Positions 1 through 53,769 of a DNA stretch of 53,769 bases are shown here, in pieces. The notes under the pieces were generated by a model that was not told the DNA's origin, made no database searches, and saw only the letters and a list, made by a program, of their open reading frames with translations. The stretch lies in assembly GCA_946804195.1 (NCBI GenBank), contig CAMPEU010000011.1:1-53769 (forward strand), in the 5' to 3' direction. The position numbers were made by a program, and so were the translations under genes. Within the stretch, counting starts at the first letter, position 1, and the number at the start of each line of letters is the position of its first letter. The DNA is from an uncultured Candidatus Saccharibacteria bacterium (GTDB lineage Bacteria > Patescibacteriota > Saccharimonadia > Saccharimonadales > Saccharimonadaceae).

Positions 1-1
1 C

Positions 2-715
2 AATCTAGCACGTAATATTACCGCAGTATTATTAGCAATCTCTGTTTTGACATTCATCAGCGGCTCTGGCTCATGGACCTATCCAACTAACAACGAAATG
101 GAAAGTTTTGTCGCGACCCTATCCGGATGGAGCATGGATCAATGGCTATTTGCTAGTGCGGCTGCATGTATATTCACCCTCGCATTCGTCATGATCTCTT
201 CACTCCTCGGAGGAGTTTCGTCATACACATCTGCCGAAACTGCGAAAGGCAAACAAGTTGCACTGAACGATGCGTTCCGTATCGCATTCGAGCACCTTTG
301 GAGTTATGTGTGGCTGCAAATTATCCTCTTCGTAAAGTTACTCCTCTGGACACTGCTCTTTATCGTACCCGGTATCTACTTTTCATTCCGTTATAGCCTT
401 GCCGGTGTCGCATTTTATGATTCAAAGAAGAATCTGCGAGGAGATGCCGCAATCCAAGAAAGCCTACGCCTAACAAAGAACGGCTGGATCACAACGTTCA
501 CATCAAATATATTGTTCAACCTACTAACTCTTGGCGTGCTAAAATCTATCGTTACGACCGGTGTCAATGCAATGCTCTATAAGCAATTCGAGTCAGTAGG
601 CGACAAAAAACCACCCGCACACTGGATATCATGGTATACGCTTGTTTTGGCATCCATAGCTCTTGCTATGTCCTTAATTTTCCTCGTTATCGATATAGTG
701 CAACAAACAACATAG
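2..715 (+). CDS. Integral membrane protein, 5'-truncated by the window edge
   Basis: The reading frame is open to the first bases of the window, so the true start lies upstream; the TTG at 47 is only an internal codon. The visible part has about four hydrophobic segments: one at the very start, one near codons 50-70 (FASAAACIFTLAFVMISSLL), one around WLQIILFVKLLLWTLLFIVPG, and one at the C terminus. The VPGIYFSFRYSLAGVAFYD stretch followed by a soluble SLRLTKNGW segment resembles multi-pass proteins of the YciC/DUF975/GYF-like type seen in many Gram-positive and CPR genomes. Family membership is not certain and no catalytic residue is apparent. It is followed within 60 bases by a tRNA promoter. 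Confidence 0.75.
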   Translation, partial: NLARNITAVLLAISVLTFISGSGSWTYPTNNEMESFVATLSGWSMDQWLFASAAACIFTLAFVMISSLLGGVSSYTSAETAKGKQVALNDAFRIAFEHLWSYVWLQIILFVKLLLWTLLFIVPGIYFSFRYSLAGVAFYDSKKNLRGDAAIQESLRLTKNGWITTFTSNILFNLLTLGVLKSIVTTGVNAMLYKQFESVGDKKPPAHWISWYTLVLASIALAMSLIFLVIDIVQQTT

Positions 716-733
716 TTTCATCGTAACGATCAG

Positions 734-762
734 TTGCCACCCCCGCGTTGATAAGTTATACT
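734..762 (+). promoter_or_regulatory. Sigma70 promoter of tRNA-Leu(CAG)
   Basis: TTGCCA (734-739), 17-base spacer, TATACT (757-762). The predicted transcription start (about 769) lies a few bases before the mature tRNA 5' end at 776. Confidence 0.75.
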
Positions 763-775
763 TTGCGATGTATCT

Positions 776-862
776 GCGGATGTGGCGGAATTGGTAGACG
801 CGCTAGCTTCAGGTGTTAGTGCCCGCAAGGGCGTGGAGGTTCAAGTCCTCTCATCCGTACCA
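776..862 (+). tRNA. tRNA-Leu (anticodon CAG)
   Basis: A class II tRNA cloverleaf can be drawn by eye. The acceptor stem GCGGATG (776-782) pairs with CATCCGT (852-858), followed by discriminator A and an encoded CCA (860-862). The D arm contains GGTAGACGC. The anticodon stem-loop CTAGC-TTCAGGT-GTTAG gives anticodon CAG. A long variable arm (GCCCGCAAGGGC) and the T loop GGTTCAAGTCC follow. It is very similar to the bacterial tRNA-Leu(CAG) consensus and decodes CUG. Confidence 0.95.
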
Positions 863-867
863 AATAA

Positions 868-894
868 AAACGACCCGGTGGGTCGGTTTTATTT
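868..894 (+). terminator. Intrinsic terminator after tRNA-Leu(CAG)
   Basis: CGACCC (871-876), short loop, GGGTCG (880-885), then GTTTTATTT. The A-rich left flank also lets it work for transcripts arriving from the minus strand (the FAD oxidase gene ends at 958). Confidence 0.8.
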
Positions 895-957
895 GACATC
901 AGATTCTTACATAACTATGACTCTGTCACCGTTCACAACTGTTATAAATAATGATAA

Positions 958-2592
958 TTAGCTAGGTGCACCAAAACGCGCAAAATCACTGCCATCGTAA
1001 TCACTGCGTAACCAGCTGTCTAATTGCTTTTTGTCAGTATTCTGCTTGACGCCCGTATTCATAGTTGCCTGAGGATCAAAGACATCGCGTACACCCTCGA
1101 ATAATTTATTAACATCGTCCTCGAGGACTCCATAAGCATATGGTGCTTTCAAGCGACCTTCGGCAGCTTCTCCAATCAGATGTCCGCCGTGTTCCGTTAC
1201 AGCCAGCGACCAGTCTTCTAGCAATTTAAAAATCTTTTGCTTGTCTACTGCTTTGTTCAAATCTAGCATAGGATAGGCATAATACACGTTTTGATACGCA
1301 CGACCCGACAAGGGTAGATTAACGCGCCGCTTTTTTTCGATTTCGGCCACCGCGTTCGAGAATTCTTCAAATCGATCCGACGGAACAAACGCTCCATTCA
1401 AAAATCCGGGTGCACAGATATTCTTTTGGTCAGAAAACAGCACAACAGCCGGAACATGTAGCAATTCTTTCAAGTGTGTAATCTTATCCTCGTCACTCTC
1501 TAACACAAGGTACGAAGGTAGTTTTGAAAAATGCTTCGCCAATTTTTTGCCAATCTTTTTCTTTGCACGACCGCTCTTGTCATCAAATTCTAGATATACA
1601 ACGGAGGCGACATTTCCGTGCTCCGACGCATCACTATAAAACTGATAGCGATTACCTTGCGCGATGGCTGTTTCGAAAAGCCTACCATCAATCAATTCCA
1701 TAACAGCTGGCTTAAAGAGTCGCAAAATATCCATGCCATCCCTGGCTGATTCATGATCAGTAAACGCAATTGCACCGACAAGTGGTTTTTGCGGCAATAC
1801 CTCGGCCTTCATAATAACTTCAGAAATAATTCCCAGCGTTCCCTGGCTTCCGATTAAGAGCGGCGCCAGATCCATTGAGCCATTGCGTTGCTTTACATTA
1901 ACAATGCCATAACCAACATTGTCGCAAACATCGATTGCTAACGTATCTAATAGCTGATCATTATCGCAAATCAAATTATCAATGCCCCTATAGATTTCAC
2001 CTTCAAATGTCTGCAGGCCCTTTTTTCGCGCAACTTCACGCTTACTCAAACGTCCTGACTGTATGACGTCGCCATTCGATAACACCACTTCTAATTGATG
2101 CACCCAAGCCGATGTCGAACCGTATTTACCAGATAAGATACCGCCGGCATTATTCGCAATAGCGCCACCTAGTGTACTGTAGCCCTGCGAACCCGGAAAT
2201 GAAGGAATATAAAGCCCATAGAGTCGTAACGCCTCATTGAGCGATTTAAACGTAATACCTGGCTGTACTCGTACAAGGCGCTGTTTTGCATCAACCTCAA
2301 AAATCGTATCCATATAAGCCTGAACATCTACGATCACACCCTCGCCGATCGCACCACCTGTCTGGTCGGTGCCTCCTCCTCGTGGGGTGATGGGTAATTT
2401 GTGGCCTTTTTCGGCTAGCTGCCACGAAAAACGAGCAATTTTACGGAGGTCGCTTGTGGAACGCGGAAAAACAACCATATCGGGTGTTATCGTCAAGACG
2501 CTACCGTCGGTAGCAAAACGGCGACGAACATTATCATTGTTCGTTACCTCACCCTGCAGGTGTTCGTTGAGGTATTCCGATACTTTACTCAT
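958..2592 (-). CDS. FAD-binding oxidoreductase (GlcD / D-lactate dehydrogenase-like, PCMH type)
   Basis: About 544 residues. The N-terminal half is a PCMH-type FAD-binding domain with the flavin-loop motif PITPRGGGTDQTGG (near residues 68-81) and the second flavin segment GSQGYSTLGGAIANNAGG (near 135-152). The C-terminal half matches the FAD-oxidase C domain that forms the substrate site and ends in the usual MNTG-type motif. The expected reaction is oxidation of a 2-hydroxy acid such as lactate or glycolate, with electrons passed to an acceptor. No Fe-S domain is attached, unlike GlpC fusions. I start it at the ATG at 2592 rather than the GTG one codon upstream, because an extended -10 box ends 7 bases before that ATG. 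The substrate is not determined. Confidence 0.85.
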   Translation of the reverse strand: MSKVSEYLNEHLQGEVTNNDNVRRRFATDGSVLTITPDMVVFPRSTSDLRKIARFSWQLAEKGHKLPITPRGGGTDQTGGAIGEGVIVDVQAYMDTIFEVDAKQRLVRVQPGITFKSLNEALRLYGLYIPSFPGSQGYSTLGGAIANNAGGILSGKYGSTSAWVHQLEVVLSNGDVIQSGRLSKREVARKKGLQTFEGEIYRGIDNLICDNDQLLDTLAIDVCDNVGYGIVNVKQRNGSMDLAPLLIGSQGTLGIISEVIMKAEVLPQKPLVGAIAFTDHESARDGMDILRLFKPAVMELIDGRLFETAIAQGNRYQFYSDASEHGNVASVVYLEFDDKSGRAKKKIGKKLAKHFSKLPSYLVLESDEDKITHLKELLHVPAVVLFSDQKNICAPGFLNGAFVPSDRFEEFSNAVAEIEKKRRVNLPLSGRAYQNVYYAYPMLDLNKAVDKQKIFKLLEDWSLAVTEHGGHLIGEAAEGRLKAPYAYGVLEDDVNKLFEGVRDVFDPQATMNTGVKQNTDKKQLDSWLRSDYDGSDFARFGAPS

Positions 2593-2599
2593 CACTATA

Positions 2600-2608
2600 A
2601 TAATAGCA
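2600..2608 (-). promoter_or_regulatory. Extended -10 promoter, leaderless start of the FAD oxidase
   Basis: Reads TG-C-TATTAT on the minus strand, then 7 bases, then ATG at 2592. There is no Shine-Dalgarno sequence in the gap. Confidence 0.55.
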
Positions 2609-2652
2609 CAAGCAAGATAAGTTTTTGAACACTAGTCTCACGGAGATAAATA

Positions 2653-2661
2653 TGCTATAGT
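2653..2661 (+). promoter_or_regulatory. Extended -10 promoter upstream of the tRNA-like fragment and tRNA-Leu(TAG)
   Basis: Reads TG-C-TATAGT, with no clear -35. The predicted start is about 2668, so the transcript would carry the tRNA-like fragment (2687-2733) as a leader before the mature tRNA at 2791. Confidence 0.45.
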
Positions 2662-2686
2662 CGTCGATGATTCATCATATATCTAT

Positions 2687-2733
2687 GCGGATGTGGTGGC
2701 TACGAGAACGTGAATGATCGTAGACACGCATGC
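2687..2733 (+). other. tRNA-Leu-like 5' fragment (partial duplication of the downstream tRNA)
   Basis: Bases 2687-2699 (GCGGATGTGGTGG) and 2721-2733 (TAGACACGCATGC) are identical to the acceptor/D-arm and the D-arm/anticodon-stem segments of tRNA-Leu(TAG) at 2791-2803 and 2810-2822. Between them the normal six-base D-loop segment is replaced by 21 bases. Together with flanking bases, these form a perfect 6-bp hairpin (CTACGA 2700-2705 with TCGTAG 2718-2723). No variable arm, T arm or 3' acceptor strand follows, so it cannot be a functional tRNA. It may be a degraded tandem copy or a transcribed leader element. Confidence 0.7.
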
Positions 2734-2790
2734 ATGTATTGCGATATAGCCGTGACGACAGTAAACTAGATGCTGTGACCTACGAATTAT

Positions 2791-2875
2791 GCGGATGTGG
2801 TGGAATTGGTAGACACGCATGCCTTAGGAGCATGTGCCGAAAGGCGTGAAGGTTCAAGTCCTTTCATCCGCACCA
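2791..2875 (+). tRNA. tRNA-Leu (anticodon TAG)
   Basis: A class II tRNA. Acceptor GCGGATG (2791-2797) pairs with CATCCGC (2865-2871), then discriminator A and encoded CCA (2873-2875). The anticodon arm CATGC-CTTAGGA-GCATG gives anticodon TAG, reading CUN codons. The long variable arm TGCCGAAAGGCG and T loop GGTTCAAGTCC are present. It shares its 5' half with the fragment at 2687-2733 and resembles the tRNA-Leu(CAG) at 776. Confidence 0.95.
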
Positions 2876-2878
2876 ATA

Positions 2879-2911
2879 AAAAACCGACTCTATTGAGTCG
2901 ATTTTTTATTT
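2879..2911. terminator. Bidirectional terminator between tRNA-Leu(TAG) and the GNAT gene
   Basis: CGACTC (2885-2890), TATT loop, GAGTCG (2895-2900), then ATTTTTTATTT; an A-run on the left gives a T-tract on the other strand. It serves the tRNA (plus) and probably also the minus-strand unit ending at 2906. Confidence 0.8.
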
Positions 2912-3409
2912 ATATACCATTGTCACTCGACCATCTGATTCATTGACTTTTTGATAGCCAAATTTTTCATATAGACGCCTGGCTGCGCTATTATTGTCAT
3001 CGGTTTCCAGCCAAATGCCACCGGGTGCCGCAAAATCATCATGTACAATTTTCATCAATAGATATGCCAAACCTCTGCCAACAGCATTCTCGTATAGTCT
3101 TATAGCAAACGTATGCCCAGCATGAAGATCAGGGCGCTCGTTCAAGCCAAACCATGCTATGCCATCGAGCGAACCGCCACAATACAAAGAATACACGCTA
3201 CGATCTTTTTTATCGTACCAGTCATTTGCTTTATCTACGTTCATGAAACGTTTCGTCGCATCGTTTGGAGTATTTTGCATAATATGCAGCTGTTTAGAGA
3301 CACGAACAAGATCATTTGCTAATTTTGCATTCCATCCTTCGTAAACATCTACTCCTGCTTCGTGTAGCTTTGGTTCGGAGGTTATATTGACTGATCGCAT
3401 GCCATCCAT
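2906..3409 (-). CDS. GNAT family N-acetyltransferase
   Basis: A 167-residue GCN5-related acetyltransferase. The acetyl-CoA-binding motif A is recognisable (FAIRLYENAVGRGLAYLLM, with the VGRGLA pyrophosphate loop), followed by motif B (NNSAARRLYEKFGYQKV). The C terminus is the usual GNAT beta strand. The substrate could be a protein N terminus, an amine or a small molecule; nothing here decides. It is the last gene of a minus-strand run (tyrS, HAD, recG, PLC-like, rsmD, GNAT), 27 bases after rsmD, and its stop sits at the bidirectional terminator. Confidence 0.8.
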   Translation of the reverse strand: MDGMRSVNITSEPKLHEAGVDVYEGWNAKLANDLVRVSKQLHIMQNTPNDATKRFMNVDKANDWYDKKDRSVYSLYCGGSLDGIAWFGLNERPDLHAGHTFAIRLYENAVGRGLAYLLMKIVHDDFAAPGGIWLETDDNNSAARRLYEKFGYQKVNESDGRVTMVYK

Positions 3410-3436
3410 AATAATTTTTCACAAAAAAAGGGCGCA

Positions 3437-3982
3437 CTAAGCACCTTCTAGGCGGAAGAAGACGAGCGTCGCGTCTCCATAACTACGATTGTCCACCACA
3501 ACAACTCCAGGTCTGGTCGGGCACTCGTCTCTTCCTGGTTGTGATAATACCATAAGCGCTCCAGGTTTTAAAAGACCCATTAATTTAGTAACTGTGGAAA
3601 ACTGCGTATCGCCATATGGTGGATCGGCAAAAATTATGTCGAAAAGCTCATCATCGTACGTCGTGATCCACGATGCAACGGGTACCTTGATGGACTTCGT
3701 TTTATCCTTAATGTCCAATGACGTGATATTCGCAACGATTGTTTCATACGCCCTACCATCTTTTTCCAAAAATATTGCGTGTTTTGCTCCTCGACTAATA
3801 GCCTCGATCCCTAGCGATCCAGTTCCCGCAAAAGCATCTAATACCCTAGCGCCCTTGATCTCATCACCGATAATGTTGAACAATGCATTTCGAATTCGTT
3901 CACCCATAGGGTGAGTCCTGTTACCATCGGGTGCGGCTATAATTCTCCCCCCTACGCTTCCAGAGATAATGCGAAGATTCAT
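3437..3982 (-). CDS. rsmD: 16S rRNA (guanine(966)-N(2))-methyltransferase RsmD
   Basis: 181 residues, the normal RsmD length. The N-terminal motif RIISGSVGGRIIAAPDG is a family signature. The SAM-binding motif I is VLDAFAGTGSLGIEAISRGA, and the catalytic N6/N2-methylase motif IV is DPPYG (near residue 120). It methylates G966 of 16S rRNA in assembled 30S subunits. Its ATG overlaps the TGA of the upstream gene by four bases (ATGA), which implies translational coupling. Confidence 0.93.
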   Translation of the reverse strand: MNLRIISGSVGGRIIAAPDGNRTHPMGERIRNALFNIIGDEIKGARVLDAFAGTGSLGIEAISRGAKHAIFLEKDGRAYETIVANITSLDIKDKTKSIKVPVASWITTYDDELFDIIFADPPYGDTQFSTVTKLMGLLKPGALMVLSQPGRDECPTRPGVVVVDNRSYGDATLVFFRLEGA

Positions 3983-4803
3983 GATTTGGAAGTCCTTGCG
4001 GCCGCCTTTTGGGCACAGCTATACCACGCCAGGGTTACTGTGCGAATAATCTCCGGCAGTAGTTGGGCCTTGGTTTCACGCGCCAAACGACGCGTCCATC
4101 CAGCCCGTGAAAACTCTTTATATAATTTGAGTGCATGAATTCGATGAAGCGAATCATCGAAAAGTGGCAGAAACCCGTCGTTGTTGAGTTTGACGAGATC
4201 GTTGCTACTCGGTGACGTCCCCGATAATCGTGCAGTGGCGAGTGTCGTCGCAACACCCCACTCAAATGTGAAGTGAGTTGTCATAACTCCTTTGGCTCCC
4301 CAAAATTCCCAGTTATTCGCTAATTGATGTCGTCGATTTTTACCTGGCAGGACAAGCTTTTTGCGACGCGTATTGCGCGTTTCTAAACCTTCGCCGTCCC
4401 GAAGCTCAATGAGTTTGTCTTCGAGCGGGTAGTGATGAGCTGGAGTTAATCCATCAGTAATCGCGTGTGCAAGCCAAGACGCTTCGAAAGCGGCACGTTG
4501 CTTGTTGTTTTCGACGAGGGCATTAGTAAGATTGCGCATGTGATCAGTTATCATTTGACGAAGTGCATTGTCATCACGATCGGTTGGATCAATATAGTGC
4601 CACGGCTCGTCCTGACCCGGACTCTTTCTCTTTATCCCATCAGGACCGTTCAATCCCTCAAAATGCAAAATATCACTAGCGGTTGGAAAATACTGTCGTT
4701 TTCCTAGTAGTTGCTTTAAATCCCGCCGGGCACGACGATCAATGCGTTGATGAACGCCCATAACGCGACCGGATTTATTCCGTAGTGTTGAACCGCTATA
4801 CAT
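3979..4803 (-). CDS. Zinc-dependent phospholipase C / S1-P1 nuclease-fold-like protein
   Basis: 274 residues with the spaced His/Asp pattern of the zinc-dependent phospholipase C/S1-P1 fold: H18-x3-D22, H47 (ILHFEG), H69 (WHYIDP), H113-x3-D117 (AHAITDGLTPAHHY) and H123/H124. These could build a multi-zinc site. There is no signal peptide, unlike secreted PLC enzymes, so a cytoplasmic substrate would be expected if it is an enzyme. It is co-transcribed with recG (4-base gap) and coupled to rsmD. The fold assignment rests on the histidine pattern only; the exact family and substrate are unknown. Confidence 0.55.
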   Translation of the reverse strand: MYSGSTLRNKSGRVMGVHQRIDRRARRDLKQLLGKRQYFPTASDILHFEGLNGPDGIKRKSPGQDEPWHYIDPTDRDDNALRQMITDHMRNLTNALVENNKQRAAFEASWLAHAITDGLTPAHHYPLEDKLIELRDGEGLETRNTRRKKLVLPGKNRRHQLANNWEFWGAKGVMTTHFTFEWGVATTLATARLSGTSPSSNDLVKLNNDGFLPLFDDSLHRIHALKLYKEFSRAGWTRRLARETKAQLLPEIIRTVTLAWYSCAQKAAARTSKS

Positions 4804-4807
4804 ATAT

Positions 4808-6838
4808 CTAATTTAACTTAGTCAGCCGCTGGTATTTTTCCACCTGCAAAGCTAGCTGTTGGTATTGTACCAAATCTTGCCCCGATTCAACGAACTCACG
4901 CGCCTGTTTTTGTGCCCGGGCAATCAGTTTGGTGTCACCTAACGTCGCAACCTGAAAATTCAGCTCGCCGTGTTGAGCGCGGCCATATATCTCACCCGGA
5001 CCTCGTAACTTCAAGTCGACTTCCGCCAGATAAAACCCGTCACCCGATTTTTCAATCTCTCGCAGGCGTCGCGTAGGAGCACTACTATCCGACATCATTA
5101 GATAACAATAGCTTTGATATTCGGACCGACCGACACGACCACGCAATTGATGTAGCTGAGCCAAGCCAAATCTATCAGCATTTTCTATCAAAATAACCGT
5201 CGCATTTGGCACATCAACACCGACTTCAACAACCGTCGTACTCACCAATATGTCTATCTTGTGATTAGAAAAATTCGACATTACCGACTCTTTTTCAGAG
5301 GACTTCATCTTGCCATGTAACAATCCAATCCGTCGGTGAGCAAATGGACCGACACGAAGTTTTTTATACTCCTCCTGCACGCTCTTTTGCTCCATAGTGG
5401 GGTTATCATCGATTAATGTACATATGACATATGCCTGTCGACCAGCCGACAACTGCTTGTCAATCAAATCATATAGCCCAGGGCGACTATTTGGCGACCA
5501 TGTCTTTGTTTGAATCGGTTTACGTCCCTTGGGGCGCTCGTTAAGGGTGCTAATATCGAGCTCGCCATACACTGTCAATGCGAGGCTGCGCGGAATTGGA
5601 GTTGCCGTCATAGACAGTAAATGAGGCATGCGTTCGGACTTTTTTAGCAACTCCTGACGTTGTGCTACGCCAAATCGATGCTGTTCATCAATGACCACAA
5701 AACCAAGACGATGAAATTTCACCTTTTCTTGAATCAAAGCATGAGTACCGACAACAACGTCAACGCCACCATTTGCGATGTTCTCGTATAGCACTTCGCG
5801 CGCCTTACCCTTGACGCCTCCCGTGAGCAACCCTACTGAAACGCCCAAAGGTTTCAATAGCCCAGACAGCGTCTCGGCATGTTGAGATGCTAGTATTTCC
5901 GTGGGTGCCATAATTGCTGACTGAAAGCCTTTACTAGCCGCCTGACAAGATGCAAGTCCCGCAACAACAGTCTTGCCGCTGCCGACGTCACCCTGTAGTA
6001 AACGATTCATCGGAGTTTCATGTTCAAAGTCCTGAATAATATCCCACGCCGCCACTCGTTGCGCATCGGTTAGCGTAAACGGCAATTGTTGAACGAAATG
6101 CTTTACCGCTATTTGATCGAATGGTATCTGCCAGCCGGTCAAATGCATGTTTGCTTGTTTGTTTAATTGCGCAGCCAAAAGTAGTACGAATAGCTCCTCG
6201 TAGGCTAGTCTTTCGCGACCTTGCTCGACATCACTACCTGATTTGGGAAAATGCAACGCAAGTAGCGCATCGGCGTAAGAGATGAACTTTTCTTTTTTAA
6301 CAATATGACCCGGTAACGTTTCGGGTAGCATAGTAATGAGCGGCTTTAATTCCATCAGAATTTTTCGAACCACTTGGCTTTTCAAACCTCTAACGACCCG
6401 ATAAATAGGAACAATGCGATCAGTCGAGACAGGTACATCACTTACTTTTTCTGCACTAGGATTCGTAAGTTGATAGCGATTATAGCTAAACTCGAAATCT
6501 CCAGAAAAATAAAATTCATCATCGACACTCAGCTGCTTTACTCTATACGGCTGATTAAACCAAACGGCTTGTAATTTCTCTGTCCCGTCAACTAGTGTTG
6601 CGGTTGTAATCTGTAGTCCCCTACGTACTCGCTTTGTCTCTACCTTTTCACAGCGAGCCTTGATAGTTTGTTTGCCTGGATGGATATCGGAAATAGAAAC
6701 AACTTGCGAAAAATCTTCGTATTTACGAGGTAAAAACATGATCAAATCATCAACAGTTTCGAGGCCCGCTAAAGCAAACTGCTCGGCAGTTTTTACGCCA
6801 ACCCCTTTTATTGATGCTAAGGGAGCATCTCTATTCAT
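4808..6838 (-). CDS. recG: ATP-dependent DNA helicase RecG
   Basis: 676 residues, the full RecG length. An N-terminal HhH-like segment (SIKGVGVKTAEQF) and OB-fold wedge domain precede the superfamily 2 helicase core. Walker A is GDVGSGKT (about residue 285), the Walker B variant is DEQHRFG, motif III is SMTATPIPRSL, and motif VI is QLRGRVGRSE. The C-terminal TRG region follows (SGDGFYLAEVDLKLRGPGEIYG). RecG remodels stalled replication forks and branch-migrates Holliday junctions. It may have its own leaderless promoter immediately upstream. Confidence 0.97.
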   Translation of the reverse strand: MNRDAPLASIKGVGVKTAEQFALAGLETVDDLIMFLPRKYEDFSQVVSISDIHPGKQTIKARCEKVETKRVRRGLQITTATLVDGTEKLQAVWFNQPYRVKQLSVDDEFYFSGDFEFSYNRYQLTNPSAEKVSDVPVSTDRIVPIYRVVRGLKSQVVRKILMELKPLITMLPETLPGHIVKKEKFISYADALLALHFPKSGSDVEQGRERLAYEELFVLLLAAQLNKQANMHLTGWQIPFDQIAVKHFVQQLPFTLTDAQRVAAWDIIQDFEHETPMNRLLQGDVGSGKTVVAGLASCQAASKGFQSAIMAPTEILASQHAETLSGLLKPLGVSVGLLTGGVKGKAREVLYENIANGGVDVVVGTHALIQEKVKFHRLGFVVIDEQHRFGVAQRQELLKKSERMPHLLSMTATPIPRSLALTVYGELDISTLNERPKGRKPIQTKTWSPNSRPGLYDLIDKQLSAGRQAYVICTLIDDNPTMEQKSVQEEYKKLRVGPFAHRRIGLLHGKMKSSEKESVMSNFSNHKIDILVSTTVVEVGVDVPNATVILIENADRFGLAQLHQLRGRVGRSEYQSYCYLMMSDSSAPTRRLREIEKSGDGFYLAEVDLKLRGPGEIYGRAQHGELNFQVATLGDTKLIARAQKQAREFVESGQDLVQYQQLALQVEKYQRLTKLN

Positions 6839-6844
6839 GTATCT

Positions 6845-6852
6845 ATTCTACA
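6845..6852 (-). promoter_or_regulatory. -10 promoter element, leaderless start of recG
   Basis: TG-TAGAAT on the minus strand, then 6 bases (AGATAC) and the ATG at 6838, with no Shine-Dalgarno sequence. Confidence 0.5.
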
Positions 6853-6862
6853 GCTAAATGGG

Positions 6863-7633
6863 CTAGTCGTTGGTATCGGTAACGCCTAAAACACCTTCGA
6901 GCACTAGAATAGTGTCTTCCCAGCGTTCGACAGCAACGGTATCAATACCCATCGCTTTAACCGGATAATCATTACCACCTTCGTCTAATTTGTCTCCAAC
7001 GAACAAAATCTCTTCTTTGCTAATGTCAATTGCTTCGCATAGTTTTTGCATACCATACGCCTTGTCGATGCCGAGCCGCGTAATATCGATTGTTGTCGAG
7101 CCGCCCGCACGTACCTCAAAATCAGGAATTTGCTCTGCAATCGCAGAACGAACTTTTAGTCGATCCTCACTATGTTTAGCCGCCCATGCATACTTCTCTT
7201 CGGCAGGAGCCTGTTGACCCAAAAACGATATAGATATCTGACTACCACGATCCTCAATAACCTCACCGTAAGGATTTTCTGGCCATAGGCCCTCACCCCT
7301 CGCGGCTTTTTCTGTAACTGCAATGATGTTTTTCTTCTCAGCTTCACTAAGATCTTCGGCGTACTGAATCTTCCATTCATCTTTTAGCTCGTCGTAACGG
7401 TAATAGCGGGTACCGCAAGTTGGCATCAAGTGGAGTCGGTTCAGCTTGTGAACAGGGGCCTCTAATCGATCGACAACTTGTTTTCTAAATTGCTCGAATT
7501 TACCACCTGAAATTATGCAGATATCATAATGTTCCAGTAATTTCACCAACATCTCGCCCATTTGGTCAGAAATAGGTGATTTTGTAACGGCTAACGTGTC
7601 GTCTAGGTCAAAAGCTATAACTTTCTTTGTCAT
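6863..7633 (-). CDS. HAD-superfamily hydrolase, phosphomannomutase-like (HAD-IIB)
   Basis: 256 residues. HAD motif I is DLDDTLAVTKS (residues 9-19, nucleophile D9 and D11), motif II is CIISGGKF, and the C-terminal motif IV is VGDKLDEGGNDYPV. The spacing and the GD-x-DEGGND motif resemble the eukaryotic phosphomannomutase/sucrose-phosphatase branch with a C2 cap. The activity could be sugar-phosphate phosphatase or phosphomannomutase. It has a Shine-Dalgarno site (GGGGAAG) before the ATG and lies between tyrS and recG on the same strand. Confidence 0.8.
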   Translation of the reverse strand: MTKKVIAFDLDDTLAVTKSPISDQMGEMLVKLLEHYDICIISGGKFEQFRKQVVDRLEAPVHKLNRLHLMPTCGTRYYRYDELKDEWKIQYAEDLSEAEKKNIIAVTEKAARGEGLWPENPYGEVIEDRGSQISISFLGQQAPAEEKYAWAAKHSEDRLKVRSAIAEQIPDFEVRAGGSTTIDITRLGIDKAYGMQKLCEAIDISKEEILFVGDKLDEGGNDYPVKAMGIDTVAVERWEDTILVLEGVLGVTDTND

Positions 7634-7687
7634 TTAATCTTCCCCAAGTTAAAAATAGTTTGAATTCTCATAATACCATTTTGAATT

Positions 7688-8902
7688 TTATTTGACGAGA
7701 AGAAAGCTATTCTTGCCCTTTTTCAAAAGTGCGGGCTGATCGATAGTAACGTCCTCAGAAATCTTGCCGCCATTTATCGAAATAGCTCCACCCTCTATGA
7801 GTCGACGTGCTTCACCGCGACTAGCGGATAGCCCACTACTCTCGAGCAAATTAACAACAGTATCACCAGTTCCGGCCGTCGGAATCTCTTGTCCTAGTAG
7901 CTCCAGCTCCTGGGATGCCATTTCGCTCAGTAGCTTTTCACCGAAGAGCACACTCGTAATATCCTCTACCTGTTTTGTCTTTTGGGCACCGTGCACAATT
8001 GTTGTTACGAGTTTTGCCAATTCCTTTTGTGGATGTCGAGCGCCTGGGTCGCTCCGGTGCATACTCATTAATGCCCCTAGCTCTTGTTTCTTTTGTAAAG
8101 TAAATATCTTTAGGTATTCTTCAACGCTGTCATCGTCAACATTCAACCAGAACTGGTAGAACTTGTAGACACTCGTCTTGTTCGAATCCAGCCATATTGC
8201 GCCGTCTTCGGATTTACCAAATTTAACGCCTGTCGTTTTGTTCACAATCAATGGCGCGCTCAAGACATGCGCTTCTTTGCCCTCTATTCTACGAATTAAA
8301 TCGACGCCTGCGATAGAATTACCCCACTGATCACCACCACAGATCTGCAGAGTCACATTATGCTCGCGCAATAAATGCACAAAATCATAACCCTGAATCA
8401 ACGAATAGCTAAATTCTGCGTAACTAATACCACTTCCGCCTTCGCCCAAACGAGTCTGCACGAAGTCACGACCTAGCATATTACTCAAAGCTACATGTTT
8501 ACCGATGTTGCGCAAAAAATCTAAGTAATTCATATTTTTGAACCAGTCATAGTTATCGACAATTTCAAATGGTTTCCCATCAAAAATACGACGATATTGT
8601 TCAACGATCGCTTTTTTATTAGTCTCTATCTCATCCAAAGCCTTGAGATTGCGTTCATCTTTCTTGCCATCCGGATCGCCAATCATGCCCGTCGCGCCAC
8701 CCACTAGTAAAAATGCCTTGTGGCCATTATCTATCAAATGGCGGGCTAGCATACATGCTACAAGGTTGCCGATTGTCATACTATCGGCCGACGGATCAAC
8801 GCCAATATAGAACGATAGTGACTCGTCATCAAGTGCTTTGACATCATCAAATGTCGTCTGGTTAATGAACCCTCGCCAGGTCAATTCATCAGATAAACTC
8901 AT
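7688..8902 (-). CDS. tyrS: Tyrosyl-tRNA synthetase
   Basis: 404 residues, a class Ic synthetase of the bacterial TyrRS type. The ATP-binding signature at 43-46 reads TIGN instead of HIGH, in the context DPSADSMTIGNL. The KMSKS loop is KFGKSEDG. The tyrosine site segment ICGGDQWGNS is conserved. The C terminus is an S4 RNA-binding domain (SRGEARRLIEGGAISING). It charges tRNA-Tyr in the cytoplasm. The ATG at 8902 lies 6 bases after an extended -10 box, so translation probably starts on a leaderless mRNA. Confidence 0.96.
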   Translation of the reverse strand: MSLSDELTWRGFINQTTFDDVKALDDESLSFYIGVDPSADSMTIGNLVACMLARHLIDNGHKAFLLVGGATGMIGDPDGKKDERNLKALDEIETNKKAIVEQYRRIFDGKPFEIVDNYDWFKNMNYLDFLRNIGKHVALSNMLGRDFVQTRLGEGGSGISYAEFSYSLIQGYDFVHLLREHNVTLQICGGDQWGNSIAGVDLIRRIEGKEAHVLSAPLIVNKTTGVKFGKSEDGAIWLDSNKTSVYKFYQFWLNVDDDSVEEYLKIFTLQKKQELGALMSMHRSDPGARHPQKELAKLVTTIVHGAQKTKQVEDITSVLFGEKLLSEMASQELELLGQEIPTAGTGDTVVNLLESSGLSASRGEARRLIEGGAISINGGKISEDVTIDQPALLKKGKNSFLLVK

Positions 8903-8908
8903 GGTCTT

Positions 8909-8917
8909 ATTGTAACA
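8909..8917 (-). promoter_or_regulatory. Extended -10 promoter, leaderless start of tyrS
   Basis: TG-T-TACAAT on the minus strand, then AAGACC and ATG at 8902 (6-base gap), no Shine-Dalgarno sequence. Confidence 0.55.
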
Positions 8918-8946
8918 GAAAATTCTTATTGCCTATGAGCATTTGG

Positions 8947-8955
8947 TGCTATAAT
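8947..8955 (+). promoter_or_regulatory. Extended -10 promoter of the class A PBP gene
   Basis: TG-C-TATAAT with a leader of about 27 bases. The GAGGGATAG ribosome binding site precedes the GTG start at 8989. No good -35 at the right spacing was seen. Confidence 0.6.
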
Positions 8956-8988
8956 AAAACCTAATAATGCTTATGAGGGATAGAGACG

Positions 8989-11670
8989 GTGTCTAAACGA
9001 CGACGCGCGGGAAAAATTAGTGTGTACAGTAACCTCGCACGTGCTCGGCGTGTTAAAAAAGATGCGACGAAACGGCTCAAGGCTGAATACTTGGCGACTC
9101 TACCAAAACATCCCGTCAAACGATTGGCGGCTCGCCTTCATCCTAAACGAGTAGCGGGATACTGGTTCAGCAAAAAGGGTGCTCTAGTAATTCTAAAAAT
9201 TGCAGGCGTTATTGCGCTCTTGATTATATTAATGATTGGCGCACTTTTTGCTTATTTCAGAAAAGACCTTGATGCTATTCGCCCCGAAGAACTCACGAAG
9301 CGCGTCCACACTACTGTTACACGATACTACGATAAGCGCGGTCCAGAGGGCGGACAAAAAGCATTGCTCTGGGAAGATAAAGGTGACGGAGACTACAAAT
9401 TAGTAGTCGACGGAGATCAGATCAGTCAATACATGAAGCAAGCAACTGTTGCAATCGAAGATAGAGATTTTTATAGCCATGCCGGCATTAGCGTCCCCGG
9501 TATCATGCGTGCCGTAATAAATAACTATGGCGGTGGCGAAACTCAGGGCGGCTCAACCCTCACCCAACAGCTCGTAAAACAAGTGTTTTTTGCTGATGAG
9601 TCGCAACAGCGTGGTCTTGCAGGTATACCGCGCAAAATAAAAGAAATCATTCTGTCTATCGAAGTCGAACGAATGTACAACAAAGAGCAAATTCTCAACC
9701 TCTATCTCAATGAGTCACCGTATGGGGGTAGACGTAACGGCGTGCAGTCTGCAGCAAAAACATACTTTGGTGTAGACGCAAAGGATCTCAATCTTTCTCA
9801 ATCCGCACTTCTTGCGGCAATTCCCAACCAGCCAGGCCTTTACGATCCGTATAACCTTGCTGGTCGCGAACTACTCGTAGCAAGACAACACAAAGTACTC
9901 GACGTCATGGTAGAACTCAAATACATCAAAAAAGATGAAGCTGAAAAAGCAAAAAAAGTCGCCATCCTTGATACCGTGTTGCCACAAGGGTCTCAATTTG
10001 AAGACATTCAAGCACCCCACTTTGTTCAGATGGTGAGGGCACAACTTGAAGCAGAACTCGGCAAGGCCACCGTAGGACGCGGAGGTCTCACCGTTACCAC
10101 TTCACTAGATCTCGGCATCCAAAAGCAGCTAGAAGCATCCTTTAAAACGATGTTCAATGAAGTTAACCCACGCTATGGACAAAAGGTTCCTGATTATGCG
10201 GGCTTCCGAAACGCCGCAGCAATGGTCCAAGACACCAAGTCTGGACAAATCGTAGCAATGATGGGTAGTCGAGGTTATAACTATCCAAACTTCGGACAAG
10301 ACAATGCCGTCACTGCATTTATTCAACCCGGATCGACAATCAAGCCTCTTGTCTATGCAAAGTTATTCTCGAAGAGCGATAATCCACTCCTGAACGTATA
10401 CGGTAGCGGAACAGTCCTCGCTGACAACAAAACAACTTTTGACGGTAATTACACGCCCAACAATGCCGATCATCGTTTCTTGGGTAATTTGTCCATTCGC
10501 AGTAGCTTGTCTCTCTCTAGGAATATCCCTGCGATTAAAGCGATGTCAATTACTGGCGTGAAGTCTAGCCTAGAATTTATGCGAGATGCTGGGGACGAAT
10601 TTTACTGCACCCAAGGACCAGACGCACAAGTTGGATTGGCGGCCGCAATTGGCGGATGTGGTACTCGCATGATTGATCATGTTAATGCATTTTCTACACT
10701 CGCACGAAGTGGATCATATAAACCGTATTCATCCATTCTAGAAGTTAAAAATAACGATGGTGAAGTGCTAAAAAAATGGGAAGATCCTGAAGAAAAAAGA
10801 GTTATTAACAAAGAGGTCGCCTACATACTCGCCGACATCCTCAGTGATGATAATGCACGAGCTGGCTTGTATGGACGAAACTTCCCAGGCCTGGTTGTTG
10901 ACGGTGGACGCGTAAAAACCGCCAGCAAAACCGGTACATCCGATGTTGAAGGCAAATCTAAGGACATATGGATGATGAGTTACAGCCCCGCACTCACAAT
11001 GGGCGTATGGCTCGGCAACCCAGACACAAGCCCTCTCCGAAATGGTAACTCATCACTGCCCGGACCGATCATTGATCGTGTCATGACCTACGCTCACCAG
11101 ACTGTTTACAAGAAGGAAAACAAATGGAAAGAGGGTGACTGGTATGCGCGTCCGGCTGGAATCCAGACAATTCGTGGCGAACTTTACCCGTCATGGTATG
11201 ACCAAAAGAATGCCCAAAAATCCACAAAACTAGCCTTTGATAAGGTTTCGAAAAAGAAGGCAACCAACTGTACGCCATCGGGTGCACGTATCGAGTTATC
11301 AGTCCTCAAGTCAATCGATCCGAAGACAAAGAAACCAACCTACCTAGCACCGAGTGGATATAATGCCGACAAGGACGATGATGCACATAAATGTGGCGAC
11401 ACTCTACCTAGTTCATCGATTGATATCGTCAACGACATTGACAATACCTACACAATCACAGTTTCCGTCAGTAAGGGTAAGGGCAAGCTGACCAAGCTAA
11501 CAATCAAAGTTGGCGGCAAGACAATCAACTCACAGTCACTGAGTGGCTCGGGAAGCTATGCTATTTCGTATACCGCAAAGGACAGTGATCCATTTACCGT
11601 ACAAGCTATCGTGGATGATGACCTGTACTACTCATCCACGTCCTCAGAAAATTCGCCGCCTCAACCCTAG
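8989..11670 (+). CDS. Class A penicillin-binding protein (glycosyltransferase GT51 plus transpeptidase)
   Basis: 893 residues with a GTG start supported by GAGGG nearby. A basic cytoplasmic tail (1-62) precedes one membrane anchor (about 64-90). The GT51 domain has catalytic EDRDFYSHAG (E157) and GGSTLTQQLVKQ (187-198). The transpeptidase domain has SxxK at 449-452 (STIK), SxN at 510-512 (SRN) and KTGT at 647-650, so all catalytic motifs are intact. A C-terminal Ser/Thr-rich beta-type extension of about 150 residues follows. It polymerises and cross-links peptidoglycan. Its stop is one base from the stop of the convergent PIN-TRAM gene. Confidence 0.95.
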   Translation: MSKRRRAGKISVYSNLARARRVKKDATKRLKAEYLATLPKHPVKRLAARLHPKRVAGYWFSKKGALVILKIAGVIALLIILMIGALFAYFRKDLDAIRPEELTKRVHTTVTRYYDKRGPEGGQKALLWEDKGDGDYKLVVDGDQISQYMKQATVAIEDRDFYSHAGISVPGIMRAVINNYGGGETQGGSTLTQQLVKQVFFADESQQRGLAGIPRKIKEIILSIEVERMYNKEQILNLYLNESPYGGRRNGVQSAAKTYFGVDAKDLNLSQSALLAAIPNQPGLYDPYNLAGRELLVARQHKVLDVMVELKYIKKDEAEKAKKVAILDTVLPQGSQFEDIQAPHFVQMVRAQLEAELGKATVGRGGLTVTTSLDLGIQKQLEASFKTMFNEVNPRYGQKVPDYAGFRNAAAMVQDTKSGQIVAMMGSRGYNYPNFGQDNAVTAFIQPGSTIKPLVYAKLFSKSDNPLLNVYGSGTVLADNKTTFDGNYTPNNADHRFLGNLSIRSSLSLSRNIPAIKAMSITGVKSSLEFMRDAGDEFYCTQGPDAQVGLAAAIGGCGTRMIDHVNAFSTLARSGSYKPYSSILEVKNNDGEVLKKWEDPEEKRVINKEVAYILADILSDDNARAGLYGRNFPGLVVDGGRVKTASKTGTSDVEGKSKDIWMMSYSPALTMGVWLGNPDTSPLRNGNSSLPGPIIDRVMTYAHQTVYKKENKWKEGDWYARPAGIQTIRGELYPSWYDQKNAQKSTKLAFDKVSKKKATNCTPSGARIELSVLKSIDPKTKKPTYLAPSGYNADKDDDAHKCGDTLPSSSIDIVNDIDNTYTITVSVSKGKGKLTKLTIKVGGKTINSQSLSGSGSYAISYTAKDSDPFTVQAIVDDDLYYSSTSSENSPPQP

Positions 11671-11671
11671 G

Positions 11672-12502
11672 CTATTCGTTAGCAAGTTTGACAAGCTCGT
11701 CTTCGTGATTCGGGCGTCGATGATTGCTGGGATTGTGCTTTGCTACAGGTCGACGGTTGTTTCCCTGCTTTACGCTTTTTTGCTTCGGCTTTGTCGAAGG
11801 CTGAGAACCTTGCTCGACCTTTTTGGCGAACATCATCTTACCAGCAGATGTCTGAAGACTACGAATAAACTCAACTTCTACCTTTTGGCCAATATGCTTT
11901 GACGCCTGCTCGACGACCACCATCGTACCGTCCTCGAGATAACCAACACCCTGATGACTGTCTTGTCCCTTTTGCACCAGTTCTAGGATAATCTTTTCAC
12001 CTGGTAGGTATGCCATACGAAGGTTTTTTGCGAGCTCGTTGACGTTACACACTCGTATACCTTCTACTGCGGCAACTTTATTTAGATTGTAATCAATCGT
12101 ACAAACCGATCCACCGTATTTCTTTGCAAGCTTTAATAGGCGTTCATCAACACCCTCCTCCGCCTTACTCCCGTCCTGAAATAACTCGACATCAATACCT
12201 TCGATACTCTGCAACTCTCTGGCAATATCGAGTCCGTGACGTGCCTTTGCACGCTTGTCTGAATCGGCATTATCAGCCATAAACTGTAATTCTCCGATAA
12301 CACTGCGCGGGATCGCCATTGTTCCATTAATAAAGCCTGATTCTGCGATGGATATAATCCGTCCATCAATCAACACCGATGTGTCGACGAATATATAATT
12401 CTTTTTGCCCTGTACGCTTCGTGGTAGCTTTGCGACGAGATACGTCACTTCAGCTAATAACACTAGCAGTACAGCAACAATTATAAGTTGTTCTGTTTCC
12501 AT
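11672..12502 (-). CDS. PIN-TRAM membrane-anchored protein (YacL-like)
   Basis: 276 residues: an N-terminal membrane segment (about 5-24), a PIN nuclease domain beginning FVDTSVLIDGRI (first catalytic Asp) with CTIDYNLNK as the late acidic motif, and then a TRAM domain (PGEKIILELV to VEVEFIRSLQT). A basic low-complexity tail rich in Lys, Asn and Arg ends it. YacL-type proteins are putative membrane-bound RNases. Four-TM YacL is typical of Firmicutes; here only one TM is visible. A purine-rich AAGGA site precedes the ATG. It is 15 bases downstream of radA. Confidence 0.85.
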   Translation of the reverse strand: METEQLIIVAVLLVLLAEVTYLVAKLPRSVQGKKNYIFVDTSVLIDGRIISIAESGFINGTMAIPRSVIGELQFMADNADSDKRAKARHGLDIARELQSIEGIDVELFQDGSKAEEGVDERLLKLAKKYGGSVCTIDYNLNKVAAVEGIRVCNVNELAKNLRMAYLPGEKIILELVQKGQDSHQGVGYLEDGTMVVVEQASKHIGQKVEVEFIRSLQTSAGKMMFAKKVEQGSQPSTKPKQKSVKQGNNRRPVAKHNPSNHRRPNHEDELVKLANE

Positions 12503-12517
12503 ATTTTTCCTTTTCTA

Positions 12518-13864
12518 TTATTTTTGTAAGTAATCGATAAGTGCTTGACGCAAATCTTTTACACCAGTTACGAAGGCCTGTTTTTTGCCCGTTACAGGTG
12601 CAATTGCTCGAGTAAAACCTAGCTTCTTTGCCTCATCGATACGTTTCTGTACGTTACTAGCAGATCTCACCTCACCACCGAGGCCCACTTCTCCGAAAAC
12701 AACAACACCGTCATCCAGTCGTCGTCCAGCAGCAGCACTAGCGATTGCCATACATACGGCTAAATCAGCCGCGGGATCCACAAGCTTCAGCCCGCCAACC
12801 ACATTGATATAAATATCTTTATCGGATAAATTCAGTTTTGTTCGTCGCTCGAGTACGGCGATGAGCAAGTTGAGACGGTTGAGATCAAAACCACTGGCTG
12901 TACGTTTAGGATACCCGAAGTTGGTAGAATTGACAAGTGCCTGAATTTCTACTAAAAGAGGTCTTGTGCCTTCAAGCGTTGCCAAAACCACCGAGCCATC
13001 CGCATCTTGTCGCTCCGCCAATAACACAGCGGAAGGATTCTCCACAACCGATAGACCCTTATCGTCCATCTCGAAAATTGCAGCCTCATTGGTTGATCCA
13101 TAACGATTTTTGATTGCTCGAACTACCTTGAATCCACCATATCGATCCCCTTCAAACTGCAATACTACGTCAACCAAATGCTCCAATACCTTTGGTCCAG
13201 CAATCGAACCTTCTTTTGTGACATGGCCAACGAGGATCACCGCAGTACCCGATGCCTTTGCGGCTTGTATAATGACATTACTGCTATTTGTAATCTGACT
13301 CACGCTACCAGGCGCAGATGTTATCTCGCCGAGCGTCAGAGTTTGTACTGAATCAACAACAACGAGCTTGTATTGGTTTGAGCGAATAGTGGCCGCAATG
13401 TCATCCGCACTTGTACTCGCGACAAAGCTTAATTGCTCACCGTCACCGCCAAGACGCATTGCACGCTGTTTGACCTGGCCTGCGGACTCTTCACCGCTCA
13501 CATACAATATAGGCACCTCGGAGGCTATGTGCGTCGCCACTTGTAGCAACAAGGTGCTCTTGCCGATGCCTGGCTGGCCAGCGAGCAGTACGACGCCCCC
13601 CAGCAAGACTCCGCCGCCCAAGACTTTATCAAGGTCCTTAATACCTGTCGTTAGTCGTGCTGATGCATCGCTTGATTCGATTGAGTGCATTGTTTGAGGC
13701 GCCAATACACTCCCACTACTTCGCGCAACTGCAGACTTACCTGAAATAACTTGCGCCTGTTCAACAAGGCTATTCCATTCGCCACAATTATCGCATTTCC
13801 CCGTCCATTTCGGGTACGTGGCGCCACATTGCTGACATGCAAAAAGAGATTTAGATTTTCCCAT
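12518..13864 (-). CDS. radA: DNA repair protein RadA
   Basis: 448 residues. The N-terminal C4 zinc finger has C10, C13, C24 and C27. The RecA-like ATPase domain has Walker A GQPGIGKST (96-104) and the RadA-specific KNRFG motif as KNRYG. The C-terminal Lon-protease-like domain is complete but not proteolytic in this family. RadA promotes branch migration in homologous recombination and natural transformation. Its start follows the peptidase-like gene by 11 bases; TATAAT plus AAGG lies 10 bases before the ATG, so it may also have its own promoter. Confidence 0.96.
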   Translation of the reverse strand: MGKSKSLFACQQCGATYPKWTGKCDNCGEWNSLVEQAQVISGKSAVARSSGSVLAPQTMHSIESSDASARLTTGIKDLDKVLGGGVLLGGVVLLAGQPGIGKSTLLLQVATHIASEVPILYVSGEESAGQVKQRAMRLGGDGEQLSFVASTSADDIAATIRSNQYKLVVVDSVQTLTLGEITSAPGSVSQITNSSNVIIQAAKASGTAVILVGHVTKEGSIAGPKVLEHLVDVVLQFEGDRYGGFKVVRAIKNRYGSTNEAAIFEMDDKGLSVVENPSAVLLAERQDADGSVVLATLEGTRPLLVEIQALVNSTNFGYPKRTASGFDLNRLNLLIAVLERRTKLNLSDKDIYINVVGGLKLVDPAADLAVCMAIASAAAGRRLDDGVVVFGEVGLGGEVRSASNVQKRIDEAKKLGFTRAIAPVTGKKQAFVTGVKDLRQALIDYLQK

Positions 13865-13875
13865 ACTAAGCCTTA

Positions 13876-14883
13876 TTATACACTTGGTGCCGGTGCGAGC
13901 GAACTGTCTATACTTTGATACAGCTTATTCGATTCAGTAATAATATCGTTATGCTGTTTTATTAAATCGTTATATTGTTTCACAAGTAAATTGATTGAAG
14001 CTTGTTGTTGCTTAATTTGATCGGCGCGAGCAACCAAGGACGCACGTTCCGAATCGAATTGCGACTGTGAAGTAAACGTTCCGCTCTCTGCTTGTGAATT
14101 AAAGACCACAATATCACGATCCAATGACTTTATATCGCTCGCATATTTTTCCTTTGCCTTGTCGATTTTGCCCGATAAAGCATCAATCTGAGCTTTCATT
14201 TCACCTGCTTGGGTCTCTAATTTTTTGAATTCACTCTTATATTCCTTATATAGCCCCGTGATATGTTTACGATCGAAATATTTAGCATAATAGTTCTCTA
14301 ATTCACTACTTACAGAGCTCACTTCTGTGCCAATAATCGAATGGAGCTCATTGTATCGTTCACCAGGTTCGGTACGTGCATAGAATGCCATTCGCTCGGC
14401 AAAATCCTTATCCTTTTCTAGTTTTTTTGCTTCTGCGTCCAATAGGACCTGAAGCTTGGCGCGATCATCGACTGAAATTCTTTGATAGATAACGTGAAGC
14501 ATTTCGTGAACCGCAGTGACCTCACGAATACCATCTAGCCTCTTGTCTGTAACTGCAAATATATATATTTTGTTTGCGGTATAACAACCCAGAATTGCGG
14601 TATTTTCTTCCTTGCGGTCACACTTTACGTTAAATGCCCTCGTTCCATCAATAGCAGGCTGAGCTGAATAAAAAGCAAACTTACCATCCTCAGTCAGCCG
14701 CGAGTTTTTGGTAATCGAAGCAACTTCTACTGACGGGTCATACGTTTGATAGTTGTATAGATCTACGAAATATTGAAAATTCGACCAAAAATATAAACCC
14801 AACCCAAGAATAGCAACACTAAACAACAAGCTCCATGTGTGTCGTTTTTTACGCTGGTTGTTCTGTGTTGATTGTGATTGCAA
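13876..14883 (-). CDS. Membrane-anchored HEXXH (HEMLH) metallopeptidase-like protein with coiled coil
   Basis: 335 residues. One N-terminal membrane segment (about 15-33) is followed by an extracytoplasmic region with a zinc-peptidase motif VHEMLHVIYQ (H126, E127, H130). A downstream ELHSIIGTE segment could supply a third ligand. The C-terminal 120 residues (from about 205) are predicted long coiled coil rich in Lys, Glu, Gln and Asp. The start codon overlaps the end of clpC by 35 bases on the same strand, so they are probably co-expressed. It is not assigned to a known family; the peptidase role is inferred from HEXXH only. Confidence 0.7.
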   Translation of the reverse strand: MQSQSTQNNQRKKRHTWSLLFSVAILGLGLYFWSNFQYFVDLYNYQTYDPSVEVASITKNSRLTEDGKFAFYSAQPAIDGTRAFNVKCDRKEENTAILGCYTANKIYIFAVTDKRLDGIREVTAVHEMLHVIYQRISVDDRAKLQVLLDAEAKKLEKDKDFAERMAFYARTEPGERYNELHSIIGTEVSSVSSELENYYAKYFDRKHITGLYKEYKSEFKKLETQAGEMKAQIDALSGKIDKAKEKYASDIKSLDRDIVVFNSQAESGTFTSQSQFDSERASLVARADQIKQQQASINLLVKQYNDLIKQHNDIITESNKLYQSIDSSLAPAPSV

Positions 14884-17338
14884 GGTCGCCCCCTCTTGCT
14901 GTAACAGTTAACAAACTGCCTCGTTCATATTCTTCATCTAGTATACCCTCGGCAAGACGATGCTCCAACTCATTTTGTATCGCGCGTCGCAATGGACGTG
15001 CACCAAATTTTTCATCATAGCCCTTCTTGATGATATAGCGCTTTGCCGTGGGCTTAATAACAAGCCGCAAGCCTTTTTGGACCAATCTTTCTTGTAGTTC
15101 ATCGATGAGATTGTCAAAAATTTTGCCGACTTCTTTTGGTGTCAACGCGCGGAATACAACTATATCATCAAACCTATTGATTAGCTCCGGACGCATGTGC
15201 TTATCAAGCGCATCTCGGGCCGCTCCTGCATTCTCTTGGTGCAATTCGTCGAGTTTTTTCTCATCCTTTGCGGATGTAGCATGAAAACCGAGCGACGATT
15301 CTTGCATCATCTTTTCGGCGCCAAGATTACTGGTTAGTATGATAATTGTATTAGAAAAATCCACCTCGTGACCTTTGGAATCCGTCAGCTTACCGTCCTC
15401 TAGTAGTTGCAATAACATATTGAACACGTCTGAATGCGCTTTTTCAATCTCGTCGAACAGGACGACGCTATAGGGTTGGCGACGAATTTTATCCGTTAGC
15501 TTTCCGCCATCTTCATAACCGACGTAGCCCGCCGGCGCGCCAACTAAGCGACTCGTGTTATGCTTTTCGCCAAATTCACTCATGTCTATCTTTATCAAAG
15601 CATCATCACTACCAAACACTTCACGAGCAAGCACACGTGCTAACTCTGTTTTGCCGACACCCGTTGGACCCATAAATACAAACGAGCCGATTGGACGCTT
15701 GCGACTTGCAACACCGCTACGCCCACGTCGTATCGCTTTTGCAACCGTTTCAACTGCCTCATCCTGACCAATAACGAATTTACCAAGGTGCTTTTCTAGC
15801 TTACGTAATAACTTCACTTCTGACTTCTTTAGTCGCTCGGCCGGAATACCCGTAATCGTTGCAACTGCACGGGCTAAGTCGTCATCCTTCAGAATAACTG
15901 GCGATTTTTCCTTGTCTGTTTGCTTTAAATCAGTTAATTTTTCACTCAATTGACTGATGCGAGTTTTGTAAAGTGCGGCTCTTTCATAATCTTCGGATAC
16001 AACCGCCTCGTCCATCTTTTCATTGAGGTTTTTAAGTTGTTTTGTATAGTCACGGACCTTACTGGGCCTGTGGCTATGCTTGACCCGTACGAGTGCGGCC
16101 GCCTCATCAATAACATCAATTGCCTTGTCTGGCATGAATCGTTCACTTACATATCTATCCGCCATGTAGACGGCACTCTCTATAACTTCATCGTCAATTG
16201 TTACTGAATGATGCTTCTCGTAGTACGGCTTAAGTCCTTTTAGGATGGCGATCGTGTCTTTTATTGATGGTTCCTTGACGAGAATTGACTGAAATCGCCG
16301 TTCTAGTGCGCTGTCCTTCTCGATGTGCTTTCTGTATTCCTCGAGTGTGGTTGCTCCAATCATATGCAATTCACCACGTGCAAGCGCAGGTTTTAGCATA
16401 TTTGCCGCATCGAGAGCACCTTCGGCTGCGCCTGCGCCAGAAATCAAATGTAGTTCGTCAACAAACAAAATGACATTTTTTTGCTTTTTTAGCTCATCTA
16501 TCACCTTTTTCAATCGTTCCTCAAATTCGCCACGGTATTTTGTACCAGCAATCATTGCCGCGATGTCCAGCTGGACAACTCTTCGATCCAGTAGATGATC
16601 CGGTACATCTTCCCGTGCGATACGTTGCGCTAATCCTTCTACGACCGCCGTTTTTCCGACACCTGGCTCACCAATGAGTACTGGATTGTTCTTTGTACGA
16701 CGACTCAATATAGTCACTAATCGCTCCTGTTGCTTGTCACGACCAATAACGGGATCAAGTTCGCCAGCCTTTGCCTTCGCCGTTAAATCAGTACCGTAAA
16801 CTTCTAAAACACCGCTTCTTTTTTTACGTGCGCTCTTGAGCGATGTCTCATCAAGAGATTGATGATAATCATTTGACTGTCGATCAAAAAACTCTTCTAA
16901 CTCGCTGGTCAAAACCGTTGTATCAATGTTCATGTCACGCAAAAGTACAGTTGCACGTGCATTTTTTTGATTAAGAATGCTGTACAAAATATGTTCAGTA
17001 CCCAAATAATCCTGATGAAACTCTTGTGCGATATCCCAGCTCATTTTTAATGTCAATTTGGCCGTCTCGGATAAACCCCTTGAACCAGTGCTGACAATAA
17101 GATTTCTTGGAGTAAGATTAAGTGCAAGCTCGGCGCGATCAAGCGTAATGCCCGAATCAGCTAATACCTTCGCCCCCACGGAAGACCCTTGTGCTAAAAC
17201 ACCGAGTAACAGATGCTCCGTTCCGATATACGCGCTGCCATAGCCACGCGCAATTGCATCAGCATGCTGCAAGCTCGTTCGAGCATTGTCTGTCAGATGT
17301 GTAACGAAGTCCTGGAACTCTTCTGGCATATTACTCAT
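14849..17338 (-). CDS. clpC: ATP-dependent Clp protease ATP-binding subunit ClpC
   Basis: About 829 residues. A double Clp-N repeat is followed by AAA domain 1 (Walker A GEPGVGKT), an M-domain with a UVR-like helix pair ([13 protein letters not shown]) and AAA domain 2 (Walker A GPTGVGKT, Walker [12 protein letters not shown]). It unfolds substrates for ClpP. I place the start at 17338 (ATG AGT AAT), because GGAGG lies 7 bases upstream; a TTG at 17365 would add nine residues encoded across that Shine-Dalgarno site. The gene is controlled by a promoter buried in a perfect CIRCE element. Confidence 0.95.
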
Positions 17339-17395
17339 TATCTGTCCTCCGGTGTCTTGGTGCAAGCTTTTTATCTACTTTGCTGCACTATATTT

Positions 17396-17424
17396 AGTAT
17401 AGATAGAATTAGCACTCACGTCAA
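17396..17424 (-). promoter_or_regulatory. Sigma70 promoter of clpC
   Basis: On the minus strand: TTGACG (17424-17419), exact 17-base spacer, TATACT (17401-17396). Predicted start near 17389, giving a leader of about 50 bases with a GGAGG site. Confidence 0.85.
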
Positions 17425-17439
17425 GCGAGTGCTAATTCT
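17405..17439. promoter_or_regulatory. CIRCE operator (HrcA binding site) overlapping the clpC promoter
   Basis: The canonical TTAGCACTC-N9-GAGTGCTAA is present exactly (17409-17435). The inverted repeat extends to 13-base arms (AGAATTAGCACTC and GAGTGCTAATTCT). It covers the spacer and -35 box of the clpC promoter, so HrcA binding would block transcription until heat shock. hrcA itself is not in the window. Confidence 0.95.
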
Positions 17440-17453
17440 ATAATTTACCAAGT

Positions 17454-18584
17454 TTATTTTTCGTCGTCGGTTTGCTCGATCGCGTTCAAAAGACTATCTT
17501 CGATGTTCTTTTTTGGCTTTGCAGGCTCTGCTTTCTTTGCAGGTACCGCGGTCTCGATATCCAATTCATAACCCGTTAGGCGGGATGCAAGACGAACGTT
17601 TTGACCGCCACGACCAATCGCAATCGATTGCTGATCTTCAGTAACAAATACCTTGGCGCTCTTGTTCTTTTCATCAATCTCAACCTTTACGACTTCAGCT
17701 GGGCTAAGTGCATTACGAATAAATTGTTCATTATTATCATCGAATGTAACAATGTCTACCTTTTCTTGATCACCAATTTCATTCATGACAGCTTGTACTC
17801 GTGTACCGTGGCCACCTACGAATGTACCGACAGGATCAACGCCGGGAACAGTGCTAGCAACCGCAAGCTTAGTACGTCGACCAGCTTCACGTGCGATAGT
17901 CTTTATCTCTACCGCACCAGTTTCCATCTCTGGTACTTCCTGACGGAAGAGATATTCAACAAATGCTTCGTTACCACGACTCAAAATTAACTGAGGACCG
18001 CGATTATCGCGTTCAATATCCTTGATGAATACTTTTATACGACTACCGATACTGTAAAACTCGCCCTGAATCTGCTCTGACTGAGGAATAATACCCGCAG
18101 CCTTACCTAACTCAACACGAACAACACGTGGTTCAACACGCTGAACTGTACCAGTAACGACTGTACCAATCTTGTCCTCGTATTCAGCGAGAACGACCTC
18201 GCGCTCTGCTTCACGGAGACGTTGTAATACAACCTGCTTTGCTGTCTGAGCGGCAACACGTCCGAAACTCATCACTTCATGTGACTCTTCGATGATATCG
18301 CCGATTTTGGCGTCCTTCTTTTGCTTGGTTGCGTCTTGCAAACTAATCTCGACACTATCGCTACCGACAGTCTCAACGACTTCACGTGCCACGTAAACCA
18401 TAGCCGTACCCTTGTTGATATTTAGTGCTGCGCGCACTTCCTGATCACGCTCACCGTTATCACGTCGCCATGCCGCAGCAATAGCTTGTTCGATAACACT
18501 CAATACCGTTTCCTCAGGTAGGTTCTTTTCTTCGGCAATTGTATGCAGCGCAAGAGTCAATTGCTTGATATTTAAATCTTCCAT
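17454..18584 (-). CDS. nusA: Transcription termination/antitermination factor NusA
   Basis: 376 residues: the N-terminal RNAP-binding domain (opening MEDLNIKQLTLAL), S1 domain (IGTVVTGTVQRVEPRVVRVEL), KH1 (VGTFVGGHGTRVQAVMNEI) and KH2 (IGRGGQNVRLASRLTGYELD). There are no C-terminal acidic repeats. A purine-rich site (AAGGAAAAG) precedes the ATG. It is not flanked by rimP or infB as in the classic operon, so the operon is broken up here. It lies directly upstream of the CIRCE-controlled clpC on the same strand with no terminator visible between them. Confidence 0.95.
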   Translation of the reverse strand: MEDLNIKQLTLALHTIAEEKNLPEETVLSVIEQAIAAAWRRDNGERDQEVRAALNINKGTAMVYVAREVVETVGSDSVEISLQDATKQKKDAKIGDIIEESHEVMSFGRVAAQTAKQVVLQRLREAEREVVLAEYEDKIGTVVTGTVQRVEPRVVRVELGKAAGIIPQSEQIQGEFYSIGSRIKVFIKDIERDNRGPQLILSRGNEAFVEYLFRQEVPEMETGAVEIKTIAREAGRRTKLAVASTVPGVDPVGTFVGGHGTRVQAVMNEIGDQEKVDIVTFDDNNEQFIRNALSPAEVVKVEIDEKNKSAKVFVTEDQQSIAIGRGGQNVRLASRLTGYELDIETAVPAKKAEPAKPKKNIEDSLLNAIEQTDDEK

Positions 18585-18697
18585 AATCTTTTCCTTAATT
18601 TCCTTTCTTACTAAAAACTCCGACCTGCCGGCCGGAATGTACTACAATGATAGTATCACGCTAACACCATCAAAGCAATAGCGCGCTAGGAGTTAAT

Positions 18698-19237
18698 ATG
18701 CCCGAGAAAAAAATGGACTGTACATTCTGCCAACCCGATGAAGACCTTAATGCGCGGATTATTAATAGAGGTAAGAGTATCTTTACTTTTCTATCGAATC
18801 CACGCTTTCGTCGTCACCACCTACTTGTCGTACCTAATGAACATTACGTTGGCGAGGACGCCATGAATAGTGACATCCTTGGTAAAATCATGTACGAAGC
18901 AAAATCGTGGGCAAATGTTGTCGATTTCGGGTATGGCGCAGTCGTCACGCAAAAATCTCAACCGCGTCAACCCGAAAACGGTATCAAGATTGATCACGCA
19001 CATTTTCATGTCTGGCCTCGAACGAAACAGGATGAACAAAATGGTATCGTCATACCGGCACCACAATCATTCGATGATTTTTTCGTACCGTCCAACGAAA
19101 AGGAGCGAATAGAGCTAGACGAAGATATCCAACGAAATAAAAGAGAGCTCCGCCTACTATTCCTGCGTAAAAAAGGTATGCCCTGGCCTGACATTTGGGC
19201 ACTTATGGAAAAAGAGCATAGCCGTGGGACATCGTGA
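18698..19237 (+). CDS. HIT (histidine triad) family protein
   Basis: 179 residues. The histidine triad DHAHFHVWPR gives H100, H102 and H104, the nucleotide-binding and catalytic loop. An N-terminal CTFCQPDE motif could bind zinc. HIT proteins hydrolyse or transfer nucleotidyl groups (Hint or Ap4A-type). The C-terminal helix-rich 60 residues extend beyond the usual HIT core. AGGAG 6 bases before the ATG supports the start. It overlaps the next gene by 14 bases. Confidence 0.88.
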   Translation: MPEKKMDCTFCQPDEDLNARIINRGKSIFTFLSNPRFRRHHLLVVPNEHYVGEDAMNSDILGKIMYEAKSWANVVDFGYGAVVTQKSQPRQPENGIKIDHAHFHVWPRTKQDEQNGIVIPAPQSFDDFFVPSNEKERIELDEDIQRNKRELRLLFLRKKGMPWPDIWALMEKEHSRGTS

Positions 19238-19655
19238 GACATTAGGGCTGAGTCAAGACGCAAGTAATCGTGAGATTAAAAAAGCATTTCGCGAGGCTGC
19301 CAAGGAATTTCACCCTGATCACAACGATTCACCCGAAGCCGCTGATGCGTTTAAACGAATCAAGGAAGCGCACGATGCTCTTATTAAAGACGCTGATGTG
19401 CCGCGTGAATCCACATCCGCAACGACATCATCTGCGCGAGCGGCGGCAACAACCGTTAAGACCGCATACGCCCATCACCAATCACAGCAGCAAATGAGTG
19501 ATGAAGAGCTAGAACGCATCCAGGAGCTAGACAAAGTGGCGCAACAAACCGCTCGACGCAAGAGTATCCTTACCCGCGCAAAAGAATCCGCCGAGCTACG
19601 TCGTCACCGTAAAAAAATCAAAACAAATACTGATCGAATTACAGGAAAATACTAG
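19224..19655 (+). CDS. J-domain (DnaJ-like) protein
   Basis: 143 residues from a GTG start inside the end of the HIT gene. The J domain occupies residues 1-55: ETLGLSQDAS, the basic helix II, then the invariant HPD in FHPDHND and helix III with AFKRIKEAHDAL. No Gly/Phe-rich or zinc domains follow; instead there is an Ala/Thr-rich linker and a basic helical tail. It would stimulate the ATPase of a DnaK, but its client is unknown. Overlap with the HIT gene suggests coupled translation. Confidence 0.85.
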   Translation: MGHRETLGLSQDASNREIKKAFREAAKEFHPDHNDSPEAADAFKRIKEAHDALIKDADVPRESTSATTSSARAAATTVKTAYAHHQSQQQMSDEELERIQELDKVAQQTARRKSILTRAKESAELRRHRKKIKTNTDRITGKY

Positions 19656-19663
19656 AACTATCG

Positions 19664-19672
19664 TGATATAAT
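19664..19672 (+). promoter_or_regulatory. Extended -10 promoter, near-leaderless start of the CNNM-type gene
   Basis: TG-A-TATAAT, then 11 bases to the GTG at 19684, with no Shine-Dalgarno sequence in between. Confidence 0.55.
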
Positions 19673-19683
19673 TAAACAATATC

Positions 19684-20676
19684 GTGAGTATCTTTTTATT
19701 GATCCCCATCGTCACGGCACTACTTGCCCTGTCGGCTGTATGCTCGGGACTCAACGTTGCTCTGATATCTCTCAATCTCCAAGATCTTCAGCGCAAAGCA
19801 AAACTCGGTAATGTGTACGCAAAAAAGGTCCTACCTTTTCGCAAAAAAACGCACCTCACCCTGGCTGCCATCCTCCTCACAAACGTAGCCGCAGTATCGG
19901 CGACGTCTCTCGTCATCGAAAGCGTCCTCTTTGGTCTTGCTGCAGGAATTATCACAACTCTTCTGATTGTTACATTTGGCGAAATCCTACCTCAGGCATA
20001 TTTTAGCCACAATGCCCTCAAGTATATGGCAAGGTTGCGGTGGATGTTATACATCATGATTTTTATCACATACCCATTTTCAAAACCCCTACAACTTTTA
20101 TTGGATAAGTTATTTAAAGATAAAAAAACACCCCTACATACACGACGTGAACTCGGCGTTATTATTAGTGAGCATATGGGACATGATGAGAGCGAGCTAG
20201 ATGAAGATGAAGTAGAGATTATTCGTGGGGCGCTGCAGCTTAGCGAGAAAAAAGTGAGAGATATACTCATGCCCATTGAAGATGTATACTGGCTAACACC
20301 CGACACAAAACTAACTTCAAAAAAAATAGGTGAAGTAAAAGAAATCGGACGTAGTCGTATACCTATTTTTAATCGACAGCTGTCGCATTGCTACGGCGTA
20401 CTACTCGTAAAAGAGTTGGTCGATATCGATTTTGATGAGCGCGATATTCGCATTGACGAACTCACCCTGCATCCCGTTCAGCTCGTAGGAAGCAAGACGG
20501 CACTTGATACTATGTTACGAAAGTTCCTATCAACTAACACACAGTTGATACCAATTGTGCGAGATGATAAGGTGATTGGTATTGTTACAATCGAAGATAT
20601 TATCGAAGAGATTGTCGGTCAAGAAATTGAAGATGAAATTGATAAACGCCAAGCACAGGCTGAAACAAAGTCCTAA
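19684..20676 (+). CDS. CNNM/CorC-type membrane protein with CBS pair (hemolysin family)
   Basis: 330 residues. The DUF21/CNNM transmembrane domain fills about residues 1-150, with four hydrophobic segments including FGEILPQAYFSHNALK. A Bateman CBS-domain pair follows at about 190-320 (RDILMPIEDVYWL, RSRIPIFNRQLSHCYG, DKVIGIVTIEDIIEEIVG). The C-terminal CorC/HlyC domain of longer relatives is absent. Members are linked to Mg2+ or Co2+ transport and resistance; the 'hemolysin' label is historical. The GTG start has no Shine-Dalgarno site but lies just after an extended -10. Confidence 0.88.
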   Translation: MSIFLLIPIVTALLALSAVCSGLNVALISLNLQDLQRKAKLGNVYAKKVLPFRKKTHLTLAAILLTNVAAVSATSLVIESVLFGLAAGIITTLLIVTFGEILPQAYFSHNALKYMARLRWMLYIMIFITYPFSKPLQLLLDKLFKDKKTPLHTRRELGVIISEHMGHDESELDEDEVEIIRGALQLSEKKVRDILMPIEDVYWLTPDTKLTSKKIGEVKEIGRSRIPIFNRQLSHCYGVLLVKELVDIDFDERDIRIDELTLHPVQLVGSKTALDTMLRKFLSTNTQLIPIVRDDKVIGIVTIEDIIEEIVGQEIEDEIDKRQAQAETKS

Positions 20677-20697
20677 CTCACTTATAATATTGGCGCG

Positions 20698-21396
20698 CTA
20701 AGCCGAGGGTAGAACTTGACCCGGGCATCGAGACAGCACGTTTTTTATAGCATCATACTCAGCCTGCGTCACCCATAATTCATACTTTGCTTTTACGGCA
20801 ATCTGTCGGGCGGTATACTGACAACGAAATGCTTTATTGGATGGTAACCACGATGCAGCATCACTACCGCTCTTTTGTTGATTTGCCGGCCCATCAACAG
20901 CGAGCAGTTCCAGCGGATCGTTAGCGAGCTGCTCCCGACGGTCGCGTGTTAAATTCTGCGCTCCTTTTTGCCACGCATCGCTCAACGCAACAACATGATC
21001 AATCTGCACGTCACTACTAGTACTTGCGCCTCGCTGAAATTGTATCGTTCGTCCCGTATATGGATCGGCTAAGACCCCAGACGTAACGCTACAGCCGCTA
21101 CCAACTGCAACATTCGTTAAATCACGACTCAGAATTATATTCCTCGTATCGCACCCGTCGTGGCTACTCCAACCTCCACCAAATTGTTCACGGCTGTAAT
21201 TTGTTTTTGGTGCCCTGCCCTTAATCGCCAATTCTTCAAGTAGCTTGATCGCTGGACCATTAGTAGTAATATTAGAGTCCTGATAGGGAACGGCCTGCTG
21301 CCACATATCGTCACTAGCAAACATTGCACCGAAAATAATCAATGCGGCTACAACAACAGTTACAAATCTTCTTTTTCGTTCCATGTATCCACTCAT
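20698..21396 (-). CDS. Secreted or membrane-anchored HNH endonuclease (DUF1524-like)
   Basis: 232 residues. A signal anchor sits at about 9-25 (VTVVVAALIIFGAMFA). The nuclease core has D133-H134 in QIDHVVALSDAWQ, followed by RREQLANDPLELLAVDGPANQ and a late KSGSDAASWLP motif, matching the DUF1524/HNH family of extracellular DNases. CDTRN and three further Cys may form disulfides. It would degrade external DNA, which fits an organism that scavenges nucleotides or takes up DNA. Starts at 21396 and 21384 are both possible. It is convergent with the CNNM gene and divergent from the M1 aminopeptidase gene. Confidence 0.85.
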   Translation of the reverse strand: MSGYMERKRRFVTVVVAALIIFGAMFASDDMWQQAVPYQDSNITTNGPAIKLLEELAIKGRAPKTNYSREQFGGGWSSHDGCDTRNIILSRDLTNVAVGSGCSVTSGVLADPYTGRTIQFQRGASTSSDVQIDHVVALSDAWQKGAQNLTRDRREQLANDPLELLAVDGPANQQKSGSDAASWLPSNKAFRCQYTARQIAVKAKYELWVTQAEYDAIKNVLSRCPGQVLPSA

Positions 21397-21400
21397 TTCT

Positions 21401-21416
21401 TGTATACTAATATACT
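21401..21416. promoter_or_regulatory. Overlapping divergent -10 elements for the HNH nuclease and M1 aminopeptidase genes
   Basis: Plus strand: TATACT (21403-21408, preceded by TG) lies 8 bases before the ATG at 21417, with a second TATACT directly abutting that ATG. On the minus strand the same bases give TATACA and TATATT, 4 and 12 bases from the ATG at 21396. Only 20 bases separate the two start codons. Confidence 0.5.
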
Positions 21417-23936
21417 ATGACTAATGTATCCCGACTCATAGATTTCTTTATACCATCTCATTACGAGCTCTCGCTCAACCTCAATCGCGAGGAACGACAA
21501 TTCGATGGATCAGTAACAATTACCGGAAAATCCGTTGAAAAAAACACACCTATAAAACTGCACGCAAAGGACCTAACTATTCTTGCGGTGACGATTAACA
21601 ATCAACCGGCACACTTTACAAAGGGGATAGATGACGAAATAGCGATTACCGTTGACGAGCTCTCTGTTGGCGAACATAAGCTTGAGGTATCGTTCAGCGG
21701 AAAAATTACAGATCAAATGCACGGGTTATACCCCTGTTATTTCGAACATAACGGCACCAAAAAAGAAATACTTGCGACGCAATTTGAATCACATCATGCC
21801 CGTGAAGTTTTTCCGTGTATCGACGAGCCTGCAGCAAAAGCGACTTTCGATGTACACCTTAATACCGAGATGAATATCACAGTACTGGGCAATATGCCCG
21901 TAAAGGCGCAGAAGGTTGATTCAGAACGACTCATCACTACCTTTGAAACAACACCACGCATGAGTACGTATCTAGTTGCGTTTGTCGCTGGCGAAATGCA
22001 AAGCAAAACTAAAAAGACAAAGGGCGGTGTCGAAGTGAGCGTATGGGCAACCCCCGCCCAGGATGCGGAAAGTCTCGACTTTCCGCTAGATAGCGCAATC
22101 GAAACAATTGATTTTTTTGATAATTACTTCGGCACTCACTACCCTCTTCCAAAGGCAGACTTTGTTGCTTTACCCGATTTTTCATCAGGTGCGATGGAGA
22201 ACTGGGGGCTCATAACGTTCCGTGAAGTTGCATTATTGGTTCATCCAAAAACTACCAGCATTCCCAGCCGTCGCTTTGCTGCATCGGTCATTGCACATGA
22301 ACTATCTCATCAATGGTTTGGCAATCTCGTGACAATGGCGTGGTGGGATGATTTATGGCTAAACGAAAGCTTCGCAACACTAATGTCATTCGTTGCACTC
22401 GACCATCTTCACCCAGACTGGAACGTTTGGCTCGACTTTACGGTCGACGAATCGATTCAAGCTCTCCGTCGTGACTGTATAGATGGTGTCCAGCCAGTCA
22501 AAATGGATGTGACCCACCCAGATGAACTCAACACGATTTTTGATCCATCAATCGTCTATGCAAAAGGTGCTCGCCTAATGCGCATGGTACAGTTCTATAT
22601 TGGTGAAAAAGCTTTTCAAGATGGCCTAAAGCAATACTTCGTAGACCATGCTTACAAAAATACAGTCGGTGACGACTTGTGGAATGCACTTGGAAAAGCG
22701 AGCGGAAAAAGAATCACCACAATGATGAACACATGGCTATCGCAGCCAGGTTATCCGGTCGTGATCGCTACGCGCCATGGTGATAAAATTACACTCGAGC
22801 AACAACAATTCTATGTTGGCCCGCACACATCATCAAGTAATATATGGCCTATCCCATTGGATGCAGATCGCATGGACATACCGCACATTCTCGATAAAAG
22901 AAAAATCACCGTCAAAGCCAGTGGACCAATCCATCTCAACCGTAGTGACAGCGCGCACTTTATTGTGAGCTATGACGACGAGTCGCGTCGTGCGCTCATT
23001 GATCGCATTGAAGACAATACGCTTGATTCACTCGGTCGGTTGCAACGACTCAACGAAGCAACGCTGCTAGCACGTGGCGGTATTATTTCTAGCGATCAAC
23101 TCATACCCGTCATTAAAGCATTTCACAATGAACCTCTCGAATCAGTATGGACAAATGTTGCTATTACTCTAGCTGAGCTAAGAAAATTCGTCGAAGACGA
23201 CAAAAAAGCCGAAAAAGCATTGAGAAAACTCACAGCAGATGTTGCAAGTGAAGAGTATGCACGGCTCGGCTGGAAATCCAAAAAGAATGAAGCCGAGGAA
23301 GATACGAAACTTCGTTCTACGATTATCGCAATGATATTGTATGGTGAAATCGAGGAAGCAATCGAAACTACCCAACAAATTTATAAAAATACTCCACTTG
23401 AAGATATGGACCCAGAACTTCGACCTATTATTCTCGGCTCGGTTGTGCGATATGGTGATAGCCATATCGTTGATGAGCTACTCGAGGTTTACAAGACAAC
23501 TCCGTCCGCAGATTTATCACATGATATTTGCTCGGCCGTCACGAGTACGCGCATACCGGAGAAAATTGACGAGTTACTGGAATCCATCAAAAACCCTGAT
23601 ATCGTACGTAAACAGGACGTCTTTCGATGGTTCGCATACCTAATTCGAGGTAGCGAAAGCCGAGACGCAACGTGGACATGGGTCCGTAAAAACTGGGATT
23701 GGATTGAATCCTCATTCCGGGGCGATAAAAGCTACGATGACATACCTCGATACGGCGCCAACGGACTCGTAACACGCAAACAGCTTCAGGAATATAAAGA
23801 CTTCTTTGAACCAAAAGCACATGATCCCGCCCTGACAAGAGCCGTTAAAATCGGTACAAGCGAAATCGAGGGTCGTGTTGAACTCATTGAACGAGATAAA
23901 GAAGTCGTCCGAAAAGCATTGATGAGTAAGGGATAA
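21417..23936 (+). CDS. M1 family aminopeptidase (PepN/ERAP-type)
   Basis: 839 residues, full length for the family. The exopeptidase motif GAMEN is at 258-262. The zinc motif HELSHQWFGN gives H294, E295 and H298, and the third ligand is E317 in LWLNESFA. The N-terminal beta-sandwich and C-terminal ERAP1-like helical repeat domain are both present. It trims N-terminal residues from peptides. No signal peptide, so probably cytosolic, where it could process imported peptides. A membrane-protein gene follows 8 bases downstream. Confidence 0.96.
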   Translation: MTNVSRLIDFFIPSHYELSLNLNREERQFDGSVTITGKSVEKNTPIKLHAKDLTILAVTINNQPAHFTKGIDDEIAITVDELSVGEHKLEVSFSGKITDQMHGLYPCYFEHNGTKKEILATQFESHHAREVFPCIDEPAAKATFDVHLNTEMNITVLGNMPVKAQKVDSERLITTFETTPRMSTYLVAFVAGEMQSKTKKTKGGVEVSVWATPAQDAESLDFPLDSAIETIDFFDNYFGTHYPLPKADFVALPDFSSGAMENWGLITFREVALLVHPKTTSIPSRRFAASVIAHELSHQWFGNLVTMAWWDDLWLNESFATLMSFVALDHLHPDWNVWLDFTVDESIQALRRDCIDGVQPVKMDVTHPDELNTIFDPSIVYAKGARLMRMVQFYIGEKAFQDGLKQYFVDHAYKNTVGDDLWNALGKASGKRITTMMNTWLSQPGYPVVIATRHGDKITLEQQQFYVGPHTSSSNIWPIPLDADRMDIPHILDKRKITVKASGPIHLNRSDSAHFIVSYDDESRRALIDRIEDNTLDSLGRLQRLNEATLLARGGIISSDQLIPVIKAFHNEPLESVWTNVAITLAELRKFVEDDKKAEKALRKLTADVASEEYARLGWKSKKNEAEEDTKLRSTIIAMILYGEIEEAIETTQQIYKNTPLEDMDPELRPIILGSVVRYGDSHIVDELLEVYKTTPSADLSHDICSAVTSTRIPEKIDELLESIKNPDIVRKQDVFRWFAYLIRGSESRDATWTWVRKNWDWIESSFRGDKSYDDIPRYGANGLVTRKQLQEYKDFFEPKAHDPALTRAVKIGTSEIEGRVELIERDKEVVRKALMSKG

Positions 23937-23944
23937 GGTCTATA

Positions 23945-25549
23945 ATGATGGGAGTGGATAGCAAATCGCAACTCGGTCATTTAGGTGGACTTCTGATTGA
24001 CTCTTTGCGTACTATCGAAAACTACGAGACATCTGTCGCTAGCAAACGAAAAAAAGAAAAAATCCACGTGCCTACAGTTGGCAGTAAGGTTTCATCTGCA
24101 TATGAACAGTTACGCAATGCGTCAGAGTATGCAGAGGATGATCTCTTGCAACAGCGTGCTATTCGACGATATTTAAAGCGAGTCCTCTCGTTCCATACAA
24201 AAACTGATACAAAAAATCTTGCACATGAACTTGTAACGGAATTAACCCAGTCCGAATACCTGCAAAATGATCATACTCCCGTCAGCGACATACACAGTAT
24301 CTCGCACCATATCAATCGCTACTACGATGCATACTGGGAATATGCCGAAAAAGAACATCATTCATCAAAACGCCTCGCTTTCCAAAATTGGGTACTCGAC
24401 GCACTCGCAGTTCGCTGTGAACAGACCCTGCGTAGTCACATCCGACAGTTGATGTTTGCACACTTCGCATACAGCTATATTCACGATAAGGTTGATATCA
24501 AAAAAATGCTTCATGACCATGAAAAGATTGCGTCTGATGAGTATGCCGTTGTCCTGTATATCGCAATCCATCGTTCGTTGCTCAAATCTGATAATGCTAC
24601 AATCCGCATCGCCCTCCTGGATAGCTATCGAAAAGATATAACCGACATACACGCATTCGCTGACTTTAACGCAATGCTAGATCGCATGCTTGAGACAAAA
24701 ACAGTTGCCAATACGGCACGTATTGTTGGCAAAAATGGTGCGTCTCTCAGATTCATCTATACCGGTTTCTTCCGTGAAGATGCACCGATGGCGGCTCGAT
24801 CCCTCAAGTCCGAAGACGCATTAGAACACGGACTTCGACAGCATATCGAACAGGAGTACCGGTCGCTCAACCAACGGCTAGATCGTGGAATCGTCAAAAG
24901 CGTCGCATTCTTGTTGATTACAAAGACTATCATCGGTGTTTTGATTGAAGTACCCTACGACTATCTTGTCTACGACATGATTATCTGGGTACCCCTACTT
25001 TTAAACCTATTCTTTCCAGCTGTGTTTATTGCCCTATCACGACTCGCCCTCTCAACACCCGACTCGCGTAATACCAATGCCGTCGTAGATCAAATCCATG
25101 CCATGCTCTTTGCGGGCGATCATCAAAAGTACGAGATGAAAATGCCTCGAGAGTCTAGATCAATCGGATTCACCTTCACCTATGGGGTGATGTTCATAAT
25201 TATGTTTACAGCGCTGTCATACATACTTTATTCGCTCGAATTCAACATCGTACAAGGTGTTATATTCTTTATATTCCTCTCAACGGCCAGCTTTTTATCA
25301 TTCCGCCTATCGCGCCAAATACAAGAACATGAAGCAATTCACGCCAACCAGAGCACGCTATCCCTCCTGCGTGATGTACTGTATATGCCGTTCATTTATG
25401 TCGGACAACAAATTTCATATCGATATAGCAAGGTAAATATCGTCGCAACAGTATTGGATATCTTGATAGAACTACCGTTAAAAACTATCCTGCGTCTCGT
25501 GCGTCAATGGACACAATTCCTGAGTACTAAAAAAGATGAGCTAATTTAA
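23945..25549 (+). CDS. Large conserved-looking membrane protein of unknown function
   Basis: 534 residues. The first 310 are soluble and helical, rich in His, Asp and Lys. Four hydrophobic segments then occur: two at about 318-370 (SVAFLLITKTIIGVLIEVPY and IIWVPLLLNLFFPAVFIAL) and two at about 415-460 (GVMFIIMFTALSYILYSL and GVIFFIFLSTASFLSF). A C-terminal amphipathic region ends it. I recognise no enzymatic motif. The ATG lies 8 bases after the aminopeptidase stop, with AAGG in between, so the two are probably one operon. Confidence 0.75.
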   Translation: MMGVDSKSQLGHLGGLLIDSLRTIENYETSVASKRKKEKIHVPTVGSKVSSAYEQLRNASEYAEDDLLQQRAIRRYLKRVLSFHTKTDTKNLAHELVTELTQSEYLQNDHTPVSDIHSISHHINRYYDAYWEYAEKEHHSSKRLAFQNWVLDALAVRCEQTLRSHIRQLMFAHFAYSYIHDKVDIKKMLHDHEKIASDEYAVVLYIAIHRSLLKSDNATIRIALLDSYRKDITDIHAFADFNAMLDRMLETKTVANTARIVGKNGASLRFIYTGFFREDAPMAARSLKSEDALEHGLRQHIEQEYRSLNQRLDRGIVKSVAFLLITKTIIGVLIEVPYDYLVYDMIIWVPLLLNLFFPAVFIALSRLALSTPDSRNTNAVVDQIHAMLFAGDHQKYEMKMPRESRSIGFTFTYGVMFIIMFTALSYILYSLEFNIVQGVIFFIFLSTASFLSFRLSRQIQEHEAIHANQSTLSLLRDVLYMPFIYVGQQISYRYSKVNIVATVLDILIELPLKTILRLVRQWTQFLSTKKDELI

Positions 25550-25569
25550 TAGCTAGCATTCAATAGGTG

Positions 25570-26517
25570 CTAGTCGAGTACTAAAAACGTTTCAATTGCT
25601 GGTGATTCTCCGGCCAGAGATATAGCTGCAAGACGCAAGTCTTTTTCATCAACTTTGTTAGTATGTGCATAAAACTTCACTGCGAATTTCATTTGATTTA
25701 ATTTTTTATTCGTTATTGCAGCTAGTCCATCCCCATGATCCGACTTCTTGCGATATTTAACCTCGGTAAAATAAATTGTTCCCTTATGATGAGACACTAT
25801 GTCTATTTCGCAATACTTTGTTTTCCAGTTGCGTTCAATAATCTCATGCCCCTTCCGCACGAGGTAATTCGCCGCCTCATCTTCTGCGGCGTCGCCAATT
25901 TTCTTTGTAGTGGTTCGCGCTACCTTAGCATGAGTCGTAGGCAACCGTGATGACTTACGATATTTAGCTAGGGGCGCAAATGACAGACGGTGCAATGGTG
26001 TCACCCCATTCTTCTCGATGGCCTCACGATGAGCGACCGTGCCGTAGCCAACATGCGAGGCAAACGCGTACCCGTTATATAACGCGTCTTGTTCGGCCAT
26101 GTATCTATCACGTGCGACCTTTGCGATTATCGAAGCAGCGCTCACGCTCGGTACCAACAGGTCGGCCTTTTTCATTGTTGTCACATATTCAGCCTTACTA
26201 GTTTCAGCAAGCAGATTAATCGTACCGTCTATAATAATCTCGTGGTACGAGGTCTTGACCTGTTCGACCGCACGCCTTGTCGCTAGTCGTAATGCATTAC
26301 CGAGTCCAATCTCATCTATCTCATCCGCACTCACCCAGCCGAGTCCATATCCAGATGCTTTTTCTCGAATAACACTATCGAGTTCCTCTCGACGTCTTTT
26401 GGACAGTTTCTTGCTATCTGTCAATCCATCAATCACCGCACCACCTAGCACAACTGCGCCAACCACCATGGGGCCGGCCCATGGCCCACGACCCACCTCA
26501 TCAATTCCAAGTATCAT
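25570..26517 (-). CDS. rnhB: RNase HII fused to a YraN (UPF0102) nuclease-like domain
   Basis: 315 residues from the ATG at 26517; upstream in-frame codons back to 26541 would add eight unlikely residues. RNase HII covers about 1-190: D6-E7 in GIDEVGRG, a third Asp in IIIDGTIN, a fourth in KKADLL and the SAASIIAKVARDR motif. It removes ribonucleotides and RNA primers from DNA. After a basic linker, residues about 204-315 are a YraN domain with the PD-(D/E)xK-like pattern EID (237-239) and EVKYR (252-256). These are usually separate neighbouring genes. No frameshift is evident, so the fusion appears genuine. Confidence 0.93.
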   Translation of the reverse strand: MILGIDEVGRGPWAGPMVVGAVVLGGAVIDGLTDSKKLSKRRREELDSVIREKASGYGLGWVSADEIDEIGLGNALRLATRRAVEQVKTSYHEIIIDGTINLLAETSKAEYVTTMKKADLLVPSVSAASIIAKVARDRYMAEQDALYNGYAFASHVGYGTVAHREAIEKNGVTPLHRLSFAPLAKYRKSSRLPTTHAKVARTTTKKIGDAAEDEAANYLVRKGHEIIERNWKTKYCEIDIVSHHKGTIYFTEVKYRKKSDHGDGLAAITNKKLNQMKFAVKFYAHTNKVDEKDLRLAAISLAGESPAIETFLVLD

Positions 26518-26523
26518 TACCTT

Positions 26524-26529
26524 ATTGTA
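26524..26529 (-). promoter_or_regulatory. -10 element before rnhB
   Basis: TACAAT on the minus strand, then AAGGTA and ATG at 26517. The AAGG could also act as a weak ribosome site, so a leaderless start is not proven. Confidence 0.4.
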
Positions 26530-26534
26530 GACTA

Positions 26535-26563
26535 TTGACATAAGTTAATTATTATTCTATTGT
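26535..26563 (+). promoter_or_regulatory. Candidate sigma70 promoter of the 46-residue membrane protein gene
   Basis: TTGACA (26535-26540), 17-base spacer, TATTGT (26558-26563). The predicted start near 26570 gives a leader of about 58 bases that contains the TACGTGC repeats. Confidence 0.5.
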
Positions 26564-26580
26564 GATAGTGACGCGTATAC

Positions 26581-26601
26581 TACGTGCTACGTGCTACGTG
26601 C
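26581..26601 (+). repeat. Three tandem TACGTGC repeats in the leader of the small membrane gene
   Basis: The 7-base unit TACGTGC occurs three times in a row, then a degenerate TTCGTAC. It lies between the predicted promoter and the ribosome binding site of the gene at 26628. Confidence 0.85.
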
Positions 26602-26627
26602 TTCGTACTTCTACGATTGGAGATCCG

Positions 26628-26768
26628 GTGAACTTTGGAATATTGCTGTTAGCGGGGTTGGCTATGCTAACCGGCATTGCGATCATTGCGGGTAATCTCG
26701 CACGACTCAAGAAAAACCTCAACAGTTTCCATCCACAAACCCCCGACAAGGGAGATGATAAGGGCTGA
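26628..26768 (+). CDS. Small single-pass membrane protein (46 residues)
   Basis: GTG start supported by GGAG five bases upstream. The product has one transmembrane segment (ILLLAGLAMLTGIAIIAG, about residues 4-21) and then a short basic and polar cytoplasmic tail. An in-frame ATT or TTG further upstream would put the TACGTGC repeats into the protein and lacks a ribosome site. A terminator follows directly. No family is recognised. Confidence 0.6.
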   Translation: MNFGILLLAGLAMLTGIAIIAGNLARLKKNLNSFHPQTPDKGDDKG

Positions 26769-26798
26769 AATATGTAGACCCATCCAGAAGAACGAAGA

Positions 26799-26834
26799 AA
26801 ACGGGACGACACCTTGTCGCCCCGTTTCTTATAA
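26799..26834. terminator. Strong bidirectional terminator between the small membrane gene and rplS
   Basis: AAACGGG-A-CGACA, a CCT loop, TGTCG-C-CCCGTTT (26799-26827), then CTTATAAT on the plus side and TCTTCG on the minus side. It ends both converging transcripts. Confidence 0.85.
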
Positions 26835-26844
26835 TGTGCTATCC

Positions 26845-27369
26845 TTACTTTTCTTCGCTGTGTCGCGCTTCAACTTCAGCTTGCTTGGCTTCTAGTTCAG
26901 CGTTCTGAGCATCCTTCTCAGCATGCTTTTCTTCTGCGGCCTTCTTTGTCTCTTCCTTTAGACGAGCTTCCTCGGCTTCAGCTTCTGGGTCGTGTACTTC
27001 ATTTACCGCCTCACGATCAAAGTTTACTGCAGTCAAACGTGCGCTCTTGCCACTACGCTGCCGAAGATATGACAAAAAGTTGCGACGTACTTTTGATCGA
27101 CGAACAATCTCGACTTTTTCTACAAGTGGACTGTGAAGCAAAAAGCTTTTTTCAACACCAACACCACTCGCTACCTTGCGAACAGTAATACGGCTAGTAT
27201 GCTGCTTCTTGTTGTCGGTCCGGATAACAACGCCTTCAAAAATCTGAATACGTTCTTTGCTACCTTCTTTAATTTTTTGGTGAACTCGAACAGTGTCGCC
27301 ACTTCGCGCGTCGACAACAGCAGCTTTTTTCTGCTCGTCATTTACTTTCTGGATTAGTGCAAAACTCAT
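26845..27369 (-). CDS. rplS: Ribosomal protein L19 with charged C-terminal extension
   Basis: 174 residues. The L19 core (1 to about 118) shows SGDTVRVHQKIKEGSKERIQ, FEGVVIRT and VGVEKSFLLHSPLVEKVEIVRRSKVRR. It sits at the 30S-50S interface. The remaining 55 or so residues are an Ala/Glu/Lys-rich helix (EAEAEEARLKEE...), making the protein about half again as long as typical L19 (about 115). A TG-C-TATAGT promoter element lies about 40 bases upstream. Confidence 0.95.
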   Translation of the reverse strand: MSFALIQKVNDEQKKAAVVDARSGDTVRVHQKIKEGSKERIQIFEGVVIRTDNKKQHTSRITVRKVASGVGVEKSFLLHSPLVEKVEIVRRSKVRRNFLSYLRQRSGKSARLTAVNFDREAVNEVHDPEAEAEEARLKEETKKAAEEKHAEKDAQNAELEAKQAEVEARHSEEK

Positions 27370-27410
27370 TTTTTCTCTCGCTTTGGCTTTATAAATATAA
27401 TCAATTACTT

Positions 27411-27419
27411 ACTATAGCA
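27411..27419 (-). promoter_or_regulatory. Extended -10 promoter of rplS
   Basis: TG-C-TATAGT on the minus strand. It gives a short leader of about 35 bases before the ATG at 27369. Confidence 0.6.
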
Positions 27420-27455
27420 CAGTTTTTGCTATTTTCCAAGGGGTTTAAGTCTGAA

Positions 27456-29087
27456 TTATATTGCACGGTTAACTTCTTCGAGTGTTGTCTCTCCACGAAG
27501 TGCTGCAAGCGTTCCTGCTTGTATGAGCGTGATCAATCCAGCCGATCTTTTTGCCGTTGCCTCAATATTCTCTGGGTTCGCGTCAGCGGCATCACCGCGC
27601 AAAAACGCTTGAATATCGTGATTGACGACCATCTGTTCCATGATGACAATTCGCCCCTTAAATCCGAAGGGCGCGTCTGGATGAACTATCGGTTTGTAAA
27701 GCCTGATGTTATTTAAATCAATACCTTCCATGCGATCAGGCGCAACACCTTCGAGTGTTTTGTGGATCCATTTTTTTGTAGCTTCATCGGGCACATACTC
27801 TTCCTTTGAGGCATCAAACAAGCGTCGTACTAGTCGTTGTGCGATCAATAAGCGTATGGCACTACTAAATATCGGATTAATTCCAATCATACCAATCATA
27901 CGACTAAACGCCGCCGCCGTAGAATTCGCGTGGAATGATGACAACACAAGATGTCCCGTAATGGACGCCTGGATAGCTGTCTTTGCGGTATCGACATCAC
28001 GAATCTCACCAACCATCACAACATCAGGGTCCAGACGTAAAATAGAACGTAAACCATCTGCAAAGGTTTGACCATGGGTGGAATCAATAGGAATCTGTGT
28101 AATTCCACTGATGCCGTACTCAATCGGATCTTCAAGCGTCAATATCTTGCGTTCAGTATTGTTCAATGCGTTTAATACACTATACAAAGTGGTCGATTTA
28201 CCGCTACCCGTAGGACCAACCATTAACATCATTCCACGTGGATGTCGCGTTATCTCGTGGAGCTCTGCCATTTCACGTTTAGGGATGCCGAGCAATTCAA
28301 GATTAAGCATAGACTCGTCAAAATTAAACAAACGCATTACAGCATCTTGCCCGTACATACTCGGGACTGTCTCGATACGAATATTCAGCAAGTGAGTGCT
28401 GCCATCACGCGTGATGTCTTTTTGGATATGTCCAGATTGTGATGTTTTCGCAGCAGATGAAATATTAGCACGCGAACCAATTGCGCCCATCAAGATACGA
28501 TATTTGTCTTTGGTAATTTCTGCCACTGGATGTAGGGCGCCATCAACACGCATACGAATACGGATAAAGTTACGTTGGTTTTCAACATGGATGTCACTGG
28601 CACCAAGTTTATCTGCTTGATCAATCAAGTAATCCAAAACTTGATCCGAACCGACGGAATTCAACGTCTTACTTACCTCAGAGATAGTTGAACTATCACC
28701 CGTCTTTGCAATTGTAATATCTTCGTAAATGACCTTTTTGGGCGGATCATAACGATTCATCAGGGCCATATAGCCCGTATTGCTAATCAAAAAAGTCTGA
28801 GCTTCACGACCCTTGTCTTGGTACTCTTGCTTCTTCTTTTCGATAACTGATTGCGGAGTATTACTTGTTACACCAAAACGATACGGTTCGTATTCCGATC
28901 CCATTTGCAAAGGTACCATACGGTACCTATGCATCTCTTCGATAGCCATCATGCCTTCACGAACTAGGTCTAACTTTTCTTCGAATTCACGCGCATCCAA
29001 ATACGGTAACCCTAAAATAGCCGCCCTTGACTCTGTCGACTTTTCTTCGTGTTCACGCCGTTGATTCTGGATTTTCTTTTCGTCCAC
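27456..29087 (-). CDS. Type II/IV secretion and pilus assembly ATPase (PilB/GspE-like)
   Basis: 543 residues. The N-terminal 130 residues are charged and divergent. The GspE core has an N2 domain (SDIHVENQRNFIRIRMRVDG), Walker A GPTGSGKST (291-299), Asp box LEDPIEYGI, Walker B region LDPDVVMVGEIRD and the His box TGHLVLSSFHAN. The zinc-binding tetracysteine of many PilB proteins is absent. It powers pilin polymerisation, so type IV pili, twitching or DNA uptake are likely. No pilC or pilin gene is nearby, so the machinery is dispersed. GTG start. Confidence 0.93.
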   Translation of the reverse strand: MDEKKIQNQRREHEEKSTESRAAILGLPYLDAREFEEKLDLVREGMMAIEEMHRYRMVPLQMGSEYEPYRFGVTSNTPQSVIEKKKQEYQDKGREAQTFLISNTGYMALMNRYDPPKKVIYEDITIAKTGDSSTISEVSKTLNSVGSDQVLDYLIDQADKLGASDIHVENQRNFIRIRMRVDGALHPVAEITKDKYRILMGAIGSRANISSAAKTSQSGHIQKDITRDGSTHLLNIRIETVPSMYGQDAVMRLFNFDESMLNLELLGIPKREMAELHEITRHPRGMMLMVGPTGSGKSTTLYSVLNALNNTERKILTLEDPIEYGISGITQIPIDSTHGQTFADGLRSILRLDPDVVMVGEIRDVDTAKTAIQASITGHLVLSSFHANSTAAAFSRMIGMIGINPIFSSAIRLLIAQRLVRRLFDASKEEYVPDEATKKWIHKTLEGVAPDRMEGIDLNNIRLYKPIVHPDAPFGFKGRIVIMEQMVVNHDIQAFLRGDAADANPENIEATAKRSAGLITLIQAGTLAALRGETTLEEVNRAI

Positions 29088-29096
29088 TCACCGTAT

Positions 29097-29105
29097 ACTA
29101 TAACA
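29097..29105 (-). promoter_or_regulatory. Extended -10 promoter, near-leaderless start of the pilB-like gene
   Basis: TG-T-TATAGT on the minus strand, 9 bases before the GTG at 29087. A weak GGTGA lies next to the start. Confidence 0.5.
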
Positions 29106-29126
29106 AAAAGCTTATGTAAATAACAG

Positions 29127-29135
29127 TGTTAGACT
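29127..29135 (+). promoter_or_regulatory. Extended -10 promoter, leaderless start of the SpoU methyltransferase gene
   Basis: TG-T-TAGACT, then AGTAGT and ATG at 29142 (6-base gap), with no Shine-Dalgarno sequence. Confidence 0.5.
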
Positions 29136-29141
29136 AGTAGT

Positions 29142-29639
29142 ATGGCCGAGATAATCGTTATCGCTCACAATATTCGTTCTACCCACAATATTGGGTCAAT
29201 CTTTCGCACATGTGAAGGCTTTGGTGTCAAAAAAATTATTCTTAGTGGCTACTCGGCATACCCACGTATCGAAAACGATGGTCGACTACCGCATATCGTT
29301 AACAAGTTGACAATTCAAATCCATAAAACTGCACTAGATGCCGAAACAATGGTACCTTTTGAGCATCAAGAGCAACCAGACCTATCAGCTATTCGCGAGG
29401 ACGGCTACACTATCGTAGGGCTAGAGCAAAACAAAACGTCCATACTGCTGCCCAATTACAAACCACCACAAAAAATCGCACTCCTCCTAGGGGAGGAAGT
29501 AAAGGGTCTGACGCCGGATTTACTAGAGCAATGCGATCAACTGATTGAAATTCCTATGAGCGGCAAAAAGGAATCGTTCAATGTCAGCGTTGCAACAGGC
29601 ATTGCACTCTACGGTCTTACCGTCGATTCAAGCCGTTAA
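29142..29639 (+). CDS. TrmH/SpoU family RNA 2'-O-methyltransferase
   Basis: 165 residues, a minimal SPOUT protein. Motif 1 is NIRSTHNIGSIFRTCEGFG (catalytic Arg and Asn), motif 2 LLLGEEVKGL, and motif 3 IPMSGKKESFNVSVATGIALYG, forming the knotted SAM site. There is no extra N-terminal substrate domain. The target may be a tRNA or rRNA ribose; the family does not reveal it. Its last 23 bases overlap the 3' end of the convergent gene at 29617. Confidence 0.92.
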   Translation: MAEIIVIAHNIRSTHNIGSIFRTCEGFGVKKIILSGYSAYPRIENDGRLPHIVNKLTIQIHKTALDAETMVPFEHQEQPDLSAIREDGYTIVGLEQNKTSILLPNYKPPQKIALLLGEEVKGLTPDLLEQCDQLIEIPMSGKKESFNVSVATGIALYGLTVDSSR

Positions 29640-30090
29640 TGTATTTATAAATTTTTTCATAAAACCGTTCTTGGTCTAATGGTGTTATGCTTTGTTCTTG
29701 GCTTATTCCACGGTCATCATCTATGACATGTTGGCCATATCCTCCACGTTTAACAACCGCCCGTAGCCATGATGTTCCATCCGTGTCAGTAAAAGTATAG
29801 ATATTGACCCAAGCGTTATCGATACGCACGCCACTCAATCTCATATAGCCACTTTGTTCATATGCTATCCATTCTTCGTGATTGGCATTTGCTAGCTCAA
29901 CAGCAACTTTGCGTGACATATGACTACCAGCGGCAATACGATGCGGCTCGTTATATGACCCAACGCTCGCTACGTACTCCAAGCCGTCTTCATGTTCTGT
30001 GACAAATTTGCCATCATACCTATATGTTTCATATAGGTCATCAAGCTCTCGCTCTTCACTAGTTCGTGTTTGTCTCTCGGGTTGTCTCAT
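29617..30090 (-). CDS. Protein of unknown function (157 residues)
   Basis: Acidic, soluble, with no signal or membrane segment. The sequence has a beta-rich central part (VNIYTFTDTDGTSWLRAVVKRG) and a C-terminal helix (QERFYEKIYKYINGL). AGGA precedes the ATG at 30090. It is the third gene of a minus-strand set (31391 to 29617) whose other members are also unknown, divergent from a winged-helix regulator gene. I recognise no family. Confidence 0.65.
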   Translation of the reverse strand: MRQPERQTRTSEERELDDLYETYRYDGKFVTEHEDGLEYVASVGSYNEPHRIAAGSHMSRKVAVELANANHEEWIAYEQSGYMRLSGVRIDNAWVNIYTFTDTDGTSWLRAVVKRGGYGQHVIDDDRGISQEQSITPLDQERFYEKIYKYINGLNRR

Positions 30091-30142
30091 CGTTTCCTGT
30101 GATTAATAGAATACGTCAACGTACCCTTGATAGCAAGAGTTT

Positions 30143-31096
30143 TTATTCGTCCGAGGCGTGGCCCCAATTAATGACCCAATCAATATCCTCCTGCCCATTA
30201 CTTCTTTCCCGCCACTGCCGTAATACAATTCGCGCAGCTTCACCTGCCCGTATTGCCGTATCAGGATTCGCCAGACCCTCTAGAATTGATTTTTCGTCGA
30301 GAAGGCGACACGGCAAACACATCATATGCAAAGCCTGCGCATTCCATGTTCCATCGATAAGTTCATCAATTGCCTCCCGCACACCATGACCATCGGCCAT
30401 CATACGCACACCTTCAATTCTTGCGTCCATTACTTCGTTGTAGCTTTTCGGGTCATCACCGACACTCCTGGCTACAAAGTCCAAGAACCACTCCACGGCT
30501 TCGTCACTAATAGAATGATCATCCTTGCCGCCATGACCTTCATAGCCCGTTTCTGCATATACTGGCATTGATATGATAGTGGATGCGTCAATACTGCTAG
30601 GATGCGAGCTAGTAATATGTAAACTCAACCTTTCACTAAATGTTTCCTCGCCTATTCTATAACTCATACCAAACTCTAATTGACGGGTTTTATCTTCTTG
30701 ATCAGGATACTCCTTATACAAATACGGAGGGCTCTTTTGATCAGTGTTGGTATATCGAATCTTTCGATCGTTCCAACCAAAAACACGTAGTGACATACCT
30801 ATAAATGTTGCACCTTCTTTGCGTACATCCAGTCGAGGATAGTAACTACCGTCAGACTCTATGGCTAATTGCTCACTAGGCAGCGTAAGAAGATGGGAGA
30901 GTGGACCGTCCTTCACCTCCTCTAGCATTACCCCATGGTCACCTGGCAGTATAATATCGACGAATGTAAACGGACTGTCATCCGGTTTATGTTCGAGTAA
31001 CTTGTCGGCCAATGCTATACCATCTGTTTGTAACTGAGTCAGTTCGTGATCAAATTCATCAAATGGTTGCTCTATATTGTTTCTTGGTCGTTCCAT
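30143..31096 (-). CDS. Protein of unknown function (317 residues)
   Basis: Soluble and acidic. A strong AAGGAG site precedes the ATG. A middle beta-rich half (SYYPRLDVRKEGATFIGMSLRVFGW) and a helical C-terminal half (EAVEWFLDFVARSV, IRAGEAARIVLRQW) are visible. There are no membrane segments and no convincing catalytic motif, although CLPCRL contains a Cys pair. Second gene of the three-gene minus-strand set, separated from its neighbours by 19 and 52 bases. No family assigned. Confidence 0.7.
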   Translation of the reverse strand: MERPRNNIEQPFDEFDHELTQLQTDGIALADKLLEHKPDDSPFTFVDIILPGDHGVMLEEVKDGPLSHLLTLPSEQLAIESDGSYYPRLDVRKEGATFIGMSLRVFGWNDRKIRYTNTDQKSPPYLYKEYPDQEDKTRQLEFGMSYRIGEETFSERLSLHITSSHPSSIDASTIISMPVYAETGYEGHGGKDDHSISDEAVEWFLDFVARSVGDDPKSYNEVMDARIEGVRMMADGHGVREAIDELIDGTWNAQALHMMCLPCRLLDEKSILEGLANPDTAIRAGEAARIVLRQWRERSNGQEDIDWVINWGHASDE

Positions 31097-31115
31097 ATTT
31101 TTCTCCTTCTTAGTG

Positions 31116-31391
31116 CTATGATTGGCTCATCGGATCCCATAAAAAATTTTGGATTGCCTGGTTTATTTCGTGCTGAGCATTTTCTATATCCTCAATAGCC
31201 ACCAGGACGGGTCCACTTCCGACAATTTCCGGTCCATCCCAATAGCAAATTTCCTGACCGTCCTGGGCAAATATCGCAATTTGCCACCTCAGTACTTCGT
31301 AGCCAATGCGTCGCATACGAGCCACGCCCCTGTAGCCACCATATTCGACCTGGACCCAGTCTTCTTTTGTTCCAAGCGCATTCTTTTCCAT
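31116..31391 (-). CDS. Small protein of unknown function (91 residues)
   Basis: A soluble, acidic, Trp/Tyr-rich alpha-beta protein (WVQVEYGGYRGVARMRRIGY, then WQIAIFAQDGQEICYWDG), with a C-terminal helix (ENAQHEINQAIQNFL). It is the first gene of the unknown three-gene set. The ATG at 31391 has only a weak site upstream. The 70-base gap to the divergent regulator gene holds a short palindrome. Confidence 0.6.
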   Translation of the reverse strand: MEKNALGTKEDWVQVEYGGYRGVARMRRIGYEVLRWQIAIFAQDGQEICYWDGPEIVGSGPVLVAIEDIENAQHEINQAIQNFLWDPMSQS

Positions 31392-31407
31392 ATGCTCACT
31401 TTACCGT

Positions 31408-31419
31408 ACTGTCAACAGT
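31408..31419. promoter_or_regulatory. Short palindrome in the divergent intergenic region (possible operator)
   Basis: ACTGT-CA-ACAGT sits between the divergent starts at 31391 and 31462, which could bind the adjacent winged-helix regulator. It is short, so chance occurrence is possible. Confidence 0.25.
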
Positions 31420-31447
31420 CTTTCTAGTCGAGATCTTTTACCTACGC

Positions 31448-31453
31448 TATAAT
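31448..31453 (+). promoter_or_regulatory. -10 element, leaderless start of the winged-helix/Nudix-like gene
   Basis: TATAAT, then 8 bases and the ATG at 31462, no Shine-Dalgarno sequence. The preceding bases are CGC, so the extended TGn motif is absent. Confidence 0.55.
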
Positions 31454-31461
31454 AACCACAC

Positions 31462-32121
31462 ATGTTACACCACATTCAAAAAAATATCATCAACGTACTT
31501 GCATCAAAAGATCCAGCACGCTACGCCGATATCAAGCCCGACGGTATGGACGGTAATCAATTTACCTACCACCTAAAGCAACTCATCACCAACAAGCTCA
31601 TCCAAAAAAACAATGGCGGAACATACTCGCTGACACAAAAAGGTCGCACATACCTCATCTATCGTTATGAATCTCTCGATGAAGCAGCGCACAGTATCTT
31701 TCTGGTTATAGTACGTCACAATAAAAAGCATTTGTTACGTAAACGTAAGGTACAGCCACTAATCGATTACATCGGCTTTATTCACGGCGAGCCTATTGCA
31801 AACGAACCACTCGCAATAACGGTACAAAAACGGGTTTTGAAAAAAACCGGACTCGCCGTTAAAGAAATGAGTATCCACGGTAGCGGCCTAATTCGCATAC
31901 AGTGCGATGGTGAGCTGCAAAGTTTTTCACACGCTATAATTATCGAAGCCACTGTGCCAAGCGACAAATTAGCGGTGGTTGATGATGAAACGGGTGAAAA
32001 CTTCTGGATAGATAACATCCGCACTGATTCAATCGATAAACTCATACCGAGTACTCGTGATATTTTAGCCTTCGCAGATGATTCGTCTATTCGTTGGTTT
32101 GATTGGACATACGAACTATAG
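31462..32121 (+). CDS. Winged-helix protein with degenerate Nudix domain (putative transcriptional regulator)
   Basis: 219 residues. Residues 1-68 form a winged helix (NQFTYHLKQLITNKLI as recognition region, GGTYSLTQKGRTYL as wing). Residues 75-210 have Nudix-like strand order and a Nudix-box frame: G109-x5-E115, then K123-R-V-L-K127-K128-T-G-L131 where an active enzyme has REUxEExGU. The metal-binding acids are replaced by Lys and Arg, so hydrolysis is unlikely and ligand sensing is plausible, as in the NrtR regulators, although the domain order here is reversed. Its stop abuts the dnaE stop. Confidence 0.65.
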   Translation: MLHHIQKNIINVLASKDPARYADIKPDGMDGNQFTYHLKQLITNKLIQKNNGGTYSLTQKGRTYLIYRYESLDEAAHSIFLVIVRHNKKHLLRKRKVQPLIDYIGFIHGEPIANEPLAITVQKRVLKKTGLAVKEMSIHGSGLIRIQCDGELQSFSHAIIIEATVPSDKLAVVDDETGENFWIDNIRTDSIDKLIPSTRDILAFADDSSIRWFDWTYEL

Positions 32122-35100
32122 TCACTTGACAACGACCGCGTCTTCTCCGAGTAGCTTTACTAGCTTTCCAATTAGTTCATCCGACCCATCAATAGAAAAT
32201 GGTAACTTGATGGCTGATTTTTTATCCGTGCCTAGTACTAGGACGATCCCGTCATTACCTGAATGCAAACTACATATTTCCTTGAGCGACTGAAGGGCTG
32301 AGTGATCATCGGGGTCTTTGATCTGAACGAATAATTTTTTTGGCTCGACCGCGACCGGTGTAAATACCTCGGCGGGCTTTGTTGAATTTTGCTGGCTAAC
32401 ATTATTACCAGGGCGTCGCGTAGTCCGAACCTTGCCGGGTTCCGGAGCAGAAAGTGGCTGTCCGGTTGGCTCATAATCACGAAGCTCTTGATCGGTAACA
32501 ATTGAGATAGAATCCGCCATCACTTTAACCTCATTCCCCAGCGCTCCATCACGATCACGGGCATTCACGCTACCCTCAATCTTAATTGCCAGGTCTTGCT
32601 TGAGTAATTCACCAATTTGCTGGTATACCTTTGGGAAAACGATCACTTCACTCTCACCAGTTTTATCCTCTATAGCCACGAACGCCATCTTGCTACCACT
32701 CTTGGTCAAAATAGTACGAATACGCCCAACCAAGCCGCCGACAATAACCTTGCTGCCATCATGATCTGGGCGTAGCATACCCAGGGGAATCGTTTGCTCT
32801 GCGAAATATTCGGTGAATTGATCAAGCGGATGTGCGCTGATATATAACCCCATCAGCTCGCGCTCCCACATCAGGCGCTCCTTCTCGGTGTGTCGAACAG
32901 GCGCAGACTCTAACCGAACTGATGGCTGTACGGTTTTTGATGAATCGCCCATCAAACCAAATAAATCCGTCTGACCACTTGTTGCTTCTTTTTGCAGTTT
33001 ACTAGCAAATGATTGAATTGATTCCAAATTGAAAAGTAGATCAGAACGATCTGCCATTTGGTCAAAACCACCGCTCTTGATAAGTGAATCCCACGCTTTT
33101 TTATTAAATTTCGATGTGCTGACACGCCTCGCAAAATCTTCGATATTCACAAATCGTGCCTCTTCGCGAGCACGCAATATCTCTTCAACCGCACCGACAC
33201 CAACGCCTTTAACCGCTGCCATACCAAAACGAATTTGGCTCTTTCCTGGAACAACAGCAAACTCAACATAACTTTCGTTAACATCTGGTGCTAATACCTC
33301 TATGCCCATTCGCTGAGATTCAGCAATCTCGATTGCCAGGCGATCAATATCATCCTGATCGCTAGTCATAAGCGCCGCCATAAATGCATCCGGATAGTGC
33401 GCTTTGAGATATGCCGTCCAATAGCTAATCTGAGCATAACAAGTCGCATGCGCCTTGTTAAACGAATAGTCCGCAAAAGGTTGAATCTGCGCCCACAATG
33501 TTTCAGCATCCGAGCGAGTTAATCCTTGCTTGACACAACCCTCAAGAAACTTCGGCTCTTCGGCATCCATGATGTCTCTTTTTTTCTTACCGATAGCCTT
33601 TCGCACTAAATCAGCCTCACCCGGAGTATAGCCCGCGACCATCTGCAGTAATTTGATAATCTGCTCTTGATACACCATCACTCCGTATGTATCACTCAAA
33701 ATCGGCTCAAGTGATTCGTGTAAATAACTAATAGCGGACGGATTATGTTTGCCGGCGATAAATCGAGGAATCTCGGCCATTGGACCGGGGCGATACAATG
33801 CACCCATCGCAATAATATCCTCAAACAATGTCGGTTTGAGTTCGCGCAAATAGCGTTTCATTCCAGCGGATTCAAGCTGAAATACACCGGTTGTGTCTGC
33901 CCTCTGCAAAAGCTCAAATGTCTTTGAGTCATCAATAGGAATGTCAGCGAGATGAATTACTTTGTCGTATACCTTACGAATAATACGTAGTGTGTTATTA
34001 ATAATCGTCAGGTTACTAAGACCCAAGAAGTCCATCTTTAGTAGTCCCAGTTCTTCGATAGGACCCATCGGGTATTGCGTCGTCACGACGCCCTTTTGCG
34101 CCATTTCAAGCGGAGCGTAATTTACTATATCATCAGGTGCGATAACAACACCCGCGGCATGCACGCCATGACTGCGAATAGTACCCTCTAGTAAGACTGC
34201 GTAATCAATAACCTGCTTTGAAGTCTGGTTATTCTCATATTCCGCCCGCAAGTCTGGGTCATCCTTTATGGATTGCGCCAATGGAATATGACGACCTTGT
34301 ATTGGTGCTGGTATCATTTTGCTGACACGATCAGCCTCTGCGTATGGTACCTGCAGAACGCGCGCGACATCACGCACAGCAGCACGTGCTGCCATTGTTC
34401 CAAATGTCACAATGTTCGCTACTCTGCTCACACCGTATTTCTCGGCACAATACTGAATCACTTCGTCACGACGAGTATCCTGAATATCGATATCAATATC
34501 CGGCATACTGATACGGCTAGGGTTGAGAAATCGCTCAAACATAAGTCCAAAATGCAGAGGATCAATTTCAGTAATACGCAATGAGTAGGCTACAATTGAT
34601 CCCGCAGCCGAACCGCGACCGGGTCCAAAAATTATTCCTCTATCCTTGCCCCAGTTCATAAAATCTTGCACAATTAAAAAATAACCATTGTATCCCATCT
34701 GGTCCATGACGCCTAATTCATACTCAGCTTGTTCGATGACTTTAGAATCAAGCATTTTTCTTGCTTTATCGACAGATAATTTTTCAGCGTCTTCTGGTAG
34801 AGTATTCCCATAACGCCATGCTAGTCCACGCCACACTAATTTATGCAAATACGACTTTTCATCCTCTCCCTTTGGCACAGGAAACTTCGGAATTAATATA
34901 CCACCCAGGTCAATGGTTACGTCACAACGATCTGCTATTTTTTTTGTATTTGCGACAGCATCAGGATGTGTCTTACCCCATCGCTCGATAATGTCGCGGG
35001 GATCTGTAACGTGTAGCTCAAAATCTTTCAAACTCATTCGCTTTTCGTCAGATAAGTAGCTACCCGTACCAACGCAGAGCAAAATTTCGTGTGCATCTCT

Positions 35101-35802
35101 CTCTTCATGTCGTAAATAGTGGGCGTCGCTCGTCACGACTGCAGGAATATCTAATTCCTTGGACAGTCTTTCCAGATGTTTATTTATCTTTACCTGCGTA
35201 TCCCACTTCGACGGCGCATCCGGATGTCCATGATCCTGCAATTCTAAATAGTACCTGTCGCCAAACGTAGTTTTATACCAGATCGCAATCTTTTTTGCTT
35301 CTTCGTAATTATCGGTTTGCAGCTGTTCGCCTAACTCACCACCAGCGCATCCGCTCAAAATTATCAGTCCCTCACCGTATTTTTGTAATAAGTCGTGATC
35401 AATACGTGGCTTATAATAAAATCCTTCCAGATTCGCAATAGTTGTTAATTGCATAAGATTCCTGTAACCCTTGTCGTTCATCGCCAGGATAATCAAATGA
35501 TATCGCGCCTTGTCCTTTTGCGGGTCGCGGTCCGTATGCGAACGAGCAGCGACATAGGCCTCCATTCCGATAACGGGTCTAATACCGCCAGCCTTTGCAG
35601 ACTTATAAAACTCAATAGCCCCGCTCATGGTACCATGATCCGTAATCGCAACCGAATGCATACCCAGCTCTTTTGTTCTTGCAATGAGATTTGGGATTTT
35701 AGTCATTCCATCAAGTAATGAATGATGGGTGTGATTATGAAGATGTACATAATCCGAAACATCCAAATCCACCTCTTTTTTATTTGTTTTTGTCTCCCCC
35801 AT
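32122..35802 (-). CDS. dnaE: DNA polymerase III subunit alpha
   Basis: 1226 residues, normal DnaE1-like length. The N-terminal PHP domain starts with YVHLHNHTHHSLLDGMTKI. The polymerase core shows FGPGRGSAAGSIVAYSL and the catalytic aspartates in MPDIDIDIQD. The helix-hairpin-helix and OB domain follow (GVGVGAVEEILRAREE; IRTILTKSGSKMAFVAIEDKTG). It is the replicative polymerase. No proofreading domain is fused here. The ATG lies 11 bases after an extended -10 box, with no clear ribosome site; the stop is adjacent to that of the convergent winged-helix gene. Confidence 0.97.
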   Translation of the reverse strand: MGETKTNKKEVDLDVSDYVHLHNHTHHSLLDGMTKIPNLIARTKELGMHSVAITDHGTMSGAIEFYKSAKAGGIRPVIGMEAYVAARSHTDRDPQKDKARYHLIILAMNDKGYRNLMQLTTIANLEGFYYKPRIDHDLLQKYGEGLIILSGCAGGELGEQLQTDNYEEAKKIAIWYKTTFGDRYYLELQDHGHPDAPSKWDTQVKINKHLERLSKELDIPAVVTSDAHYLRHEERDAHEILLCVGTGSYLSDEKRMSLKDFELHVTDPRDIIERWGKTHPDAVANTKKIADRCDVTIDLGGILIPKFPVPKGEDEKSYLHKLVWRGLAWRYGNTLPEDAEKLSVDKARKMLDSKVIEQAEYELGVMDQMGYNGYFLIVQDFMNWGKDRGIIFGPGRGSAAGSIVAYSLRITEIDPLHFGLMFERFLNPSRISMPDIDIDIQDTRRDEVIQYCAEKYGVSRVANIVTFGTMAARAAVRDVARVLQVPYAEADRVSKMIPAPIQGRHIPLAQSIKDDPDLRAEYENNQTSKQVIDYAVLLEGTIRSHGVHAAGVVIAPDDIVNYAPLEMAQKGVVTTQYPMGPIEELGLLKMDFLGLSNLTIINNTLRIIRKVYDKVIHLADIPIDDSKTFELLQRADTTGVFQLESAGMKRYLRELKPTLFEDIIAMGALYRPGPMAEIPRFIAGKHNPSAISYLHESLEPILSDTYGVMVYQEQIIKLLQMVAGYTPGEADLVRKAIGKKKRDIMDAEEPKFLEGCVKQGLTRSDAETLWAQIQPFADYSFNKAHATCYAQISYWTAYLKAHYPDAFMAALMTSDQDDIDRLAIEIAESQRMGIEVLAPDVNESYVEFAVVPGKSQIRFGMAAVKGVGVGAVEEILRAREEARFVNIEDFARRVSTSKFNKKAWDSLIKSGGFDQMADRSDLLFNLESIQSFASKLQKEATSGQTDLFGLMGDSSKTVQPSVRLESAPVRHTEKERLMWERELMGLYISAHPLDQFTEYFAEQTIPLGMLRPDHDGSKVIVGGLVGRIRTILTKSGSKMAFVAIEDKTGESEVIVFPKVYQQIGELLKQDLAIKIEGSVNARDRDGALGNEVKVMADSISIVTDQELRDYEPTGQPLSAPEPGKVRTTRRPGNNVSQQNSTKPAEVFTPVAVEPKKLFVQIKDPDDHSALQSLKEICSLHSGNDGIVLVLGTDKKSAIKLPFSIDGSDELIGKLVKLLGEDAVVVK

Positions 35803-35813
35803 AACTACTATTT

Positions 35814-35822
35814 AGTATAGCA
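35814..35822 (-). promoter_or_regulatory. Extended -10 promoter, near-leaderless start of dnaE
   Basis: TG-C-TATACT on the minus strand, then 11 bases and the ATG at 35802, with no Shine-Dalgarno sequence. Confidence 0.6.
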
Positions 35823-35849
35823 GTTTTTAACGATGTTTCGGTGGCAAAA

Positions 35850-36128
35850 TTATTTAGATTCAAGCGTACTTTGCGCAGTTTGTGCAGCTTCACCGATACC
35901 AGGTATTTCAACAAAAAAGCTCAAAATCCACACCGCAAGCGCAACAACAACCGTTGCGCCCAACACGCTACCTAGCCCAAAAAATATACCGCGCAAGAAA
36001 TTCATACGATAAATCCGCATACGGTCGTCATAGAAATCATTAAATAGCTCTTCTAATAATGAACGTCGAGCAGCCATGCGCTGATCATGCGTTATTGATT
36101 CACTGATTGACTTATTTTGCTTTGTCAT
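35850..36128 (-). CDS. Small membrane protein (DUF5665-like)
   Basis: About 92 residues. I use the ATG at 36128, with AAGGAC just upstream, over the TTG at 36140. An N-terminal charged helical part (LLEELFNDFYDDRMRIYRMN) is followed by one or two hydrophobic segments (FLRGIFFGLGSVLGATVVVA and VWILSFF), matching the pattern of DUF5665 proteins. It overlaps the YtxH-like gene by 17 bases. It is the last gene of a three-gene small-protein operon downstream of galU. Confidence 0.75.
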   Translation of the reverse strand: MTKQNKSISESITHDQRMAARRSLLEELFNDFYDDRMRIYRMNFLRGIFFGLGSVLGATVVVALAVWILSFFVEIPGIGEAAQTAQSTLESK

Positions 36129-36330
36129 CGTCCTTGGCAAATTTTCCCTTTAGCCCTTCAAGTTCTTTTCGTGTTTTACTAGACGCACTGTCCGCCTTAC
36201 TTTTTAGCTCTTCAGCTTTTTTCTTGATATCATCACGAGTTTCTCGGCCACTTTTTGGTGCCGTCAAGACCCCCGCTACCAATCCTGCCGCCGCTCCAAT
36301 AAGTGCACCTATCGCTAATTTCTTTCCCAT
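36112..36330 (-). CDS. YtxH-like small membrane protein
   Basis: 72 residues with the typical YtxH signature: a glycine/alanine-rich membrane segment with GALIGAAAGLVAGVLTAPKSG followed by a charged amphipathic helix rich in Lys, Glu, Asp and Ser. YtxH-like proteins are associated with general stress or envelope functions; molecular function is unknown. Starts one base after the stop of the upstream gene at 36332 and overlaps the next gene. Confidence 0.85.
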   Translation of the reverse strand: MGKKLAIGALIGAAAGLVAGVLTAPKSGRETRDDIKKKAEELKSKADSASSKTRKELEGLKGKFAKDDDKAK

Positions 36331-36331
36331 C

Positions 36332-36583
36332 TCAGTCGTCCTTCCTTTTATTGAATTTCTTTGTCTGCTTCATCACTGCCTTTAGAAAAAACGCGGGACC
36401 ACTAAACTTTTTCGCATTTTTTAAGAGCTCCTCGATAGTACCCGCCGTTCGTTGCGCCGAATCGGTAACGGATTTAATTTGGAGTGTTACTCGAATTAAT
36501 AATACAGCCAGTACAATACTTAGCAATAAAAATAGTGCTAAAAACACCGACAAAATAATAACTAATGTATATGCCCAGTCCAT
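36332..36583 (-). CDS. Small membrane protein with one TM and helical tail (DUF948-like)
   Basis: About 83 residues from the ATG at 36583; the five codons upstream are read across a -10 box and are not needed. One N-terminal hydrophobic stretch (about 5-33), then a helical tail (VTLQIKSVTDSAQRTAGTIEELLKN) as in DUF948/YtxG-type proteins that pair with YtxH. The next gene starts one base away. Exact family not certain. Confidence 0.7.
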   Translation of the reverse strand: MDWAYTLVIILSVFLALFLLLSIVLAVLLIRVTLQIKSVTDSAQRTAGTIEELLKNAKKFSGPAFFLKAVMKQTKKFNKRKDD

Positions 36584-36589
36584 AGTTTT

Positions 36590-36597
36590 AGTATACA
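36590..36597 (-). promoter_or_regulatory. -10 promoter element, leaderless start of the DUF948-like gene
   Basis: TG-TATACT on the minus strand, then AAAACT and the ATG at 36583 (6-base gap), within the small gap after galU. Confidence 0.5.
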
Positions 36598-36607
36598 AGC
36601 GTTTTGA

Positions 36608-37486
36608 TTATTTGTCGAGTCGTTCACGCATGTAATCTGCGAGTTTGTCGCCATACTCATCGCTCTCCAGAGCGACATCAATAACCGCCTTTATGTACTT
36701 TAGCTGGTCACCCGTATCGTGCCATACACCCTGAACGAAACGTCCGTAGACTTGGTCCTGCTGAGCTAATTGATTAATACTATCAGCCAGTGTAATTTCA
36801 CCATTTTTGTCGACTTTTTCTTGCTGAATGATAGGTAAGATATCCGGTGTTAATAAATATCCGCCAACTGACGCATAGTTGCTAGGTGTGTTTTCTTGAC
36901 CAGGCTTCTCGACTAATTCTGTGATTTGGAATGTATGTTCGTCCACCTGTTCACCGGTTGCAGCCATGCCGTACTTGTCAGCATCCTTTGGATCTACTTC
37001 AATCAATGTAATAATGGACTTACCAGTCTTTTCGTATGCTTCTACCATTTGAACGGCGCGAGGAACCTCGCTACGGAAGAAATCGTCTGCAAAGAATACA
37101 AAAAATGGCTCGTCGTCATTAATCATGTGGCGCGCATTGAGAACAGGTCGTGCGTTGCCTTTTGGCGTACCCTTTTGTCGAACATAGATAAAATTCGCCA
37201 GGTTTGCAATCTTTTCGATTTCATCAGCTTTGTCATCTTTGCCCTTTTCGCGAAGTTCCTTTTCTAATTCATCGGATCGATCAAAGTGATCCTCAATTGC
37301 TCGCTTCGTGCTACCTGTGACAATAATAATATCAGTAACGCCCGCCGCAACTGCTTCTTCGACGATCAATTGAATAACCGGACGATCAATGATCGGCAAC
37401 ATTTCTTTTGGCATCGCCTTCGTTTGCGGTAAAAATCTTGTTCCTAAGCCGGCGGCGGCAATAATAGCTTTGGTTGGTTTTTTCAT
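36608..37486 (-). CDS. galU: UTP-glucose-1-phosphate uridylyltransferase
   Basis: 292 residues, full GalU length. The nucleotidyltransferase signature AAGLGTRFLPQTKAMPKEMLP (residues 11-31) binds UTP, followed by the VIQLIVEEAVAAG segment and FFVFFADDFF metal-binding loop. The GEITLADSI and VQGVWHDTGD motifs are typical of GalU. It makes UDP-glucose for envelope glycans. AAGGGG precedes the ATG, so this gene uses a conventional ribosome site. Confidence 0.95.
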   Translation of the reverse strand: MKKPTKAIIAAAGLGTRFLPQTKAMPKEMLPIIDRPVIQLIVEEAVAAGVTDIIIVTGSTKRAIEDHFDRSDELEKELREKGKDDKADEIEKIANLANFIYVRQKGTPKGNARPVLNARHMINDDEPFFVFFADDFFRSEVPRAVQMVEAYEKTGKSIITLIEVDPKDADKYGMAATGEQVDEHTFQITELVEKPGQENTPSNYASVGGYLLTPDILPIIQQEKVDKNGEITLADSINQLAQQDQVYGRFVQGVWHDTGDQLKYIKAVIDVALESDEYGDKLADYMRERLDK

Positions 37487-37522
37487 TATACTGTTCCCCT
37501 TCTTTGCATCATTTTCAGTGTA

Positions 37523-38950
37523 TCATAATCTTTCGCGTATCAGTTTCTGCGCAAGTGCTGGATTTGCTTTACCCTGAGATTTCTTCATAATTTGACCAAC
37601 CAAAAAGCCGATGACCTTTTCGTTACCCGCCGCGAAATCCGCTACAGCCTTGGCGCTGGCTGGATCGGCTAATACTTCATCGACAATACTAGCGATTGCA
37701 CCTTCGTCACTAACCTGCAATAAATTCTTCGCCTCGGCAATTTCTCGTGGTGTCTTATCGCCTGTTAATAATTCATTGAAAACTTCTTTTGCGGCCGTAC
37801 TCGATAATTCATTTGCTTCCACCATCTGTGCCAATTCAACGTAGCCCTCAGGTACGAAATTACTGGCAACCTCTGCTGTTTCTTCATCGGTCGACACTCC
37901 ACTAGCAAACCAATGCGCAACACGCTTCGCAACATCATCACCGGCGTTGTCCTGTATGCTCGCAATCAATACCGCATAACTCTGGTGCGCCAGAATTGAA
38001 TCAACAACTGATTTATCCAACCCTAATCCCGCCCACTTTTCGCGGTAATACGGAGGTAATAATGGCATATTAGCCTGAAGTTTTTCGACTTCATCCTCCG
38101 ACAAAACAATCGGTGGGATATCGGCATCCGGCATATAGCGATAATCTTGCGCGTCTTCTTTGCTACGCTGGCTACTGGTTCGACCGGTAGAATCGTCCCA
38201 ACCGCGCGTCTCCTGAACAATGCGTTCACCCTTTTCTAGCAATGCGACTTGACGCTTAAACTCGTACTCGGCGGCTCGTTCAACGCTACGGAATGAATTG
38301 AGGTTCTTTACCTCTGCGCGCGTACCGAGTTCCGTTGAACCGACAGGTGCAACCGAAACATTAACATCAAAACGCATATTGCCATGATACAAATCACCGT
38401 ATGTCACACCGGCATAAACCATAAGTTTGTGTAGCTCAGCGGCAAATGCTTTCGCCTCTTGTGGCGAATGCATATCCGGCTCCGTCACGATCTCAATGAG
38501 TGGCGTCCCGGCGCGATTCAAATCAACCAAACTATAATCACTATAGTGCGTCAGTTTGCCCGCATCAGTCTCTAGATGGGCATGATGAATGCGAACATGA
38601 ACAGAACCGCCATCATCCAAAGGCGCGTCGACCGCACCGGCAAGAATCGTCGGATGGTACATCTGAGTAATCTGATAGCCACTGGGCAAATCAGGATAAA
38701 AATAATGCTTACGATCAAAACGACTGATGCTTGCGATCTTTGCATTCATTGCCCTACCTGCAATTGCAGCCAACTCGATAGCACGCATATTGAGTACTGG
38801 TAACATGCCAGGCAAACCAAAGTCGATAGGGTCAACGACGCTGTTCGGACCTTTGTTACGCGCATCGTTGTCGGCAGGACTAAACAATTTTGTCACTGTT
38901 GCTAATTGAACATGACTCTCAATTCCAATTGTCATTTCATACTCGGCCAT
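37523..38950 (-). CDS. gatB: Aspartyl/glutamyl-tRNA(Asn/Gln) amidotransferase subunit B
   Basis: 475 residues. The opening EMTIGIESHVQL and the GatB signature (DLNRAGTPLIEIVTEPD) are clear. The C-terminal tail/YqeY-like domain binds tRNA (VIGFLVGQIMKKSQGKANPALA). GatB phosphorylates the misacylated Glu or Asp on tRNA(Gln/Asn). GGGAG precedes the ATG. Fourth gene of gatC-gatA-X-gatB, with only one base between X and gatB. Confidence 0.97.
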   Translation of the reverse strand: MAEYEMTIGIESHVQLATVTKLFSPADNDARNKGPNSVVDPIDFGLPGMLPVLNMRAIELAAIAGRAMNAKIASISRFDRKHYFYPDLPSGYQITQMYHPTILAGAVDAPLDDGGSVHVRIHHAHLETDAGKLTHYSDYSLVDLNRAGTPLIEIVTEPDMHSPQEAKAFAAELHKLMVYAGVTYGDLYHGNMRFDVNVSVAPVGSTELGTRAEVKNLNSFRSVERAAEYEFKRQVALLEKGERIVQETRGWDDSTGRTSSQRSKEDAQDYRYMPDADIPPIVLSEDEVEKLQANMPLLPPYYREKWAGLGLDKSVVDSILAHQSYAVLIASIQDNAGDDVAKRVAHWFASGVSTDEETAEVASNFVPEGYVELAQMVEANELSSTAAKEVFNELLTGDKTPREIAEAKNLLQVSDEGAIASIVDEVLADPASAKAVADFAAGNEKVIGFLVGQIMKKSQGKANPALAQKLIRERL

Positions 38951-38951
38951 A

Positions 38952-39368
38952 TTATATCGCTCCCAAATCTTTTAATGCCCGCTTGAAGCCGGCAAGCGCC
39001 TTGCGGGCATGATCAAAACCAACCTTGACATCAGATTCATGCGCTATTCGATTACGCAGCTTGTGTGCCTCCCAGATTGAATCACGATTCGAAAATCGGT
39101 CCTTTGCTAACTTGAGCCGATCGCCCATCGTCTTGCCACCATAACCTAGATCGCGCATCGCCTGATCAACAAGCTTATCCGCATTGAGTACTGCCAAATG
39201 ATAACTAGATTCACTACCCCGAACAAGCGATTGCTCAACCGCCAACCACCTCATGCGATATTTTTCTATGTCTAACTTGCGGCCATGTTTTCCAAATGAA
39301 ATAAATGCGAATAACATAGCTCCGACAATAATAATAGCCGCAAATAAAAATATAACTTCGCCGTTCAT
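38952..39368 (-). CDS. Membrane-anchored HEPN-like protein inside the gat operon
   Basis: 138 residues: an N-terminal membrane segment (about 5-24), then an all-helical cytosolic domain. The C-terminal part carries R105-x4-H110 in KLRNRIAHES, the R-x4-H pattern of HEPN domains, within a helical context (NADKLVDQAMRDLGY, WEAHKLRNRIAHESD). HEPN proteins include RNases, but many lack activity. The ATG overlaps the gatA stop by one base (TAATG-type), and its stop lies one base before the gatB start, so it is co-translated with the amidotransferase. The HEPN assignment rests on motif and helical pattern only. Confidence 0.6.
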   Translation of the reverse strand: MNGEVIFLFAAIIIVGAMLFAFISFGKHGRKLDIEKYRMRWLAVEQSLVRGSESSYHLAVLNADKLVDQAMRDLGYGGKTMGDRLKLAKDRFSNRDSIWEAHKLRNRIAHESDVKVGFDHARKALAGFKRALKDLGAI

Positions 39369-40738
39369 TACGCCGCCCCCTCTACGCTCTTTGCGAGTGC
39401 CAGCAACTGCGCGTCATGGCGGCGCTGACCAATCAACTGCACACCAACGGGAAGACCCTCGTCAGTTGCACGTGCGGGCACACTAATAGCCGGCATACCA
39501 GTAAGGCTCGGAGCAACCGTCATCATATCGGCAAGATACATCTTGATCGGATCAGATGTATTCTCACCCAATTTGAATGCAGGTGTTGGACTGACAGGCC
39601 CCAATAGAACATCATATGTATTAAACAATTCATTGAATGCGTTAATCAATAACGTTCGAGCTTTTTGTGCTTGCATATAATACGCATCAAAATAACCGCT
39701 GGACAAAACGTAACTACCTATCATAATTCGACGCTTATTCTCGCTAACAAATCCGTCATTGCGGGATTTCCCATATAAATCGGATAACGTACCGGCATCG
39801 GCACGCTTGCCATAACGCACACCATCATATCGTGCCAGATTGCTACTAATCTCGGCGGGCACTATAACGTAATACATTGCTAATGCATATTTAAGAATAG
39901 GTAGGCTAACTTCCTCGACCGTATGACCAGCAGATTTTAAACGATCCACATACTGAATGACTGACTGTTTGACTCCAGCATCAACATCATCTGTCATGAA
40001 TTCCTTGATGATACCTATTTTTTGTCCCGATTTTACATCAGCGATTTCAAAGAAGTCTGGCAAAGATGTCATATCACGCGCATCACGACCAGCCATAACA
40101 TCCATCACTAACTGTGCATCACTAGCACTCGTCGCAAAACAACCGATCGTATCGGTACTGCTTGCCATTGCGACAACGCCAAAACGACTCACGGTACCAT
40201 ATGTTGGCTTAACGCCGTATACGCCATTAAAGCTCGCAGGCTGACGAATAGAGCCGCCCGTATCTGTACCCGTCGCAAACGGAACGATACCCAGCGCGGT
40301 CGCCACAGCAGAGCCACCGGACGAACCGCCCGCTACACGGTCCTTGTCGACAGCATTCAATGTCGGACCAAAAACCGAGTTCTCGGTGCTACCACCATGA
40401 GCAAACGCATCAAGGTTCGCCTTCCCTATGCAAATCGCTCCCTCAGCCTCTAGTTTTTCTATAGCCGTCGCCTGAAGTGGCGCATTAAAATCTTTTAAAA
40501 TATGACTTGCGGCCGTTGTTGGTGCGCCAAATGTTAAAAAGTTATCCTTTGCAACAAAAGGCACTCCTGCCAAACGTCCCTTAATTTCACCGCTATCGAC
40601 CTTGGATGCTTGCTCTAAGGCCCGCTCTTCGCAAAGAGCTAATAGCGCGTTGTATTCTGGCTTGTCTTTTGCTGCTTGAATCGCCCGTTTGACGTTCGCA
40701 ACAGCAGAAGTGCCCAAATATTCATCGATAGTCGTCAT
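39368..40738 (-). CDS. gatA: Aspartyl/glutamyl-tRNA(Asn/Gln) amidotransferase subunit A
   Basis: 456 residues, slightly shorter than typical (about 485). The amidase signature triad is present: K64 in GVPFVAKDN, the cis-Ser in GGSSGGSAVA, and the nucleophile Ser in TDTGGSIRQPAS. It releases ammonia from glutamine or asparagine for GatB. The gatC stop lies directly next to its ATG. Confidence 0.97.
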   Translation of the reverse strand: MTTIDEYLGTSAVANVKRAIQAAKDKPEYNALLALCEERALEQASKVDSGEIKGRLAGVPFVAKDNFLTFGAPTTAASHILKDFNAPLQATAIEKLEAEGAICIGKANLDAFAHGGSTENSVFGPTLNAVDKDRVAGGSSGGSAVATALGIVPFATGTDTGGSIRQPASFNGVYGVKPTYGTVSRFGVVAMASSTDTIGCFATSASDAQLVMDVMAGRDARDMTSLPDFFEIADVKSGQKIGIIKEFMTDDVDAGVKQSVIQYVDRLKSAGHTVEEVSLPILKYALAMYYVIVPAEISSNLARYDGVRYGKRADAGTLSDLYGKSRNDGFVSENKRRIMIGSYVLSSGYFDAYYMQAQKARTLLINAFNELFNTYDVLLGPVSPTPAFKLGENTSDPIKMYLADMMTVAPSLTGMPAISVPARATDEGLPVGVQLIGQRRHDAQLLALAKSVEGAA

Positions 40739-41032
40739 CTATAAAACCTTCGGTACTTCTATTTGCTCGTCTTTTTGCTTTGGCGCAAGAGACAATAATG
40801 CATCACGATCAGCCTTCGGCTGCATTACGATGTCTTCTCGTCCAACATTCTCCAAATCTGTAACCTGGTATGTCGGCTCGACACCAGAAGTATCTAACTC
40901 ACTCAATTGATTAATATAATTCAAGATACCGCCCAGGTCGTTTTGCAACGAAGCAATCTCATCGTCCGATAATTGTAGATTTGACAGTGTTGCTAAATGC
41001 ATCACTTCGTCACGAGAGATTGTGGTGGTCAT
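40739..41032 (-). CDS. gatC: Aspartyl/glutamyl-tRNA(Asn/Gln) amidotransferase subunit C
   Basis: 97 residues, the usual GatC length. The N-terminal helix pattern DEVMHLATLSNLQLSDDEIA and the ILNYINQLSELDTSGVEPTYQV segment are family hallmarks. It stabilises GatA-GatB. First gene of the operon, with an ATG 7 bases after an extended -10. Confidence 0.95.
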   Translation of the reverse strand: MTTTISRDEVMHLATLSNLQLSDDEIASLQNDLGGILNYINQLSELDTSGVEPTYQVTDLENVGREDIVMQPKADRDALLSLAPKQKDEQIEVPKVL

Positions 41033-41039
41033 AAAGGAT

Positions 41040-41048
41040 ATTATATCA
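41040..41048 (-). promoter_or_regulatory. Extended -10 promoter, leaderless start of the gatC operon
   Basis: TG-A-TATAAT on the minus strand, then 7 bases and the ATG at 41032. The gap (ATCCTTT) has no Shine-Dalgarno sequence. Confidence 0.65.
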
Positions 41049-41071
41049 TACGAAACTTGGGTAATAACAGA

Positions 41072-42190
41072 TTATTCCCAGCGGAATACACGAAATGCAA
41101 TTATGTAAATTATCACCATCCAAGCAAGGACCATGCCGATTTGCGGACCAATTTCCCATAGATGTTGACCTTCGGTCGCGATCAGTCGAATACCGTCAAT
41201 GATCGGAGTAAGTGGCAAAAATGCCGAAACATTTTGTAACCAGTCGGGCATCAAGAACCTTGGAAAAAACGTTCCTGACAAAAACATCATTGGAAACACA
41301 ATGATATTACTTAGTGGCGCGGCTTGACGTTCGTTCTTCGCCCAACCGCCAAGCGCCAAGCCTATACCCAAAATTGTAATAACCCCCAGCATTAGAAATG
41401 CCGCAAGCTCGAAATAATTGCCTACAATATTTAAATTAAAAACCAGAATAGCAACTAGAAACATAGTTGATAGCGCAAAAGCACCAACCACCAGTTGTCC
41501 TATCATCGTTGACAAGAAATACTGCCATACTGTAATCGGCGTCGTACTAAGACGGCGCAAAATTCCCATTTTTTTGAGTTCAGGAAATACATTCACCGGA
41601 CCAAAGATACCCATACCTATAATCGCAAAGCCTAGTAACCCCGCAAATGTATAATCGAACGGCGAAAGACTTTTTTCTTTTAGCTGTTGAGTCTTTACTG
41701 TGAACGGTACCGTTACGGGAACGAGCTGATTATTTATCTCCTTGAATTGCGCATTCAGTACCGAAGCCAACGCCGCACCGGACTGCTCGTTATTTTGCGT
41801 ATATAGCAATCTCGCCTGGCCACTCGGCGTATTGGTACCTTCAGTAATATCACCAAAATCACTAGGTAATACAATCGTTGCATCAATCTGCGACTTGCTC
41901 ATCAACTCTTTTGCTTGATCGAGCGTCGTTGCATCCTTAGATACATCAAATATTTCGCTATCACGCGTACCTTTTGCAAAATCTTTCGAAAACGAGCTAT
42001 CACTCTGATTAATCAACGCGACACGAAACGATATGTTATTATCGCCAGAATTAAAACTTCCAAACACAAATAAAAATATCAACGGAAAGACGACTGTAAA
42101 GAAGATAGCAAGTCTGTCACGAAAATATCGCTTAGTATCAATTCGTACAAACGTCATGATTGTATAGAGAGATGTCTTAAAATTATGCAT
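41072..42190 (-). CDS. ABC-2 type transporter permease
   Basis: 372 residues with the ABC-2 membrane layout: one N-terminal TM (about 31-50), an extracytoplasmic domain of about 130 residues, and five C-terminal TM segments (from GLLGFAIIGMGIFG to MVLAWMVIIYIIAF). The motif FLSGTFFPRFLMP is characteristic. It exports drugs, lipids or polysaccharide; the substrate cannot be told. It overlaps the ATPase gene by 8 bases. Confidence 0.9.
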   Translation of the reverse strand: MHNFKTSLYTIMTFVRIDTKRYFRDRLAIFFTVVFPLIFLFVFGSFNSGDNNISFRVALINQSDSSFSKDFAKGTRDSEIFDVSKDATTLDQAKELMSKSQIDATIVLPSDFGDITEGTNTPSGQARLLYTQNNEQSGAALASVLNAQFKEINNQLVPVTVPFTVKTQQLKEKSLSPFDYTFAGLLGFAIIGMGIFGPVNVFPELKKMGILRRLSTTPITVWQYFLSTMIGQLVVGAFALSTMFLVAILVFNLNIVGNYFELAAFLMLGVITILGIGLALGGWAKNERQAAPLSNIIVFPMMFLSGTFFPRFLMPDWLQNVSAFLPLTPIIDGIRLIATEGQHLWEIGPQIGMVLAWMVIIYIIAFRVFRWE

Positions 42191-42941
42191 CGCGTAGTCC
42201 TTTTCCAGTCAAATCGATGAATACGTCCTCTAGGTTCGCCTGTTCAACCTCTTGTTTTTTCTTGAAGCCACGTCCTAATAAGGCTTTTATGAGATTCTTT
42301 GGCGTATCAATTGCAACAATTTTGCCTGAATCCATGACGGCTATCCGATCACATAACATCTCCGCTTCGTCCATATAATGAGTCGTCATAACGACACTAA
42401 TACCGCGATCACGAACCTTTTCGATCAATTCCCACAAATGCCTACGCGCTTGCGGATCTAAGCCGGTTGTTGGTTCGTCCAAAAAGAAAACTTTCGGTCC
42501 ATGCACCAAAGCAGTAGTAATACTAAGACGCTGTTTTTGACCGCCTGATAGATTTTCATAGTAGCTTTTTGCCTTATCCTCCAAATCAACATCTCGTAGA
42601 AACTTCATTGGATCGACCTTTTCACCATAGGCGGCGGCAAAAAGTCGAATAACTTCAGTGAGCCTAGTTTTGTCTTGAAATGACGGACTTTGAGGTTGAA
42701 CCCCAATAATATATTTGATCTTTCGAGGTTCTTTTGCAACATCTATGTCGTTTATCAATACAGTTCCGCCGTCAATGGGACGAAGGGTTTCCATCATCTC
42801 TAGTGTTGTCGTTTTTCCCGCACCATTCGGGCCCAAGATTCCAAATATTTCGCCTTTTTTGACCTCAAAGCTAATGCCGTCAACGGCCCATTTATCACCA
42901 TAGCGCTTTTTCAAATCGCGCACTTCAACCATATTTTTCAT
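42183..42941 (-). CDS. ABC transporter ATP-binding protein (ABC-2/daunorubicin type)
   Basis: About 252 residues. Walker A is GPNGAGKTT, the signature NLSGGQKQRL, Walker B KVFFLDEPTTGLD and the H-loop MTTHYMDEAE, so the ATPase is intact. I start it at the ATG at 42941 (MKNMVEV...): a TATACT box ends at 42951, 9 bases upstream, whereas the frame open to 43025 is read across the promoter. The energy subunit for the permease above. Confidence 0.93.
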   Translation of the reverse strand: MKNMVEVRDLKKRYGDKWAVDGISFEVKKGEIFGILGPNGAGKTTTLEMMETLRPIDGGTVLINDIDVAKEPRKIKYIIGVQPQSPSFQDKTRLTEVIRLFAAAYGEKVDPMKFLRDVDLEDKAKSYYENLSGGQKQRLSITTALVHGPKVFFLDEPTTGLDPQARRHLWELIEKVRDRGISVVMTTHYMDEAEMLCDRIAVMDSGKIVAIDTPKNLIKALLGRGFKKKQEVEQANLEDVFIDLTGKGLRDA

Positions 42942-42950
42942 GCTTGTCAT

Positions 42951-42956
42951 AGTATA
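42951..42956 (-). promoter_or_regulatory. -10 promoter element, leaderless start of the ABC exporter operon
   Basis: TATACT on the minus strand, 9 bases before the ATG at 42941, with no Shine-Dalgarno sequence. It is divergent from the gtrA-like promoter 28 bases away. Confidence 0.5.
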
Positions 42957-42983
42957 GCGTATTAACGCTTTTAGTACCAATAC

Positions 42984-42992
42984 TGCTATAAT
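42984..42992 (+). promoter_or_regulatory. Extended -10 promoter, near-leaderless start of the GtrA-like gene
   Basis: TG-C-TATAAT, then 12 bases and the ATG at 43005; the in-frame TTG at 42993 abuts the -10 and cannot be transcribed from it. Confidence 0.55.
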
Positions 42993-43004
42993 TTGATTGT
43001 GATT

Positions 43005-43472
43005 ATGTTTAAAAACATGCCTCAAAAGAAGCGTGCAGAACTTATGCAGGGCTTTTTTGAATTCATCAAGTTACAAATAGCGGGTAACGTCCCCGTCTGG
43101 GGAACCCTTGGCTTATTTGCGCTACTTGATCAGGTGTTTTATGCTAATGACTACTGGGCATTGCTAGTGTCGACCGTAGCCGCATATACATTATTCTACT
43201 TTATTAGCGATATATGGGTTTTCAGCCGTACCCGTAATAGCCGGAACAAAACAACTGAAATCTGGCGATTCATCGTATTCACAAGTTTTAGCGCCCTACT
43301 TATTTTTAACTTAAACTGGTTCCTAAACCAGTATTTCGGCATCTCTTTGTACGTTGCTCAATTTATATCAGCAGGTTTATCAATATTTTGGACATTTCCT
43401 GGATACAAGTTCTGGGTTTTTTCATCCGTAAAAAATCATCGCAAACTAAGTGCTAAAAAATCTAAGCGATAA
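43005..43472 (+). CDS. GtrA family membrane protein
   Basis: About 155 residues with four hydrophobic segments (VPVWGTLGLFALLDQVF, WALLVSTVAAYTLFYFI, FIVFTSFSALLIFNL, LYVAQFISAGLSIFWTF) and the GtrA-like pattern ending FPGYKFWVF. GtrA proteins flip or present polyprenyl-linked sugars for cell-surface glycosylation. I start it at the ATG at 43005. The stop touches the stop of the convergent S1C-like gene. Confidence 0.88.
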   Translation: MFKNMPQKKRAELMQGFFEFIKLQIAGNVPVWGTLGLFALLDQVFYANDYWALLVSTVAAYTLFYFISDIWVFSRTRNSRNKTTEIWRFIVFTSFSALLIFNLNWFLNQYFGISLYVAQFISAGLSIFWTFPGYKFWVFSSVKNHRKLSAKKSKR

Positions 43473-45971
43473 CTACTTGTAGAACGGATCTTCACTTGAT
43501 GATGTAGGTGGTGTTTGTTGCTGACCAACCACCGGAGGTTCCTGTCCGCCCGGTTGCGTTGACCCCTGGGTTGTATTTGGTACCGAGGGTGCAGTAGTGG
43601 GGTTATACGTAGCTTGGGGCTGTATAGGGGACGTGGATGGAGTTTCGGCACCATAATGGCCAACCTGCAGCATACTAATGCGGCGCTTGTGTAATCGATA
43701 AAATACCGTCAACAAGCCAGTTGCTAAGATGAGTGACACCAGAGAAACAATCATCACAAACTGCAATTGATTCATGAATGAGGTATCTTTTTCACTGCCC
43801 TGCAAACTAATCGATAACTCCTTTGATGGTGTCGCCCAACGATTAAACCTGTATGAATTGCCGGCTGTGCTAAACGAGCTTGTACTCGCCGAATAATTAG
43901 AGGCTAGGAACTGATCAGCGCCATCACGCCACTGTGTCGCCAAATTACCGCCAGTGTCGAGCGTAATATTACTTTGTTCGACAAGGTTTAATAATTCAGA
44001 TGCCGAACGAATAGTTCCACCGGCAAAACATTGTTGATCTGGGCAATAAAGCAATCCATATACCGCAAATCCTATCAACTCACCGTTACTATTAAATACG
44101 GGGGCGCCGTCATTGCCGGGCAAGACAGGCTTATCGGTTTGTAACAGTTGCTGCCCATCCTTTTTGTATGCCTGATCAACCTTGCTAACCGTAGCGACCG
44201 GCAAATCACGTACTCCATCAACCGTCAGAGTACTATCGGTGTATGCCGTAAAGCCAATCGTACTCACAACATCATCCGACTGTGTTGTCTCTTGTTGTGC
44301 TATAGGAACGCTAGGAAAGCTACCTTTGACCTTGAGTAACCCCGTATCACTATCTGGCGTAGTGCTACCGAATACATATTGAACTGCTTTTTCTGCATCA
44401 TAATCAGAGCTAACGTAATCCGCTTCGAGTACGCTATCCGAATACGCAAAGGCGGGTTTTAGCGCATCGTTACGATTAACAACAATTGGCTTATCGGTCG
44501 GCTGAATTGCGTATGTGTATTCCTCTTTGACTGGTGTAATGTAATTGCTTGGAATAATTAATCCAAGGTTTTGTATCTTCGCGAGAGCCTCTTGGTCTCC
44601 CGTTAATGCACCCGTCATAAAGTACTCTGCGTCAGATTCTAAGATAATTTTTGCTTCGAGTAGATAATCAAGAACTCTCTGCAATCGATCCAGCGTTGAC
44701 TCGCGATTAGGAGCAAAGTTTATATACCCATTGATAGCGGCTTTTTTCTGCGTACGAATTGCGTGGCCTGTCGTCGCAATATATCCGTCACTAGATACCA
44801 GTACGCCACTAGCAACATTACCAACACACGCATCTGTGAGCGTCGTTGCTGTTTCTCCATCCTCAAACTTGAGATCCAAATCAGCACAGTACAATGTACC
44901 TACACGAACGACACTCGGCTGTGATTTGGCGATTGACCTTAACGCTGCGCCGTCACTGTAATATTCTGGCGTAATAGTTAGCAGATTCGTTCCGTCGGTA
45001 GAGGCCCCGTCCGTAGTCTTTAATGTCGTCTGCGCGAGGCGCGCTAACGGATACGCATAAGATACATCTTCAGCCTCCGCTTTGCCTGCGGGTGTAATTT
45101 CGGATGCCTGTGGCTGAACAAATACTATAGTGTCAAATACCTGCTCGACGAGACTCGCGGCACTAACGTTAGTCGGACGTACATTACTAATACAGACAGA
45201 GTACGGCTGATCAAACTGAATTGTATAATAACAGTCGTCATACTTGGTGTTGGATATCCGATAATTTTCATTTGTCGTCGTATACCGCACACGCTGGTAT
45301 TCAATATCATTGATCGTCGTATTTGATGGCTTTGTCGCCTCAATAGTCACAAAAGTATTGTCATCTGCGACTTTTTTAGCCGCGCGCTTGTCACCATCTA
45401 ATTTCACAAACAAACTGAGTTTCGACAGGTCTTTATTTTCAGAAAGCTTGGACGCATCATCCAGCTTTTTTGTGCTCATAGTTGCGAACACTTCAAGCTC
45501 GGGAGGAAGTGTAACAAGTGCGCGTGATGATTCGACACTTTCAATCGGCCTAATTCGGGTATAGTTGTACGCTCGCTCCGTACGCAAATCGTTGTTTTCG
45601 TATGTCTGACCAGACAAAACTGCAACACTTTCATCAGTACCCGCCGTGCTATCACCTACTTCGGCGTAACTGGTATATAGCCGATTATCGTAATTAAGTG
45701 AAAAACCGACATCAGATTTTACATTGACACGTTTTAGGGTTTGTTCGGGTGGTTGTAATACATCAGCGAATTTCTGCCTTGCTCCAGCGTCTACCGCGGT
45801 AGTCAGGGGAACAATAAAGAACAACCCGACGCCAACTAAAACGGCCACAATAATTGTGGTTATTAGCGACCATTTCACAATCCGCCCCAGAGGCGACTGA
45901 TGCTGATACACCTTTTGCCGAATGTCCTGGGACTCCTGTGGTATGTAGGGGTTCGTCGACGAATCTTCCAT
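43473..45971 (-). CDS. Membrane-anchored S1C-type (trypsin-like) protein with substituted catalytic serine
   Basis: 832 residues. A cytoplasmic N-terminal tail (1-33), TM1 (about 34-56), a large extracytoplasmic region (about 57-715), TM2 (about 720-742) and a Pro/Thr/Gln-rich cytoplasmic tail. The trypsin-like fold shows ASGVLVSSDGYIATTGHAI (His at 403, as in TAAHC) and VLPGNDGAPVFNSNGELIGF, where the usual GNSGGP serine is Asp 621. The enzyme is probably inactive, perhaps a surface scaffold or binding protein. The starting ATG follows TATAAC by 7 bases. Confidence 0.75.
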   Translation of the reverse strand: MEDSSTNPYIPQESQDIRQKVYQHQSPLGRIVKWSLITTIIVAVLVGVGLFFIVPLTTAVDAGARQKFADVLQPPEQTLKRVNVKSDVGFSLNYDNRLYTSYAEVGDSTAGTDESVAVLSGQTYENNDLRTERAYNYTRIRPIESVESSRALVTLPPELEVFATMSTKKLDDASKLSENKDLSKLSLFVKLDGDKRAAKKVADDNTFVTIEATKPSNTTINDIEYQRVRYTTTNENYRISNTKYDDCYYTIQFDQPYSVCISNVRPTNVSAASLVEQVFDTIVFVQPQASEITPAGKAEAEDVSYAYPLARLAQTTLKTTDGASTDGTNLLTITPEYYSDGAALRSIAKSQPSVVRVGTLYCADLDLKFEDGETATTLTDACVGNVASGVLVSSDGYIATTGHAIRTQKKAAINGYINFAPNRESTLDRLQRVLDYLLEAKIILESDAEYFMTGALTGDQEALAKIQNLGLIIPSNYITPVKEEYTYAIQPTDKPIVVNRNDALKPAFAYSDSVLEADYVSSDYDAEKAVQYVFGSTTPDSDTGLLKVKGSFPSVPIAQQETTQSDDVVSTIGFTAYTDSTLTVDGVRDLPVATVSKVDQAYKKDGQQLLQTDKPVLPGNDGAPVFNSNGELIGFAVYGLLYCPDQQCFAGGTIRSASELLNLVEQSNITLDTGGNLATQWRDGADQFLASNYSASTSSFSTAGNSYRFNRWATPSKELSISLQGSEKDTSFMNQLQFVMIVSLVSLILATGLLTVFYRLHKRRISMLQVGHYGAETPSTSPIQPQATYNPTTAPSVPNTTQGSTQPGGQEPPVVGQQQTPPTSSSEDPFYK

Positions 45972-45978
45972 GCTTATG

Positions 45979-45984
45979 GTTATA
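45979..45984 (-). promoter_or_regulatory. -10-like element before the S1C-like gene
   Basis: TATAAC on the minus strand, 7 bases before the ATG at 45971. It deviates from consensus at the last base. Confidence 0.35.
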
Positions 45985-46041
45985 GCTTAGCACAGATGAA
46001 AAGCTCATGCTAGCACTAGGTGAGGACGCTTCGTAGACAAA

Positions 46042-48015
46042 TTATCGCATCTTATTGCGAATTTCAGCGATCATATCACGAAGTTCTGCAGCATGCTCGA
46101 AGTCTAGATTCGCACTTGCAAGATCCATCTGGCCAGTCAAGTCCTTCACGAGGCTTTTATACTCATCTTTAGGAATCTTTTTCAAATCCAGCTTAGGCTT
46201 TTTATCGTCTTTCATCGGAATAATCGCACGAAGACCCTCGCCAATCGCCTTGTTTACGCTCGTTGGAGTAATATTGTGTTCGCTATTGAATTCTTGCTGG
46301 ATATCACGTCGACGATTGGTTTCATCGATAGCCGCCTGCATCGATCGCGTAATCTTATCACCATATAAGAATACCGTACCCTCGACATGACGCGCAGCGC
46401 GACCAATTGTTTGGATTAGCGCACTCTCACTTCGCAAAAAACCTTCTTTGTCGGCATCGATAATCGCAACCATACTCACTTCGGGCAAATCCAACCCTTC
46501 ACGCAAAAGATTAATTCCAACCAAAACATCGTAGACACCGCTACGTAAATCCTTCAAAATATCACCGCGTTCTAACGTGTCGACATCGCTATGAATATAT
46601 GCCGTTTTGATACTCAAATCTTGTAGATACTGGGTGAGGTCTTCAGCCATCCGCTTGGTCAATGTCGTCACTAAGACACGTTGTTTTTTTGCAATTCTCT
46701 CGCGGATTTCTGCAATCAAATCATCAATCTGACCTTTGGTCGGGCGAACAATGATTTGCGGATCAATGAGTCCTGTCGGTCGAATAATTTGCTGCGCTGG
46801 CGCTGGACTATGAGCCAGTTCGTACTCACCCGGTGTCGCCGAGACGTACACTACCTGATTAATATGTTTTTCAAATTCATCAAATCGTAGCGGACGATTA
46901 TCAAGCGCAGAGGGCATTCGAAAGCCGTGTTCTACGAGCACTTCTTTGCGGGCGCGGTCACCATTATACATACCACGTACCTGTGGTAAGGATTGATGGC
47001 TCTCGTCAACGAGCAGTAGCCAGTCATCAGGGAAATAATCGAGTAATGTTGCGGGTTGATCACCTGGCTCACGATTGGTCAAATAACGACTATAGTTTTC
47101 GATACCTTTTACAAATCCTGTTTGCTCTAACATTTCGATGTCATACTTAGTTCGCTGAGCAAGTCGTTGTGCCTCGAGGTGTTTGTCATGTTTTTCGAAC
47201 CATTTCAATCGTTCATCAAACTCTTGCTTGATACCATCAATTGCATGCGCCAGCTTGTCCTTTGGTGTTGCATAATGGCTAGAGGGAAATATTTGTAGCT
47301 CCTGAGGTTCGCTCAAGATTTCACCCGTTAATGGGTCTATACGCGTAATCCTTTCTAGTTCATCACCAAAAAATTCTATGCGATATGCAACATCACTACC
47401 AGCTGGATATACATCAACCACGTCACCTTTAACTCGAAATGTTCCACGAGCAAAATCGATATCATTACGTTTGTATTGAATATCTGTTAATTGTCGAATG
47501 AATTTGTCCTGTAGACGCCGTTCGCCTGTGCGTAATTGAATTGACATACTGGCATAGTCATCAGGATTACCGATACCATAAATACAACTAACACTTGCAA
47601 TAATGATTGTATCGCGTCGTGTCAAAAGTGCTGACGTAGCGGCATGTCGCAACCTATCAATTTCTTCGTTGATCTGACTATCTTTTTCGATATACGTATC
47701 GCTCGATGCAATGTAAGCCTCCGGCTGATAGTAATCAAAATAGCTGACGAAGTAGTGCACTTCACTATCGGGGAAAAACGATTTAAATTCGCTATACAAT
47801 TGAGCGGCGAGTGTTTTGTTATGCACCAAAACAAGTGTTGGAACATTACGCGCGGCAATAATGTTCGCCATTGTGAATGTCTTGCCGCTGCCGGTCACAC
47901 CAAGCAATGTCTGTTCGTGCTCGCCGGCATCTAGACCTTTGAGTAATTGAGCAATAGCCGCTGGCTGATCGCCTGTCGGTTGATAATTTGTCTCTAGTCG
48001 AAACTCCTGACTCAT
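46042..48015 (-). CDS. uvrB: Excinuclease ABC subunit B
   Basis: 657 residues. Walker A GVTGSGKT is at 39-46; the beta-hairpin segment ([19 protein letters not shown]) follows. Helicase motifs [11 protein letters not shown] and [12 protein letters not shown] are intact, and the C terminus ends in the UVR motif ([16 protein letters not shown]) that binds UvrC. It verifies DNA damage in nucleotide excision repair. The ATG is 6 bases after an extended -10. Confidence 0.97.
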
Positions 48016-48021
48016 CTGTTA

Positions 48022-48030
48022 ATTATAACA
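48022..48030 (-). promoter_or_regulatory. Extended -10 promoter, leaderless start of uvrB
   Basis: TG-T-TATAAT on the minus strand, then TAACAG and ATG at 48015 (6-base gap), no Shine-Dalgarno sequence. The clearest of the leaderless-type starts in the window. Confidence 0.7.
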
Positions 48031-48046
48031 TGTCGTCCTGCACTCA

Positions 48047-48166
48047 CTAACCTGTTACCGTGTCATAAAACGTCGGTGCATCCGCCGGGGACTCCGTCAC
48101 GCTGTCACTCTCACGCAATGTATGAATAACGGGGGACGTATTTTCAAAACTGCAACCTATGACTCC
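48047..48166 (-). pseudogene. Possible coding remnant after the tail-fibre-like gene
   Basis: A frame offset from the tail-fibre reading frame is open for about 39 codons and ends at TAG (48047-48049). Its translation, containing TLRESDSVTESPADAPTFYD, looks like real protein rather than random sequence. There is no ATG or ribosome site. It could be the remnant of another surface gene, or a frame-shifted tail. Support is weak. Confidence 0.25.
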
Positions 48167-51100
48167 AAGTTAACTGTTAAGACGTCCCACTTTGAATCGG
48201 TAACATTATATCTCGCACCAATATACATGGTTTTGTTTATGACGGTTGTTGTCGGTAGCGTCACACCAATTGCTCGCCACGATGCTCCCCAGGTAATGGC
48301 CCTCGCCGTACCGTTATCTTTGATGCGAATGAGAATTGATTGTCCGTCACTAGGTGTCCCACTCAAATTACTCGATAAGGATGTAATGTCGGTTGCTAGC
48401 GCCGTAATATTGTATTGGTCGTAGTCGTCGGTATTAATAGACGGCGTTGCTGAACTAGTAGTTGAACCGACCCGAGCGGTGATGCTCTTATTAGTTAGGA
48501 CATCGGTTGAGGTACGAGAAACAATTGTATCCGTTGTTGGTGCTGGGAGGGTCAGATTTTGTGGAGCCGCTGATGAAGAATTTTGAATAATTTTCGCATT
48601 ATAGCTACTGCCCTGAATATATAAATTAGTTGTGTTTAATGTATAAATGTTGGTATTGCCATTACCACCGAATACTGGTCTGAACTGTATATCCGTTGCG
48701 CCCCATGTAAATGCAGCATTGCCAGAACTAGGGTCTAAAATGTGCCACAAAGTCTGATCGCTCCACCCGGAGGTGCCCTGCGACCAAACAAATAACCCCG
48801 TTGGATTGACCGATCCCGACATGTCCGACGAGCGGGACAGGCTAAGATTGGTGATATTATCAGTAACGGTATAGATGCCATTAGCTGGCTGTGCGGTAGT
48901 GGTATATGACGACCCAACCCCAGTAGACGCCGGGGCGTTGATAATTAGTATGCGATCACCTATAGCAGGTGCGTACCCGCCATTAACGGTTGTACCGGCT
49001 ATCTGCGAAACTGTGCCCGATACGATTGTGAAGGTTTCAGAACCTAGAGCAACTGCCTGAACAGGTTCAAGCATACCGCTGACACCCCCGGAAGGAGCCG
49101 ACCATGTACCGTCACCACGAAGGTAGGTACTACTAGACGGTGCACCTGTCACAGCCGGTATGCCGGTTACAGATGAAATGATAGGATTACCACCAGCTTT
49201 AACGACACCCGTACCTTGCGTAATCAAGTTCAAGTCATGATTTGTATCCGCGCCACCCGCATGTAGCGTTGGGGTTTGGCCAGAATCAGCGTAAATAGTG
49301 ACTGATCCAGCACCTTTTGGATAGAGTACTAATCCAATATCGCTATCACTACCGGCCGCCTTAAGCTCAGGAGATGCCCCCGATGTTCCATATAGCGAGC
49401 CACCACCACGTGGGAGGAATGTGCCCGATGCTAGTGACGAATCATAACCCACAACATACATTTGTGTAATTCGAAAATTACCTGTCGTGATAAAATTCGA
49501 CAATGTAAAGCGTATTTTGCTAAACCCGTTAGCCCCATCATAACTTCCGCTATCATAAGCGCCCGCCCAATGATGACCCGACTCCTCATCGGTCGCTGAA
49601 TAAAGACTAATCCATGTTGTCGCTATTGGATCATAGATTTCTATGACAACATCTTTTGCTGTACACCAAGGCGTCATAACGATACCAATAGTCGCTCCCC
49701 AATTAAAAGTCCTGTGATTAGTCACCTCCACAACAACTACATCAGTAGCGGCATTGGCGAGACTAAAGGATTGTGCTGTTGTGGCATCCGGTAAGAACGG
49801 ATTCTCATTGCCGGTCGGGGTAGCAGGGGCGGCATTTAATGTGTAAGAGACCGATCCGCCGCGCTGGCTATTGTACGCAATATCATTAACGATGTGTGGG
49901 AGTGTATTAAAACCACTTGACTCCGGATGCAGGTCTAGCGTGGTGCCATATAGCAAGGTGCCAGATTGCGTGTTCAATACAGGTATATCACTTGCCGTGG
50001 CGACTTTTACGCCGTTGGCCTGTACAACTCCCGTACCCTTAGTCACTAGATTCAAGTTAACGTCCGAACTCGACCCGTTTGCAGAGAAATTCGCAGTGCT
50101 GTTTGAGCCAGCGAACATCGTTACATGACCCGTTCCTTTTGGTTTCAACGTTAAGTTTATGTTCGTATCGCTACCATTTGCATTAAGTTGTATATAGCCA
50201 TCACCGGAGGGTGAAGTCTCAATGCCAAGGTAGTTGACCGCTGAGGAGCTCCAGGAATCATTTGATATTAGCGGATTATCGTTGGAATCCAAGATTGAAT
50301 CACTGAGATTAGGATAACTGAGAGTTTTATTGGTGAGAGTTTGTGTGCCGGAAATTGTAGTAACCTCGGTGCCGTTGGCCTGAACGACACCAGTACCCTT
50401 GGTTAGGAGGTTCAGATATACATTTGTATCCGTACCCGATGCTCCTACCACCGCACCATTACCGGTATCTGTACCCATAGTATAGATATAATTGACTGCA
50501 CTTGCACTCTGCTGACGTGTCTGGAACATATAATTACCATCACCGGAGAAAACGTTAAGACTACCTGAGCCCTTAGAATAAAGACTCATGCTAACATCGC
50601 TATCGGAACCATCAGTCTTTATATTTGCACCATAGCCTGTTGCCCCATTTTCTATTCTTAAATAGTTCACAGCGCCAGCACCTGAGTACGTATCAAATAT
50701 CGTATTACCGTTGCTGTCTTTTATAAGTGGTGATTCAAGAGTTTTGTTAGAGAGAGTTTGCGTAGATGTAACATCGACAACCCGCTCTCCAAACGCAGTT
50801 ACACCATTGGAGCTAACGTTATTAATGGATCCCGAAGGAACGGCCGACTGCCAATTGGAATTTGTATTGTAGGTCAGCGTACTACCACTACCTATTCGTT
50901 TGGACAATTCATAGATATTGAAGCCACCGTAATCGTCCCCCTTCTTCATCCACAGCTGCATATCAGAAGACCATCCGTCACTGATAACCTTAAAGGAATC
51001 ATTGTCGATTAGATAACCACCGCCACCTTTGGCGATAATATCGACATCTACGTCCGGGGTTTGACCGGTACTGTTTGCACGAAAGAACACTGAGATGATT

Positions 51101-52923
51101 GCTGAATCATGGTTACCCGTAGAGGCGCTTGAGACGCTAAGAACCAATGAACAATCCGTATACTGGGTTGTTCCTGTACTAAACGTTGCAATCTGCGCCC
51201 ACGTATCCGCACCGTTCTCGGTACCCGAAGAGCCGCTTGCAGTGGAAGCGACTAACTTAGATATGTCATCAGGAGCTGTGACGATCTCGATGCCGTTAAC
51301 CTTAACTATACCGGCACCCTTCGTAACCAAGTCTAGGTCAATATCCGTATCAGACCCATCTGTTCCAAGTCTTGCTGCGTCACCAGTTGCTGCATTCTCG
51401 GCATACAGATAATTAACCGCGCTAGCACTGCCCTGATATGCTTCAAATATACGATTGCCACTTTCGGAATACAGAAGAACGGAGCCACTCCCCTTACTAT
51501 AAAGATCTAGGCTCAGATTAGTATCGGAACCGGCGGCCTGGATCCAAGGTGAGTTACCGGTCGCGCCAGTACCTATTTGAAGATAATTCACAGAGCTGGA
51601 ATACGACTGAGTATCGAGAAGGATATTATCATAGCCGTCTAGTATTTGTGCAATTTTTGGTGTGGTCAGCGTCTTATTCGTCAACGTCTGAGTCGCAGTT
51701 AATCCAACAAGCTGTTCGGATACGCCAGCTGGATCATAGGTTGAAGCCTCCATGTCGCCAGTACTAGCATTTGCATCAACGTAGGCTTTAATGCTTTGTT
51801 GCGTGGCAAGCTTGGTCGCGGAATCACTTGCCATGTTGTCTTCGTCGAGGATTGCGGTACCACTAACACCCGTGTTGAGGATTGGTGAGGTGAGGGTTTT
51901 ATTGGTGAGGGTCTGGGTATTCGTTGTGCCAACGCTTGCTCCGGTAGCACCGTGAGCCGTGGTGCTGTTTTCATGATCGTATGCCCAGTTTGAAGATATA
52001 GGAGCAGACGTCTCGCCATCCACGGCGATATCATCAATATCGGTAATGTATGATATAACGGATGTATCAGTCAGGTCGGTCGAGGCTCCAGTAACTTCTG
52101 CACCAATGGCGAGATTAGTAATCGTGTTGTTATCTGCATCGAGGGTTTTATTCGTTAATATCTGCGCATCTGTCCTGCCAACGAAATCGCTCGATGGGAG
52201 CGTAAGAGAGTTTACTGTACCTAAGCCTGATATATTATCGGAATCATCAATTGATACACCTGTGCCCTGAACACCTTTTGAACCACCATCTCCTCTGACG
52301 ATAGCGTGGTCCGTGATTGACAGAGTTGATGATACATTGCCACTCCCTAAACTTGAGTCAACGTACGCTTTGATGCTTTGTTGCGTGGCGAGCTTGGTTG
52401 CCGAATTACTTACCATATCGTCTTCGTCAAGGATTGCCGAACCACTGACGCCAATATTCAAGATAGGTGCTGTAAGGGTTTTGCTAGAGAGGGTTTGGGG
52501 TGTATTTATTGATACTATCGTGGATGGAAATGTTGGAGTGCCTCCTAGTGTGTAGGAGCCAGTAACCGTACCCGATAGCACCGGACTAGCGATTGTCTTG
52601 TTTGATAACGTCGATATTGCACTGTTTTTTACCGCATCGCTTGTGTTATCAACACTTCCCAGCCCGACATCTGATTTAGTAAGAACAATATCGCCAGTCC
52701 GAGATGAAACGGAAGTAACCGAAGATGCGCCTGTGGTAGAATTGAGCTTTGCTCGAACGTCGGCAGTAAGTTTTGTCTCTTCGATAGTGTTGTCTACGAG
52801 AGCGTAATTCGTGACAGTGTTTTGCCCGAGAGTACCGTCAGCCTCAAGAGTCTGAGAAAGATATTCATTGAGGATATCCCCCCATGTGCCGTTATCGTTG
52901 CCTGGTATCGGAAGACGAGGCAT
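48157..52923 (-). CDS. Giant phage-tail-fibre-like repeat protein (1588 residues)
   Basis: Opens MPRLPIPGNDNGTWGDILNEYL, then a classic tail-fibre segment (SVSSRTGDIVLTKSDVGLG at 71-89). QTLTNKTL-type motifs occur at least seven times. Three modules end in KGTGVV-x-NG and carry GSDTN and AVNYL motifs (about residues 408-545, 719-851, 859-973), with a partial fourth at 1177-1250. Non-repeated domains lie at about 548-715 and 980-1175. An LRGDGTWSAPSGG linker (near 1263) leads to an ANGIYTVTDN-type domain and a C-terminal RIKDNGTARAITWGASW motif. No signal peptide or membrane anchor is visible. Product is likely a fibrous binding protein. Confidence 0.8.
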   Translation of the reverse strand: MPRLPIPGNDNGTWGDILNEYLSQTLEADGTLGQNTVTNYALVDNTIEETKLTADVRAKLNSTTGASSVTSVSSRTGDIVLTKSDVGLGSVDNTSDAVKNSAISTLSNKTIASPVLSGTVTGSYTLGGTPTFPSTIVSINTPQTLSSKTLTAPILNIGVSGSAILDEDDMVSNSATKLATQQSIKAYVDSSLGSGNVSSTLSITDHAIVRGDGGSKGVQGTGVSIDDSDNISGLGTVNSLTLPSSDFVGRTDAQILTNKTLDADNNTITNLAIGAEVTGASTDLTDTSVISYITDIDDIAVDGETSAPISSNWAYDHENSTTAHGATGASVGTTNTQTLTNKTLTSPILNTGVSGTAILDEDNMASDSATKLATQQSIKAYVDANASTGDMEASTYDPAGVSEQLVGLTATQTLTNKTLTTPKIAQILDGYDNILLDTQSYSSSVNYLQIGTGATGNSPWIQAAGSDTNLSLDLYSKGSGSVLLYSESGNRIFEAYQGSASAVNYLYAENAATGDAARLGTDGSDTDIDLDLVTKGAGIVKVNGIEIVTAPDDISKLVASTASGSSGTENGADTWAQIATFSTGTTQYTDCSLVLSVSSASTGNHDSAIISVFFRANSTGQTPDVDVDIIAKGGGGYLIDNDSFKVISDGWSSDMQLWMKKGDDYGGFNIYELSKRIGSGSTLTYNTNSNWQSAVPSGSINNVSSNGVTAFGERVVDVTSTQTLSNKTLESPLIKDSNGNTIFDTYSGAGAVNYLRIENGATGYGANIKTDGSDSDVSMSLYSKGSGSLNVFSGDGNYMFQTRQQSASAVNYIYTMGTDTGNGAVVGASGTDTNVYLNLLTKGTGVVQANGTEVTTISGTQTLTNKTLSYPNLSDSILDSNDNPLISNDSWSSSAVNYLGIETSPSGDGYIQLNANGSDTNINLTLKPKGTGHVTMFAGSNSTANFSANGSSSDVNLNLVTKGTGVVQANGVKVATASDIPVLNTQSGTLLYGTTLDLHPESSGFNTLPHIVNDIAYNSQRGGSVSYTLNAAPATPTGNENPFLPDATTAQSFSLANAATDVVVVEVTNHRTFNWGATIGIVMTPWCTAKDVVIEIYDPIATTWISLYSATDEESGHHWAGAYDSGSYDGANGFSKIRFTLSNFITTGNFRITQMYVVGYDSSLASGTFLPRGGGSLYGTSGASPELKAAGSDSDIGLVLYPKGAGSVTIYADSGQTPTLHAGGADTNHDLNLITQGTGVVKAGGNPIISSVTGIPAVTGAPSSSTYLRGDGTWSAPSGGVSGMLEPVQAVALGSETFTIVSGTVSQIAGTTVNGGYAPAIGDRILIINAPASTGVGSSYTTTAQPANGIYTVTDNITNLSLSRSSDMSGSVNPTGLFVWSQGTSGWSDQTLWHILDPSSGNAAFTWGATDIQFRPVFGGNGNTNIYTLNTTNLYIQGSSYNAKIIQNSSSAAPQNLTLPAPTTDTIVSRTSTDVLTNKSITARVGSTTSSATPSINTDDYDQYNITALATDITSLSSNLSGTPSDGQSILIRIKDNGTARAITWGASWRAIGVTLPTTTVINKTMYIGARYNVTDSKWDVLTVNLES
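51779..51918. repeat. 140-base direct repeat within the tail-fibre-like gene, copy 2
   Basis: Highly similar to 52361-52500 at an exact offset of 582 bases. Encodes LATQQSIKAYVD and the GVSG-x-AILDED segments near residues 336-382. Confidence 0.8.
52361..52500. repeat. 140-base direct repeat within the tail-fibre-like gene, copy 1
   Basis: Partner of 51779-51918. Most differences look like silent or conservative changes, so the protein repeat (residues 142-188) is maintained. Confidence 0.8.
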
Positions 52924-53123
52924 CAGAAAATAAACCCTAATACATCAAGGGATGATGACGCATAAGTCTGACTACTGTATAGTCTGACTCTTAATTCATT
53001 CTGCGTTGATTTGTTCATTATTACTAATCGCCTGCAGAGTCCCCTCACTTATGTTACTAGGTATAGTTTATAGCATGAGGGGTATAGAGGTCAATAAAGG
53101 TCAATATGCAGCCCGAGTCTTGA
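52924..53123. other. Structured 200-base intergenic region before the tail-fibre-like gene
   Basis: No coding sequence seen. It holds a direct repeat AGTCTGACT (52965-52973 and 52981-52989), a 7-base inverted repeat CCCCTCA/TGAGGGG (53041-53047 and 53076-53082), and a doubled GGTCAATA near 53090. No T-tract follows the hairpin, so it is not a standard terminator. A TATACA-type -10 on the minus strand could drive the downstream gene. No clear Shine-Dalgarno site precedes the ATG at 52923. Confidence 0.5.
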
Positions 53124-53696
53124 TTATTTATAGTGAGCGCTCAGCAAAATTGCCTTTGCCTGTTGAAAACTTGCCTTTTTAAATTGTGCATTTGCTTCTT
53201 TAACCGTTGCGTAGGGTTTCGCCTCGACTTCTGTCGGCGAGCTTCCAAATGTGATACTCGCCACATCAAACTTACCCAAGTACCTACCGGGCATATAACC
53301 AAGCAGTGATAAACCGCCACTCACCCCCTGGAAGGTGTTCTTTGTGGATAGCTGCACGGAGTTATGCAGTACTATGACGGGATGATAGCCGAGTACGGTC
53401 GAAATTATGTCCGGCCCATTACCCACAAATTCCGCCTCCACTTCTGACGTGACTACTTCGCTAACATAAGCCTCATCGGTAGATTTCAAAAGATTACCTT
53501 CTGAATTTCGTGCATCCAACTTTCCGATTTTCAATGCCGGATAAACATTGACTACCGTAACCGGGCCATAGGCTGTTGGACCAACGATGCCCATGGGACC
53601 ATTCCCGGTTGAAAGATGTAAGGCAATATCCTTATCGGGACTCGAAATTGTTAAATTATCCGCGACTACTTGAGCCTCGTTTGATTGTCTAATCAC
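53124..53696 (-). CDS. Protein of unknown function (190 residues) beside the tail-fibre-like gene
   Basis: GTG start at 53696, supported by GGAGG five bases upstream and an in-frame stop before that. The product is soluble, beta-rich and Gly/Val/Thr-rich (TGNGPMGIVGPTAYGPVTVVNV, NTFQGVSGGLSLLGYMPG) with a C-terminal helix of Lys, Ala and Gln. No signal peptide or membrane segment. It is upstream of the tail-fibre-like gene on the same strand, 200 bases apart, so it may be related in function. No family recognised. Confidence 0.65.
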   Translation of the reverse strand: MIRQSNEAQVVADNLTISSPDKDIALHLSTGNGPMGIVGPTAYGPVTVVNVYPALKIGKLDARNSEGNLLKSTDEAYVSEVVTSEVEAEFVGNGPDIISTVLGYHPVIVLHNSVQLSTKNTFQGVSGGLSLLGYMPGRYLGKFDVASITFGSSPTEVEAKPYATVKEANAQFKKASFQQAKAILLSAHYK

Positions 53697-53769
53697 CCAG
53701 TCCTCCGGCTAGTCAAAGCATGACTTTTCGTACTCAGTACAATACTATTTTTTCCTTATTACGAGCTCC

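Follow-up and report, generated by a model that had tools for sequence, protein, structure and literature searches.

Phage-tail-fibre-like proteins of Saccharimonadia and their candidate export by the Tat system

By what means epibionts among the patescibacteria recognise their hosts and keep hold of them is a central question of the field, and the described systems closest to the protein presented here belong to phages and to the twin-arginine translocation (Tat) pathway. Mycobacteriophage Myrna gp112 and the Gordonia phage minor tail proteins BrutonGaster gp47, Smoothie gp60 and Dardanus gp29 carry a CBM32-like domain of about 190 aa, which is 32-42% identical to a domain of our protein. Phage fibres fold in the cytoplasm. 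The Tat system moves folded proteins, and partners without a signal of their own can hitchhike through it (PMC10924467). One study from 2018 describes its Saccharibacterium as the sole one to possess Tat (PMC6031116). In the papers searched, we found neither Tat nor the small twin-arginine-like protein (SMP) described below connected with fibres.

The window analysed here is a whole contig (C11) of 53,769 nucleotides from a 989-kb, 99.8% complete Saccharibacteria genome (G000, here the source genome). We propose, with a probability of roughly two in three, that its fibre gene encodes a phage-tail-fibre-like host-binding protein of a Saccharimonadia epibiont, which belongs to the cell, is exported by Tat via SMP and is displayed on the surface.

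The fibre gene, its locus and its family

The fibre gene lies at positions 48157 to 52923 on the minus strand and encodes 1588 aa from an ATG at 52923, without an in-frame stop. The initial annotation, which gave no strand, had described a tail-fibre-like protein here, and this is confirmed: the reading frame is intact, the quoted motifs (QTLTNKTL, GTGVV-x-NG, ARAITWGASW and others) are all found in the protein, seven boxes of the type TL[TS][NS]KTL are present and the composition (13% Ser, 13% Thr, 10.5% Gly, two Cys) is fibre-like. As had also been stated, a signal peptide is absent; no hydrophobic stretch was found in residues 1-60, and the protein has no transmembrane segment. Phage-fibre sequence domains were detected by PHROGs and tblastn searches. 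The PHROGs matches were phrog_33513 (2.7e-38), phrog_3030 (5e-38) and phrog_13892, 'minor tail protein' (2e-32), with residues 987-1180 falling to minor-tail families and residues 1469-1587 to phrog_3030. A Pfam scan of the protein gave nothing above cut-off and no sequence relatives were found in the PDB.

All features of the protein are encoded on the minus strand. It begins with an N-terminal module of 37 residues (52813-52923; E 1.5e-21 here), which defines the family and in which R L P D W G L L is invariant over 21 proteins. The phage-fibre spacer SVTSVSSRTGDIVLTKSDVGLGSVDNTSDAVKN follows at residues ~66-100 (52624-52728); strings of the same type occur in Alice gp108 and other phage fibres. 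Repeats L1 (residues 139-195; 52339-52509) and L2 (residues 333-388; 51760-51927) share 39 of 49 positions, with an alignment score of 194 against a shuffle maximum of 47, and residues 95-390 also match Pelagibacter phage structural proteins. Shaft modules M1 (residues 405-552; 51268-51711) and M2 (residues 715-860; 50344-50781) are identical at 70 of 145 positions (score 340, shuffle maximum 66), and pairwise alignment revealed a third copy, M3, at residues 855-975 (49999-50361) and a partial fourth, M4, at residues 1180-1250 (49174-49386). A BLAST self-comparison displayed no repeats, whereas pairwise alignment with shuffles did; the long modules, of which at least three had been claimed, are genuine repeats scoring far above shuffled sequences. 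The domain at residues 553-722 (50758-51267) has relatives in congeners, with 49-50% identity in G008 and G005, and no match in the phages searched. Two tip domains, at residues ~984-1180 (49384-49974) and 1469-1588 (48160-48519), are discussed below.

The next gene downstream is uvrB (46042-48015, minus strand; 84-91% identity in seven congeners), as the initial annotation had it. It is followed in most congeners compared, as in the window (43473-45971), by the gene for a protein of 832 aa that contains a trypsin-like protease domain and appears to have membrane segments at its two ends. Upstream of the fibre gene, a 31-aa reading frame on the same strand (52923-53018), possibly a mere leader and without any relatives found, overlaps the fibre ATG with its TGA. 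By eye, a promoter-like TTGACC - 16 bp - TATAAA is visible on the minus strand at 53067-53094. Further upstream lies a remnant of a conserved gene that precedes uvrB in several congeners (53124-53696, minus strand; 52% identity to the G008 protein). Compared with its relatives of 272-273 aa, it is short of ~80 residues at the N-terminus, and a stop codon in the same frame lies shortly before it, which reflects either a truncated gene or an error at the contig end.

Since the contig ends at 53769, the surroundings beyond were judged through the synteny of congeners. A fibre gene upstream of uvrB was found in none of the seven compared, and housekeeping genes lie beyond. In G008 (91% UvrB identity), for instance, the gene of the 273-aa relative stands a few tens of bases before uvrB and is preceded by metabolic genes. 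As the locus is free of fibres in all seven congeners, the fibre gene of the source genome is a lone accessory insertion. In G006, two ABC transporter genes occupy the corresponding position before uvrB (L200:7858-9709), so that the site seems to tolerate insertions. A PHROGs scan of 40 other window proteins detected no structural phage gene among the 25 of 60 families listed, which were housekeeping or without a named function. The view that the fibre has no prophage neighbours is thus borne out in the window and, by synteny with seven congeners, just outside it. Together with the neighbours of 56 related genes, these comparisons place the fibre gene outside any phage structural gene cluster.

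The lone phage-derived fibre initially envisaged has to be replaced by a multi-copy family with its own N-terminal module, RLPxPGxDxGxWGDILNxYL, of ~37 aa. This family is undescribed. Its fixed N-terminus is combined with swappable phage-fibre-like bodies and tips: what a 2775-aa paralog on contig C8 of the source genome and the relatives from 24 of 101 genomes have in common is chiefly their first ~37 residues. A profile search detected the module in 78 of 295 Saccharimonadia genomes; a single genome may have as many as 20 scattered copies, and the proteins range from <100 to 2800 aa in length. PHROGs matches of the module proteins are above all to minor tail, tail fibre and tail spike families, and 56 of the proteins lack an N-terminal hydrophobic segment. 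The 56 module genes studied stand singly or in small groups between housekeeping genes. Among 25 of 74 PHROGs families listed for 72 of their neighbours we found no capsid, terminase, portal or tape-measure gene; these families include a few minor-tail or fibre-like genes and integrases. Clustering revealed no constant neighbour gene unrelated to Tat. At the C8 locus (L006, 1009-12711), three type IV pilin genes are followed by the 2775-aa fibre and then by a Gly-rich protein that matches the phage minor tail family phrog_754 (E 5e-42). A fixed association of module genes with type IV pilins was rejected, as it is confined to this and a few other loci.

In viruses the module is rare: a search with a narrow pattern detected it in 8 of 2.9 million viral contigs, and of 50,697 phage records two, both of one phage, contain it. 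Three viral contigs (L067, L069, L071) come from unrelated tailed phages, of which one has sheath genes and one is podovirus-like; in each, the module stands at the N-terminus of a tail-region protein. The module thus also serves as a phage-fibre N-terminus. Judged from sequence, it belongs chiefly to patescibacteria, and the fibre shares its tips and body modules with actinophages. The initial idea of a derivation from a phage is thus only half right. For the transfer of module or tips between phages and patescibacteria, our data would favour neither direction.

Tip domains and the likely host

The domain at residues ~984-1180 is presumed to bind a receptor, given its phage relatives and its fold. 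All 43 of its phage matches belong to Gordonia or Mycobacterium phages; no viral contig with the 190-aa domain was found by single-sequence search, and three isolate phages with relatives were recovered using phage queries. An AlphaFold2 model, whose core mostly reaches a pLDDT of about 80-90, suggests a discoidin/CBM32-like sandwich, as is often seen in domains that bind glycans. The model resembles chitosan-binding modules in Foldseek (E 1.5e-5) and VIA (Z 11.0, with an rmsd of 3.0 across 126 aa), but sequence identity is ~10% and Pfam gave no match.

The C-terminal 118 aa are 54% identical to gp108 of cluster C mycobacteriophages, and a confident beta fold is predicted for the last ~105 residues only. 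Relatives of this tip occur in 359 environmental viral contigs. It is therefore no indicator of the host, and its use as a marker for mycolata was rejected. Among the matches to the C-termini of 24 other module proteins, actinophages predominate, with counts that are inflated by redundant phage records.

The source genome also contains two tandem genes of the endo-D-arabinanase family DUF4185 (C1:15186-17454), which is rare, being present in 8 of 101 relatives. DUF4185 genes occur in three of the five genomes with the tip domain, against 7 of 80 overall, a suggestive but weak link (p 0.004, or 0.027 when the source genome is left out). The family was shown to cleave mycobacterial D-arabinan, and Ca. 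Mycosynbacter amalyticus, which lives on Gordonia as an epibiont, is reported to possess it (PMC10115798). Because the phage relatives of the tip domain come only from Gordonia and Mycobacterium phages and two DUF4185 genes are present, a mycolic-acid actinobacterium is a plausible host. That the protein is a host-recognition fibre of an epibiont, as initially suggested, may well be so, although we infer it rather than observe it.

A candidate export route through Tat

A reading frame upstream of several module genes encodes SMP, a single-pass protein of 64-72 aa with the motif [DST]-R-[KRQ]-[DE]-F-L-K before a hydrophobic segment and a GYGxxxYG-type motif at the C-terminus. The first Arg and the FL[K]-type residues are kept in 45 of 46 sequences and the C-terminal motif in 43; the second position of the Tat motif is Lys in 28 of the 46, Gln in 7 and Arg (giving Arg-Arg) in 6. 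SMP matches the NCBIfam model NF038009 (TatB_1), 'twin-arginine translocation system-associated protein', and is of the same family or close kin. The match reaches 139.5 bits in G181 (curated cut-off 100); many SMPs score below the cut-off, among them the two of the source genome (33.8 and 56.5 bits), and one SMP is also above the TIGR01409 cut-off. By its name, NF038009 shows that the SMP-Tat half of the link is already known to annotators, and in the papers searched we found neither one on this family nor a link from it to fibres. In at least 13 genomes, a fibre gene follows closely after the SMP gene. In G251 (L262:6197-7438), its N-terminal and transmembrane part is fused to a fibre-like body that lacks the N-terminal module. 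Two further likely fusions, at G169 C3:110039 and G287 C72:43343, were seen only as long open frames. Motifs resembling the SMP C-terminus also occur elsewhere near Tat genes: YGxGxYG in surface-like proteins on the opposite strand beside tatA (L250 4683-4946, L253 8123-8416, L281 451-1194), and similar motifs in a protein of 185 aa ('PFGQGxFGADVPFGS') that G000 and G009 encode near tatC.

Since the SMP N-terminus resembles a Tat signal, co-occurrence with TatC was predicted before the search result was seen. Among the 295 Saccharimonadia genomes, the module was detected in 78, SMP in 75 and TatC (above cut-off) in 79; 73 have all three and 213 none. SMP and TatC occur together in 75 genomes, TatC without SMP in 4, SMP without TatC in 0 and neither in 216 (p 6.5e-66). 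For module and TatC, the counts are 75 with both, 3 with the module only, 4 with TatC only and 213 with neither (p 4.7e-61); these and all other p-values given here were computed without regard to phylogeny. Five module-bearing genomes have no detected SMP. The pattern extends into genera: in g8, g16, g18, g27, g36 and g38, the members that lack the module lack TatC as well. Outside Saccharimonadia, TatC was found in 6 of 6 module-bearing and 4 of 59 module-free sampled genomes (p 2.5e-6).

The genes are also physically linked. SMP and tatC are no more than 1.5 kb apart in 55 of 79 genomes. The arrangement tatA-tatC-SMP, with hrcA and grpE nearby, is common and often stands beside lepA. Among genomes of other patescibacterial classes, G618, G533 and G638 have the co-directional order tatA-tatC-SMP-fibre, in which consecutive genes are separated, or overlap, by a few tens of bases, and in G594 SMP adjoins the fibre with TatC just upstream, the set lying within ~1 kb. 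In the source genome, contig C25 carries tatA, tatC and one SMP gene, and contig C22 the other SMP gene; the window fibre gene is not adjacent to tat, and its own coupling with Tat genes is at genome level only. Taken together, co-occurrence and operon structure form a strong genomic link between fibres and Tat. The export route, which was initially called unknown, now has a strong genomic candidate in Tat and its small twin-arginine-like partner.

The model that we propose is as follows. The fibres would fold in the cytoplasm like those of phages, and their N-terminal module would bind SMP. The folded fibres, without a signal peptide of their own, would then cross the Tat pore as hitchhikers on SMP, the signal-bearing partner. 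SMP would remain as membrane anchor with its GYGxxxYG C-terminus outside, so that the fibre is displayed and its tip domains can bind glycans of the host surface. The model agrees with what is known from other systems: Tat exports folded proteins, hitchhiking occurs and phage fibres fold in the cytoplasm. The weak points are the size of the trimer, the mostly Arg-Lys motif and the handful of exceptions among the genomes: a folded trimer of the 1588-aa fibre would have ~480 kDa, to our knowledge far above the size of Tat substrates. Moreover, a few tailed phages carry the module but no SMP in the part of their sequence that was read, so that the module may do without binding SMP.

An unlikely alternative, to which the size of the fibre lends some weight, keeps the surface adhesin but takes Tat and SMP for mere lifestyle genes that are inherited along with it, for example to export some other substrate that these lineages require. 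The fibres would then leave through type IV pili, through a T4SS-like system or when part of the cells lyse. The genes for type IV pili and T4SS are present in Saccharibacteria (PMC12206443, PMC10633639), and the C8 fibre lies just downstream of the three pilin genes. However, pilins flank module genes at few loci, whereas the tatA-tatC-SMP-fibre operons in other classes, the position of SMP directly upstream of fibre genes, the SMP-fibre fusion and the matched presence and absence within genera indicate a direct link.

It is rather improbable, too, that SMP is a TatB-like subunit of the translocase instead of a fibre partner and that the module itself acts as an unusual Tat signal. The family name TatB_1, the place of SMP after tatC in the operon and genomes with one SMP for 15-20 fibres would suit this reading. 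In TatB, however, a hydrophobic stretch comes first and an amphipathic helix follows, whereas SMP has the order of a Tat signal anchor, with the Arg motif before the hydrophobic stretch. In addition, SMP is duplicated beside fibre genes, G251 has the fusion described above, and a hydrophobic segment is absent from the module. A relic of a prophage or satellite, meaning a tail-fibre gene left by, or a cassette kept for, Saccharibacteria phages, would fit the phage-like tips and shaft modules and the module in tail genes of true phage contigs, but it is very improbable and largely refuted by synteny and neighbour scans, given intact fibre genes in up to 20 copies per genome amid housekeeping genes, no head, terminase or tail-tube families near module genes among the matches listed, a congener locus without phage genes and a near-perfect TatC/SMP co-occurrence that phage decay would leave unexplained.

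If Tat-dependent display via SMP is true, candidate determinants of host range could be recognised in genome sequences as members of this fibre family, and some tiny genomes would have a reason to keep Tat. The fibres would also be a Tat cargo unlike the known enzymes, and predators and phages would share receptor-binding domains for the same prey. A wider proposition, which we regard as evenly balanced, is that some patescibacteria keep Tat chiefly to display virus-type fibres via one anchor protein, with interchangeable pre-folded fibres deciding the host and tips common to phages of the same host kind.

Comparison with known systems

The nearest phage proteins share parts of the fibre. Myrna gp112 has two copies of the CBM32-like domain and similar spacer sequences but not the N-terminal module, and, like the Gordonia minor tail proteins, it is encoded in a virion tail cluster without a link to Tat. 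Bixzunavirus (cluster C) gp108, for example Alice gp108, has in common the C-terminal 118 aa and the KxxVGLGSVDNTSDAxKN spacer; unlike the fibre, Alice gp108 is a 272-aa phage protein without N-terminal module or shafts. Among cellular systems, saccharibacterial type IV pilus adhesins such as PilX2 (PMC12206443) have a proposed role in first host contact, as we suggest for the fibre. Pilins, however, have a class III signal and a transmembrane helix, and a search of the fibre for such a signal with an N-terminal helix found neither. The Tat hitchhikers hydrogenase-2 and PaoABC (PMC10924467, PMC4273604) combine a signal-less cargo with a twin-arginine-type partner encoded beside it, to which SMP with its mostly Arg-Lys motif would correspond, and the likeness includes Tat genes in the same operon. 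In contrast to them, the partner here would be a signal anchor of ~70 aa without a folded domain, seemingly one for many cargoes. Whereas the known hitchhiking cargoes are cofactor enzymes, the cargo proposed here is a fibre, a candidate on the evidence of its genes.
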